A stretch of DNA of 40,805 nucleotides, from positions 1 through 40,805 of IMG/VR virus record IMGVR_UViG_3300046002_001048. The stretch is one strand, 5' to 3'. The DNA comes from a virus. The notes under the pieces were generated by a model, which had not been told where the DNA came from, did not search any database, and saw nothing but the letters and a program-made list of their open reading frames with translations. A program made the position numbers and the translations under genes. Below, piece by piece: positions 1 to 40,805 of the stretch (its first letter is position 1; each line of letters opens with the position of its first letter).

Positions 1-3
1 GAA

Positions 4-455
4 ACACTAGCGGTGCTTTTAGTTGGGATAGTTCTATCAACTTGACAGCTAATCGAATATTCCGACGCAGCTAATTAAATCGATCTCGGCCCGTCCCCCA
101 TAACATTTAGGAGATTACGTGGCTGAAAATTCAGCAGATATTGCCAAGCGTATTATCCTTGGCTGCGTTGCAGAGGGTATGACCATTGAAGCCGCTACGG
201 CTTCTGCTGGCAAATCCATCAAGACTTATGAGTACTACCGTCGCACAGATAAGATTTTTGCAGACAAGGTAGACCGAACCAGGCTCGGTCTTAAGGATAA
301 GCAGTTTGCAGGTGGCGATGTCCACGACATCGACTTCGTCGAATTCCGCAAACGCTTCCTACACTCAGAAACTTTTGCCCATCAGAAGAACATCGTAGAT
401 GTAATCGAAGGCCGCGAACCCGGCTGGCTACATCCGGCTATGAAGTTTGAAAAGG
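4..455. repeat. End repeat, left copy (overlaps terL start)
   Basis: These 452 bases recur at 40354-40805 with a constant offset of 40350. The first 115 bases (non-coding, up to the terL start) are identical in both copies. The coding part differs at 14 positions, 130, 166, 169, 205, 211, 229, 256, 280, 283, 289, 292, 298, 316 and 388, all third codon positions and all synonymous by my reading. The simplest reading is a circular or terminally redundant genome whose contig ends come from two co-occurring strains; a real second copy of the terL start is less likely. Confidence 0.9.
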
Positions 456-1978
456 GTCTGGCTAATAACCGTATCCTTGTCAACATTCCGCCCAACCACG
501 CCAAGTCCATCACAATCACTGTGGACTACGTAACCTGGATGGTTGCACGCAACCCCAACTTTAGAGTCCTGATTGTTTCCCAAACTCAGCGACTAGCAGC
601 AGACTTTCTCTACGCCATCAAGCAACGCCTTACACACCCAGTTTATGAAGAACTACAAAGTGCGTACGCTGCTGGCGTAGGGTTTAACTCTAAGACAGCC
701 TCGTGGCAGGCTACCCGCGTCACCTTCGGTGATGAGCTACGTGAGTCCAGCGAAAAGGACCCAAACATCGAAGCCGTCGGTATCGGCGGTCAGATCTACG
801 GTAAGCGTGCAGATATGATTATCGTAGATGATGCGGTGACTCTATCTAACGCCAATGACTTTGAGCGTCAGATCAAGTGGTTAACCCAGGACGTACGTTC
901 TCGTCTTAACCCAACAGGTAAACTTATTATTATTGGAACTCGTGTAGCAAGCGTTGACTTGTACCGTGAGCTTCGCCAAGAGGATAGATACCCAGGTGGC
1001 CTTGTCCCTTGGACCTATCTTGCAATGCCAGCACTTTTAGAAACTGATGAAGACCCTGACAAGTGGGTAACGCTTTGGCCTAAGTCAGATGCTCCATTTG
1101 ATGGACAAGAAGAAGCTGACAAAGATGAAGACGGTCTATATCCACGCTGGTCTGGACGTAACCTTTACAACGAACGCCAAGCGATGGATACATCCACCTG
1201 GGCGCTAGTCTATCAACAGCAAGATGTATCGGAGAACTCTGCCTTTGATCCAGTCTGTGTACGCGGCTCCATTGATGGAATGCGTAAGGCCGGTCCATTG
1301 GTAGCTGGTAACCCTGGTCACCCACGTGACTTAGGTGGCTACTCAATTATCTGTGGACTTGACCCTGCGATGATTGGTGATACTGCAGCTATTTGTTATG
1401 CAGTAGATCGCAATAGCAACAAGAGGTACATAGTAGATGCTATCAAGATTACTAGACCGTCTCCTGCCGATATTCGTGACCTTATATTTAATTGGACTTC
1501 CCTATACGGCCCGTCTGAGTGGATTGTTGAACGTAATGCGTTCCAGTCTTTCCTCACACAAGATGAAGGAATCAGACAACACTTGGCATCACGCGGAGTG
1601 TTACTGCGGGAACACCATACAGGCAACAACAAGTGGGATGCAGGCTTTGGTGTTGCGTCAATGTCAACTCTGTTCGGCACCAAGCAACACGATGGCAAGC
1701 ACCACAGAGACAACCTTATTCACTTACCTAGTGACCAAACTGAAAACGTTAAAGCGTTAATCGAACAGTTAATCACCTGGACTCCTACTACTAAGGGTAA
1801 GACAGACTTAGTAATGGCGCTCTGGTTCTGCGAGATCCGAGCACGTGAGATGCTCAACTACGGTCAGTACAACTCACACCATCTAAAGAATCCGTTTCTT
1901 ACATCAGCTGAGAAACGAAAGCGTGTAGTGGTCAACATTGACCAGTTACTAGCAGACCAGCACAAAACGTTTATCTAA
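119..1978 (+). CDS. terL: Terminase large subunit
   Basis: ATP-driven DNA packaging motor and nuclease that cuts concatemers and fills the prohead through the portal. Of 619 residues, the ATPase half has a Walker-A-like PPNHAKS at about 124-130, Walker B MIIVDD at 233-238 and a coupling motif LIIIGTR at about 269-275. The RNase-H-like nuclease half shows acidic residues in GLDPA (D415), WIVERN (E471) and KTDLVMALW (D562). Residues 1-55 look like a helix-turn-helix (TIEAATASAGKSIKTYEYY), unusual for TerL and possibly standing in for a small subunit, as no separate terS is seen. The start is GTG with TAGGAG about 6 bases upstream. Portal and capsid genes follow in the usual order. Confidence 0.95.
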   Translation: MAENSADIAKRIILGCVAEGMTIEAATASAGKSIKTYEYYRRTDKIFADKVDRTRLGLKDKQFAGGDVHDIDFVEFRKRFLHSETFAHQKNIVDVIEGREPGWLHPAMKFEKGLANNRILVNIPPNHAKSITITVDYVTWMVARNPNFRVLIVSQTQRLAADFLYAIKQRLTHPVYEELQSAYAAGVGFNSKTASWQATRVTFGDELRESSEKDPNIEAVGIGGQIYGKRADMIIVDDAVTLSNANDFERQIKWLTQDVRSRLNPTGKLIIIGTRVASVDLYRELRQEDRYPGGLVPWTYLAMPALLETDEDPDKWVTLWPKSDAPFDGQEEADKDEDGLYPRWSGRNLYNERQAMDTSTWALVYQQQDVSENSAFDPVCVRGSIDGMRKAGPLVAGNPGHPRDLGGYSIICGLDPAMIGDTAAICYAVDRNSNKRYIVDAIKITRPSPADIRDLIFNWTSLYGPSEWIVERNAFQSFLTQDEGIRQHLASRGVLLREHHTGNNKWDAGFGVASMSTLFGTKQHDGKHHRDNLIHLPSDQTENVKALIEQLITWTPTTKGKTDLVMALWFCEIRAREMLNYGQYNSHHLKNPFLTSAEKRKRVVVNIDQLLADQHKTFI

Positions 1979-1987
1979 GGAGACACA

Positions 1988-2167
1988 ATGCCTAATATGA
2001 AAAAGCCTGCAGACAAGAAGACAACAAAGTCTAAGACTCTTACAGGACCTGCAGCAGTTGAGGCGCTACAAAAGCGCGTATCACCATCTGGTGTAAAGAA
2101 GGCTGAAGAAGCTGCAAAGAAGGCCATTGCTAAGAAGTACCCAGGATTAACTAAAAAGTCTAAGTAA
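1988..2167 (+). CDS. Lysine-rich 59-residue protein
   Basis: ATG start preceded by AAGGAG that overlaps the terL stop, so it is probably translationally coupled. The 59-residue product is strongly basic (KKPADKKTTKSK near the N-terminus, KKSK at the end) with a short helical middle rich in Ala and Glu. It sits between terminase and portal. No family is recognised. It resembles in composition the small basic proteins at 3943-4074 and 14899-15605, which are also interspersed among structural genes, so a DNA-binding or virion-internal role is possible but only inferred from composition and position. Confidence 0.75.
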   Translation: MPNMKKPADKKTTKSKTLTGPAAVEALQKRVSPSGVKKAEEAAKKAIAKKYPGLTKKSK

Positions 2168-2176
2168 GGAACCCCA

Positions 2177-3925
2177 GTGTTAACACCAAAAGAAGTCAAT
2201 GCTAAGTTAGGTCGCTTGCAGACCAAATACGCTGCACGCGATCAGCGTATGCGTGATGTGCTTTCGGTGCGTCAAGGAGATCTATCTAAGGTCTATCCTT
2301 CGATGTTCTCCGATGAATACCCAAAGCCACTCGTGGCTAACTTCATCGACGTTGCAGCACGAGATCTAGCAGAAGCAATGGCACCACTGCCATCATTTAA
2401 CTGCCAAGCTACAAATATGGTTTCAGATTCTGCACGCAAGATGGCAGATATGCGTACACGCATTGCAAACTTTTACGTTTCAGTTGCTGAGATGCAACTA
2501 CAAATGTATCAAGGTGCAGACTGGTACAACACCTACGGAATGATGGTAGGTATGGTGGAGATGGACTACGACTCCAACAACCCACGTATGCGCCTACTTA
2601 ATCCTTGGGGTTGCTACCCAGAGGTAGACCGCTTTGGTCGCGTAGTTTCTATGACACAGGTTCTTAACACTGATGCTGAAACATTAGTTGCTAAGTACCC
2701 AGAGTTTGCCGACGCAATCTTGAAGAAGAATAACTACCAAGTAGGTAGCCCATCTATTACGATGGTGCGTTACCACGATGCCGAGCAAGACTTAATCTAC
2801 TTGCCAGAGCGTCAGAATTTAACTTTAGTACGTACACCAAACCCAATCGGTAAGTGTTTAGTACGTGTAGCACAGCGACCTTCTCTTGACGGCGAAGCAC
2901 GTGGTCAGTATGACGATGTCTTGGCAGTCCAACTCGCTCGTGCTCGCTTTGCAATCCTTCAGATTCAGGCTGCAGAAAAATCTATTCAAGCACCTATTGC
3001 TATCCCACAGGATGTGCAAGAACTTGCTCTTGGTCCAGACTCAATTATGCGTTCATCTCAGCCACAGAACATCCGTCGTGTAGGCTTAGACCTACCACCA
3101 GGAGTCTTTACAGAGTCAGGAGTGCTAGAACGTGAACTACGGCTTGGCGCTCGTTACCCTGAAACCAGATCCGGAAATACCAGTGCAAGTGTTATTACTG
3201 GTCGTGGCGTTCAAGAGTTGCAAGCTGGTTTTGATACTCAAATCAAATCAGCACAATCGCAATTTGCTAGAATGTTCGCTGATCTTATTGGACTCTGCTT
3301 CGAGGTAGATGAAAAACTATTCAGCAATGTACAAAAGACAATTCGTGGTTCTGAAGATGGAACACCGTATGTACTCAAGTACACACCTGGTCGTGACATT
3401 AAGGGCGAGTATGGCGTAGATGTTCGTTACGGCATTATGTCTGGTATGGATCCATCACGTGCAATCATTGCATTGCTACAGATGCGTTCCGACAAGTTGG
3501 TATCACGCGACTACGTTCGTCGTGAAATCCCAATGGACTTGAATGTCTCGCAGGAGGAACAACGTGTTGATATTGAAGAAATGCGTGATGCTCTTCGTGT
3601 CTCAGTGGCACAGTACGCACAAGCTATCCCAGCGCTTGCGGCGCAAGGACAAGACCCTTCCCTTATCGTCTCGCGTATTGCAGAAGTTATTAAGGGTCGT
3701 CAAAAGGGTATGGCACTAGAGACAATCGTAGAAAAAGCATTTGCACCAGAACCACCACCAGAGGCACCAATGATGCCAGGTGGATCCGAACTTCCAGCAG
3801 CAGGTGCGGCCCCCGCTCCTGCCTCGCAGCAACCTCCACAAGAACAAGCTGGTACGGCCCCTGCTGCTGGTCAAAAACCCGATATAGCACAACTACTCGC
3901 CGGACTAACCGGCGGTGCAGCATAA
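2177..3925 (+). CDS. Portal protein
   Basis: Forms the dodecameric ring at the capsid vertex for packaging, ejection and tail attachment. 582 residues, a usual portal length, placed directly after terL. The region near residues 35-75 (KVYPSMFSDEYPKPLVANFIDVAARDLAE split across the helical start) and the later segment around QAGFDTQIKSAQSQF match the mixed alpha/beta wing plus long-helix pattern of phage portals. The last 60 residues are rich in Ala, Pro and Gln, as often seen in portal C-termini. GTG start with AAGGA upstream. The call rests on length, gene order and resemblance, not on a unique motif. Confidence 0.85.
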   Translation: MLTPKEVNAKLGRLQTKYAARDQRMRDVLSVRQGDLSKVYPSMFSDEYPKPLVANFIDVAARDLAEAMAPLPSFNCQATNMVSDSARKMADMRTRIANFYVSVAEMQLQMYQGADWYNTYGMMVGMVEMDYDSNNPRMRLLNPWGCYPEVDRFGRVVSMTQVLNTDAETLVAKYPEFADAILKKNNYQVGSPSITMVRYHDAEQDLIYLPERQNLTLVRTPNPIGKCLVRVAQRPSLDGEARGQYDDVLAVQLARARFAILQIQAAEKSIQAPIAIPQDVQELALGPDSIMRSSQPQNIRRVGLDLPPGVFTESGVLERELRLGARYPETRSGNTSASVITGRGVQELQAGFDTQIKSAQSQFARMFADLIGLCFEVDEKLFSNVQKTIRGSEDGTPYVLKYTPGRDIKGEYGVDVRYGIMSGMDPSRAIIALLQMRSDKLVSRDYVRREIPMDLNVSQEEQRVDIEEMRDALRVSVAQYAQAIPALAAQGQDPSLIVSRIAEVIKGRQKGMALETIVEKAFAPEPPPEAPMMPGGSELPAAGAAPAPASQQPPQEQAGTAPAAGQKPDIAQLLAGLTGGAA

Positions 3926-3942
3926 CCGAAGGAGGTGCAAAT

Positions 3943-4074
3943 ATGAATAAGGGATCACAGGCTAAGGCTCCAATGCAAAAGCCAACTGAAGGCAAGAAGG
4001 ATACTTCAAAGCCTAAGGGCGGTAAGGTTGACTTCGGTTATGCCGGAACAGCTCGCAAAGGCAAGAAGGCTTAA
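3943..4074 (+). CDS. Lysine-rich 43-residue protein
   Basis: A perfect GGAGGT ribosome site at 3931-3936 precedes the ATG. The 43-residue product is rich in Lys and Gly and contains GKVDFGYAGTARKGKKA at its end. It is too short for family recognition. It follows the portal gene by 17 bases and is part of the same late operon. Composition suggests nucleic-acid contact; function unknown. Confidence 0.75.
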   Translation: MNKGSQAKAPMQKPTEGKKDTSKPKGGKVDFGYAGTARKGKKA

Positions 4075-4096
4075 TTACTACTGAAAGGTGTACAGG

Positions 4097-4312
4097 GTGT
4101 TGAACGATAACGATAGGATTCCACGCCCTGTACGCCGGACAGACTTTGCAGTAATTATTATTGGGTTTTTCTACAACCTAACACAATGCGTAGAAACACT
4201 GATGTCGGAAGTTTATGAACTTTCGATTTACCACGCTAATCAGAAAACCAAAGTCAATAAGGCTTGGGAAGATATGGCACAAGATTTAGAAACGTTAGAG
4301 GAGGACAAATGA
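4097..4312 (+). CDS. Small hypothetical protein after portal
   Basis: A 71-residue protein if read from the GTG at 4097, which has AAAGG eight bases upstream; an in-frame GTG at 4088 lacks a ribosome site. It has a hydrophobic stretch (FAVIIIGFFYNL) near the N-terminus followed by acidic and helical sequence (KAWEDMAQDLETLEEDK), so it could be a membrane-touching or coiled-coil protein. The stop overlaps the next ATG as ATGA. The family is not recognised. Confidence 0.7.
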   Translation: MLNDNDRIPRPVRRTDFAVIIIGFFYNLTQCVETLMSEVYELSIYHANQKTKVNKAWEDMAQDLETLEEDK

Positions 4313-4722
4313 CAACTGCACCAATGAACCCACTTGCAGGTGCGTCAGGTCCAGGAAAGTACGCTGTACGCAGCGACAAACTAACTATGGGTTCTACAGG
4401 TTATGGCGAAGGCGTTGAGACAGCTGCAATTCAGTCTGGTGCTCCGCTTGCTAATACACCTGATGTCCGTCCAGCACGTGGCGGAGATGTACGTGAGGCA
4501 GCTACACAAGCGCCCGTAACAGGATTGTTTGAACCAACACAGCGTCCTAACGAACCAATCACTGCAGGTGTTGCAATGGGTGCAGGTCCAGGACCAGAAG
4601 CGCTAATGATGCGTCAGCAAATGACAGAGAAGTATTCCGATACATTGGCAAAGTTATTGCCATACGATGAATCAGGTGAGATTACGATTCTGTATCAGGA
4701 TATGCTTGCGCGAGGTATGTAG
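4309..4722 (+). CDS. Hypothetical virion-module protein
   Basis: A 137-residue product starting at the ATG that overlaps the previous stop (ATGA) and has GAGGAGG just upstream; a longer reading from 4264 has no ribosome site. Most of it is low-complexity Gly/Ala/Pro/Thr-rich and probably disordered. The last 40 residues form a helical stretch (MMRQQMTEKYSDTLAKLL) ending in ILYQDMLARGM. Its stop overlaps the next start by one base. It lies between portal and the giant virion protein; it may be a linker or assembly factor, but no family is recognised. Confidence 0.75.
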   Translation: MTTAPMNPLAGASGPGKYAVRSDKLTMGSTGYGEGVETAAIQSGAPLANTPDVRPARGGDVREAATQAPVTGLFEPTQRPNEPITAGVAMGAGPGPEALMMRQQMTEKYSDTLAKLLPYDESGEITILYQDMLARGM

Positions 4723-7700
4723 TGTCGGAGAAGAATCTTAAGATTGCTGCGGCCCAAGCAGGGCTAAGCCCGACAGATAAAGACAGAATCGACTCACTAT
4801 CAAAGTCTTTAACTGCTCATAAGAACTTACTTGATATGCCAGTAGCTGAAGCACGTACAAAGTTTCAGACTTTGCCAGCAGATCAACAACAAGCACTAAC
4901 GCAGACCTTTGGCACGGAAGCACCAGATAAAAAACGTGGTCCATTAGGTACCGCTTGGCACTACACAGGTGGTGCTGTAGTCGGCGCACTGACTGAAGTA
5001 TCTGACTTTATGACTCGTCTTGGTCGTACAGCACTGATTGCTAACGAGCAGGTCCCATTGGGTAGCGCTGAATACTACCTACCTAAGAATTGGTCTGTTA
5101 TCTCTGAGGCTTGGAAGAAGTCTAACGATAACGGCGAGCTTGTCTACAACGAGCCACGTATCAACAATGCCATCAAGAAGTATGGCAACAACTATGTCGG
5201 TTTAGCACAAAAGGTTTCTACAGGTACTTCGCTTTCAGATATCATTGCAACTGGAACTGAAGAAGAAAAGCAGATTGCACGTCTTGCTGCTAAGGGCGAA
5301 GACCCACTATGGCAAGATGCGTATGACGCAGTCGTTGCTGCTAAATACTCACCAGGTCGCGCACTTGCTAACGCACTTTTACCTGAGTCACTAGAGGGTA
5401 CAGGTTTTCTATACAAGGGTATTTCAGGAACTGCAGATGCTGCATTCCGTATCTTTGCAGATCCAACCATTGCACTTGGCAAGGCTAAGAAGGCCTACGA
5501 TGCTGCTAACTATGCAATCATTAAGATTGCTGGAGATCCAAAGAAGTTAGATGCAGCTTTTAACAACCCAAAGGTTGTCAACTTTTTTAACTCATACGGC
5601 TCTGAACTAGATAATCTAGCCAAAGCACGCAAGTCAAAGAACATTGTTGCTGCTGAACAAGCATCAACTACATTGCGTCGCATAGCTCCTGAGTTTGGTC
5701 CTGCTGCTATTGACGAGTTCGTCAAGGCTGGCGTTACTAATGCAGATACTGCAAAGGCATACTTCCAGAACAGCGTAGATGTACAAGGCATCCTTAAGGG
5801 ACAAGCCGCACGCGATACACCACTTATCCCGCGTTTGACTGCAGGTCGCCAGCTACGAATTAAGGCGCTTACTACAGGCAACAAGGTTCTTAACATTGAC
5901 AATGTAGGGCAGAAGTTAGTACAGGCTATGTACGGAACTGCTCCACAGTTTGAAGATATCCTAACTGGTATTACCACTCGTTCAGAAGAAATTGCTGGAC
6001 TTGAGAAGCAAGTAGGACGCATCAAGGGTCCAGATGGTGCAGTACGTTTTACTGAGAACCAGATTCAAGGACGCATTGACCGCTTTGCTCGTAAGTTTAC
6101 AAAGGTTCCTAACCCAACATCTAAGGTGTTTGATGTTATGGGATCTAATGCAGTAGATGAAATCTACCGCACTGCACGTTTAACCAACTCTCGCTATCAC
6201 AGCAAGATTATTGCTGAGGCATTTGCTGCAGGCGATGAAGGTCAGCGTATGCAGATTACTAAGGGACTTTGGAACACAATCTTTACTACACGTGGTGTAA
6301 AGAAGGGTGACCCAGGAAGATCCTTTATGGAGGAGTTTGCAGGTAGAGGCTTAGAAAAGCGCTACGCTGCAGATATCGTTGTATCAGGTGAACGCCTTGG
6401 CAATCCAGCAGAGTTTGCTGGTGAGCAACTAGCGCTGTTCCCATACCAACTTTCTACAGCAATGGTTATCCCATCTGTTGTTGACCTAGATAGATTAACT
6501 GCACGTCAAGGCATAGTATCCAGACTTGTTGGAGTTTCACACAACAAGTGGGTAGATAAGATTACATCTGGTTGGTCGTTCTTGACTCTTGCCGGTCCAC
6601 GCTTTGCTATTCGTAACTCTATCGAAGACGATATGTTCTACCTTGCACGTGGTCGCAATCCTTGGGATTTAGTCAAGGGTAAGATTTGGTCTACAGGAGT
6701 TCGTGTCGGTAAGGGTGCAAACATCCTTGGCGCAGATGGTGCTCCAAAGACTGCATTGGAAAAACTAAAGGACATAGCATTTCTTAATGTTGAATCCGGT
6801 GAAGTCGGAGTAATCAACAAGTTTGTCCTAGCAGATGAACTAGAAGAGTTTGCTGCCAAAGTTGCTAAAGCAAGCAATGAAGACGAAGTCCGTGGCGTTA
6901 TGGCTGAGGCAGTCTTGCGTCGCAAGCTAGGCTACAAGTTAGATCCACAATCAGCTGAGATTATTGCAGACATTGCTAAGTACGGTAACTTAGATGACCT
7001 TCTTTCAGAAGTTGCAGAAGGTGCTAAGAATGGCGTACGTGGCGGTGGACGCTACCAGAACGTTGCAGATGATGTGTCTCGCTTTGGCAAGATGGACGCA
7101 ATCGTTATCGATGACAAAGCATACAAGCGCTCTATGGGTGATATCCCATTTACAAACTTTAACCCTGTTGCAAACGAGCAGGCAAAGGTTAGCTGGCTAT
7201 TTCAGATTGGTGTAATGACCAATGATGAACTTGGACGCATTGCTGTTAAGTACCTCGATAATGAGGACAAGGCAATCAATGAGATGTTTAAGTATCTCAA
7301 GTCACTGCCACAGCGTGACCGCGATCGATTCCAGTTGTACTTCAAGGGTGCAGATGAGTACACACACGCACAGCGTGCGTTCCTTGCTGTAAACACTTTG
7401 TTCTCTAAGGCTGATGGTAAACTCAATGAGGAGCTTTGGAGCAAGGTAGTAAAGACAGATGCTGACGGTTACGTACGTGTAACTGCTAGAGATCTACGTC
7501 TTGCTGACCTGCCAACAGATCCTAGAATGGCACCAACATATATTTCAGGCCCAACATTAGTACCAGTATCTGCATCAGATAACTTTGCCGCTTCAATGTG
7601 GGACAAAGGCTGGGATGCTATGGGAGAAGCCAACGCACGTTGGACTCGTGAGCCTATTGTTCTTAACGAAGTAATCCGTTACCGCAAGCAGTTAGATGAA

Positions 7701-9416
7701 TCTGGCTACAGCCAGAAGGTTATCGACCAACTTACTGCTGGTAAGACAGATGAAGCCTACGAAAAGGCTTACAGAACTGCAAAGCAACAGATCAATTCAT
7801 TGGCTGAGGACTTGGCCAAGGACAGCGCTCTTGCTTATGTAGATAATCCTGCAGTGCGTAGCCAACTTGCTATGACAGGTCGTAACTTTGCACGTTTCTA
7901 TCGTGCAACTGAGGACTTTTATCGCCGTTTTTATCGTACAGTTAAGTACAACCCAGAGGCAATTACTCGTGCATCACTAACATACGACGGAATTGCACAC
8001 TCAGGCTTTGTACAGACAGACGATACCGGTGAAGATTACTTCTTCTACCCAGGAACTACAGCGATGTACCAAGCAATGGGTAAGACAATGCAGTTCTTCG
8101 GACAAGAAGATGGCATTAAGGCTCCAATGCCTATCGAATTCAGCGCTAAGTTGAAGATGATTACACCATCTACCAACCCAGACTCGCTGTTCCCTACATT
8201 TGCAGGTCCATTATCTGCAGTGTCACTGAAGGCAATCTTCAATGTGGTACCAGCTTTGGATAAGTTTGAAAGAGTCTTGCTTGGTCAGTACTCAGAAGAC
8301 CAACCAATGGTCGAAGCACTTTTCCCTGCACACATCAACCGTCTATTTGCGCTAACAGATCGCAATGAACGTGTAAGTCAGTACGCATCAGCTGCACGTA
8401 AGGCTGCTGCATACCTAGAGGCTACAGGCCACGGGCTAACACCTAAGATTGATCCAGTAACTGGTCAGGAAATTCCACTTACCGTAGGTGAGTTGGAAGA
8501 TTACAAGGACAAGTTATCTGCATCTACAATTACAGCCTTAACACTGCGCTTTGCACTTGGCTTCTTTGTACCAGCATCACCACAAACAACCCTTAAGAGC
8601 GACATCGCTGTCTGGGCGCGTGAGAATGGTGAGACTAACTTCAAGCAGACCTTTAATAACCTAGTAACAAAGACTGGTAGTTATGACAAGGCTATGCAGG
8701 AGTGGATTCGCCTGTTCCCTAAGGAACTGCCATACACAGTATCTGAGTCTGACAGCACAGTCGTAGCAATTCTTAGCGCTAATGAGAAGGCTAACGAGTG
8801 GGTCAAGGAAAACAAGGAACTCATCAAGAAGTACCCAGAAGGTGCTGGATTCTTCATTCCGAAGGAAGGCGAGTTCGACTTTGATGCCTACAAGTTGCTA
8901 TCAAAGATGGGGCTTAAAGAGTCTAAGCAGGTAAGAGATTACTTGCGTGAGGTAAACACAGCACGCGATGAGGCTTTCTACTACTCACAACAGGACCTCT
9001 ATGAAGAGGAACTTGCTACAACATTCAGCGACTTTGCTAAGCGTAACCTTAAGACCCAGTGGGAAAACTGGTCTAAGCAGTACAAGAAGGCACGTCCTAA
9101 CCTACAAGAAGAGATGGGTAAGGGTGCTGAAAACGCTATCAAGCGTACACAGGCACTAACTGATTTAACAACTATGTTGTCAGACCCATCTATCAAGGTA
9201 GATCCAGCGATTCGTCAGCCTATTGAGGGTATGTTGAATACTTACAATGACTATATCAACGCACGTGATTCAGTATTTGGCAGCACAGCGTCTGCTGAAA
9301 ACTACAAGGATATGCTTAAGCAACGTGCAAAAGTAGAGTTGCTTCGTTTATCAAAGCTAAACCGTAACGCAGAAGATGCGTACTTTGCTTTGTTCTCGAA
9401 ACTAATTAGAGACTAA
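4722..9416 (+). CDS. Giant 1564-residue virion protein, probably internal or ejected
   Basis: The largest gene in the window, GTG start overlapping the preceding stop (TAGTG). The product is mostly alpha-helical, without long transmembrane segments or cysteine clusters, and has charged helical regions near the C-terminus (KRNLKTQWENWSKQYKKA). I recognise no catalytic motif. Its place between portal and scaffold/capsid, with three further helical proteins after it, parallels the internal or ejected protein sets of short-tailed phages, which form a channel for DNA delivery. That role is inference. Alternatives are a minor capsid or head-morphogenesis protein. Codon use matches its neighbours, so there is no sign of recent transfer. 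Confidence 0.85.
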   Translation: MSEKNLKIAAAQAGLSPTDKDRIDSLSKSLTAHKNLLDMPVAEARTKFQTLPADQQQALTQTFGTEAPDKKRGPLGTAWHYTGGAVVGALTEVSDFMTRLGRTALIANEQVPLGSAEYYLPKNWSVISEAWKKSNDNGELVYNEPRINNAIKKYGNNYVGLAQKVSTGTSLSDIIATGTEEEKQIARLAAKGEDPLWQDAYDAVVAAKYSPGRALANALLPESLEGTGFLYKGISGTADAAFRIFADPTIALGKAKKAYDAANYAIIKIAGDPKKLDAAFNNPKVVNFFNSYGSELDNLAKARKSKNIVAAEQASTTLRRIAPEFGPAAIDEFVKAGVTNADTAKAYFQNSVDVQGILKGQAARDTPLIPRLTAGRQLRIKALTTGNKVLNIDNVGQKLVQAMYGTAPQFEDILTGITTRSEEIAGLEKQVGRIKGPDGAVRFTENQIQGRIDRFARKFTKVPNPTSKVFDVMGSNAVDEIYRTARLTNSRYHSKIIAEAFAAGDEGQRMQITKGLWNTIFTTRGVKKGDPGRSFMEEFAGRGLEKRYAADIVVSGERLGNPAEFAGEQLALFPYQLSTAMVIPSVVDLDRLTARQGIVSRLVGVSHNKWVDKITSGWSFLTLAGPRFAIRNSIEDDMFYLARGRNPWDLVKGKIWSTGVRVGKGANILGADGAPKTALEKLKDIAFLNVESGEVGVINKFVLADELEEFAAKVAKASNEDEVRGVMAEAVLRRKLGYKLDPQSAEIIADIAKYGNLDDLLSEVAEGAKNGVRGGGRYQNVADDVSRFGKMDAIVIDDKAYKRSMGDIPFTNFNPVANEQAKVSWLFQIGVMTNDELGRIAVKYLDNEDKAINEMFKYLKSLPQRDRDRFQLYFKGADEYTHAQRAFLAVNTLFSKADGKLNEELWSKVVKTDADGYVRVTARDLRLADLPTDPRMAPTYISGPTLVPVSASDNFAASMWDKGWDAMGEANARWTREPIVLNEVIRYRKQLDESGYSQKVIDQLTAGKTDEAYEKAYRTAKQQINSLAEDLAKDSALAYVDNPAVRSQLAMTGRNFARFYRATEDFYRRFYRTVKYNPEAITRASLTYDGIAHSGFVQTDDTGEDYFFYPGTTAMYQAMGKTMQFFGQEDGIKAPMPIEFSAKLKMITPSTNPDSLFPTFAGPLSAVSLKAIFNVVPALDKFERVLLGQYSEDQPMVEALFPAHINRLFALTDRNERVSQYASAARKAAAYLEATGHGLTPKIDPVTGQEIPLTVGELEDYKDKLSASTITALTLRFALGFFVPASPQTTLKSDIAVWARENGETNFKQTFNNLVTKTGSYDKAMQEWIRLFPKELPYTVSESDSTVVAILSANEKANEWVKENKELIKKYPEGAGFFIPKEGEFDFDAYKLLSKMGLKESKQVRDYLREVNTARDEAFYYSQQDLYEEELATTFSDFAKRNLKTQWENWSKQYKKARPNLQEEMGKGAENAIKRTQALTDLTTMLSDPSIKVDPAIRQPIEGMLNTYNDYINARDSVFGSTASAENYKDMLKQRAKVELLRLSKLNRNAEDAYFALFSKLIRD

Positions 9417-9430
9417 CAGGAGATACAGTA

Positions 9431-10171
9431 ATGGAAACAGGATTCTTCAATAGCTGGAAGAACACAGGCCTACCTGCTAGTGGCTCAACCATCTCTAACC
9501 CTAGCGCAGCTAATGGCAACTTAGGCTTCAAAGGTAACCAAGCAAACCAATCTGTAGTAACAGATCCTTATGCAGTTGATGTGCTCAATATGCCACCAAA
9601 GACTCGCCTTGCTTTGTCTAAATTACTTAAGGATGCAGGCTATCTTAGAACAGCATCTAGCAAATATAACAAGAAGTTAGCAGATGCTTACATCGCTGCG
9701 TCTCAAGATTTTGAGACAGAGAAGGCCCGTACAGGTCGTCCAACACTTACTATCAGCGACTTCCTAGTTGAAAACTATCAGGCACCAACAGGTGCAGGCA
9801 CACCTAACTTACCTAGCCGTAGCATCTACCAGTACACAGAGGCAGATCGCATCAAGATGATTGATGATGTATCTCAGACTCTACGTGGTCAAGGTATTAC
9901 AGACGCTGATAAGTCAGCAAAGTGGTACAAGGACCTTAAGAAGTCTATCGACAATATGATTTCTACAGGAACTGTATCTACCAGCAAGAAGGTTAAGAAC
10001 CCTAAGACTGGTGTACTAGAAGTACAGACTGTCAGCACACCAGGTTTCTCACAGGAGCAGGCTGCAACTGTTGCAGAGCAGGCTATCCGTAAGGCAACAC
10101 CTGAAGATGTAGCACGCAAAGAGCGTGTTGACTTTACTAGTTGGATGTTCAGTTCATTAGGAGGCAAGTAA
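9431..10171 (+). CDS. Putative internal virion protein
   Basis: 246 residues, ATG with GGAG upstream. The first 50 residues are Gly/Asn/Ser-rich (GFFNSWKNTGLPASGSTISN). The middle is helical (RLALSKLLKDAGYLRTASSKYNKKLADAYIAA split over residues 57-90), and the end is FTSWMFSSLGGK. It lies between the giant protein and two further helical proteins of similar style, with stop and next start overlapping (TAATG). No enzyme motif is seen. The role is inferred from position in the head/ejection module. Confidence 0.8.
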   Translation: METGFFNSWKNTGLPASGSTISNPSAANGNLGFKGNQANQSVVTDPYAVDVLNMPPKTRLALSKLLKDAGYLRTASSKYNKKLADAYIAASQDFETEKARTGRPTLTISDFLVENYQAPTGAGTPNLPSRSIYQYTEADRIKMIDDVSQTLRGQGITDADKSAKWYKDLKKSIDNMISTGTVSTSKKVKNPKTGVLEVQTVSTPGFSQEQAATVAEQAIRKATPEDVARKERVDFTSWMFSSLGGK

Positions 10172-11100
10172 TGGCTGATCCAATGGTAAACACAACAACG
10201 CTTGCAGGCATTACTGCTGCATCAGCAAACCCTCCAGTAGCAGAGGCAACCAATGCTGAAGTATCAGCAGGTATCAAGGCTTTAACTAACCTAGGCATTG
10301 GCGAAGCGTTACTTAACGACCCTATCTACGGTGAAGAACTTAGAAAAGTATTTGAGCTTTACAAGAAGAACAAGACTGCTGCAGTTGATGCACTCTTTAA
10401 GACTAAGTTTGGCAAGCTGGATTCAGATGCACGGACTCGCTATGTAACAAAGATTGAGAACAGCGACCTCTACAAAGAGGGTGTTAAGAGCTGGCTTATC
10501 GGTATCAAGAAGCGTCTTAAGCAACAGGGTTCCACCCTTACAGACCAGCAACTTGAGGACTACTACATCAAGGGCATCGATGATGCCACCATTCTTGATG
10601 AGGCATTGTCTACTGGCAAGTTTGAGCCAGGTAAGACTGGTGGCACACAAGGTGACTATTACAACGCACTCTTAAGAACTGCTACAGCAAATGGTATTTC
10701 AACATCATTGCTACCAAAGGTGCTTGGCTTTGAGACTATTGACGAGGTAGTCAGAGAACTACAGACTGGTGCATCTCTTGATGACTTTAGCCAGAAGATT
10801 CGTAACTATGCCAAGGTCGCTATGCCAGACTGGGCTAAGAAGTTAATTGACCAAGGTCAAGATGTAACTGACATTGTCAACCCTTACCGTGCGACTATCG
10901 CAGATGAACTTGAAATTCCTTACAACTCTGTTGATGTCACAGACTCAACAGTTCAGGAGGCTTTGTCTACCAATATGAACCTTGCAGATCTTCGTAAGAA
11001 GCTCCGTCAGGATTCACGCTGGCAGTACACAGACAAGGCTAAAGAATCAGTTTCTAACGCAGCACTTAAAGTCCTTCGTGACTTTGGATTCCAGGGGTAA
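10171..11100 (+). CDS. Putative internal virion protein
   Basis: 309 residues. The ATG at 10171 overlaps the previous stop and has AGGAGG 10 bases upstream; the longer TTG reading from 10141 is less likely. The N-terminal 40 residues are Ala/Thr-rich; the rest is helical. A segment near ASLDDFSQKIRNYAKVA resembles ASPAEFTIKLRETDAYKKRF in the next gene, so the two probably share a repeated helical module. No catalytic motif is visible. It belongs to the late operon, between the giant virion protein and the scaffold. Confidence 0.8.
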   Translation: MADPMVNTTTLAGITAASANPPVAEATNAEVSAGIKALTNLGIGEALLNDPIYGEELRKVFELYKKNKTAAVDALFKTKFGKLDSDARTRYVTKIENSDLYKEGVKSWLIGIKKRLKQQGSTLTDQQLEDYYIKGIDDATILDEALSTGKFEPGKTGGTQGDYYNALLRTATANGISTSLLPKVLGFETIDEVVRELQTGASLDDFSQKIRNYAKVAMPDWAKKLIDQGQDVTDIVNPYRATIADELEIPYNSVDVTDSTVQEALSTNMNLADLRKKLRQDSRWQYTDKAKESVSNAALKVLRDFGFQG

Positions 11101-11103
11101 CAG

Positions 11104-12498
11104 ATGCCAGTCAAAGGATTGACTCAAGCAGAAATTGATGCAGCAACAGCAGCGGTTGTTGCAGCTGGTGGTAAGTCAACAGATCGTGCTAATCGCCTAC
11201 CAGGCGAGACGGCAACTGAGGCTAATGCTCGCATTACTGCTGCCTACAAAAACCAACCAATACCTGAATTAACTAAAGAAGGTAAAGCTGCTGGCGCAAC
11301 GATGGAGTTTGTTCGCACTGGTGCAGGTGGAGTTGGAACTTATAAAGAGATTTATCCAATTGGAACACCAATTCCAACACAGCGCACAACAGAGTATGGA
11401 AATGTTTACGATGCTCAAGGCAAACTTGTTTCTGGAACTGGATTAAAAACAGGAGTACCTGGAACCGCAACAACGCAAGGAACGCCTATAACACCTGCGG
11501 TACCTACAGTATCTGCAACACCTGCAACGACAAATCTTCCTTTTTTTGGAAGTGCTAGTACAGTAAATCTTCCTTTTTCGGGAAAGGCTGAAACATTAAA
11601 CTTAAACACCAATGCACAGATTGCCGCAGAAGCCGCAAATGTTGCAGGTAGGGCTGAGCGTCAATCTGCTTATGACTTATTGTTTCAGCAATTTAATCAA
11701 TATGGACTTGGTGCTTTAGTTACTCCTTTGAGAGACCTAATTACATCAGGTGCATCACCTGCAGAGTTCACAATTAAACTACGTGAAACAGATGCTTACA
11801 AGAAACGCTTTGCTGCTAATGCAGCACGCATTGCTAAGGGTCTTACTGCTATCTCAGAGGCTGAGTACATTGGCCTTGAGGACCAGTATCAGAACATTAT
11901 GCGTAACTACGGACTACCAGCAAGCTACTACACACGTGGTGATATGGGTCGTCAAGAAGGTTTTGAGAAGTTCATCGGCAACGATGTATCTGCGGCAGAA
12001 CTAGAAGACAGAGTTATGACAGCGCAGAACCGCGTTATGAATGCTAACCCAGAGGTCATTGCATCTTTGCGTCAGTTCTACCCAGACATTAGCAATGGTG
12101 ACATCTTGGCTTACACGCTAGATCCTGACAAGGGACTTAGTGAAATCAAGCGCAAGGTAACTGCAGCTGAAATTGGTGGCGGTGCAATGCAAGCAGGACT
12201 AGGTATCACCGGCGCTCGTGCTGAGGAACTAGGCGCAGCAGGTATTACTAAGCAGCAAGCACAGCAAGGTTTCCAGACAGTTGCAGAAGTTGCACCACGT
12301 GGTGGACAACTAGCAGCAATCTATGGTGAATCACCATACACACAGCAAACAGCAGAGCAGGAAGTCTTTGGACTTGCCGGTTCAACAGAGGCTGCAAAAC
12401 AACGTAAGAAACTTGTAGGACTAGAACGTGCAGCGTTTTCTGGTCAGTCAGGTACAGCGCAAGGTGCTCTCGGTAGAGAGCGTGCTGGCAACCTCTAA
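11104..12498 (+). CDS. Putative internal virion protein with conserved helical domain
   Basis: 464 residues, ATG with AGGGG upstream. The first 170 residues are Thr/Pro/Ala-rich and probably disordered, with a near-repeat (LPFFGSASTVN, then LPFSGKAETLN). Residues about 185-330 form a helical domain containing KKRFAANAARIAKGL, SEAEYIGLEDQYQNIMRNYGLP and a segment around VSAAELEDRV. I recall similar segments in uncharacterised structural proteins of other environmental phages. The C-terminus is Gln/Ala/Gly-rich. It is the last gene of the putative ejection set, before a 127-base gap and the scaffold gene. Confidence 0.8.
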   Translation: MPVKGLTQAEIDAATAAVVAAGGKSTDRANRLPGETATEANARITAAYKNQPIPELTKEGKAAGATMEFVRTGAGGVGTYKEIYPIGTPIPTQRTTEYGNVYDAQGKLVSGTGLKTGVPGTATTQGTPITPAVPTVSATPATTNLPFFGSASTVNLPFSGKAETLNLNTNAQIAAEAANVAGRAERQSAYDLLFQQFNQYGLGALVTPLRDLITSGASPAEFTIKLRETDAYKKRFAANAARIAKGLTAISEAEYIGLEDQYQNIMRNYGLPASYYTRGDMGRQEGFEKFIGNDVSAAELEDRVMTAQNRVMNANPEVIASLRQFYPDISNGDILAYTLDPDKGLSEIKRKVTAAEIGGGAMQAGLGITGARAEELGAAGITKQQAQQGFQTVAEVAPRGGQLAAIYGESPYTQQTAEQEVFGLAGSTEAAKQRKKLVGLERAAFSGQSGTAQGALGRERAGNL

Positions 12499-12510
12499 AC
12501 AATAAGCCTG

Positions 12511-12534
12511 CCAACGGGACGACTGGTCCGTTGG
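12511..12534 (+). other. Intergenic hairpin before scaffold gene
   Basis: CCAACGG pairs with CCGTTGG across a short loop, in the 127-base gap between the ejection-type genes and the scaffold/capsid pair. No T-run follows, so it is not an intrinsic terminator. It may be an RNA-processing or stability element separating head-protein from capsid expression. Confidence 0.45.
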
Positions 12535-12625
12535 AGAGATAACAAAACCAGAAGTAGGAGCCACGATAGATCCCCCAATCTAACGTGAGGCCTACGCAAT
12601 CAAACCAATGATAGGGAGAAGGACT

Positions 12626-13093
12626 ATGTCCAATTACGACTACGAGGATGATGACGATTTCGATACGGAATCTTCAAGTAATGACCTTGTAAAACAACTA
12701 CGCAAAGCAGCTAAGCAAAAGGACAAAGAACTGGCAGAACTTCGTTCGCAGTTTGAAGGACTTAGCAAGGCTCAACGTGAAAGATCAATCAAGGATGCCC
12801 TCGAACGTCGCGGGGTAAATCAGAAGATCGCTTCATTTATCCCACAGGACATTGACCCAACTGAGGAGTCTGTGTCTAAGTGGCTTGAGGATTATGCCGA
12901 TGTATTCGGTATAGACCTTGGCCAAAACCAGAGTACGAATGTAGACCCAGCAGATATTGCTGCATACAAGAAGATGACAGGAACAGCAGATGCTGCTTCT
13001 TCACCTGAACGTGGCGCAGACGTGATGTCCCGCCTAATGAATGCAAACAGCAAAGAAGAACTGGACGACATCATTCGCCAATCTGGTCTTTAA
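12626..13093 (+). CDS. Capsid scaffolding protein
   Basis: 155 residues, located 29 bases before the major capsid gene, the classical place for a scaffold. The start at 12626 has GGGAGAAGG upstream; the ATG at 12608 does not. The N-terminus is very acidic (DYEDDDDFD), followed by a charged coiled coil (VKQLRKAAKQKDKELAELRS), then ALERRGVNQKIASFIP with DIDPTEE and a helical C-terminus that would contact coat protein. This layout matches scaffolding proteins of other actinophages. It acts inside the prohead and is lost or cleaved before DNA packaging. Not proven by motif, but context and architecture agree. Confidence 0.82.
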   Translation: MSNYDYEDDDDFDTESSSNDLVKQLRKAAKQKDKELAELRSQFEGLSKAQRERSIKDALERRGVNQKIASFIPQDIDPTEESVSKWLEDYADVFGIDLGQNQSTNVDPADIAAYKKMTGTADAASSPERGADVMSRLMNANSKEELDDIIRQSGL

Positions 13094-13122
13094 CCCAACC
13101 CATAATCGAAAGGTAAAGCCAA

Positions 13123-14061
13123 ATGGCAATTCCAGCAGGTAATTTAACTGGTACCTCCGATATCTCAGCACTCGTAAAGACAGCGTACGATCAATATGTT
13201 CGTATGGCTCTCCGTAGCATTCCAGTAATGCGTGCGATTGCAGATGTCAAGCCAGTACAGCAGGCTATGCCTGGTTCATCAGTTGTGTTCTCTATCTACT
13301 CAGATCTAGCTCAGGCTACATCTACACTGACAGAAACATCAGATGTATCAAGCATTGCTCTAGGTAACCCAAACCAGGTTACAGTAACATTGAACGAATA
13401 CGGTTCAGCAGTTACAACAACAAAGAAGTTAAACCTAACTTCATTCAACGATGTAGACTCAGCACTTGCTGACATCATCGCTTACAACTCAGCAGACTCT
13501 ATTGATGCTGTAGTTGCTTCAGTACTTACTTCAGGATCAAACGTGATCTACGCAGGTACTTCAGGTGCAACAACAACTAACACAATTACAGCAACAGACG
13601 TTATGTCAGTTGTTGCAATCCGTGAGGCTGTTACATCACTTCGTACTAACAAGGCTGTTCCACGCATCAACGATCTATACGCTGCATACCTACACCCACG
13701 TCAGGCTGCAGACCTACGCGCTGAGTCAGGCACTGGTGGATTCCAGGCATTGACACAGTACGTAGACCGTACACCATTCGTTGCTGGCGCAGTAGGAGTA
13801 ATCGAAGGTGCATTCGTTATCGAAACACCTCGTGTTCCTTTCGCAGCTAACACACAGTCACCAGCTGTTAACGTCTACAAGGCAGTTATTGCCGGACGTG
13901 AAGCATTGGCAGAAGCACAAGGACAGGACATCTCTACCGTTATCGGACCAGAGATCGATGCTCTACGTCGTTTCCGCACAATCGGTTGGTACTATATGGG
14001 CGGCTTTGCACGTCTACGTGAAGCAGCTCTATATCGTATCGAGTCAGCTTCTTCATACTAA
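13123..14061 (+). CDS. Major capsid protein
   Basis: 312 residues, immediately after the scaffold gene. The sequence is typical of the HK97-fold coat class related to the N4 gp56 group: an N-terminal helix (LVKTAYDQYVRMALRSIPVMR), a beta-rich part with VTLNEYGSAVTTTKKLN, and the spine helix region DVDSALADIIAYNSADSIDAVV. Codon choice is even and C-ending, as expected for the most expressed gene. An in-frame ATG is preceded by GAAAGG. It assembles the icosahedral shell. A strong GNRA-capped hairpin follows the gene. Confidence 0.92.
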   Translation: MAIPAGNLTGTSDISALVKTAYDQYVRMALRSIPVMRAIADVKPVQQAMPGSSVVFSIYSDLAQATSTLTETSDVSSIALGNPNQVTVTLNEYGSAVTTTKKLNLTSFNDVDSALADIIAYNSADSIDAVVASVLTSGSNVIYAGTSGATTTNTITATDVMSVVAIREAVTSLRTNKAVPRINDLYAAYLHPRQAADLRAESGTGGFQALTQYVDRTPFVAGAVGVIEGAFVIETPRVPFAANTQSPAVNVYKAVIAGREALAEAQGQDISTVIGPEIDALRRFRTIGWYYMGGFARLREAALYRIESASSY

Positions 14062-14078
14062 TTCAAGTAATTGGTTGA

Positions 14079-14108
14079 CTGCAGTGCAGGGGAAACCCTG
14101 CATTGTGG
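14079..14108 (+). other. GAAA-capped hairpin downstream of capsid gene
   Basis: A stem of about 13 pairs (GCAGGG with CCCTGC at the top, extended by further pairs with a few G-T wobbles) closed by a GAAA tetraloop at 14092-14095. It lies in the gap between the capsid gene and the next start and has no T-run. A stable intercistronic hairpin there could protect capsid mRNA from 3' exonucleases or mark a processing site, raising capsid levels over downstream genes. Confidence 0.65.
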
Positions 14109-14128
14109 TAAGCCCATTAAGGAGAGCA

Positions 14129-14452
14129 ATGCCATATCAATTAAGAACACCTTGGCAAAATGAAACCTGGTGCGACAGCACCTATTTCAATATGTACGCA
14201 CGCCTTGCAGGGCGACCACTTCAAGGTGGTTCCTACACAGGTGCAATCCCGTCATTTATGACAGACGTTGCACGTGGTGTTACATTGCTAGTTAATGGAA
14301 CTGTTGTTACTGAAAGCAGAACTCCATACCAAGATGACTTGGCTAACGCCACAACCTACTACCTTGGTGGTCACGAGTACACGCTCGATGATGCAGAGGC
14401 ACAGGTTCTTATTGACGCTGGTTACAGCGAGTATCTGACACCGGTGGTCTAA
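14129..14452 (+). CDS. Small structural protein after capsid
   Basis: 107 residues, ATG with AAGGAG five bases upstream. Beta-rich, with TDVARGVTLLVNGTVV in the middle and YYLGGHEYTLDDAEAQVLIDAGY near the end, which looks like a small folded domain. Its place right after the coat gene suggests a head-completion, decoration or connector role; no family is recognised. The longer frame running back into the capsid gene is an out-of-frame shadow. Confidence 0.78.
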   Translation: MPYQLRTPWQNETWCDSTYFNMYARLAGRPLQGGSYTGAIPSFMTDVARGVTLLVNGTVVTESRTPYQDDLANATTYYLGGHEYTLDDAEAQVLIDAGYSEYLTPVV

Positions 14453-14721
14453 TGGCTAAACATAGAGAAGATCACCCAGAAGATGTAGATGGTTGCTTTG
14501 GTTGCAAGGTAATCGGACTACAGCTAGACCCAGGTGTGACCAAGAGCAATGGCGTACCAACTGCCAAGCAACACGATAAAGAGTTGAATTCTTACTACAG
14601 CGCAGTCAAGCAAGGTATCGAACCTCGTTCGACCAAGCAGCACGATATTGATGCAGCAGTAAGAATCAGCAATGAATCAGGTAAAGCATTTGATGGCGTA
14701 AGTCTAACACTTAAAAACTAG
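14452..14721 (+). CDS. Conserved small phage protein with CxxC
   Basis: 89 residues, start overlapping the previous stop (TAATG). One CFGC motif at residues 15-18 and a repeated segment (TAKQHDKELNSYYSAVKQG and TKQHDIDAAVRISNE), where K-Q-H-D occurs twice. Hydrophilic, no membrane segment. It sits in the post-capsid cluster of small proteins; the function is unknown. Confidence 0.72.
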   Translation: MAKHREDHPEDVDGCFGCKVIGLQLDPGVTKSNGVPTAKQHDKELNSYYSAVKQGIEPRSTKQHDIDAAVRISNESGKAFDGVSLTLKN

Positions 14722-14731
14722 GGAGAATAAA

Positions 14732-14899
14732 ATGAAAGATATGGAAGAAGCATACTCTAAAGAAAACGGCAAAGAGTTTGAGTACGTCAAGAGCGTTGAT
14801 GAGGTAGATCCATACCCACTAGCTGACAAGCAGTTTGCATCTAACCGCAAGTATATGACATACGAATCAATCTCAACAGGTGTCGGAGGTAAGAAGTAA
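14732..14899 (+). CDS. Hypothetical 55-residue protein
   Basis: ATG with GGGAGA upstream. The 55-residue product has an acidic N-terminal half (DMEEAYSKENGKEFEYVKS) and a short DPYPLADKQFASNRKY segment, ending in GGKK. The stop overlaps the next start as TAATG. No family is recognised. Confidence 0.7.
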   Translation: MKDMEEAYSKENGKEFEYVKSVDEVDPYPLADKQFASNRKYMTYESISTGVGGKK

Positions 14900-15018
14900 T
14901 GCCAAAGGTAGGAAAAAAAGAATTCCCATATACCGCTAAGGGCGAGAAGATGGCCAAGATGGAAGCCAAGAAGACTGGCAAAAAGATGGTCACAAAGAAG
15001 ATGGGCAAGAAGAAGTAA
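14899..15018 (+). CDS. Lysine-rich 39-residue protein
   Basis: Starts at the ATG overlapping the previous stop and ends with TAATG into the next gene, so translation is coupled on both sides. Eighteen of 39 residues are Lys, with several Met, e.g. GEKMAKMEAKKTGKKM and the end MGKKK. No family is recognised. The composition suggests binding to DNA or to other polyanions. Confidence 0.72.
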   Translation: MPKVGKKEFPYTAKGEKMAKMEAKKTGKKMVTKKMGKKK

Positions 15019-15188
15019 TGAAGAAGACCAAAGAAGCTAAGGTGATGGGCGAGTTCAAAAGAGGAACTCTTCACTCTGGCAAAGGTGGTCCAGTAGTTAA
15101 GTCTCGCAAGCAGGCTGTAGCGATTGCGCTATCAGAGGCTGGCAAGGCTAAGCCTAAGATGAAAGCCAAGAAGAAGAGTGGCAAGTAA
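15018..15188 (+). CDS. DUF6496-like small basic protein
   Basis: 56 residues, start overlapping the previous stop. The core GEFKRGTLHSGKGGPVVKSR followed by KQAVAIALSEAGK matches the DUF6496 pattern (gel/kh-x-G-x-LxSG then s-r-kQAiAIALSEA) found in phages and bacteria; biochemical role unknown. It ends in a Lys-rich tail (MKAKKKSGK). The next gene starts 11 bases before its stop. Confidence 0.78.
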   Translation: MKKTKEAKVMGEFKRGTLHSGKGGPVVKSRKQAVAIALSEAGKAKPKMKAKKKSGK

Positions 15189-15444
15189 GAAAGATCCACG
15201 CCTAGAGCGTGCAGGTGTCGAAGGCTTTAACAAGCCTAAGCGCACACCGTCACACCCAACCAAGTCTCACGTTGTAGTAGCCAAAGAAGGCGACAAGGTA
15301 AAGACTATTCGCTTTGGTCAACAAGGCGTAACAGGCGATAAGAAGCCAACAGCAAGACAAGCATCCTTTAAGGCTCGTCACGCTAAGAACATTGCTAAAG
15401 GCAAGATGTCTGCAGCGTACTGGGCGAATAAGGAGAAGTGGTGA
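15178..15444 (+). CDS. Conserved phage protein, RFGQQGV/YWANKEKW type
   Basis: 88 residues from the GTG at 15178, inside the end of the preceding gene. It contains KTIRFGQQGVTGDKKPTARQ and SFKARHAKNIAKGK followed by MSAAYWANKEKW, a pattern I recall from small uncharacterised proteins of many environmental phages. Strongly basic, no Cys. Located in the post-capsid cluster of basic proteins; the function is unknown. Confidence 0.78.
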   Translation: MASKKDPRLERAGVEGFNKPKRTPSHPTKSHVVVAKEGDKVKTIRFGQQGVTGDKKPTARQASFKARHAKNIAKGKMSAAYWANKEKW

Positions 15445-15605
15445 AGAAGAAGACAGCATTCTGGGATACAAAGAATCCTAAAGAAAAGTCAAAGACATTA
15501 ACGCCAGCGCAGAAAGCATCAGCGAAGGCAAAGGCTAAGGCAGCAGGTAGGCCTTATCCAAATTTAATAGATAACGCAGCAGCGTCTCGTAAAAAGAAGA
15601 AGTGA
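15441..15605 (+). CDS. Small basic conserved phage protein
   Basis: 54 residues. GTG start overlaps the preceding stop (GTGA) and has AAGGAG upstream. The sequence has FWDTKNPKEKSKTLTPAQKA, a Lys/Ala helix and AAGRPYPNLIDNAAASRKK at the end; similar small proteins accompany the preceding family in other phages, from memory. Function unknown. Confidence 0.75.
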   Translation: MKKKTAFWDTKNPKEKSKTLTPAQKASAKAKAKAAGRPYPNLIDNAAASRKKKK

Positions 15606-15614
15606 GGTAGATAG

Positions 15615-15910
15615 GTGCCAACAGGAAATCCAGGTTCAACCCTAGTAGCAGAACTCAACAGGCTCGCCAATGGCGGCACCTATCCACCAATCAATACATA
15701 TGTAGATGAGGCTTTAGCTGCAAAGAACTGGGCAGCAGCACGAGGTGTGTCAACAGGTCACACAGATACGGTAGGTATCCTCAATGACATTGCAGGTGTT
15801 GGCAACGATCCGGCGGATCATCTTGATTTTACTGGCGTATGTAACCGCATCGCTGGTACTACTCGCCTTACTGCAAACGCAGCACTCCAAAGCATTGATG
15901 AAGGTGCTTG

Positions 15911-15911
<1 letters not shown>
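15615..15911 (+). CDS. Hypothetical structural-module protein
   Basis: 98 residues, GTG start, ribosome site GTGAGG weak. It has YPPINTYVDEALAAKNWAAAR and GHTDTVGILNDIAGV, which look like a compact helical domain with few charged residues. It precedes the fibre-adaptor-like gene with a one-base overlap (TGATG). Probably a structural or assembly factor; the family is not recognised. Confidence 0.72.
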
Positions 15912-17693
<1,782 letters not shown>

Positions 17694-17697
<4 letters not shown>

Positions 17698-18755
17698 AAA
17701 TAGCAATCTATACGATTTCAAAGAATGAGGAAAAGCACGTTGAACGCTGGTACAACTCCACCAAGGAAGCTGATTACCACGTCATCGCAGACACAGGATC
17801 AACAGACAGAACCGTTGAGATTGCTAGAGGTCTTGGCATCACGGTTGTCCCGATCCATATTTTCCCATTTAGATTTGATGACGCGAGGAACGCATCGCTT
17901 GCCGTAGTTCCTAAAGATGCTGATTACTGTATCGCACTAGATATGGATGAGGTGCTTACACCTGGTTGGCGCAAGCCAGTTGAGGAAGCGTTTGCTAGAG
18001 GAATAGATCGTCTGCACTACAGACGTATCGAAGCCTTTAATCCAGATGGATCAGTTGCCTCAGAGTTCAATGGCTTTAAGGTGCATAGGCGAGAAGGAAT
18101 ACGCTGGCACTATCCGATTCACGAAGTACCGCAGTGGTACCACGAGCGTGAAGAAGTCAAAGAGTTTGTTACAGGCTTTGAAACTCACCACTTGCAGGAT
18201 AAAGAAAAGTCCCGTGGTCAGTACCTGCCAATGCTAGAGATGGCAGTTAAAGAAAACCCTGATGCTAGAAACTTGTACTACTTAGGTAGAGAACAGTCTT
18301 ACCACCAGCAGTATGACAAGTCAGCTGAATCGCTGAAGAAGTATTTAGAGTTAAGTATCTTTCCAGAAGAAAGATCTGCAGCCTGTCGCATCTTGGCTAA
18401 GGCTGAACCAGATGAAGCTGAAGAGTGGTTACTCAAAGGCACAGAAGAGTTTGCAAGCAGGGAGTCAATCCTTGCGTTAGCAAACTATTACTACACCAAG
18501 GCTATGTGGGATGAATGCCTGCTAGTTGCTGAGAAAGCACTGTTGTTTACTGAGAAGCCTTCACAGTTTCTAGCAGAGTCTTGGGCGTGGGGACATATGG
18601 GTTATGACCTAGCAGCGATTAGTTGCTGGCAATTAGGCCGATGGAAGATGGCATACAAGTACGGTAAAGAAGCACTAAAGATAAGTCCAAATGATGAGCG
18701 ACTGGCAAAGAACCTTGCGTTCTATAAGGAGAAAATGAATGGCAACTCTAAATGA
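17694..18755 (+). CDS. GT2-family glycosyltransferase with TPR-like C-terminus
   Basis: 353 residues, TTG start overlapping the preceding stop, AGAGG ribosome site upstream. N-terminal GT-A fold: ISKNEEKHVERW at 8-19, DTGSTDRT at 33-40 and the metal-binding ALDMDEVL at 81-88; further HEVPQWYHE and FETHHLQDK as in this subgroup. Residues about 190-350 are helical repeats of TPR type (NLYYLGREQSYHQQYDKSAE; ALKISPNDERLAKNL). TPR modules often bind the protein acceptor. Together with the GT25 gene it forms a two-enzyme cassette behind the collagen-like fibre, so sequential O-glycan building on the fibre is plausible but unproven. Confidence 0.88.
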
Positions 18756-19635
18756 TCTGATAGGTGAAGTTAGATCTTCACTTGCAGGTTTCACCCTGCG
18801 TCAAGATCGTATTTCGTATCTGACCAGTGCTTTGACTACAACAAGCACATCTATTCCTATCGGCTCATCTAACAACTTGGCTAAGGGCATCATCGAAATC
18901 GATGACGAGCTTATCTGGGTTGATAACTTTACCAAAGAGAACAACACAATGAATGCCGCTCCAGGCTTTGGACGTGGCTACCAAGGTACATCTCCTGCAC
19001 CACACGCTGTTAACTCTCAGGTTATTCTAACCCCGTCATACCCACGCACCAACATCAAGCAGGCTATCAACGACACAATCAACTCTGTCTATCCTAAGTT
19101 GTGGGCTGTCTACTCATACACGTTTACTTTTAACGCAAGCCAAGTTACATATGCTTTGCCAGATGATGTACAGAATGTTCTGTATATGTCTTGGCAGACA
19201 ACAGGTTCTAGCCGTGAGTGGCTACCAATCAAGAAGTGGCGTGCAGACCTTATGGCTAACGTTGCTACATTTAACACACAAAAGACTATTAACATCTACG
19301 AGAACGTACAGCCTGGTAGAACTATTCAGGTTTGGTATGCAGCAACACCGCAGACAATGACATCTGGAACAGATGACTTCAGCGCAGTAACAGGATTACC
19401 TGAGTCTTGCCGAGATGTAGTTGTCTATGGAGCCGCCTATCGTCTGCTCTCATTTGTGGATCCTGGTCGTATCAACTTGACTAGCGCTGAATCTGACCTT
19501 GCCGATAGCAAGGTTCCAGGGGCAGCTGGTTCTACAAACTCCAGATACATCTATGCGCTGTATCAACAGCGCTTGCAGGATGAGTCACTCAAGCTATCTG
19601 ACAAGTTCCCAATTCGCGTTCACTTCACCCGTTAA
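18739..19635 (+). CDS. Head-tail adaptor-like structural protein
   Basis: 298 residues, ATG with AAGGAG upstream, overlapping the glycosyltransferase end by 17 bases. Residues about 25-100 form a beta domain (IIEIDDELIWV, FGRGYQGTSPAPHAV). The rest, beginning PRTNIKQAINDTINSVYPKL and including ALPDDVQNVLYMSWQ and VVYGAAYRLLSF, resembles head-tail adaptor proteins of short-tailed phages. Similar domain pieces occur in the next gene. It probably docks the tail below the portal. The call is from resemblance and context. Confidence 0.72.
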   Translation: MATLNDLIGEVRSSLAGFTLRQDRISYLTSALTTTSTSIPIGSSNNLAKGIIEIDDELIWVDNFTKENNTMNAAPGFGRGYQGTSPAPHAVNSQVILTPSYPRTNIKQAINDTINSVYPKLWAVYSYTFTFNASQVTYALPDDVQNVLYMSWQTTGSSREWLPIKKWRADLMANVATFNTQKTINIYENVQPGRTIQVWYAATPQTMTSGTDDFSAVTGLPESCRDVVVYGAAYRLLSFVDPGRINLTSAESDLADSKVPGAAGSTNSRYIYALYQQRLQDESLKLSDKFPIRVHFTR

Positions 19636-19654
19636 AGAAAAGGCAGCATAAACA

Positions 19655-20476
19655 ATGACCAGAAAATATAGTACGACTTCGGTTGCCACAACCCTTGCGG
19701 CTAGCATCAATACAACGGCTACGTCTATGACTGTAGCTGCTGGCACTGGTTCTGCCTTGATGGGTGGAGTTAGCCTTGCAGCAGGCAACGTTGACTCGTT
19801 TGCTGTAGCCCTAGATGTAGATACACAAAACGAAGAAATTGTTTGGATTACGCAGGTAGCAACAGACACCTTCACAATCTCACGTGGTCAGGCAGGAACA
19901 GGAACGGCTGGTGTGTCAGGTATCGCTCACACTGCAGGTGCAACTGTTAAGCACGTACTTACCGGTGATGATGCAACATTCTTTACAGCAGGAGTAGCAA
20001 CTGCAGATGCAGCAATTCCAAAGGCGCTGGTTACAGCAAAGGGTGACATCGTTGGTGCAACAGCATCAGGTGTGCCAGATAACCTTGCGGTTGGAACTAA
20101 CGGGCAGGTGCTGACTGCAGATTCAACTACAGCAATGGGACTTAAGTGGTCCACACCTGCAGATGTCAACATAGTATTTAACGCTCAAACTGGAACTACC
20201 TACACGCTGGTAGCAGGTGATCTTAACAAGTTAGTCACACTCAGCAACGCAAGCACAATAACTTTGACTGTACCTAATGGAGTCTTTACTACAGGTCAGC
20301 AGATTAACATTCAGCAACTAGGCGCAGGAACAGTGCAGATTAGAAACGATGGAACTACTGTTCTTACCTCAACTGGTGCTACATCTACTGCACCAAACCT
20401 ACGCGCTCAGTTCAGTGCAGCAACCATTATCTGTACATCAAGCAACAACTTCACAGTGATCGGGGATCTAGCCTAA
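19655..20476 (+). CDS. Tail fibre-like protein
   Basis: 273 residues. The N-terminal 110 residues repeat the beta-domain pattern of the preceding protein (EEIVWIT, ISRGQAGTGTAGVSGIAHT). Then comes AKGDIVGATASGVPDNLAVG with GQVLTADSTTAMGLKW, a motif common in phage fibre proteins. The last 105 residues form a beta domain (TGTTYTLVAGDLNKLVTLSN, QINIQQLGAGTVQI) that recurs as the whole of the 122-residue protein at 20796-21164. It belongs to the fibre/receptor-binding module. Confidence 0.8.
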   Translation: MTRKYSTTSVATTLAASINTTATSMTVAAGTGSALMGGVSLAAGNVDSFAVALDVDTQNEEIVWITQVATDTFTISRGQAGTGTAGVSGIAHTAGATVKHVLTGDDATFFTAGVATADAAIPKALVTAKGDIVGATASGVPDNLAVGTNGQVLTADSTTAMGLKWSTPADVNIVFNAQTGTTYTLVAGDLNKLVTLSNASTITLTVPNGVFTTGQQINIQQLGAGTVQIRNDGTTVLTSTGATSTAPNLRAQFSAATIICTSSNNFTVIGDLA

Positions 20477-20796
20477 TGCCAACATATAAAGTATTAGCCC
20501 AATCTGCACCTAGTGCTGCTACAGCTACAACGCTGTACACAGCAACTAATGCAACGATTGTGTCTACTCTTAACGTAGCCAACATCGGAGGCGCAGCCGA
20601 TCTAATTCGAGTTGCGGTCCGACCAGCAGGTGCATCACTTGCTAACCAGCACTACATCGTCTATGGCGTACAGGTTCCATCAGGTGGAGTTTTCTCCATT
20701 CAAGGTGGTATCACTCTGGCTAACACGGATGTAATTACTGTGTACTCAACAACTGGTACTTCATCATTTAGCGCATTTGGAAGTGAGGGTAACTAA
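20476..20796 (+). CDS. Small beta-rich tail protein
   Basis: 106 residues, start overlapping the previous stop (TAATG). The pattern TLYTATNATIVSTLNVANIG, ANQHYIVYGVQVPSGGVFSI and NTDVITVYSTTGTSSFSAFG is a compact beta sandwich commonly seen as small tail or fibre-tip proteins. The next gene again overlaps by one base. The exact role is unknown. Confidence 0.75.
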   Translation: MPTYKVLAQSAPSAATATTLYTATNATIVSTLNVANIGGAADLIRVAVRPAGASLANQHYIVYGVQVPSGGVFSIQGGITLANTDVITVYSTTGTSSFSAFGSEGN

Positions 20797-21164
20797 TGGC
20801 TATTAACATTGTAGGTGGTACAGTCCAAGCATCTGCTGCTTTGGTTATTGATGCCAAGACTGGCACGACATATACCTTTGTCCTGGCTGATGCTAATAAT
20901 GAGCTGATTACAGCTAGCAACGCATCTGCTCAGACTTACTCAATTCCAACTAACGCATCTGTTGCATTTCCGATTGGTTGCCAAATTAACATCATCCAGA
21001 TCGGTGCAGGTCAGGTAACAATCAATGCAGTAACTAGCGGTACAACAACTGTTCTATCTAATGGTGGTACACCTGCTGCTCCAAAACTGCGAGCACAGTA
21101 CTCGGCTGCAACCTTAGTTAAGGTAGCAACAGATACTTGGTATGTGATTGGAGACATTAGTTAA
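20796..21164 (+). CDS. Stand-alone copy of fibre beta domain
   Basis: 122 residues. It aligns along its length with the C-terminal domain of the 19655-20476 protein: TGTTYTFVLADANNELITASN versus TGTTYTLVAGDLNKLVTLSN, QINIIQIGAGQVTIN versus QINIQQLGAGTVQI, and APKLRAQYSAATLV versus APNLRAQFSAATII, both ending VIGD. This is a domain duplication within the fibre module. Coupled to both neighbours by one-base overlaps. Confidence 0.8.
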   Translation: MAINIVGGTVQASAALVIDAKTGTTYTFVLADANNELITASNASAQTYSIPTNASVAFPIGCQINIIQIGAGQVTINAVTSGTTTVLSNGGTPAAPKLRAQYSAATLVKVATDTWYVIGDIS

Positions 21165-21757
21165 TGGCACCTATCCTCGGTATCTACGCCTCACAAATTT
21201 CAGGCCATCTGTTTGCACCTAGCGGTGCCTATGACTCTATTGCTACTACTACGGTTGGTAGCGGTGGCTCTGGAACAATTACATTTAGTTCTATTCCTAG
21301 TACTTATACGCATTTACAAATTAGATTAATTGGTAGAACTAATCGTTCAACTGCTGGAATTGACTCACTTAATATGAGATTTAATTCTGATACTGGAACT
21401 AACTATGTAACCAACCATTACATTCAAGGCAACGGTAGTGCTGTGTATGCAGGTGCCAATACATCAGGAACCTTGATGACAATTTACCGACTAACTGCAG
21501 ATGGAGCGCCAACATTGGCTAGTTCTTTTGGAACTTCTGTCATAGATATATTAGATTATGCCAATACAAATAAATATAAAACACTTCGTGCTTTAAGTGG
21601 TCAAGATATGAACACTGTAAGTGGTGAGGTATTTTTTGTAAGTGCTGCCTGGATGTCTACAAGTGCTGTTACTTCAATTACTATTACTCCAACTACTGGA
21701 ACTTTATTTAACGAGTATAGTCAATTTGCGCTTTACGGAATCAAGGGAGGAAACTAA
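21164..21757 (+). CDS. Putative receptor-binding protein, paralogue 1
   Basis: 197 residues. Shared signatures with the next two structural genes: MRFNSDTGTNY in the middle and SAVTSITITPTTGTL followed by YGIKGG at the end. Beta-rich, lectin-like pattern with aromatic and Asn residues, few charges. Its DNA is visibly AT-richer than the late genes to its left, which suggests exchange within the receptor-binding module. Probably a tail-tip or fibre-tip protein. Confidence 0.72.
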   Translation: MAPILGIYASQISGHLFAPSGAYDSIATTTVGSGGSGTITFSSIPSTYTHLQIRLIGRTNRSTAGIDSLNMRFNSDTGTNYVTNHYIQGNGSAVYAGANTSGTLMTIYRLTADGAPTLASSFGTSVIDILDYANTNKYKTLRALSGQDMNTVSGEVFFVSAAWMSTSAVTSITITPTTGTLFNEYSQFALYGIKGGN

Positions 21758-22269
21758 TGCCAGCAGGAAATACATACGTTGCATTAGCAACACAGACTTT
21801 GGGTAGCGATACCGCAAGTATTTCATTTTCTAGTATTAGTGGCACATATACAGATTTAGTTATTATTGCTCAATTTGGACAGACTACTGGTGGTAATGCA
21901 GTAGGTATGCAATTTAATTCTGATACTGGTAACAATTATTCAATCACTTCTTTATATGGAACTGGGAGTAGTGCTGCATCTGACCGATTAGCAAATACTA
22001 GCCACATTTGGGGCGCATACAATGTCGCTCCAAGTTCTGTAGTTTCAGGTGTTTTGAGATGGAATATTCAGAATTATTCAAATACTACAACTAACAAAAC
22101 TGCTTTATGTAGATACGATAACAATGATGCAACTTACGCTGGAACAAGTGCGGTTGTAGGTTTATGGCGTAGCACCGCTGCAATTACGACTATAACAATA
22201 AAACCATCGGCAGGTAGTTTGAAATCTGGCTCAACCTTCTCACTCTACGGAATTAAATCTTCTGCGTGA
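21757..22269 (+). CDS. Putative receptor-binding protein, paralogue 2
   Basis: 170 residues, start overlapping the previous stop. Same family as its neighbour: MQFNSDTGNNY, AAITTITIKPSAGSLKSG and FSLYGIKSS. The DNA is AT-rich here too. It may present an alternative receptor specificity. An HNH endonuclease gene follows after 11 bases. Confidence 0.72.
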   Translation: MPAGNTYVALATQTLGSDTASISFSSISGTYTDLVIIAQFGQTTGGNAVGMQFNSDTGNNYSITSLYGTGSSAASDRLANTSHIWGAYNVAPSSVVSGVLRWNIQNYSNTTTNKTALCRYDNNDATYAGTSAVVGLWRSTAAITTITIKPSAGSLKSGSTFSLYGIKSSA

Positions 22270-22280
22270 TAGGATAAGCT

Positions 22281-22853
22281 ATGCCATATAAAAACTATTA
22301 CCCTTGCAGTATTGATGGATGTGAACTACAAGTTAAAGCTAAAGGTTGGTGCAGTAAGCATTGGGCTAGATGGAAAAGAAACGGTGATCCATTAACCTAT
22401 AATCCGTCACGAGGTGGTGGTTATTTTAAGGCAGTAAATCCTGACTGCACTATTGAAGATTGTACCAAAAGAGTTGTTGCTAAAGGTTTTTGTAAGATGC
22501 ACTATAGGCGCAACTCTTTATATGGAGATCCAAATATAATTAAAAATACTGGTTCTGTTACTGGTCAAGGTGGTTATGTCCAGATAAGAACAGTAACTGG
22601 TAATGGGAAAAAAGGTGCTTACGAATATGAGCATCGTTTAGTAATGGAAGAACACATTAGCAGAAAACTAGAAGCTAATGAATCAGTACACCATAAGAAC
22701 GGTAATCGTTCTGATAACCGCATAGAAAACCTAGAGCTTTGGTCAAAGGCCCAACCAGCAGGTCAGAGAGTAGAGGATAAAGTGAAATACGCAATAGAGA
22801 TGTTAGAGCTATACGCTCCTGAGTTACTTGCAAAGGTGGTAGACAATGCCTAG
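22281..22853 (+). CDS. Free-standing HNH homing endonuclease
   Basis: 190 residues. Two Cys/His fingers of the same form: C9, C14, C24, H27 and C56, C61, C71, H74. They are followed by an HNH domain with EHRLVMEEH (H118), VHHKNGNRSDN (H137, H138, N140) and IENLELWS, as in homing endonucleases of phages. Homing enzymes cut intron-less or variant alleles and spread themselves with flanking DNA. It lies between two paralogous receptor-binding genes, overlaps the next start by 8 bases and is AT-rich, all signs of mobile insertion. No intron is evident. Confidence 0.9.
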   Translation: MPYKNYYPCSIDGCELQVKAKGWCSKHWARWKRNGDPLTYNPSRGGGYFKAVNPDCTIEDCTKRVVAKGFCKMHYRRNSLYGDPNIIKNTGSVTGQGGYVQIRTVTGNGKKGAYEYEHRLVMEEHISRKLEANESVHHKNGNRSDNRIENLELWSKAQPAGQRVEDKVKYAIEMLELYAPELLAKVVDNA

Positions 22854-24219
22854 CTATGTCCTCTTAGAAAAAATCACCGTCGGCGCAGCGGGGGCATCTT
22901 CTGTAACTTTTTCAGGTATCCCACAAACTGGCTATACTGATTTGGTTGTGAAGATGAGCGCAAGAACAACTCGTGGCTATCTTGAAGATAGTGCTCTTAT
23001 GCGATTTAACGGCGACAGTGGAAGTAATTATGCAAGAAAGAACCTTTACGGAGACGGAGCAACTGCTGGTTCCTACGGTGGCACATACACAAACATTGAT
23101 TTTTTTATTAACGGTGGTACTGCTACAGCAAGTACATTTGGCAACGCTGAAATTTATATTTCAAATTACACAAGCGCAAATTACAAATCCGTATCAGTTG
23201 ATGGAGTAACTGAAAATAACGCAACGACGGCATTAGCGCTGTTAGGGGCGGGTGTTTGGAATAGCACTGCTGCAATTACATCAATTTCAATAACACCAAA
23301 TTCAAATCCATTTGTTCAATACTCAACCTTCTACCTCTACGGCGTAGCAAAGTTAGGTACAACCCCAGCAATCGTGCCATACGCAACAGGTGGCGATACC
23401 ATTATGACTGACGGTACTTACTGGTACCACGCATTTAGATCATCAGGAACATTTACCCCTGCAAAGGGATTATCTTGTGACTATCTAGTTGTTGCGGGTG
23501 GCGGCGGTTCATCAGGTTATTACGGCGGTGGCGGAGGTGCTGGCGGTTTACGATCAGCAACTTCTCAATCACTTGCAAGTGGTACTGGATATACAGTAAC
23601 CGTTGGAGCAGGTGGTGCTGGAAGTGGAAGTACAGTTGCAGGTGCAGGTTCCAATAGTTCATTTAACTCATTATCTGCATCAGGTGGTGGACAAGGAAAT
23701 ACTTGGCCAAATAATAGTGGTGCGGGTTATTCTGGCGGTTCTGGTGGTGGTGGCTCATTAGCATTTGCAGCAGGTGGTGCTGGTAACTCAGGCTCTTATT
23801 CACCAGTTGAAGGTTATGCTGGTGGTGCTGGTGGAAAAACTGGTGGCAATGAATCTACTGGTGGTGGTGGTGGTGCAACAGCAGTTGGTGCTGCCGCAGG
23901 AAATGGAACCACAGGCGGTAACGGTGGAGCAGGTTCTTCTGCATTTTCATCTTGGGGAAGTGTTACTGGTACTGGTCAAAATGTAAGTGGCACATATTGG
24001 TTTGCAGGTGGTGGTGGTGGTGGTACTAGAAATACATCTAGTTCTGTTGGTACTGGTGGTAATGGCGGCGGTGGCGCTGGTGGTTTACAAGCAGCAGGAG
24101 TAAGCGGAACTGCAAATACTGGTGGTGGCGGTGGCGGTGGTACATACGAACCCAATACAGGTGTTCCTGCTGGCGGTTCAGGCGGTTCAGGTATTGTCAT
24201 TGTTCGGTACGCGGTTTAA
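22846..24219 (+). CDS. Receptor-binding protein paralogue 3 with glycine-rich tail
   Basis: 457 residues. Residues 1-165 are the third copy of the domain in the two upstream genes (MRFNGDSGSNY, STAAITSISITP, FYLYGVAKL). After a linker (TDGTYWYHAFRSSGTFTP, DYLVVAGGGGSSGYYGG) the C-terminal 240 residues are a Gly/Ser/Ala-rich domain with many GGGG runs, ending GIVIVRYAV. Gly-rich domains of this type form stacked polyglycine-II helices with variable surface loops in phage adhesins (for example phage S16 gp38) and are good candidates for host recognition. The DNA of this part is rich in GGT repeats. Confidence 0.82.
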   Translation: MPSYVLLEKITVGAAGASSVTFSGIPQTGYTDLVVKMSARTTRGYLEDSALMRFNGDSGSNYARKNLYGDGATAGSYGGTYTNIDFFINGGTATASTFGNAEIYISNYTSANYKSVSVDGVTENNATTALALLGAGVWNSTAAITSISITPNSNPFVQYSTFYLYGVAKLGTTPAIVPYATGGDTIMTDGTYWYHAFRSSGTFTPAKGLSCDYLVVAGGGGSSGYYGGGGGAGGLRSATSQSLASGTGYTVTVGAGGAGSGSTVAGAGSNSSFNSLSASGGGQGNTWPNNSGAGYSGGSGGGGSLAFAAGGAGNSGSYSPVEGYAGGAGGKTGGNESTGGGGGATAVGAAAGNGTTGGNGGAGSSAFSSWGSVTGTGQNVSGTYWFAGGGGGGTRNTSSSVGTGGNGGGGAGGLQAAGVSGTANTGGGGGGGTYEPNTGVPAGGSGGSGIVIVRYAV

Positions 24220-24228
24220 GGAGAAATG

Positions 24229-24516
24229 ATGTCACATTGGGCGCAAATAGACGAGAACAATATCGTCACACAGGTTCTAGTAGGACCTAACTATGGAGAT
24301 GAAGGCGAAGCCTTCTTTAACGCACTTGGCGGTACTTGGGTCAAGACAAGTTACAACGGCAACATTCGCAAGAACTATGCTGGCATTGGATACGCATACG
24401 ACCCAGGGTTTGATGCGTTCATTCCGCCTAAGTGCCACGATGAAGCAGTACTAGATGAGGCAACCTGCCTTTGGATTTGCAATAACGAAGACCATACAAT
24501 CAAGGAGATAAACTAA
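24229..24516 (+). CDS. Conserved tail-associated small protein
   Basis: 95 residues from the second ATG, which is better spaced (5 bases) from AAGGAG than the ATG at 24226. It has the pattern SHWAQIDENNIVTQVLVG, LGGTWVKTSYN and RKNYAGIGYAYDPGFDAFIP, which I recall in many phage genomes near fibre genes, with no known activity. Three Cys near the C-terminus. Probably a fibre-tip component or fibre assembly factor. Confidence 0.8.
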   Translation: MSHWAQIDENNIVTQVLVGPNYGDEGEAFFNALGGTWVKTSYNGNIRKNYAGIGYAYDPGFDAFIPPKCHDEAVLDEATCLWICNNEDHTIKEIN

Positions 24517-24740
24517 TGTCAGAGACACTAACAAAGATCGTCGTTAACTGTGAGACTGGCGTAGTAGCCGAGATCCCATTGACAGGCGAGGAACTAGCAC
24601 AGCGCGAAGCAGATGCTCAGGCTGCAGCAGCAAAGGCACACGAAGAGGAAGTTGCCGCTCAGGCTGCAGCAGAGGCTAAGGCTGCACTACTAGCCAAACT
24701 AGGAATTACAGAAGACGAAGCCAAGCTCCTACTAGCGTAA
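24516..24740 (+). CDS. Small coiled-coil protein, possible fibre chaperone
   Basis: 74 residues, TAATG overlap with the preceding gene. The N-terminal part (KIVVNCETGVVAEIPLTGEE) is followed by an Ala/Glu-rich helix (AQREADAQAAAAKAHEEEVA) and LLAKLGITEDEAKLLLA. Short proteins of this form next to fibre genes often act as fibre assembly chaperones; here this is inference. Confidence 0.75.
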   Translation: MSETLTKIVVNCETGVVAEIPLTGEELAQREADAQAAAAKAHEEEVAAQAAAEAKAALLAKLGITEDEAKLLLA

Positions 24741-24750
24741 GGATACTTTA

Positions 24751-26958
24751 ATGCCTTATGGCGATGACATCACCGAAGGACTGCCCTTTGTCTTATCCAA
24801 CCCAGCTGGTAGCACAGCCTACACAGCAACAGGTTACGCATACGATATAGCAATAGCAGGTCTGCCGTTCTTTATTAGTCCACTGGACGATTCACCATAT
24901 CGTCGCGTAACAGCGCAGTATCGTAAGCAACAGATTGACCAGAGCCGTGAGCCTGGTGAGCAGACGCTTACCGGTTGGTGGCTACGTAGCCAGTCATCAT
25001 TTCACTTTGGACAAGGCATCAAGTTCTTTGAACCAATCCAGGATGAGTCGCTTCGCTTTCAGTACACCAACTCAAAGGGTGTAGATGTCTGGACTAGAGG
25101 TCAAGCTACCTTGCTCAAGTCTGTAGACAGCCAACACACAGTAACTGGTGGCATTCAAGCCAATGGTCGTCCGTGGCAGTATGCCCGTTCTATCCAATGG
25201 GATAAGAGCAGCATTACCTACAACGGTATCTTGCTATCTGATGAGTATGACGTAGACAAGGTGTTCCCTGCGATCACTGTATCTATCACCAACAAGGCAC
25301 TAACCTCTAACGTTGCAACACTGACAACAAGTGCAGTACACGGCTTGTGTATTGGTATGCAGATTGTTATTTCAGGTGTGGATGCAACCTTTAATGGTGA
25401 GTACCGCATTACATCTGTACCTACCACTACAACCTTTACCTATGCCAAGACAGCTAGCAACGTAACATCTACACCTGTTAGCCCAGCAGGTACAGGTGTG
25501 GCTGAGGTTATCCACTTCATAGATTACATCTCAGGTACAGACTATCCAGTACACGCAATCTGTGATGACGGTGTCTATGCCTTCTGGGTAACTAACGTAC
25601 TAGCAAGCGGTACCCCACGCCTGAGAGTGTACAAGAAGCTGCTATCTGATGATGCTTCTGTATCACCTACGCTGATGTTTAGCGATAACGGTATTACCGT
25701 AACCAACGCTGTTATGGAGTACACCAAAGAGCGTATCGTGATGTGTGTTAATGACAAAATCTATGAGTTTGCAACTACTGCAACTGCTATGCCAACAGCG
25801 GTCTATTCACACAATGACCCAGACCACATCTTTACTAGCATCACATCTAGCGGTGCTGCTATCTATGTAGCAGGTTATGCAGGTATCCAGTCAAACATCT
25901 ACAAGTTTACACTTGATACATCAGGTGCAATGCCTACGCTCAGTCAGGCAATTACAGCAGCTGAACTGCCAGTAGGTGAGACAACATTTAAGATCTCCTA
26001 CTACCTAGGCTATATGTGCATCGGTACCAACCAAGGTGTACGTATCGCTCAGGTATCAGATACTGATGGCTCTATTGCCTACGGTCCACTGATCTTTGAA
26101 ACAGAGCAACCAGTCTATGACTTTGCATTTAGAGATAAGTTCATCTGGTGTGCAACAGGTGTTGACGGACAAGCAGGTGTCACTCGTATCAACCTAGGCC
26201 AAGAGATCGGCCAGTTAATCTTTGCCTACGCTTGGGACTTGTATGACCCAGCAGATACGCTAGGCCACCACACAACAGCATCTGCCTTTATGGGAGATAC
26301 CAACCGCCTAGCATTTTGTAATGCAGGCAACGGCGCAGATGGAACTATCTACGTAGAATCTGCAACAGACTTAATTGCAGAAGGTTACTTGCGTACAGGC
26401 TTTGTACGCTACAACACCCTTGAGGGCAAGATCTTCAAGCTGATTAACGCACGTATCAACACAGCACACGGTGGCTTTGATATGCAGTCTGTTACAGCAG
26501 AAGGTGGAACCTACGACATCGGTACCTTTGCACAAGGTCAGACCGTGCCAGAGGTCAACGTTAACTACCCAGTAGGTGCTCAAGAGTACCTCGGCTTTAT
26601 CTTTACTATGCACCGTGATACAAACGATGCAACACAAGGACCGCTGTTTACTGGATACCAGATCAAAGCATTACCTGCTATCCCACGTCAGCGCCTTATC
26701 CAATATCCAGTGATGTGCTATGACCACGAGATGGATAAGTTTAACAATGAGGTTGGCTACGAAGGCTCAGCATTTGCCCGTATGTCACAGCTTGAAGCAG
26801 TAGAAAATGTTGGTGACACAATCCGTATCGAAGACTTCAGAACAGGTGAGAACTACATCGGCCTGATTGAAGAGATGGATTTCATCAACCGTACCCCAAC
26901 CGATAAGCGATTCTCCGGCTATGGCGGATTGCTCTTAGTAACCATCCGGAGCGTTTAA
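24751..26958 (+). CDS. Large tail protein (nozzle or minor tail type)
   Basis: 735 residues, the last large structural gene. Beta-rich throughout. Residues about 170-240 form an Ig-like or ubiquitin-like insert (ALTSNVATLTTSAVHGL, IVISGVDATFNGEYRI, TFTYAKTASNV). Repeating blades such as FTSITSSGAAIYVAGYAG and AFRDKFIWCATG suggest a beta propeller. Together with the adaptor-like gene at 18739 this fits the nozzle of a short tail; a minor tail protein is the alternative. Ribosome site TAAGGA upstream. It overlaps the lysis cassette start (TAATG). Confidence 0.82.
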   Translation: MPYGDDITEGLPFVLSNPAGSTAYTATGYAYDIAIAGLPFFISPLDDSPYRRVTAQYRKQQIDQSREPGEQTLTGWWLRSQSSFHFGQGIKFFEPIQDESLRFQYTNSKGVDVWTRGQATLLKSVDSQHTVTGGIQANGRPWQYARSIQWDKSSITYNGILLSDEYDVDKVFPAITVSITNKALTSNVATLTTSAVHGLCIGMQIVISGVDATFNGEYRITSVPTTTTFTYAKTASNVTSTPVSPAGTGVAEVIHFIDYISGTDYPVHAICDDGVYAFWVTNVLASGTPRLRVYKKLLSDDASVSPTLMFSDNGITVTNAVMEYTKERIVMCVNDKIYEFATTATAMPTAVYSHNDPDHIFTSITSSGAAIYVAGYAGIQSNIYKFTLDTSGAMPTLSQAITAAELPVGETTFKISYYLGYMCIGTNQGVRIAQVSDTDGSIAYGPLIFETEQPVYDFAFRDKFIWCATGVDGQAGVTRINLGQEIGQLIFAYAWDLYDPADTLGHHTTASAFMGDTNRLAFCNAGNGADGTIYVESATDLIAEGYLRTGFVRYNTLEGKIFKLINARINTAHGGFDMQSVTAEGGTYDIGTFAQGQTVPEVNVNYPVGAQEYLGFIFTMHRDTNDATQGPLFTGYQIKALPAIPRQRLIQYPVMCYDHEMDKFNNEVGYEGSAFARMSQLEAVENVGDTIRIEDFRTGENYIGLIEEMDFINRTPTDKRFSGYGGLLLVTIRSV

Positions 26959-27152
26959 TGCAGGCACAAGATTACGCAACAGTAGCCGTTGCAGTAATGA
27001 CAATTATTGGTGGATTTACAGCAGCTATTCGCTGGCTAGTAAAGCACTACCTGAATGAACTTAAGCCTAATGGTGGTTCAAGCCTGAAGGATTCAGTCAA
27101 GAGATTAGAAGAACGCATAGATGACCTGTACCGATTGGTTGCAGAGAAATGA
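26958..27152 (+). CDS. Holin-like small membrane protein
   Basis: 64 residues with one N-terminal membrane helix (TVAVAVMTIIGGFTAAIRWL, about residues 8-27) and a charged coiled-coil tail (LKDSVKRLEERIDDLYRLV). It sits directly before the endolysin, and a second membrane protein follows it, as in phage lysis cassettes. Probably a holin or antiholin; one helix and a cytoplasmic coiled coil leave open a class III-like holin or another membrane role. Confidence 0.72.
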   Translation: MQAQDYATVAVAVMTIIGGFTAAIRWLVKHYLNELKPNGGSSLKDSVKRLEERIDDLYRLVAEK

Positions 27153-27155
27153 GTA

Positions 27156-27623
27156 ATGATGAAACCTGTTGCCAAGAAAGCCACTCCTGCCGCTATTGCT
27201 GTACTGCGCCAGGCCACAGCGATAGCTCCATCTCGTATGAAAGCATCCGATGGACTCCTGCCATCCAAAGCGCATATCCGTCAGAATCCCAACTCTGACC
27301 ACAACACAGGCTTTGCTGTTGATTTAACGCACGACAAAGCCAATGGGATTGATTGCTACTTAATCTTCCAGAAGTTACAAAAGGATCCACGAGTAAAGTA
27401 TTTAATATTTAACTACAGAATCTGGACACCAGAAAAGGGTGTTGATGTTTACACAGGTTCTAACCCGCATACAAAGCACATCCATATATCAATCAACGAC
27501 AAGTGTGGCAACGATACTTCCCCGTGGTTTGCCTGGCTAGACAAACCAAAGTATACAACTGCTGACCAAGCCAGGTTAGCAGCCAATAAACTAAAGCCAC
27601 TCCCTAAGAAGAAAGTGAAATGA
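27156..27623 (+). CDS. Endolysin, M15-type peptidase
   Basis: 155 residues. Zinc-peptidase motif SxHxxGxAxD as SDHNTGFAVD (S47, H49, D56) and the HxH motif at H108-I-H110 in HTKHIHISI, matching the VanY/L-Ala-D-Glu peptidase group that cuts peptidoglycan stem peptides. There is no signal peptide, so it needs a holin for release, and holin-like genes flank it on both sides. A Lys-rich tail (PLPKKKVK) may help wall binding. Two adjacent ATG codons (27156, 27159) are possible starts. Confidence 0.9.
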   Translation: MMKPVAKKATPAAIAVLRQATAIAPSRMKASDGLLPSKAHIRQNPNSDHNTGFAVDLTHDKANGIDCYLIFQKLQKDPRVKYLIFNYRIWTPEKGVDVYTGSNPHTKHIHISINDKCGNDTSPWFAWLDKPKYTTADQARLAANKLKPLPKKKVK

Positions 27624-27832
27624 TGAAACTAAAACTAACTAAGAAGCACAAGTCAATCGCTAAGTCATACCTACGTGCTATTGCAGGTGCTGCAGTTGCT
27701 ATGGGTATTGCACTACTAACAGACCTAGCGCCACAATACGCAGTCTTACTAGGCGCTGTCGCTGCCCCTGCCATCAAGTGGGCAGACAAGACAGAAGCAG
27801 AGTTTGGAAGAGTACTAGACAAGGAAGTTTAA
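27623..27832 (+). CDS. Holin-like protein with two hydrophobic segments
   Basis: 69 residues from the ATG at 27623 (27620 is also possible). A basic start (KLKLTKKHKSIAKSYL) is followed by AIAGAAVAMGIALLTDLA and QYAVLLGAVAAPAIKWA, two closely spaced hydrophobic helices, then an acidic tail. This is typical of small actinophage holins. Last gene of the late operon; the terminator starts 33 bases after its stop. Confidence 0.8.
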   Translation: MKLKLTKKHKSIAKSYLRAIAGAAVAMGIALLTDLAPQYAVLLGAVAAPAIKWADKTEAEFGRVLDKEV

Positions 27833-27864
27833 TCCTTCTATAGTATTACTGCGAGGCACTACAC

Positions 27865-27905
27865 AGCCCCTGCTCCCTTAACTGGGAGTGGGGGCTTCTT
27901 TTTTT
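27865..27905 (+). terminator. Intrinsic terminator of late operon
   Basis: A 13-pair stem (AGCCCCTGCTCCC with GGGAGTGGGGGCT, two G-T wobbles) with loop TTAACT is followed by TTCTTTTTTT. It is the strongest hairpin in the window and lies right after the lysis cassette. On the opposite strand no T-run follows, so it acts rightward. Confidence 0.93.
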
Positions 27906-27913
27906 ATGCCGTT

Positions 27914-28213
27914 TTATTCTTTGTCTACAGGGCAGGGAACTGTAACGATATTGCCACAGTTAACACAGGTAGCATCAAGGAAGTACCAGACCAGCTCGTA
28001 GTCATCAAAGCTGCACATAACGTTGAAGACTTGGGACCCACACGGACAGACGTGGATAGGGCCAAAGGCCCTTAAATCGCTGCCAAAAGGCTCAGGAAGG
28101 CTATCGTGGCGGTGACGTAAGGATTGCAGGGTGAGTAGACGGAGCAGGCGGTAGACTGTACCGTTGCTACCGCGACCCTCTAAGGGTCGCCGTTGCTGTT
28201 TAATTCGCCTCAC
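27914..28213 (-). CDS. Leftward zinc-ribbon protein
   Basis: 99 residues from the GTG at 28213, the only conventional in-frame start before the conserved part. The C-terminal half is clearly protein-like: LRAFGPIHVCPCGSQVF, FDDYELVWYFLDATCVNCG, with C56, C58, C83 and C86 as zinc ligands. The first 40 residues are Arg/Leu-rich and overlap a DNA hairpin at 28172-28190; no ribosome site is visible, so a leaderless mRNA or a different start is possible. It is transcribed divergently from the peptidase gene at 28283. Unknown role; a small regulator is one option. Confidence 0.7.
   Translation of the reverse strand: MRRIKQQRRPLEGRGSNGTVYRLLRLLTLQSLRHRHDSLPEPFGSDLRAFGPIHVCPCGSQVFNVMCSFDDYELVWYFLDATCVNCGNIVTVPCPVDKE
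28172..28190. promoter_or_regulatory. Hairpin in start of leftward gene
   Basis: Perfect inverted repeat GCGACCCT / AGGGTCGC with a 3-base loop, flanked on both sides by the direct repeat CGTTGCT (28162-28168 and 28191-28197). It lies within the first 15 codons of the leftward gene and could be an operator or an mRNA structure limiting its translation. Confidence 0.45.
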
Positions 28214-28239
28214 GGCTCATATTGTAGCGACAGCCAATA

Positions 28240-28257
28240 GTGTCGCAGGTGCGACAC
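28240..28257. promoter_or_regulatory. 18-bp palindrome in divergent promoter region
   Basis: Perfect inverted repeat GTGTCGCA-GG-TGCGACAC, 26 bases before the peptidase gene start and 27 bases beyond the leftward gene start. A further GCGACA half-site lies just to the left at about 28226-28231. Position between divergent genes and symmetry suggest a repressor operator. No convincing -35/-10 pair was found. Confidence 0.55.
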
Positions 28258-28282
28258 ACCGTAGTAATGATAGGATGCAGCT

Positions 28283-28840
28283 ATGACAACTATCGCAGGT
28301 ATCCAAGGTATTGATTACGCTGTGCTAGTTGCAGACTCGCAGATCACAGAAGACAATCTCGTGACTCTTGCCATAACTACGCCCAAGATCGTAGAGGTAG
28401 GTAAGTTCCTCGTGGGTATCTCAGGTGATACCAGACCAGGTGACATCCTTTCCTACAACTGGAAGCCACCGACCTATAGAGGTGACGACCCAGTCCAGTT
28501 TATGGGAAAAAAAGTAATCCCCAGTATTAACACAGCTTTTAACGACAACAACTACGACTACAACAAGGTGGATAAAGATGACGGTTTTGATTATCTCATT
28601 GCTTTTAACGGTAATATCTTTCGGGTTGCTTGCGATCTCTCTTTTTTCCAAAGCGATGTCGGAACGTACGGCATTGGTAGTGGAGGTCAGTTTGCTCTTG
28701 GCTATCTTGCTTCAATCATTAAGCCTGATATGGAGTTAGCCTACGCAAAGAGACACGCCCGTAAAGCTGTTGAGATTGCTTCGGTACTTGACGCTAACAC
28801 TGGTAAGCCTTTACAGTTAGTAGTACAAGAAAGACTCTAG
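28283..28840 (+). CDS. HslV/proteasome-like peptidase (Ntn hydrolase)
   Basis: 185 residues beginning MTTIAGIQG. After Met removal Thr1 would be the nucleophile; D17 in VADSQIT falls where HslV has Asp17, and the Lys of TTPKIVEVG (mature K34) lines up with HslV Lys33. Also FLVGISGDTRPGDILSYNW and GIGSGGQFALGYLASI match HslV/proteasome strand and helix patterns. Such proteins form ring-shaped peptidase chambers and usually need an AAA+ unfoldase; no HslU, Mpa or ClpX-like gene is in the window, so a host unfoldase or an unfoldase-free role would be needed. First gene of the early/middle operon, next to a palindromic operator-like site. Confidence 0.85.
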   Translation: MTTIAGIQGIDYAVLVADSQITEDNLVTLAITTPKIVEVGKFLVGISGDTRPGDILSYNWKPPTYRGDDPVQFMGKKVIPSINTAFNDNNYDYNKVDKDDGFDYLIAFNGNIFRVACDLSFFQSDVGTYGIGSGGQFALGYLASIIKPDMELAYAKRHARKAVEIASVLDANTGKPLQLVVQERL

Positions 28841-28848
28841 GAGGAGTT

Positions 28849-28971
28849 ATGGAACTGAAGACAATACCAATGACAGATGAATACGCTGCTCATTACTTTT
28901 ATCAAATGGGTTGGATGGCTTGTCGTCTAGCATACAAACTAGAGGAAGAGAAAACCAATGTCAGTAACTGA
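28849..28971 (+). CDS. Hypothetical 40-residue protein
   Basis: ATG with GGAGGAG six bases upstream. Product of 40 residues with a helical, aromatic middle (DEYAAHYFYQMGWMACRLAY). It overlaps the nuclease gene start by 14 bases, so the two are probably coupled. No family is recognised. Confidence 0.72.
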   Translation: MELKTIPMTDEYAAHYFYQMGWMACRLAYKLEEEKTNVSN

Positions 28972-29905
28972 CCCGAAAGAACTGCTACTGACTGCTCTTA
29001 AGGCAGGTGATGCTAAGCGTTCACGATCTACTCAGGTACAGATCGGACCATCAGAGGTAGGTGGCTGTCGTCGTAAGGTGTGGTACAGACTTAACGACCA
29101 ACCAGAAACTAATGACAACGAATTAAAGTTAGCTGCGATTATGGGTACTGCTATCCACGCAGAAATTGAGAAGGCGCTAGCAGATAACAAAGATGTTTTG
29201 ATTGAAACAGAAGTTGAATACAACGGTATGAAAGCACACGTTGACTGCTTTGTACCTGGTACTGGTGATGTGATTGACTGGAAGACAAGCAAGGTCCGGA
29301 ACCTTTCTTACTTCCCATCATTGCAACAACGGTGGCAGGTACAGCTTTATGGCTACCTCCTAGCAAATAACGGCTATGCGGTCAACCGAGTGTCACTGGT
29401 AGCAATTGCCAGGGACGGGGACGAACGCGATGTCAAGGTTCACACCGAAGACTACGATGAGTCCATTGCACTAGAAGCACTCGGTTGGCTAGCGGCTGTT
29501 AAGGAAAGTAAAGAGGCACCAGCACCTGAGAAGGATGCAAGTTACTGTCAGCATTACTGCAAGTTCTATGACGCAAGTGGGCAGATGGGATGCGTTGGTC
29601 TAAAAAAAGAACTTACGTTAGTCAGTGATATAATCATTGATGACGTTGATGTTGACAAGAATGCACTGCTGTACTTACAGTTAGCAGCACAGATTAAAGA
29701 TCTTGAGAAACAACAAGACTCACTCAAGGCCAGCTTTGAAGGACTGCTCGGTGTTACACCTAGCGGTATCGAAGTAAGTTGGACAACTGTTAAGGGACGA
29801 GAGTCAGTTGACAGTAGCGAGGTAGAAAAACTACTTGGGTTTGTACCCAAGAAGGTGGGCGCTGAAAGCCAGCGACTATCAATTAAGCAAAGTGGAGGCA
29901 AGTAA
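28958..29905 (+). CDS. Cas4/RecB-like PD-(D/E)XK nuclease
   Basis: 315 residues. Nuclease core: IHAEIE (H67), HVDCF (D96), DVIDWKTSK (D107, K109) and QVQLYGYLL. Four Cys at 37, 197, 201 and 212 (GGCRRKVWY near the start; YCQHYCKF and GC near 197-212) match the [4Fe-4S] cluster pattern of Cas4 and AddB exonucleases. The C-terminal 90 residues add a coiled-coil region (LKDLEKQQDSLKASF type). It likely resects DNA ends for recombination or replication, acting with the resolvase and helicase-like genes downstream. No Cas1/Cas2 or repeats are present, so it is not a CRISPR gene. Confidence 0.88.
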   Translation: MSVTDPKELLLTALKAGDAKRSRSTQVQIGPSEVGGCRRKVWYRLNDQPETNDNELKLAAIMGTAIHAEIEKALADNKDVLIETEVEYNGMKAHVDCFVPGTGDVIDWKTSKVRNLSYFPSLQQRWQVQLYGYLLANNGYAVNRVSLVAIARDGDERDVKVHTEDYDESIALEALGWLAAVKESKEAPAPEKDASYCQHYCKFYDASGQMGCVGLKKELTLVSDIIIDDVDVDKNALLYLQLAAQIKDLEKQQDSLKASFEGLLGVTPSGIEVSWTTVKGRESVDSSEVEKLLGFVPKKVGAESQRLSIKQSGGK

Positions 29906-29906
29906 T

Positions 29907-30287
29907 ATGGCTACAGAAGGTACAAAGTTCCAGATCAATTACAAGTTAAATGATGGAACACTTATCAATCTTTATGCAGGATCAGTAACAGAGCTAGAGT
30001 CAGGTCTTGCAGACCTTGCTATGAATGCAATGAACATCCGTGCAACAGGACTTGAACTATCAGGTGGAGCAGCACCAGTTGCAGCACCAACAGTTGCATC
30101 AGTTGCTCAGGCATTTGGTGGTACACCAGTAGCAGCACCAGCTGCACCAGCAGGCGGTGGCAATACTTGCCGTCACGGTGTGATGGCACTGCGTGAAGGA
30201 ACGTCAGCGCGAGGACCTTGGAAGGGCTATATGTGTGCTGCACCAAAGGGTGCAACAGACAAGTGCGACACTATCTGGGTTCGATAA
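29907..30287 (+). CDS. Zinc-tail protein, possible ssDNA-binding accessory
   Basis: 126 residues from the ATG at 29907 (GGAGG upstream). The N-terminal 60 residues form a small alpha/beta domain (KFQINYKLNDGTLINLYAGS). A Pro/Ala linker follows, then CRHGVMALREGT and GPWKGYMCAAPKGATDKCD, a three-Cys, one-His zinc module I know from the C-termini of actinophage replication proteins. Between nuclease and WhiB genes; a single-strand binding or replication-accessory role is likely but unproven. Confidence 0.75.
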   Translation: MATEGTKFQINYKLNDGTLINLYAGSVTELESGLADLAMNAMNIRATGLELSGGAAPVAAPTVASVAQAFGGTPVAAPAAPAGGGNTCRHGVMALREGTSARGPWKGYMCAAPKGATDKCDTIWVR

Positions 30288-30551
30288 ATGCTACGGCGAC
30301 CAGAAGAATTTGAGTCGCCAAGTTGTGCAACAGTAGGTGGAGACTTCTGGTTCCCTGAGAAGGATGCCAGTAAGTATGAGAATCAGTTTGCTAAAGCAAT
30401 TTGTGCTTCTTGCATCCACAAAATAGATTGTGGTGAGTGGGGTATCCACAAAGAAAACTTCGGTATCTGGGGCGGTCTAACTGATATGGACCGCAGACTT
30501 ATCCGTCGTCAAAGAGGTATCAGAGTTAACGAGGAGGAAGACGTTGCTTAA
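30288..30551 (+). CDS. whiB: WhiB-family transcriptional regulator
   Basis: 87 residues. The four Fe-S ligands are C13, C39, C42 and C48 (AICASCIHKIDC), followed by the signature GIWGG at 59-63 and a basic tail (RRLIRRQRGIR) for DNA contact. WhiB proteins bind region 4 of the host vegetative sigma factor and redirect transcription; mycobacteriophage WhiB (TM4 WhiBTM4) can inhibit host WhiB2 and block superinfection. It identifies the host as actinobacterial. Starts directly after the previous stop and overlaps the helicase-like gene by 8 bases. Confidence 0.95.
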   Translation: MLRRPEEFESPSCATVGGDFWFPEKDASKYENQFAKAICASCIHKIDCGEWGIHKENFGIWGGLTDMDRRLIRRQRGIRVNEEEDVA

Positions 30552-31395
30552 TCTATCCCGTGCGTGGGGCGGTGTGCTTACCAAAGCAACACCACTGCCT
30601 GACGTATGGGTTGGCTTGGCAGCCAAACAGATTAAGTTCAGGCGTGGGCAGGTATGTATGGTTGCTGCCGCTCCTAATGCTGGTAAGTCAATGTTCGCAT
30701 TGATCTATGCAATCAAAGCAAAGGTGCCTACACTGTTCTTCTCAGCTGATACTGACACTACTACTGTGATGATGCGAGCAGCTTCGCATACATCAGGCCA
30801 CTCACAGATAACTGTTGAGGCTAACTTGGCTAGTGATAGCCACTACTACGACCATCACTTCCAGAAGATTGACCACATCAAGTGGGTCTTTGATTCGTCA
30901 CCAACAATAGATGATCTTGAACTGGAGATCAGGGCTTACGTAGAACTCTACGGCGAGGCACCTGAACTCATCATCATAGATAACCTAATGAACGTGGCAG
31001 CAGAGACAGACAATGAATGGTCAGGACTGCGTGCAATTATGATGGAGTTGCACGATATGGCACGCAAGACTGAAGCCTGTGTAATGGTATTGCACCACGT
31101 CTCTGAGCAATCAGAGTACGGGTCAACGACCAAGCCACCTGCACGTAGGTCTATTCACGGAAAGGTCAGTCAGTTACCTGCACTGATACTTACACTGGGC
31201 TACGATCCCAACCAAGCAACACTATCTGTTGCAGCTGTTAAGAATCGTTTTGGTCCACACACAGCAGATGCCTCCGATTATGCACAACTGCTAGTAAACT
31301 ATGCAGCGTGTCAGATCGGTGACCAAGATGAATATGGCTGGATGTATCGCAAGGATGCAATGGCTGGATACCAGGGAGGGTACAACGTTGGCTAA
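30544..31395 (+). CDS. RecA/DnaB-type ATPase (putative replicative helicase)
   Basis: 283 residues, TTG start with GAGGAGG seven bases upstream. Walker A APNAGKS at 43-49, Walker B ELIIIDN at 141-147, and LHHVSE at 183-188, as in DnaB C-domain and RadA-like ATPases. It lacks the DnaB N-terminal domain and is short, so it may be a helicase core or a recombinase/loader of this superfamily. Together with the primase genes at 32314-33226 it would form the phage replication fork machinery. Confidence 0.85.
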   Translation: MLNLSRAWGGVLTKATPLPDVWVGLAAKQIKFRRGQVCMVAAAPNAGKSMFALIYAIKAKVPTLFFSADTDTTTVMMRAASHTSGHSQITVEANLASDSHYYDHHFQKIDHIKWVFDSSPTIDDLELEIRAYVELYGEAPELIIIDNLMNVAAETDNEWSGLRAIMMELHDMARKTEACVMVLHHVSEQSEYGSTTKPPARRSIHGKVSQLPALILTLGYDPNQATLSVAAVKNRFGPHTADASDYAQLLVNYAACQIGDQDEYGWMYRKDAMAGYQGGYNVG

Positions 31396-31552
31396 TACAG
31401 AGATGCAGTATGTAAAGAACCGCATTCAGAAACTGGAGAAGGACTTTGCAGCCTTTGCATCGCTACTTATCCAAGCAGGTATCGTTGAGGTCAAAGAAGA
31501 AGATGGCGTGCAAGTCTATGCAGTCAACAAGGTTGCACTAGATGGCAAATAA
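31388..31552 (+). CDS. Small coiled-coil protein
   Basis: 54 residues from the TTG at 31388, seven bases after GGGAGGG; the longer reading from 31301 lies in another frame of the helicase-like gene and has no ribosome site. Sequence EMQYVKNRIQKLEKDFAAFA is a short coiled coil, followed by VKEEDGVQVYAVNKV. Probably an oligomerising partner of the flanking genes; the function is unknown. Confidence 0.7.
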   Translation: MANTEMQYVKNRIQKLEKDFAAFASLLIQAGIVEVKEEDGVQVYAVNKVALDGK

Positions 31553-31892
31553 GAACGGACGCAAGGGTTCTCAGTTTGAGACAGATGTTATGAAATGGCT
31601 ACGCGGTGCGGGAGTTATGGCAGAACGTTTGACAAAAGCTGGGGCAAAGGATGAGGGAGATATGGTTGTTATCATATCTGGAGAAACCTACATCCTTGAA
31701 TTAAAGAACAGAAAGCAATTAAACTTTCCAGAGTTCTGGAGAGAAGCGCAAGTTGAGGCGCTTAACTACGCAAAGGCTAGAGGTCTTGGGGAAGTGCCTC
31801 TTTCCTACGTTGTAGTTAAGCGTCGCAACGCTAGCATCGAAGATGCTTGGGTAATACAAAACTTAAATCAATGGTTAAAGGAGAAAAAATAA
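31542..31892 (+). CDS. Holliday-junction resolvase-like nuclease
   Basis: 116 residues. PD-(D/E)XK residues in order: E13 (KGSQFETDVMKWL), D40 (KDEGDMVVI), E54 and K56 (YILELKNRK). This is the Hjc/VRR-NUC-like pattern. It probably resolves branched DNA during recombination-dependent replication or before packaging. It overlaps both neighbours by one to eleven bases. Confidence 0.8.
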   Translation: MANKNGRKGSQFETDVMKWLRGAGVMAERLTKAGAKDEGDMVVIISGETYILELKNRKQLNFPEFWREAQVEALNYAKARGLGEVPLSYVVVKRRNASIEDAWVIQNLNQWLKEKK

Positions 31893-32020
31893 TGCCAGTA
31901 CCAGGTGGAGAAATTACAACAACAGAGATCTGGCAAGCGCCAGTTGAGCAGGAACTACCAGAGGTAGTTGAAGAAGTAGTTGAAGAGGTGGAAGATGAAG
32001 ATGTCAAAGTGGCGGAGTAA
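31892..32020 (+). CDS. Acidic 42-residue protein
   Basis: ATG overlapping the preceding stop, with AAAGGAG upstream. The product is strongly acidic and Val/Glu-repetitive (LPEVVEEVVEEVEDEDVK). Such short acidic peptides sometimes mimic DNA, but nothing here shows that. It overlaps the next gene by 26 bases. Confidence 0.65.
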   Translation: MPVPGGEITTTEIWQAPVEQELPEVVEEVVEEVEDEDVKVAE

Positions 32021-32216
32021 AGTCACTGGGCAAGAGATTGATGTAAGAGATGGATGGAACGATGCAGGCGAGTACGTTGTTACTCTATCTTTTACTGGGT
32101 TTGAAAACACTTCATCTTGGATCAGACTTTCCTATTCAGATTTCATTGAAGCATTTGAGAAGGTAGAACAGAAGCCTGTACAAGAAGGCATCTATGATGG
32201 ATGGGATACAGAATGA
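31995..32216 (+). CDS. Hypothetical 73-residue protein
   Basis: Two starts fit, ATG at 31995 or ATG at 32001, with AGAGGTGG upstream. The product has KVTGQEIDVRDGWNDAGEY, VVTLSFTGFENTSSWIRL and an acidic end (YDGWDTE), a small beta domain. Overlaps the zinc-finger gene as ATGA. No family is recognised. Confidence 0.68.
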   Translation: MKMSKWRSKVTGQEIDVRDGWNDAGEYVVTLSFTGFENTSSWIRLSYSDFIEAFEKVEQKPVQEGIYDGWDTE

Positions 32217-32380
32217 TTTGTCAGAACTGTCTTAAGGGTGGAGCAGAGAACAGAGCTAGTCACTTCAAGCGTGCCTCCCATTGGCACGGTAAGTGCGACT
32301 TCAAGGGGTGCGTATGTCAACACAAGACTGGTCCAGGACACACAAGGGTAACCGAGTCCAAGCTAACAGCATCCCAATAG
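32213..32380 (+). CDS. Small zinc-finger protein
   Basis: 55 residues with C3, C6, C28, C33, C35 and H37 (ICQNCLKGG; KCDFKGCVCQHKTGPGHT). Likely binds one or two zinc ions. The ATG overlaps the preceding stop. The C-terminus runs 67 bases into the primase zinc-domain gene in another frame. Small Cys-rich proteins of this form occur in other actinophages, from memory; the role is unknown. Confidence 0.72.
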   Translation: MICQNCLKGGAENRASHFKRASHWHGKCDFKGCVCQHKTGPGHTRVTESKLTASQ

Positions 32381-32682
32381 AACCAATCGTAAGTTTCTTC
32401 GGCGGTGAAACAAGAGGTGGCACCGGTGAGATAAGAGTCAAGTGCTTGATGCACAATGACTCACATAGATCTGCCTCAATGAACGTAGATACCAACCTTT
32501 ACTACTGTCAAACCTGTGGTAAGGGTGGCAATGCAGTCAACATAGTCTGCATCCTAGAGAACTTGGAGTTTATAGATGGCCTCAAACGTGCAGTCGAAAT
32601 TGCTGCTGGAAGCGGCGCAGCGATACGCACAGGCAATAAGTCCAGAGGTGCTAGACGTGCTAGCCGCACGTGGGATATCTGA
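32314..32682 (+). CDS. Primase CHC2 zinc-domain protein
   Basis: 122 residues from the ATG at 32314 (AAGGGG upstream). DnaG-type zinc ribbon: C44, H47, C65, C68 in CLMHNDSHRSASMN and YYCQTCGKGGN. This domain finds the priming site on single-stranded DNA. The catalytic TOPRIM part is encoded by the next gene, which starts 107 bases before this one ends and is in another frame, so the primase is split. Confidence 0.85.
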   Translation: MSTQDWSRTHKGNRVQANSIPIEPIVSFFGGETRGGTGEIRVKCLMHNDSHRSASMNVDTNLYYCQTCGKGGNAVNIVCILENLEFIDGLKRAVEIAAGSGAAIRTGNKSRGARRASRTWDI

Positions 32683-33226
32683 ATTAGTTGCAGCTAAGTT
32701 TCAACTAGGTACAGTTACCGAGCCACACAATGGACACGAGATGCACGAGGGTTGGCTGTCTATTCCATACATCACTGCCAGTGGTAGTTGCGTGGGCTTT
32801 AAGTTCAGGCGCATAGATGATGGCAAGCCTAAGTACGGCTCACCTACAGGGCAGAAGGCACACCTGTATAACGTATGCGACATCACCATTGACTCACCAC
32901 ACATCGTTGTGTGCGAGGGTGAACTAGATGCTGTCATTACTAGCGGTGTGCTTGGCATCCCAGCTGTCGGTGTGCCAGGTGTAGCTGCTTGGAAGCCACA
33001 CTTTCCAAAACTATTTAATGGTTACGAAACTATCTATGTTGTCGGAGACAACGACATCAAAGAGGATGGGTCCAACCCTGGTGCTGAGTTTGCTAAGCGC
33101 GTGGCTAATGAGGTAATGAACTCAGTTATTGTTACACTACCACCAGGTATGGACATCAATGACTACTACCTAGCACACGGGGCAGATGCCACACGTGCTT
33201 TGCTAGTAGGTGAGCAGATTGGATAA
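32576..33226 (+). CDS. Primase TOPRIM-domain protein
   Basis: 216 residues. ATG with GGAG seven bases upstream, within the preceding gene. The start (LLEAAQRYAQAISPEVLDVL) matches the linker helix of phage primases. TOPRIM motifs are IVVCEGELDAV (about residue 110-120; acidic E) and VVGDNDIKEDG (DxD). The nearby KFRRIDDGKPKYGSP and PGMDINDYY also fit DnaG/gp4-type primases. It supplies RNA primers together with the CHC2 partner. Frame relation to the CHC2 gene is +1. Confidence 0.85.
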   Translation: MASNVQSKLLLEAAQRYAQAISPEVLDVLAARGISELVAAKFQLGTVTEPHNGHEMHEGWLSIPYITASGSCVGFKFRRIDDGKPKYGSPTGQKAHLYNVCDITIDSPHIVVCEGELDAVITSGVLGIPAVGVPGVAAWKPHFPKLFNGYETIYVVGDNDIKEDGSNPGAEFAKRVANEVMNSVIVTLPPGMDINDYYLAHGADATRALLVGEQIG

Positions 33227-33232
33227 GGCTGA

Positions 33233-33622
33233 ATGGTCACAGATGGTACAGATTTTGCAGCATATGGGCTTTCAGATCCTAGAGATCAATATGGAAACCG
33301 AGACTTTGTTAGTGCGTCCGACCCCGGCAAGGTAGACGAGGCCTTCATTGCAGATGTCTGGCGTATTATGGATCAGGCTGGTAACTTACTGGTGCGTAAG
33401 CATCACGACTACGGCCCAAAGAACATTGCTCACTCACCAGGTGGACCACTTAATGGTTTGCGTGTACGTATGTGGGACAAGATAGCTCGCATCAATAACT
33501 TACTTGATAGCGGTGTACAACCCAGCAACGAGTCATTGCGTGATTCCTTCTTAGACTTATTGAACTACTCAGCTATCGCAATGATGGTGCTAGATGGTGT
33601 GTGGCCAGAAGTAAATGACTGA
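33233..33622 (+). CDS. Nmad1/MazG-like nucleotide-metabolism protein
   Basis: 129 residues. Signature KHHDYGPKNI, GLRVRMWDKIARINNLL, SLRDSFLDLLNYSAIAMMV matches the all-helical Nmad1 (nucleotide modification associated domain 1, DUF1599) group related to MazG-like pyrophosphohydrolases, which are linked to modified nucleotides or nucleotide pools in phages. Metal-binding acidic residues would lie in E99-D103-D107-like spacing of the last helices. It overlaps the sigma-like gene by 8 bases. The substrate is not predictable from sequence. Confidence 0.75.
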   Translation: MVTDGTDFAAYGLSDPRDQYGNRDFVSASDPGKVDEAFIADVWRIMDQAGNLLVRKHHDYGPKNIAHSPGGPLNGLRVRMWDKIARINNLLDSGVQPSNESLRDSFLDLLNYSAIAMMVLDGVWPEVND

Positions 33623-34247
33623 ACTACATCCAGTCGTCTACGACTTAGCACCTTCGGTAGCAGGAACTATCTACCGCAGGTATAAGAACTACGTCGAACG
33701 TGATGACATCAAGCAAGAGTGTATGGCTTGGGCTATGACACGCAACGCTTACATCACTGAGCAGTTGAATGAACCTAACGAAGAGCGTCGCAAGCACAAC
33801 GAGCAGCGCATTGCATACCAGATGAGGCGTGTAGCAGAACGTTATGCACGCAAAGAGAAGGCATCTAAGTCTGGCTATCAGACTACAGATGAGGCTTACT
33901 ACGAGTCAGCTGGTATCGGACAGTTACTACCCTTTGTTATTGCATCAGTCATAGATGGCACAGTATTAGAACAGGTACAACAAATGGTGCAGGATGGACA
34001 ACCTAAAGGTAAGTCCAGTCCAGCAGAAGGTGGCAACCTACTTGCTACTCTCATTGACATCAAGCGTGGGTACTTATCGCTAGATGCAGATGAGCAGAAG
34101 TTACTACGCCTGCGCCACCACGAGAGCGCTACCCTGCAACAGATTGCAGCGGTGATGGAGTGTGCAGTATCAACAGCAGATCGCAGATGCAACAACGCTA
34201 TGCGTAAGTTGATTGAACAGCTCGGAGGGCAGAGTCCGTGGCAATGA
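33615..34247 (+). CDS. Sigma-factor-like transcription protein
   Basis: 210 residues. Residues about 5-60 contain ERDDIKQECMAWAMTRNAY, a region-2-like helix pattern; residues about 155-205 are a clear sigma-70 region-4 type helix-turn-helix (DADEQKLLRLRHHESATLQQ, IAAVMECAVSTADRRCNNAM). It probably helps RNA polymerase switch from early to late promoters. Similar sigma-like proteins occur in other actinophages. It overlaps both neighbours. Confidence 0.78.
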   Translation: MTELHPVVYDLAPSVAGTIYRRYKNYVERDDIKQECMAWAMTRNAYITEQLNEPNEERRKHNEQRIAYQMRRVAERYARKEKASKSGYQTTDEAYYESAGIGQLLPFVIASVIDGTVLEQVQQMVQDGQPKGKSSPAEGGNLLATLIDIKRGYLSLDADEQKLLRLRHHESATLQQIAAVMECAVSTADRRCNNAMRKLIEQLGGQSPWQ

Positions 34248-34627
34248 AAGAACAAGACCTGTTCGACTACTTAAAGTCTAGTTTGTATCCAGATTTAGAG
34301 AAGGCACCTGGCATCTATGATGCCTTTGACTGCATCAGTACTGTTGCAGGTCATTACATAGAGTTGAAGTGTCGTTACACTCACTACGATACCTTGCTGA
34401 TTGAAGAGATGAAGTATCGCAAGCTGATAACGCAGGCTGCTGAGCGAGATCTCATCCCGTTCTACATCAACTCGACACCGAAAGGTGTCTTTTCTTTTGA
34501 CCTGATGGATGTACCTGAACCTGAGTGGCTAACGCATAGGATGCCAGCGACTACTGAGTTCTCACGCAACAATAAGATTGATAAATTAGTAGGCTACTTA
34601 CCGATTGATGAGGCGGTGCAGTTGTGA
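34238..34627 (+). CDS. PD-(D/E)XK-like nuclease-fold protein
   Basis: 129 residues from the GTG at 34238, six bases after GGAGGG (an ATG at 34244 is too far). GIYDAFDCISTVAGHYIELK has D31 and E42-L-K44, the D-(x)n-ExK pattern, followed by THYDTLLIEEMKY. Too little is visible to name a substrate. Could be a nicking or repair nuclease, or an inactive relative. Partner of the sigma-like and FmdB genes in position only. Confidence 0.7.
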   Translation: MAMKEQDLFDYLKSSLYPDLEKAPGIYDAFDCISTVAGHYIELKCRYTHYDTLLIEEMKYRKLITQAAERDLIPFYINSTPKGVFSFDLMDVPEPEWLTHRMPATTEFSRNNKIDKLVGYLPIDEAVQL

Positions 34628-34857
34628 ACGTAGACAAACTAATTGAAAACATTAACGAGGAAGACAAAGAGCTTAACGAGTTAATTCAGTTGATGTATGA
34701 AGCAAAACAATTACAAAGTCTTTGGGCTTATAGAACTGCTATGTTTTGTATGATGTATGGCTATGAGTCTCACGAGGTAGAGAAGTTAATCAAAGAGAAA
34801 GCACCAAGCGTCGTTGGCGCTAAGCTAGTGCGAAAGGAACGTAGAGATGATCTATGA
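34624..34857 (+). CDS. Hypothetical helical protein
   Basis: 77 residues, GTG start overlapping the previous stop. All-helical and charged (LIENINEEDKELNELIQLMY; EAKQLQSLWAYRTAMFCMMY), with a basic end (KLVRKERRDDL). Overlaps the FmdB-like gene by 11 bases. No family is recognised. Confidence 0.7.
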   Translation: MNVDKLIENINEEDKELNELIQLMYEAKQLQSLWAYRTAMFCMMYGYESHEVEKLIKEKAPSVVGAKLVRKERRDDL

Positions 34858-35020
34858 CTACAAGTGTCCACAGTGTGCAGCAGTACTGTCCGTTGAGCGC
34901 AGTATCCACGAGACACCCAAGCCACCTGCTTGCGTGCCGTGTCACCTAACTATGAACCGTATCTATGATGCGCCATCTATTCAGTTCAAGGGCGGAGGGT
35001 TCTACTCCAATGGCGGTTAA
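34847..35020 (+). CDS. FmdB-family zinc ribbon protein
   Basis: 57 residues: MIYDYKCPQC (C7, C10), then C29 and C32 (PPACVPCH), and a tail ending IQFKGGGFYSNGG. This is the standard FmdB layout, including the Phe-Lys-Gly-Gly-Gly-Phe end. FmdB-type proteins are small putative regulators or metal-site proteins, common in actinobacteria and their phages. It overlaps the methyltransferase gene by 11 bases. Confidence 0.88.
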   Translation: MIYDYKCPQCAAVLSVERSIHETPKPPACVPCHLTMNRIYDAPSIQFKGGGFYSNGG

Positions 35021-35594
35021 GTATCCCAACTGGTTCAAAGAGATTGCTCAGTATAACTTCGAGCACTTTCTATTAGGCGAAGCTGATAAGCCTGAGCTGA
35101 GTTACTTACAGCTTGGTGCATTCACCGGTGATGCTAGCCTTTGGCTATTGCAGAACGTATTAACTGGCGAAGGTTCTACCCTGACTGATGTAGATACGTG
35201 GGAAGGTGCGCCTAATGAACCTATCCAGGAAGAGATGGACTTCTCAGATGTCTACTCTACCTATCTTGATAAGGTCAAGGCATACGATAACGTGGGTCAC
35301 TTCCGCACCACAACGCAAGAGTTTTTATTAAAGCAACGCAATAGGTTATACAGCTTTGACTTTGTCTACGTTGATGCACACCACACCAGTGCTTCTGCTC
35401 TATTAGATTCAGAGCTGAGCTGGGATCTTCTCAAGTCAGGCGGCATACTTGCTATTGATGATTACGAGTGGACACACCCTGATGGGTTGGAGATACACGC
35501 ACCCAAGCTAGGTATCTCTATGTTCCTAGACCGACACGCAGGTAAGTATGAAACCCTTGCTATCAATTCACAAGTGTGGTTGCGTAAGCTATAA
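35010..35594 (+). CDS. Class I SAM-dependent methyltransferase
   Basis: 194 residues from the ATG at 35010 (GGAGGG ten bases upstream); a longer frame from 34965 overlaps the FmdB gene and lacks a site. Motif I YLQLGAFTGDASLWL at 32-46, acidic DVDTWEG at 60-66, VDAHHT at 121-126 and GGILAIDDYEW at 144-154 are typical of the Methyltransf_24 group, which often modifies sugars or small molecules. There is no DNA-methylase DPPY/NPPF motif. The target is unknown. Last gene of the rightward early/middle operon. Confidence 0.85.
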   Translation: MAVKYPNWFKEIAQYNFEHFLLGEADKPELSYLQLGAFTGDASLWLLQNVLTGEGSTLTDVDTWEGAPNEPIQEEMDFSDVYSTYLDKVKAYDNVGHFRTTTQEFLLKQRNRLYSFDFVYVDAHHTSASALLDSELSWDLLKSGGILAIDDYEWTHPDGLEIHAPKLGISMFLDRHAGKYETLAINSQVWLRKL

Positions 35595-35637
35595 TTAAAC
35601 TACGAGGCAGGCGCCCGCCTGTTGAGTGCTGGCAACA

Positions 35638-35672
35638 AGCTCTAGTCTTTAATGGCTAGGGCTTTTTGTCTT
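35638..35672 (+). terminator. Intrinsic terminator of rightward operon
   Basis: Stem AGCTCTAG / CTAGGGCT (one wobble) with loop TCTTTAATGG, then TTTTTGTCTTT. Two smaller hairpins (CAGGC/GCCTG at 35608-35621 and TGTTG/CAACA at 35620-35637) precede it. Located 43 bases after the methyltransferase stop. Confidence 0.85.
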
Positions 35673-35713
35673 TGCAAATAGAAAACCCCACCAGTTCCCG
35701 TTACTGATGGGGT
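35673..35713 (-). terminator. Intrinsic terminator of leftward operon
   Basis: Stem ACCCCACCAGT / ACTGATGGGGT (35685-35713, one mismatch) with loop TCCCGTT. Read leftward it is followed by a T-rich tract (TTTTCTATTTG). It lies back-to-back with the rightward terminator, separating the two converging operons. Confidence 0.82.
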
Positions 35714-35756
35714 CTTCCGCTCGAAGAAGGAAAGGGTTAGAAACCTTCTATCGAAA

Positions 35757-35876
35757 CTATAGCATAGCTTCTAAACAATCCAAACATTTACTCTCTCCCT
35801 CTGCCACTAAGTCGCCACCGCAGTCATCACAGGTCTGGTCAATACCAGCCGACCCTGTCGGAGTGGCGGAGAGCAC
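35757..35876 (-). CDS. Zinc-ribbon microprotein (39 aa)
   Basis: GTG start with GGGAG eight bases upstream. Cys pairs CDDC and CLDC in TCDDCGGDL and KCLDCLEAM give a minimal zinc ribbon. It overlaps the end of the lysozyme-like gene by 38 bases in another frame. A longer same-frame reading up to 36113 is a shadow without a site. Confidence 0.68.
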   Translation of the reverse strand: MLSATPTGSAGIDQTCDDCGGDLVAEGESKCLDCLEAML

Positions 35877-36258
35877 GGCAGAAACTCCCAGAATAGCGGT
35901 GCTCAACGTATCGCACAGCGTGGAGGATTTGGAGTTCAGGTTGGCTACTACGTTCTCTAAGGAGCTGAGCAATTCCGTAAGCTGTGCTTCTTGGGTTGTC
36001 CGCGAGGTGGTCAAGCCGGCTCTCACGGGTCCATAAGGTGATAGCACATTGGATGTGGTTGTCGTTGTAACCGAGTGCGTTGAGGTAACTAATGATAAGT
36101 GCCTTGTTCTCACGCTTCTCCTCCATTGTTGCCTTCGTTCTCGCTTCCATCACTGGTATGTGAGGCAAGTGTAGGGACGGCGTTCGCCCGTGTGTGTGTA
36201 GTAATAGTAAGGCGGGTATTATCAGTAACACCAATCCAAGTTTTGCCTTGTTGCTCAT
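35839..36258 (-). CDS. Membrane-anchored lysozyme-like (SLT) protein
   Basis: 139 residues from the ATG at 36258. Residues 6-21 are a membrane segment or signal anchor (LGLVLLIIPALLLL). The C-terminal domain has the catalytic Glu79 in LWTRESRLDHLADNP, then STAYGIAQLL and ILHAVRYVEHRYSGSF with GWY at the end, a lysozyme/SLT-like fold known from actinobacterial and phage proteins. It would cut glycan strands in the outer wall layer. Being in the leftward (probably early) operon, away from the lysis cassette, it may serve another purpose such as wall remodelling. Its first 149 bases overlap the preceding gene in another frame. Confidence 0.82.
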   Translation of the reverse strand: MSNKAKLGLVLLIIPALLLLHTHGRTPSLHLPHIPVMEARTKATMEEKRENKALIISYLNALGYNDNHIQCAITLWTRESRLDHLADNPRSTAYGIAQLLRERSSQPELQILHAVRYVEHRYSGSFCRALRHSDRVGWY

Positions 36259-36397
36259 CTGACTTTCTCTCTTCCACAAGCAGCAGCTTGTAATCGTCGG
36301 GGTACAGGTGAGCAAGGCGCACTAGCGCACGGTCTCTCGCTCTACGATAGTTGCGGTAGTGAATAGATTGCTTACCGCTTACTTGTTTACTCTCCAT
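36110..36397 (-). CDS. Conserved small actinophage protein
   Basis: 95 residues, ATG with GGGAGGA upstream. The core SIHYRNYRRARDRALVRLAH followed by LYPDDYKLLLVEERKSDEQQ and GKTW is well formed and I recall it from other actinophages. The last 40 residues (after GKTW) are low complexity and overlap the start of the lysozyme-like gene out of frame, probably a disordered tail. Function unknown. Confidence 0.78.
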   Translation of the reverse strand: MESKQVSGKQSIHYRNYRRARDRALVRLAHLYPDDYKLLLVEERKSDEQQGKTWIGVTDNTRLTITTHTRANAVPTLASHTSDGSENEGNNGGEA

Positions 36398-36470
36398 TTA
36401 TCTTGTCCTCCCACACTATCAAGGCGTATGCTATCAGCATCACCACGAGCAAACCTAATACATAGGTCAT
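36387..36470 (-). CDS. 27-residue membrane peptide
   Basis: ATG with GGGAGGT seven bases upstream. Sequence MTYVLGLLVVMLIAYALIVW and a short charged end (EDKINGE): one membrane helix. The ATG overlaps the preceding stop (ATGA) and its end overlaps the next start by 11 bases, so it is embedded in the operon. Possible membrane signalling or antiholin-like peptide; unproven. Confidence 0.72.
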   Translation of the reverse strand: MTYVLGLLVVMLIAYALIVWEDKINGE

Positions 36471-36718
36471 AGTCCTACCTCCCTCGCGTGCTGAACCAGC
36501 TCGGTTATGTCAATGCTCTGACCCACTAAGTGGGCATCCTCTTCGTCACTATCCCACGCTGAGACTAGTATACGACTGCCAACAGGGGCTAGGTATAGCC
36601 ACTGGATAGCAGACTTAACATCTCCTCCGCCCCAGCGTATGCCGTTGTCAGGCTCTACCACTTCATAGAATAGAATCAAGTCTGACTTAGGTGGGTGTAT
36701 GGTGTAGATGTTACTCAT
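36467..36718 (-). CDS. Hypothetical alpha/beta protein
   Basis: 83 residues. The pattern DLILFYEVVEPDNGIRWGGG, AIQWLYLAPVGSRILVSAWD and SDEEDAHLVGQSIDITELVQ indicates a small folded domain; similar proteins occur in actinophages, from memory. ATG overlaps the previous stop. No function assigned. Confidence 0.75.
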   Translation of the reverse strand: MSNIYTIHPPKSDLILFYEVVEPDNGIRWGGGDVKSAIQWLYLAPVGSRILVSAWDSDEEDAHLVGQSIDITELVQHAREVGL

Positions 36719-36936
36719 TACTCTCCCTCATAACTGTCATCACAAGCACGGCAGGACTTAGAGTTATCGTTACAGAAAGTACAGATAACCTCCTCCTCTA
36801 AATCAAACAGGCGAGACATAGCACTGTTGGCACGCTGTAGGTTCTTGATAGCTCGCGCTATCTCCTGCTCCTGTAAATCCTTCTCAGCTTGGTTGATGCA
36901 CAGGTCAAACTTAGCCTGTAAATACTCTCTATTCAC
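36718..36936 (-). CDS. Helical protein with C-terminal CxxC pair
   Basis: 72 residues, GTG start six bases after AAAGGAGG. A coiled-coil body (AEKDLQEQEIARAIKNLQRA) is followed by CTFC and CRAC near the end (VICTFCNDNSKSCRACDD), a small zinc site. Overlaps the preceding gene end (GTGA). Confidence 0.75.
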   Translation of the reverse strand: MNREYLQAKFDLCINQAEKDLQEQEIARAIKNLQRANSAMSRLFDLEEEVICTFCNDNSKSCRACDDSYEGE

Positions 36937-37055
36937 TTGCTTCCTCCTTTATGTTTTAGTCCACAGTTTTCACATACACCAACAGAATTAAACTCTCCAC
37001 AATTAACAGGGCATTCATAGCCCTGCCAGCGGTGACAGGTTGGACACTTACTCAT
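36933..37055 (-). CDS. Zinc-ribbon microprotein (40 aa)
   Basis: ATG seven bases after AAGGGAGAG. Three Cys clusters, CPTC, CPVNC and CENC, in KCPTCHRWQGYECPVNCG and VCENCG, with His in the first loop; it may bind two zinc ions. One of nine Cys-paired microproteins in this operon. Confidence 0.72.
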   Translation of the reverse strand: MSKCPTCHRWQGYECPVNCGEFNSVGVCENCGLKHKGGSK

Positions 37056-37194
37056 TACTCTCTCCCTTTATCTCTTTGTCCTCGCACACTGCACAGGTGC
37101 GAGAGTTGTATTTGCTCTCATCAAAGTACTCATCACAGGTATTGCACTGTGTCCAAATTGCATCATCATAAAACACTGGGTCGTTCAGTTCCAT
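37048..37194 (-). CDS. Zinc-ribbon microprotein (48 aa)
   Basis: CNTC and CAVC pairs in IWTQCNTCDEYFD and TCAVCEDKE. Acidic N-terminus. Start overlaps the previous stop (TAATG). The neighbours are alike in size and Cys spacing but not in other sequence. Confidence 0.72.
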   Translation of the reverse strand: MELNDPVFYDDAIWTQCNTCDEYFDESKYNSRTCAVCEDKEIKGESNE

Positions 37195-37313
37195 TAGTAA
37201 CTACCATCCTTCCCTGATACCCAGCCACAGCCATCACATTTAACCTTGCCCTCAATCGTCTGACTATCGCCGGACATTACTCTACCGCAGACCCAACATT
37301 TACCGTAGCTCAT
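37194..37313 (-). CDS. Zinc-ribbon microprotein (39 aa)
   Basis: CWVC and CDGC pairs in KCWVCGRVMSGD and VKCDGCGWVSG, a standard two-knuckle zinc ribbon. GGGAGG lies upstream of its ATG; its first bases overlap the end of the preceding gene. Confidence 0.72.
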   Translation of the reverse strand: MSYGKCWVCGRVMSGDSQTIEGKVKCDGCGWVSGKDGSY

Positions 37314-37443
37314 AGCCCACTACCTCCCACGCGCTATTAAGTACAGCCTCTTGCCATTCTCCACAATGCTCGCACGAATAGTCTGCATTGATGGTGGACA
37401 GCACTAGCCCACGCAATCCACAAAACCTGCACTTATCTTTCAT
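37300..37443 (-). CDS. Zinc-ribbon microprotein (47 aa)
   Basis: CRFC and CEHC pairs in DKCRFCGLRGL and YSCEHCGEWQEA. ATG overlaps the preceding stop. Its 3' end overlaps the next gene by 14 bases in another frame. Confidence 0.72.
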   Translation of the reverse strand: MKDKCRFCGLRGLVLSTINADYSCEHCGEWQEAVLNSAWEVVGYELR

Positions 37444-37700
37444 AGGTAAGAAGCCTCCAATACTTCCTCGGTCAAACTATCTAGCGTGTATTCAAGGCTC
37501 TCTTCTCCATACTGCTGAGAATCTTGCCATTGAACAGCCCACTCAGGGTCAGCAATAAAGTTTCTGCCATCCAAGAAGTGCAATTCATAGCCGTCATAAC
37601 TATCCCAGTGCAAGAGTACTGAGTACTCCACGCCCTCTCTCTCAAATGTAATCCGCTTATCGTATGCGGTCTGTTCTTTTGTTACTCCCTTGATTTCCAT
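37440..37700 (-). CDS. Hypothetical beta-rich protein
   Basis: 86 residues, ATG with GGGAGG-like site upstream. Pattern KRITFEREGVEYSVLLHWDS, YDGYELHFLDGRNF and an acidic C-terminal helix (SLEYTLDSLTEEVLEAS). No Cys. No family is recognised. Confidence 0.75.
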   Translation of the reverse strand: MEIKGVTKEQTAYDKRITFEREGVEYSVLLHWDSYDGYELHFLDGRNFIADPEWAVQWQDSQQYGEESLEYTLDSLTEEVLEASYL

Positions 37701-37868
37701 TTATAGTCCTCCCTCGTAGCACTCAGTCATTGTCCCCCAGCAGTAGCCAAGCCAGCCGCCCTCTCCTACATACCATAGGTGGCTCGCCACCTGCCACATT
37801 CCTACCAGTAATAAAAAGCTTGGGATAATTACCAGCACAACCCAACCTCTTAGCGTTAAGTTACTCAT
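37701..37868 (-). CDS. 55-residue membrane protein
   Basis: ATG overlapping the preceding stop (ATGA). One clear membrane helix (WVVLVIIPSFLLLVGMW) and a Trp/Gly-rich tail with two Cys (GGWLGYCWGTMTECYEGG). Second membrane microprotein of the operon. Function unknown. Confidence 0.72.
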   Translation of the reverse strand: MSNLTLRGWVVLVIIPSFLLLVGMWQVASHLWYVGEGGWLGYCWGTMTECYEGGL

Positions 37869-38086
37869 CCGATTACCTCCACAGTCTGAGCCGTACCGTA
37901 CTCACGAATAACATCTTCTAACTTATCCAACCCATCAATGTCAATCTCATCTTCGTCGGGGTTTTCCTGTGCAACTGCTCGCGCTAGGTCTGCCTCGCTG
38001 ATAACGAACAGGGTATCTCCTTGCGCGGTGGCGGTGTCAATCGTCCACCAGTCGCCGTTCTCATTTGATACATAATAAGTTGCCAT
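37865..38086 (-). CDS. Hypothetical acidic protein
   Basis: 73 residues from the ATG at 38086 (GAGGGC upstream; the longer reading to 38125 is less likely). YYVSNENGDWWTIDTATAQG is followed by ISEADLARAV and a very acidic stretch (NPDEDEIDIDGLDKLEDV). The start overlaps the preceding stop (TAATG). Confidence 0.72.
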   Translation of the reverse strand: MATYYVSNENGDWWTIDTATAQGDTLFVISEADLARAVAQENPDEDEIDIDGLDKLEDVIREYGTAQTVEVIG

Positions 38087-38265
38087 TACTTGCCCTCTCT
38101 CTCGTTCTTGCAGATACAAAACCATTCAACCTGACCGCAATCTTTACAATAATCTTTCATTCCTTGCCTTTCTTCAGCCTCTTCTCTCTCTTTCGCCCTT
38201 TGTGCGCCTAACTCGCGCCAAGCGTTCATCTCAATCTCGTAAACCATTCTGTCGAAGTCATCCAT
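38086..38265 (-). CDS. Helical microprotein with zinc knuckle
   Basis: 59 residues from the ATG at 38265. Charged helix (VYEIEMNAWRELGAQRAKER) followed by CKDC and CIC (DYCKDCGQVEWFCICKN). Start overlaps the previous stop (TAATG) and GAGGGC precedes it. Confidence 0.72.
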   Translation of the reverse strand: MDDFDRMVYEIEMNAWRELGAQRAKEREEAEERQGMKDYCKDCGQVEWFCICKNEREGK

Positions 38266-38414
38266 TACTTGCCCTCCTCTTTCCAGTTGCCCTCGGTTGA
38301 TGTCTCTCCACAATTTGCACACACATAACTTACTGAGTTTGTAAAGCTTTCATAGGTTGCCATTGTTTCAATCTCTCTCTCGCAACCCTCACAAAAGACT
38401 GCCACCGCTATCAT
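38265..38414 (-). CDS. Zinc-ribbon microprotein (49 aa)
   Basis: Starts at the ATG at 38414; the upstream in-frame extension lies in another gene. CEGC and CANC pairs in VFCEGCEREIET and YVCANCGETSTEG. Overlaps the preceding gene by four bases. Confidence 0.72.
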   Translation of the reverse strand: MIAVAVFCEGCEREIETMATYESFTNSVSYVCANCGETSTEGNWKEEGK

Positions 38415-38575
38415 TCTTCGCCCTCTCTCTCGTGTAAGTAACCGCCCATAGTGGTGATTAGGTTGGTGCGAATTACTAACGTGCCGTACATATCCTCGTA
38501 AACCTCCGCGCCTTGCATATTCTCCTCCACCCATTCTTTAAGGTCTTTGAGCGTGTCCACCTCTTGAAGTTCCAT
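38411..38575 (-). CDS. Hypothetical 54-residue protein
   Basis: Helical N-terminal part (VDTLKDLKEWVEENMQGAEV), then YGTLVIRTNLITTMGGYLHE. Possibly a small alpha/beta protein. Start overlaps the preceding stop. No family is recognised. Confidence 0.7.
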   Translation of the reverse strand: MELQEVDTLKDLKEWVEENMQGAEVYEDMYGTLVIRTNLITTMGGYLHEREGEE

Positions 38576-38943
38576 TATTCCTCTTCCTTATACTTTCCGT
38601 CCTTGAATCCTTGAATCTCATCCTCTAACCAACTCTCGGCAATCTCGCGGAAGTTCACGCGGTAGAGTGAGCCGACATCTTTCAGCATTGAGAGCAGACC
38701 AGCCGAAAGAGTCTCTTGCCCCCAATACTCAGGCGAGAAGATGTCATCCGCCCAATCCGCGAGGGCTTTCTCTGCCTCGTAAAGCCCATCTTGCCAGCCG
38801 TCCTCTTTCTCGGTGTCAATGTTCTCTAGGAATGCCTGACCGATTAGTTCGCTCGCGGTTTCTTGTAGCCCTTGGTCGTTGTCAATGTGGAGCGCTAGCC
38901 CCCACGTTTCGCGGTTTGTCCAGCCATTGTATTTATCGCACAT
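38575..38943 (-). CDS. DUF7249-like protein (YNGWTNRETW motif)
   Basis: 122 residues, the largest of this part of the operon, ATG with AAAGGG upstream. The start YNGWTNRETWGLALHIDNDQ is the hallmark of a family widespread in phages and mobile elements (I recall it as DUF7249). The rest is acidic and helical (WQDGLYEAEKALADWADDIF). Function unknown; an anti-restriction or host-takeover role has not been shown as far as I know. A 95-base gap with hairpins and a DnaA box separates it from the next gene upstream. Confidence 0.8.
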   Translation of the reverse strand: MCDKYNGWTNRETWGLALHIDNDQGLQETASELIGQAFLENIDTEKEDGWQDGLYEAEKALADWADDIFSPEYWGQETLSAGLLSMLKDVGSLYRVNFREIAESWLEDEIQGFKDGKYKEEE

Positions 38944-38977
38944 TCTGTAACCCTTTCCCTAGTTCTGACCTCATCAG

Positions 38978-39038
38978 CATCCGCTTCACGGATGGACACC
39001 CTCGCGGGTGTTTCGGTCTGTTCAAAAGCTGTGGATAA
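38978..39038. promoter_or_regulatory. Tandem hairpins plus DnaA box in operon gap
   Basis: Two adjacent hairpins, CATCCG/CGGATG at 38978-38994 and ACACCC/GGGTGT at 38996-39011, then a perfect inverted DnaA box TGTGGATAA at 39030-39038 (TTATCCACA on the minus strand). This is the only sizeable gap in the leftward operon. It may be a secondary replication signal or a regulatory leader of the DUF7249-like gene. Confidence 0.55.
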
Positions 39039-39161
39039 CTATTTGCCCTCTCTCTTCTTCAGTAGTCCCTCGATGATGTCGAGGACTTGCTCATCACTGA
39101 GCAGGTCGCCCTCGGTGTGGATTGCTTCCTCAATCAAGTCAATCATTGTTCCGTTGTCCAT
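39039..39161 (-). CDS. Hypothetical 40-residue acidic protein
   Basis: ATG with GAGGGGG upstream. Product MIDLIEEAIHTEGDLLSDEQ with a short basic end (GLLKKREGK), two helices. Overlaps the preceding stop (TAATG). No family is recognised. Confidence 0.7.
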   Translation of the reverse strand: MDNGTMIDLIEEAIHTEGDLLSDEQVLDIIEGLLKKREGK

Positions 39162-39244
39162 TACTTCGCCCCCTCTTCCCATAGGCAGGCGGTGCAAGGT
39201 GTATCGGTGCCGTTATCGCACTCTTCACAGTAGGTTTCAATCAT
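39161..39244 (-). CDS. Zinc-ribbon microprotein (27 aa)
   Basis: Only 27 residues with CEEC and CTAC pairs (TYCEECDNGTDTPCTACLWE), the smallest possible zinc knuckle. Coupled to both neighbours by TAATG overlaps, which supports its translation. Confidence 0.65.
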   Translation of the reverse strand: MIETYCEECDNGTDTPCTACLWEEGAK

Positions 39245-39408
39245 TACTTCACCCCGCAAGCGGTAAGGAATCGGGCGCGGTCAAAGCGTGGGTTGTCTAA
39301 TGAAAGGAAATCAGCGAAATCCTTTGAAAGTGTCTCGCGCTGTGAGTCGTCTAAATAGAATGCCTGCTCCATTAGTTGAGAGATAAGCACATAGTCTTTG
39401 CGTGTCAT
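39244..39408 (-). CDS. Conserved small phage protein (NPRFDRARF motif)
   Basis: 54 residues. TRKDYVLISQLMEQAFYLDD, then LSKDFADFLSLDNPRFDRAR and FLTACGVK. The NPRFDRxRFxxAC ending is a pattern I recall from many phage and plasmid small proteins of unknown function. Overlaps both neighbours by one base. Confidence 0.78.
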   Translation of the reverse strand: MTRKDYVLISQLMEQAFYLDDSQRETLSKDFADFLSLDNPRFDRARFLTACGVK

Positions 39409-39596
39409 TAGTTTCTCGCCTTCTTTACTGTGAAAGTCAGTGGGACTAGTTGAAGGTCAAGGGCTGGCAAAACAGCGGTTTGAATCAAATCCTTGATTTC
39501 AATTTCCAAAACTTCTGCATCACTAAGGTTTCTATTGCTGTTTGATTGATAGTGGAACTCAGTATCTACTTTGAAAGAAACAGTGTATTTAGCCAT
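39408..39596 (-). CDS. First gene of leftward operon, hypothetical
   Basis: 62 residues. Beta-strand pattern KYTVSFKVDTEFHYQSNS at the start, then an acidic helix (AEVLEIEIKDLIQTAVLPAL) and VPLTFTVKKARN. ATG with AAAGGA upstream. It lies right behind the presumed promoter region, so it is probably expressed first. The family is not recognised. Confidence 0.75.
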   Translation of the reverse strand: MAKYTVSFKVDTEFHYQSNSNRNLSDAEVLEIEIKDLIQTAVLPALDLQLVPLTFTVKKARN

Positions 39597-39650
39597 TTAT
39601 TTGCATCCTTTGCGGTTAATTCAAAACAAACGATTTGCTTTGATGTGCTG

Positions 39651-39680
39651 AGTCTAATGCCTACGGGACTATACCGACAA
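39651..39680 (-). promoter_or_regulatory. Candidate promoter of leftward operon
   Basis: Read leftward, TTGTCG (39680-39675) and TAGACT (39656-39651) are separated by 18 bases, a fair sigma-70-type match about 55 bases before the first gene start. Sequence match only; other -35/-10 pairs are possible. Confidence 0.4.
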
Positions 39681-39809
39681 CATTTGAGGGCATTTATTGC
39701 CCTTTATTTGGTAAAGATTTGATAACAGAATCCTGAGTCTTACCTGAGAATGACAGGGATAACCGAGTCGATAAGTCGACATTTCAAAGGGTGTCGGGCT
39801 GTTGAGTTA

Positions 39810-39823
39810 GTTGAAAGTTCAAC
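39810..39823. promoter_or_regulatory. Operator-like palindrome
   Basis: Perfect inverted repeat GTTGAA-AG-TTCAAC with further GTTG copies on both sides (39801 and about 39825). It is about 130 bases from the candidate leftward promoter. Possible regulator site. Confidence 0.4.
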
Positions 39824-39837
39824 CAGTTGGAGGTGCT

Positions 39838-39867
39838 AAGTTACTGGGTGTGGGGCTGTAGTAACTT
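39838..39867. other. Inverted repeat with 14-base loop
   Basis: AAGTTACT and AGTAACTT form a perfect 8-bp stem around a G-rich loop. Part of the repeat-rich stretch left of the DnaA boxes; it could be an origin structure or an operator pair. Confidence 0.4.
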
Positions 39868-39989
39868 GGGAGATTGCTGTGAATGGTGACGGCTTTGCCA
39901 ACTGTAAAGGGCTTATTGAATCCTGAGAGGTTACTGAATCAGGGAAAGGGGATTGTTAAATAGTGCCGAGGGGTTAGACAGCCCAAAAG

Positions 39990-40030
39990 TTATCCACAAC
40001 CTTATCCACAGGTCTGACCAGTTATCCACA
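39990..40030 (+). other. DnaA-box cluster, putative replication origin
   Basis: Three exact copies of the consensus DnaA box TTATCCACA, all on the plus strand, at 39990-39998, 40002-40010 and 40022-40030. A fourth, inverted, exact copy is at 39030-39038. Such clustering is not expected by chance in 40 kb. It lies in the gene-free region, flanked by AT-rich DNA (40080-40230) that could unwind. The phage has primase and helicase-like genes but no polymerase, fitting recruitment of host DnaA and replisome. Confidence 0.78.
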
Positions 40031-40175
40031 GGGCAGGGGGTGGGGGTCTGCTCCTCCAGCACGGCACGCCTACCCGGGGTTGTTGAATTTAGTAGGGGGA
40101 TGTACTGTGTACCGTACCAAAATATTTCGACTAAAGTGAGATCCAATTATAGCTCTGACCTGCGGTTTTACTGTA

Positions 40176-40191
40176 TGTGACTAACGTCACA
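40176..40191. promoter_or_regulatory. CRP/GlxR-like palindrome
   Basis: TGTGACTAACGTCACA matches TGTGA-N6-TCACA, the site of CRP-family regulators including the actinobacterial GlxR. About 290 bases upstream of the terminase gene. A single site; it might tie phage transcription to host carbon status, or be bound by an unrelated factor. Confidence 0.45.
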
Positions 40192-40337
40192 TTGTGAAAA
40201 CGAGAAATCGATAAAATTTCCTGCCTTATATACAGTAGGGGCGGTAATTGAGATAGCCCCGTCCAGCTCGCTACGGTTACCCTTCGCGAGTCCCCTAGGA
40301 CGAGCGCTGACTTACCCCTCACTTCGCTGTGGCTCGT

Positions 40338-40354
40338 TCGGGCGCTAAGCCCGA
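40338..40354. other. Hairpin at left edge of end repeat
   Basis: TCGGGC-GCTAA-GCCCGA, a perfect 6-bp stem, ends exactly where the repeat shared with bases 4-455 begins. It could mark a packaging or replication signal before terL, or the coincidence could arise from assembly. Confidence 0.4.
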
Positions 40355-40805
40355 CACTAGCGGTGCTTTTAGTTGGGATAGTTCTATCAACTTGACAGCT
40401 AATCGAATATTCCGACGCAGCTAATTAAATCGATCTCGGCCCGTCCCCCATAACATTTAGGAGATTACGTGGCTGAAAACTCAGCAGATATTGCCAAGCG
40501 TATTATCCTTGGCTGTGTAGCAGAGGGTATGACCATTGAAGCCGCTACGGCTTCAGCTGGTAAATCCATCAAGACTTACGAGTACTACCGTCGCACAGAT
40601 AAGATCTTTGCAGACAAGGTAGACCGAACTAGACTCGGCCTGAAGGACAAGCAGTTTGCAGGTGGAGATGTCCACGACATCGACTTCGTCGAATTCCGCA
40701 AACGCTTCCTACACTCAGAAACTTTTGCCCATCAGAAAAACATCGTAGATGTAATCGAAGGCCGCGAACCCGGCTGGCTACATCCGGCTATGAAGTTTGA
40801 AAAGG
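40354..40805. repeat. End repeat, right copy
   Basis: Second copy of bases 4-455 at a constant offset of 40350. The non-coding 115 bases are identical; the coding part has 14 synonymous differences. The unit genome is therefore about 40350 bp. Confidence 0.9.
40469..40805 (+). CDS. terL: Terminase large subunit, start only (cut by window end)
   Basis: The first 112 codons of the terminase gene again, same GTG start and TAGGAG site as at 119. The protein is identical to residues 1-112 of the full copy although 14 codons differ in the third base. It runs off the end of the window, so it is most likely the same gene reached by going round the circle in a different strain, not a second gene. Confidence 0.85.
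   Translation, partial: MAENSADIAKRIILGCVAEGMTIEAATASAGKSIKTYEYYRRTDKIFADKVDRTRLGLKDKQFAGGDVHDIDFVEFRKRFLHSETFAHQKNIVDVIEGREPGWLHPAMKFEK

Follow-up and report, generated by a model that had tools for sequence, protein, structure and literature searches.

The Locus and Its Phage

The window, which is the whole 40,805-nucleotide stretch of viral DNA analysed here (IMG/VR record IMGVR_UViG_3300046002_001048), contains a long intergenic hub from which small leftward genes and terL diverge. The hub holds three exact direct copies of the DnaA box TTATCCACA together with several dyads and other short motifs, and the replication genes lie in a separate rightward group (Table 1). Bases 5-455 of the window repeat bases 40355-40805, differing at 14 of 451 positions. 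The record thus represents a near-complete circle of about 40.35 kb that is imperfectly closed, and the terminal mismatches probably come from two co-assembled strains.

Table 1. Features of the intergenic hub, terL and the replication genes, in window coordinates.
Feature	Position	Strand	Remark
Cas4-like/RecB-type exonuclease	28958..29905	+	
DnaB-like helicase, RecA domain only	30544..31395	+	PHROGs/Pfam
RusA-like Holliday junction resolvase	31542..31892	+	
CHC2 zinc-finger half of split primase	32293..32682	+	
Toprim half of split primase	32576..33226	+	
Lone inverted DnaA box, exact TTATCCACA	39030..39038	-	In gap upstream of leftward gene 38575-38943
First leftward gene at far side of hub	39408..39596	-	No function assigned
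Divergent intergenic hub, leftward small genes / terL	39597..40468		Long gene-free gap
GTCGATAAGTCGAC dyad	39767..39780		Common to E7/F5 and relatives
TTGAAAGTTCAA dyad	39811..39822		Common to E7/F5 and relatives
DnaA box 1, exact TTATCCACA	39990..39998	+	Site kept in relatives
DnaA box 2, exact TTATCCACA	40002..40010	+	Follows box 1 at 12 bp, a spacing also seen in relatives and ahead of dnaA in host-like genomes
DnaA box 3, exact TTATCCACA	40022..40030	+	Retained in L009 and L007
Right-hand conserved slot block, GTGTACC..AAATATTT..CTAAAGTG	40104..40140		Kept regardless of slot content
CTCTGACCTGCGGTT motif	40153..40167	+	Either orientation among relatives
CRP/GlxR-like dyad TGTGA-N6-TCACA	40176..40191		Single occurrence in window
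terL (TerL)	119..1978	+	Gene downstream of slot; start equivalent to 40469

A TerL search of IMG/VR returned hundreds of close relatives. The nearest named phages by TerL are OX376640 and OX376641, at 47-48% identity, whose records are named LanE43-AprE7 and LanE43-AprF5 (E7 and F5 below); they are cultured phages of Ca. Planktophila (PMC10202952). The Streptomyces Beephvirinae come next, at 42-43%. The phage is a member of the freshwater actinophage family that includes E7/F5, sharing with them and with the G2 phages a homologous terL, a genome of about 39-41 kb and a WhiB gene. The N-terminus of TerL (119-700) resembles a helix-turn-helix domain; a small terminase subunit with a gene of its own was not recognised. 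An HslV/proteasome-like peptidase gene is found in the early region at 28283-28840, and the window has no Rfam RNA or tRNA.

The Box Array and the Surrounding Motifs

The earlier note had reported three exact boxes at 39990-40030, an inverted copy at 39030-39038, and a location in the only long gene-free region of the DNA. All four copies are there, the window has no others, and the array does lie inside that gap. Dinucleotide shuffles give an expectation of 0.30 exact copies, and none of 100 shuffles contained four or more. Three boxes within 41 bp would occur by chance with a probability of the order of 1e-8 (a Poisson value, estimated by hand from the per-site rate). That the boxes are chance matches without function therefore has practically no probability, and for the three-box cluster this explanation is already refuted, both by the shuffle control and because about 20 relatives carry the array in the same slot. 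The inverted box may be a chance match, as no counterpart of it was found in the relatives.

The claim that AT-rich DNA adjoins the boxes holds only weakly, since positions 40035-40100 are 36% AT and positions 40100-40245 are 61% AT, in a window of about 54%. Both segments fall outside the least stable stretches of the window.

The remainder of the hub is rich in potential operator sites. Dyads of the types GTCGAT-NN-GTCGAC and TTGAA-NN-TTCAA are also present in E7/F5, and the half-sites of the CRP/GlxR-like dyad are retained in 52 of 64 relatives, with a spacer that varies. LexA-like GAAC-N4-GTTC sites occur in L057, L059, L061, L076 and L082, and also in L105 and L185; the longer form CGAAC-N4-GTTCG is seen near the DnaA slot, in pairs 36 bp apart in L057, L059, L061 and L082. 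These dyads are putatively attributed to CRP and LexA, by resemblance only. The CTCTGACCTGCGGTT motif is inverted in relatives such as L037, L038 and L043. MtrA-like pairs of the form GGTAAC-N5-GGTAAC, found in six relatives, could not be matched to any published consensus. A nucleotide search with the intergenic region gave no match among named phages.

Resemblance to Host DnaA Boxes

As proxies for the host, 26 small genomes were taken from the class of a Cryobacterium genome, most of them with 42-48% GC around dnaA. These low-GC Actinomycetes of 1.2-1.5 Mb appear to fit the Nanopelagicales by size and GC, and the host match is one by proxy. The boxes flanking dnaA in these genomes are TTATCCACA. 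In several of them the arrangement TTATCCACA-NNN-TTATCCACA, with a CTGTGG half-box after it, lies about 20 bp ahead of the dnaA ATG, and the exact 12-bp pair is found in 5 of 21 genomes, always at this place.

In the phages, the variants alongside the pair carry A or G at position 3 and C or G at position 5, and include TTGTCCACA, TTATGCACA and inverted copies. Published DnaA affinities place most of the box variants seen in the phages among those that DnaA binds (PMC5835720). The boxes are thus exact or tolerated members of the TTWTNCACA type, clustered beyond chance, and on this resemblance host DnaA very probably binds the array.

Slot Content among Relatives

The array occupies a slot bounded on its right by the AAATATTT..CTAAAGTG block. 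Relatives with a DnaA array in the slot are referred to as class I, and those with the dyad TAGACA-N13-TGTCTA as class II. Class I arrays are found at the same position in about 20 of the 64 relatives, usually as TTATCCACA-NNN-TTATCCACA with 12-bp spacing, plus extra direct or inverted copies such as TGTGGACAA and TGTGCATAA. Other relatives, including E7, are class II, and the remainder match neither pattern; the anchor left five rows unscored, of which L024 and L026 are class II by eye. In E7 (L321) the dyad lies about 430 bp upstream of terL, and it is also seen in L003, L036, L066, L078 and others, with constant spacing and, in some relatives, a second copy further upstream. As a host operator the TAGACA dyad was rejected, with one match in 21 host-like genomes, which is not above the reversed control.

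Slot content changes over short distances. L003 and L004, whose TerL is 97-98% identical to that of the window, are class II, and on the TerL tree class I needs at least seven changes even on well-supported branches, with class I members more clustered than under shuffled labels. The position of the boxes also varies. In one subclade, with L064, L153, L195 and L167, the pair covers the terL ribosome-binding site, 18-32 bp ahead of the gene start, and L081 has one box there beside a degenerate copy. The boxes are therefore conserved in some sublineages of related phages and absent from others. No near-consensus box cluster exists anywhere in the complete box-free relatives, in E7, in F5 or in three Beephvirinae, and the replication module that the box-free relatives retain is of the same kind. 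Within the 8-kb left flanks, no gene family tracks the DnaA or the TAGACA class. Because the content of the slot varies while the flanking genes are constant, and because box-free relatives keep the module, the array is not a fixed need of the replication module.

A packaging site (cos/pac), in which terminase would bind the repeats, is suggested by direct repeats upstream of terL and by the many relatives whose contigs terminate in this region. It is very unlikely: the repeats do not vary freely but keep to the host DnaA box and to variants that DnaA tolerates, and they are missing in close terL relatives. Fixed genome ends near the array were sought and rejected, as the contig ends are scattered across hundreds of bases with no single point.

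Distant relatives carry a more elaborate form. In L105 a module of three boxes and CAACGCGGTCGGGCGTGTCGCC is inverted with respect to terL and flanked by LexA-like sites; the composite of DnaA boxes and ACAACGCGGTCGGGCGTGTCGCC occupies L105:13093-13148. Among 59 IMG/VR matches to the 16-mer ACAACGCGGTCGGGCG, 19 have DnaA boxes at most 75 bp away. Composites of boxes and ACAACGCGGTCGGGCGTGTCGCC are seen in both orientations in several phage groups, followed in several cases by a LexA-like site. The GC motif of the ACAACGCGGTCGGGCG type is absent from the window itself, and no match to it was found in the literature. Its form AACGCGGTCGGGCG was discarded as a host element, having only scattered matches and none in the small low-GC genomes tested.

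It is conceivable, if rather doubtful, that actinophages possess a hot-swappable slot for cis-acting cassettes, in which host-sensing modules are exchanged among close relatives. The modules would be the DnaA array, LexA-like boxes, the TAGACA-N13-TGTCTA dyad, and the composite of DnaA boxes, ACAACGCGGTCGGGCG and a LexA-like site, in either orientation. If true, such a slot would retune replication or late-gene timing to different hosts with the proteins unchanged.

Similar Arrays in Other Phages

The pair pattern is present in at least 120 IMG/VR stretches; of 125 pairs, 35% fall within ORFs of at least 80 aa, as against 76% for random positions. Named phages with matches to the array in non-coding DNA include 130-kb Streptomyces phages (32 bp exactly in Faust) and T5-like phages. 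Examples in large non-coding gaps are NC_031933 9704-9729 (T5-like) and NC_070783 123596-123627 (a 130-kb Streptomyces phage). The T5 literature searched states no role for its boxes, and no paper on DnaA boxes in actinophages was found. Occurrence of the array in unrelated phages suggests that host DnaA commonly serves as an input to phage control.

One function that could be served in all of these phages is that of a decoy. Multiplied phage genomes would titrate host DnaA, in the manner of datA, and halt initiation on the host chromosome, with the position of the boxes of minor importance. High affinity of the boxes, their enrichment outside ORFs in unrelated phages including T5-like ones, and their variable position and orientation all agree with this. 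We consider it improbable, since there are just two to four boxes, and a sponge needs neither a precise slot, nor 12-bp phasing, nor alternation with a different dyad.

Replication Genes and the Question of an Origin

The earlier note listed CHC2 and TOPRIM primase genes, a RecA/DnaB-type ATPase, a Cas4-like nuclease and a resolvase, and every one of them was confirmed. It found no DNA polymerase, and within the sensitivity of PHROGs and Pfam neither a polymerase nor an initiator was recognised in nearly all genes of the window. The sole 'DNA polymerase' PHROG match is a low-complexity artefact in a collagen-like tail protein. The annotations of the Streptomyces Beephvirinae list a RecB-type exonuclease, a DnaB-like helicase, a RusA or other Holliday junction resolvase and a split primase (FlowerPower has fewer of these), with no DNA polymerase annotated. 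Because a polymerase is neither recognised in the window nor annotated in the Beephvirinae, the whole family, with or without boxes, likely uses the host polymerase.

This gene content led the earlier note to propose an origin dependent on host DnaA. DnaA would bind the array, open nearby DNA and load the phage DnaB-like helicase and split primase, and host polymerase III would carry out synthesis; box-free relatives would use another cassette in the same slot, the TAGACA-N13-TGTCTA dyad. Part of the proposal stands. The boxes are phased, of high affinity and similar to those of the host, they recur at one position in a sizeable minority of relatives, and they sit in the longest gap of a genome with no recognisable polymerase or initiator. 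The substitution of another dyad at the same place, and the composite module with its GC-rich motif in both orientations, also agree with it. On the other side, the same kind of replication module is present with no box cluster in complete relatives, E7/F5 and the Beephvirinae, the array moves (in one subclade onto the terL ribosome-binding site), inverts or is replaced, and no gene in the 8-kb left flank tracks the TAGACA class. Box arrays also occur in T5-like and 130-kb Streptomyces phages, groups known to have a DNA polymerase gene of their own, and so do not imply a polymerase-free phage whose replication is started by DnaA.

Sequence signatures of an origin were looked for as well. The minimum of the detrended cumulative GC skew is scattered over the genome in ten relatives and lies near the slot in two, so that the minimum expected at the boxes is not consistently there; this is weak evidence, as the skew follows gene orientation and its cumulative maximum follows the orientation switch. 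No strong unwinding element was found beside the boxes: the 61% AT segment ranks about 1,100th of 40,294 in instability and is separated from them by a GC-rich spacer. Neither the skew nor the unwinding-element result refutes an origin. The variable presence of the array argues against an essential origin, and not against a cassette that replaces another. The array is not established as 'the origin', and the reading as an origin is possible and a serious contender, at a probability well under even.

A Possible DnaA-Responsive Control Element

The reading slightly preferred here, with an origin as its close rival, is that the array is an exchangeable control element responsive to host DnaA; we hold it tentatively, at a little under even confidence. 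The three boxes would form a DnaA-binding array in an exchangeable slot of the divergent control region upstream of terL. Host DnaA would bind the phased pair in the way it binds at the dnaA gene, and would affect the flanking phage promoters. Phage gene expression could then track the replication state of the host or the phage copy number, with DnaA being titrated as phage copies accumulate.

The subclade in which the pair lies on the terL ribosome-binding site, as in the dnaA leader, argues for a control element, as do the operator-like neighbours, namely the CRP-like dyad and the LexA-like sites. Against this, the distances of about 440 bp to terL and about 390 bp to the first leftward gene are long for a simple operator, and a search of both sides of the window array gave no sigma-70-like promoter above chance. 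The composite invertible module of distant relatives would also fit an origin cassette.

The replication and regulation biology of phages of the most abundant freshwater actinobacteria is almost unknown. A DnaA array that close relatives exchange, relocate and invert would couple gene control or replication of the phage to the cell cycle of its host, and it gives a short list of testable sites.

Comparison with Known Systems

The closest systems are the Ca. Nanopelagicales phages E7/F5 and the freshwater G2 actinophages (PMC10202952), which share with the window homologous terL and DnaB-like proteins, an equal genome size, WhiB and sigma factor genes, and a hub with GTCGA and TTGAA dyads. Unlike the window, E7/F5 have no DnaA-box cluster, and E7 carries the TAGACA-N13-TGTCTA dyad instead. 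The terminal-repeat arrays of T5-like phages (Demerecviridae) and the non-coding arrays of Streptomyces Stanwilliamsviridae match over 26-33 bp and also lie in a large non-coding gap, but these phages are unrelated to the window phage and much larger.

Bacterial oriC (dnaA-dnaN) and DnaA-dependent plasmid origins likewise have clustered high-affinity DnaA boxes in non-coding DNA. They differ in that the phage array has no demonstrated unwinding element and that its close relatives are box-free. The oriC pairs of the host-proxy genomes are spaced at 10-11 bp, in contrast to 12 bp in the phage. The 12-bp spacing is that of the pair in the dnaA leader or promoter of actinobacteria, associated with dnaA autoregulation, where TTATCCACA-NNN-TTATCCACA is followed by GNCTGTGG, and some of the phage relatives also place the pair over a ribosome-binding site. 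The window array differs from the leader pair in its distance from terL and its third direct box, and in being in a phage.

The ori/pO-pR control region of phage lambda also has boxes for host DnaA close to promoters. Lambda itself encodes the initiator O and the loader P, and neither is recognisable in the window phage. Host DnaA binds the lambda region and stimulates transcriptional activation of the origin (PMC3985674), which shows that the roles of origin and regulatory element can coincide.
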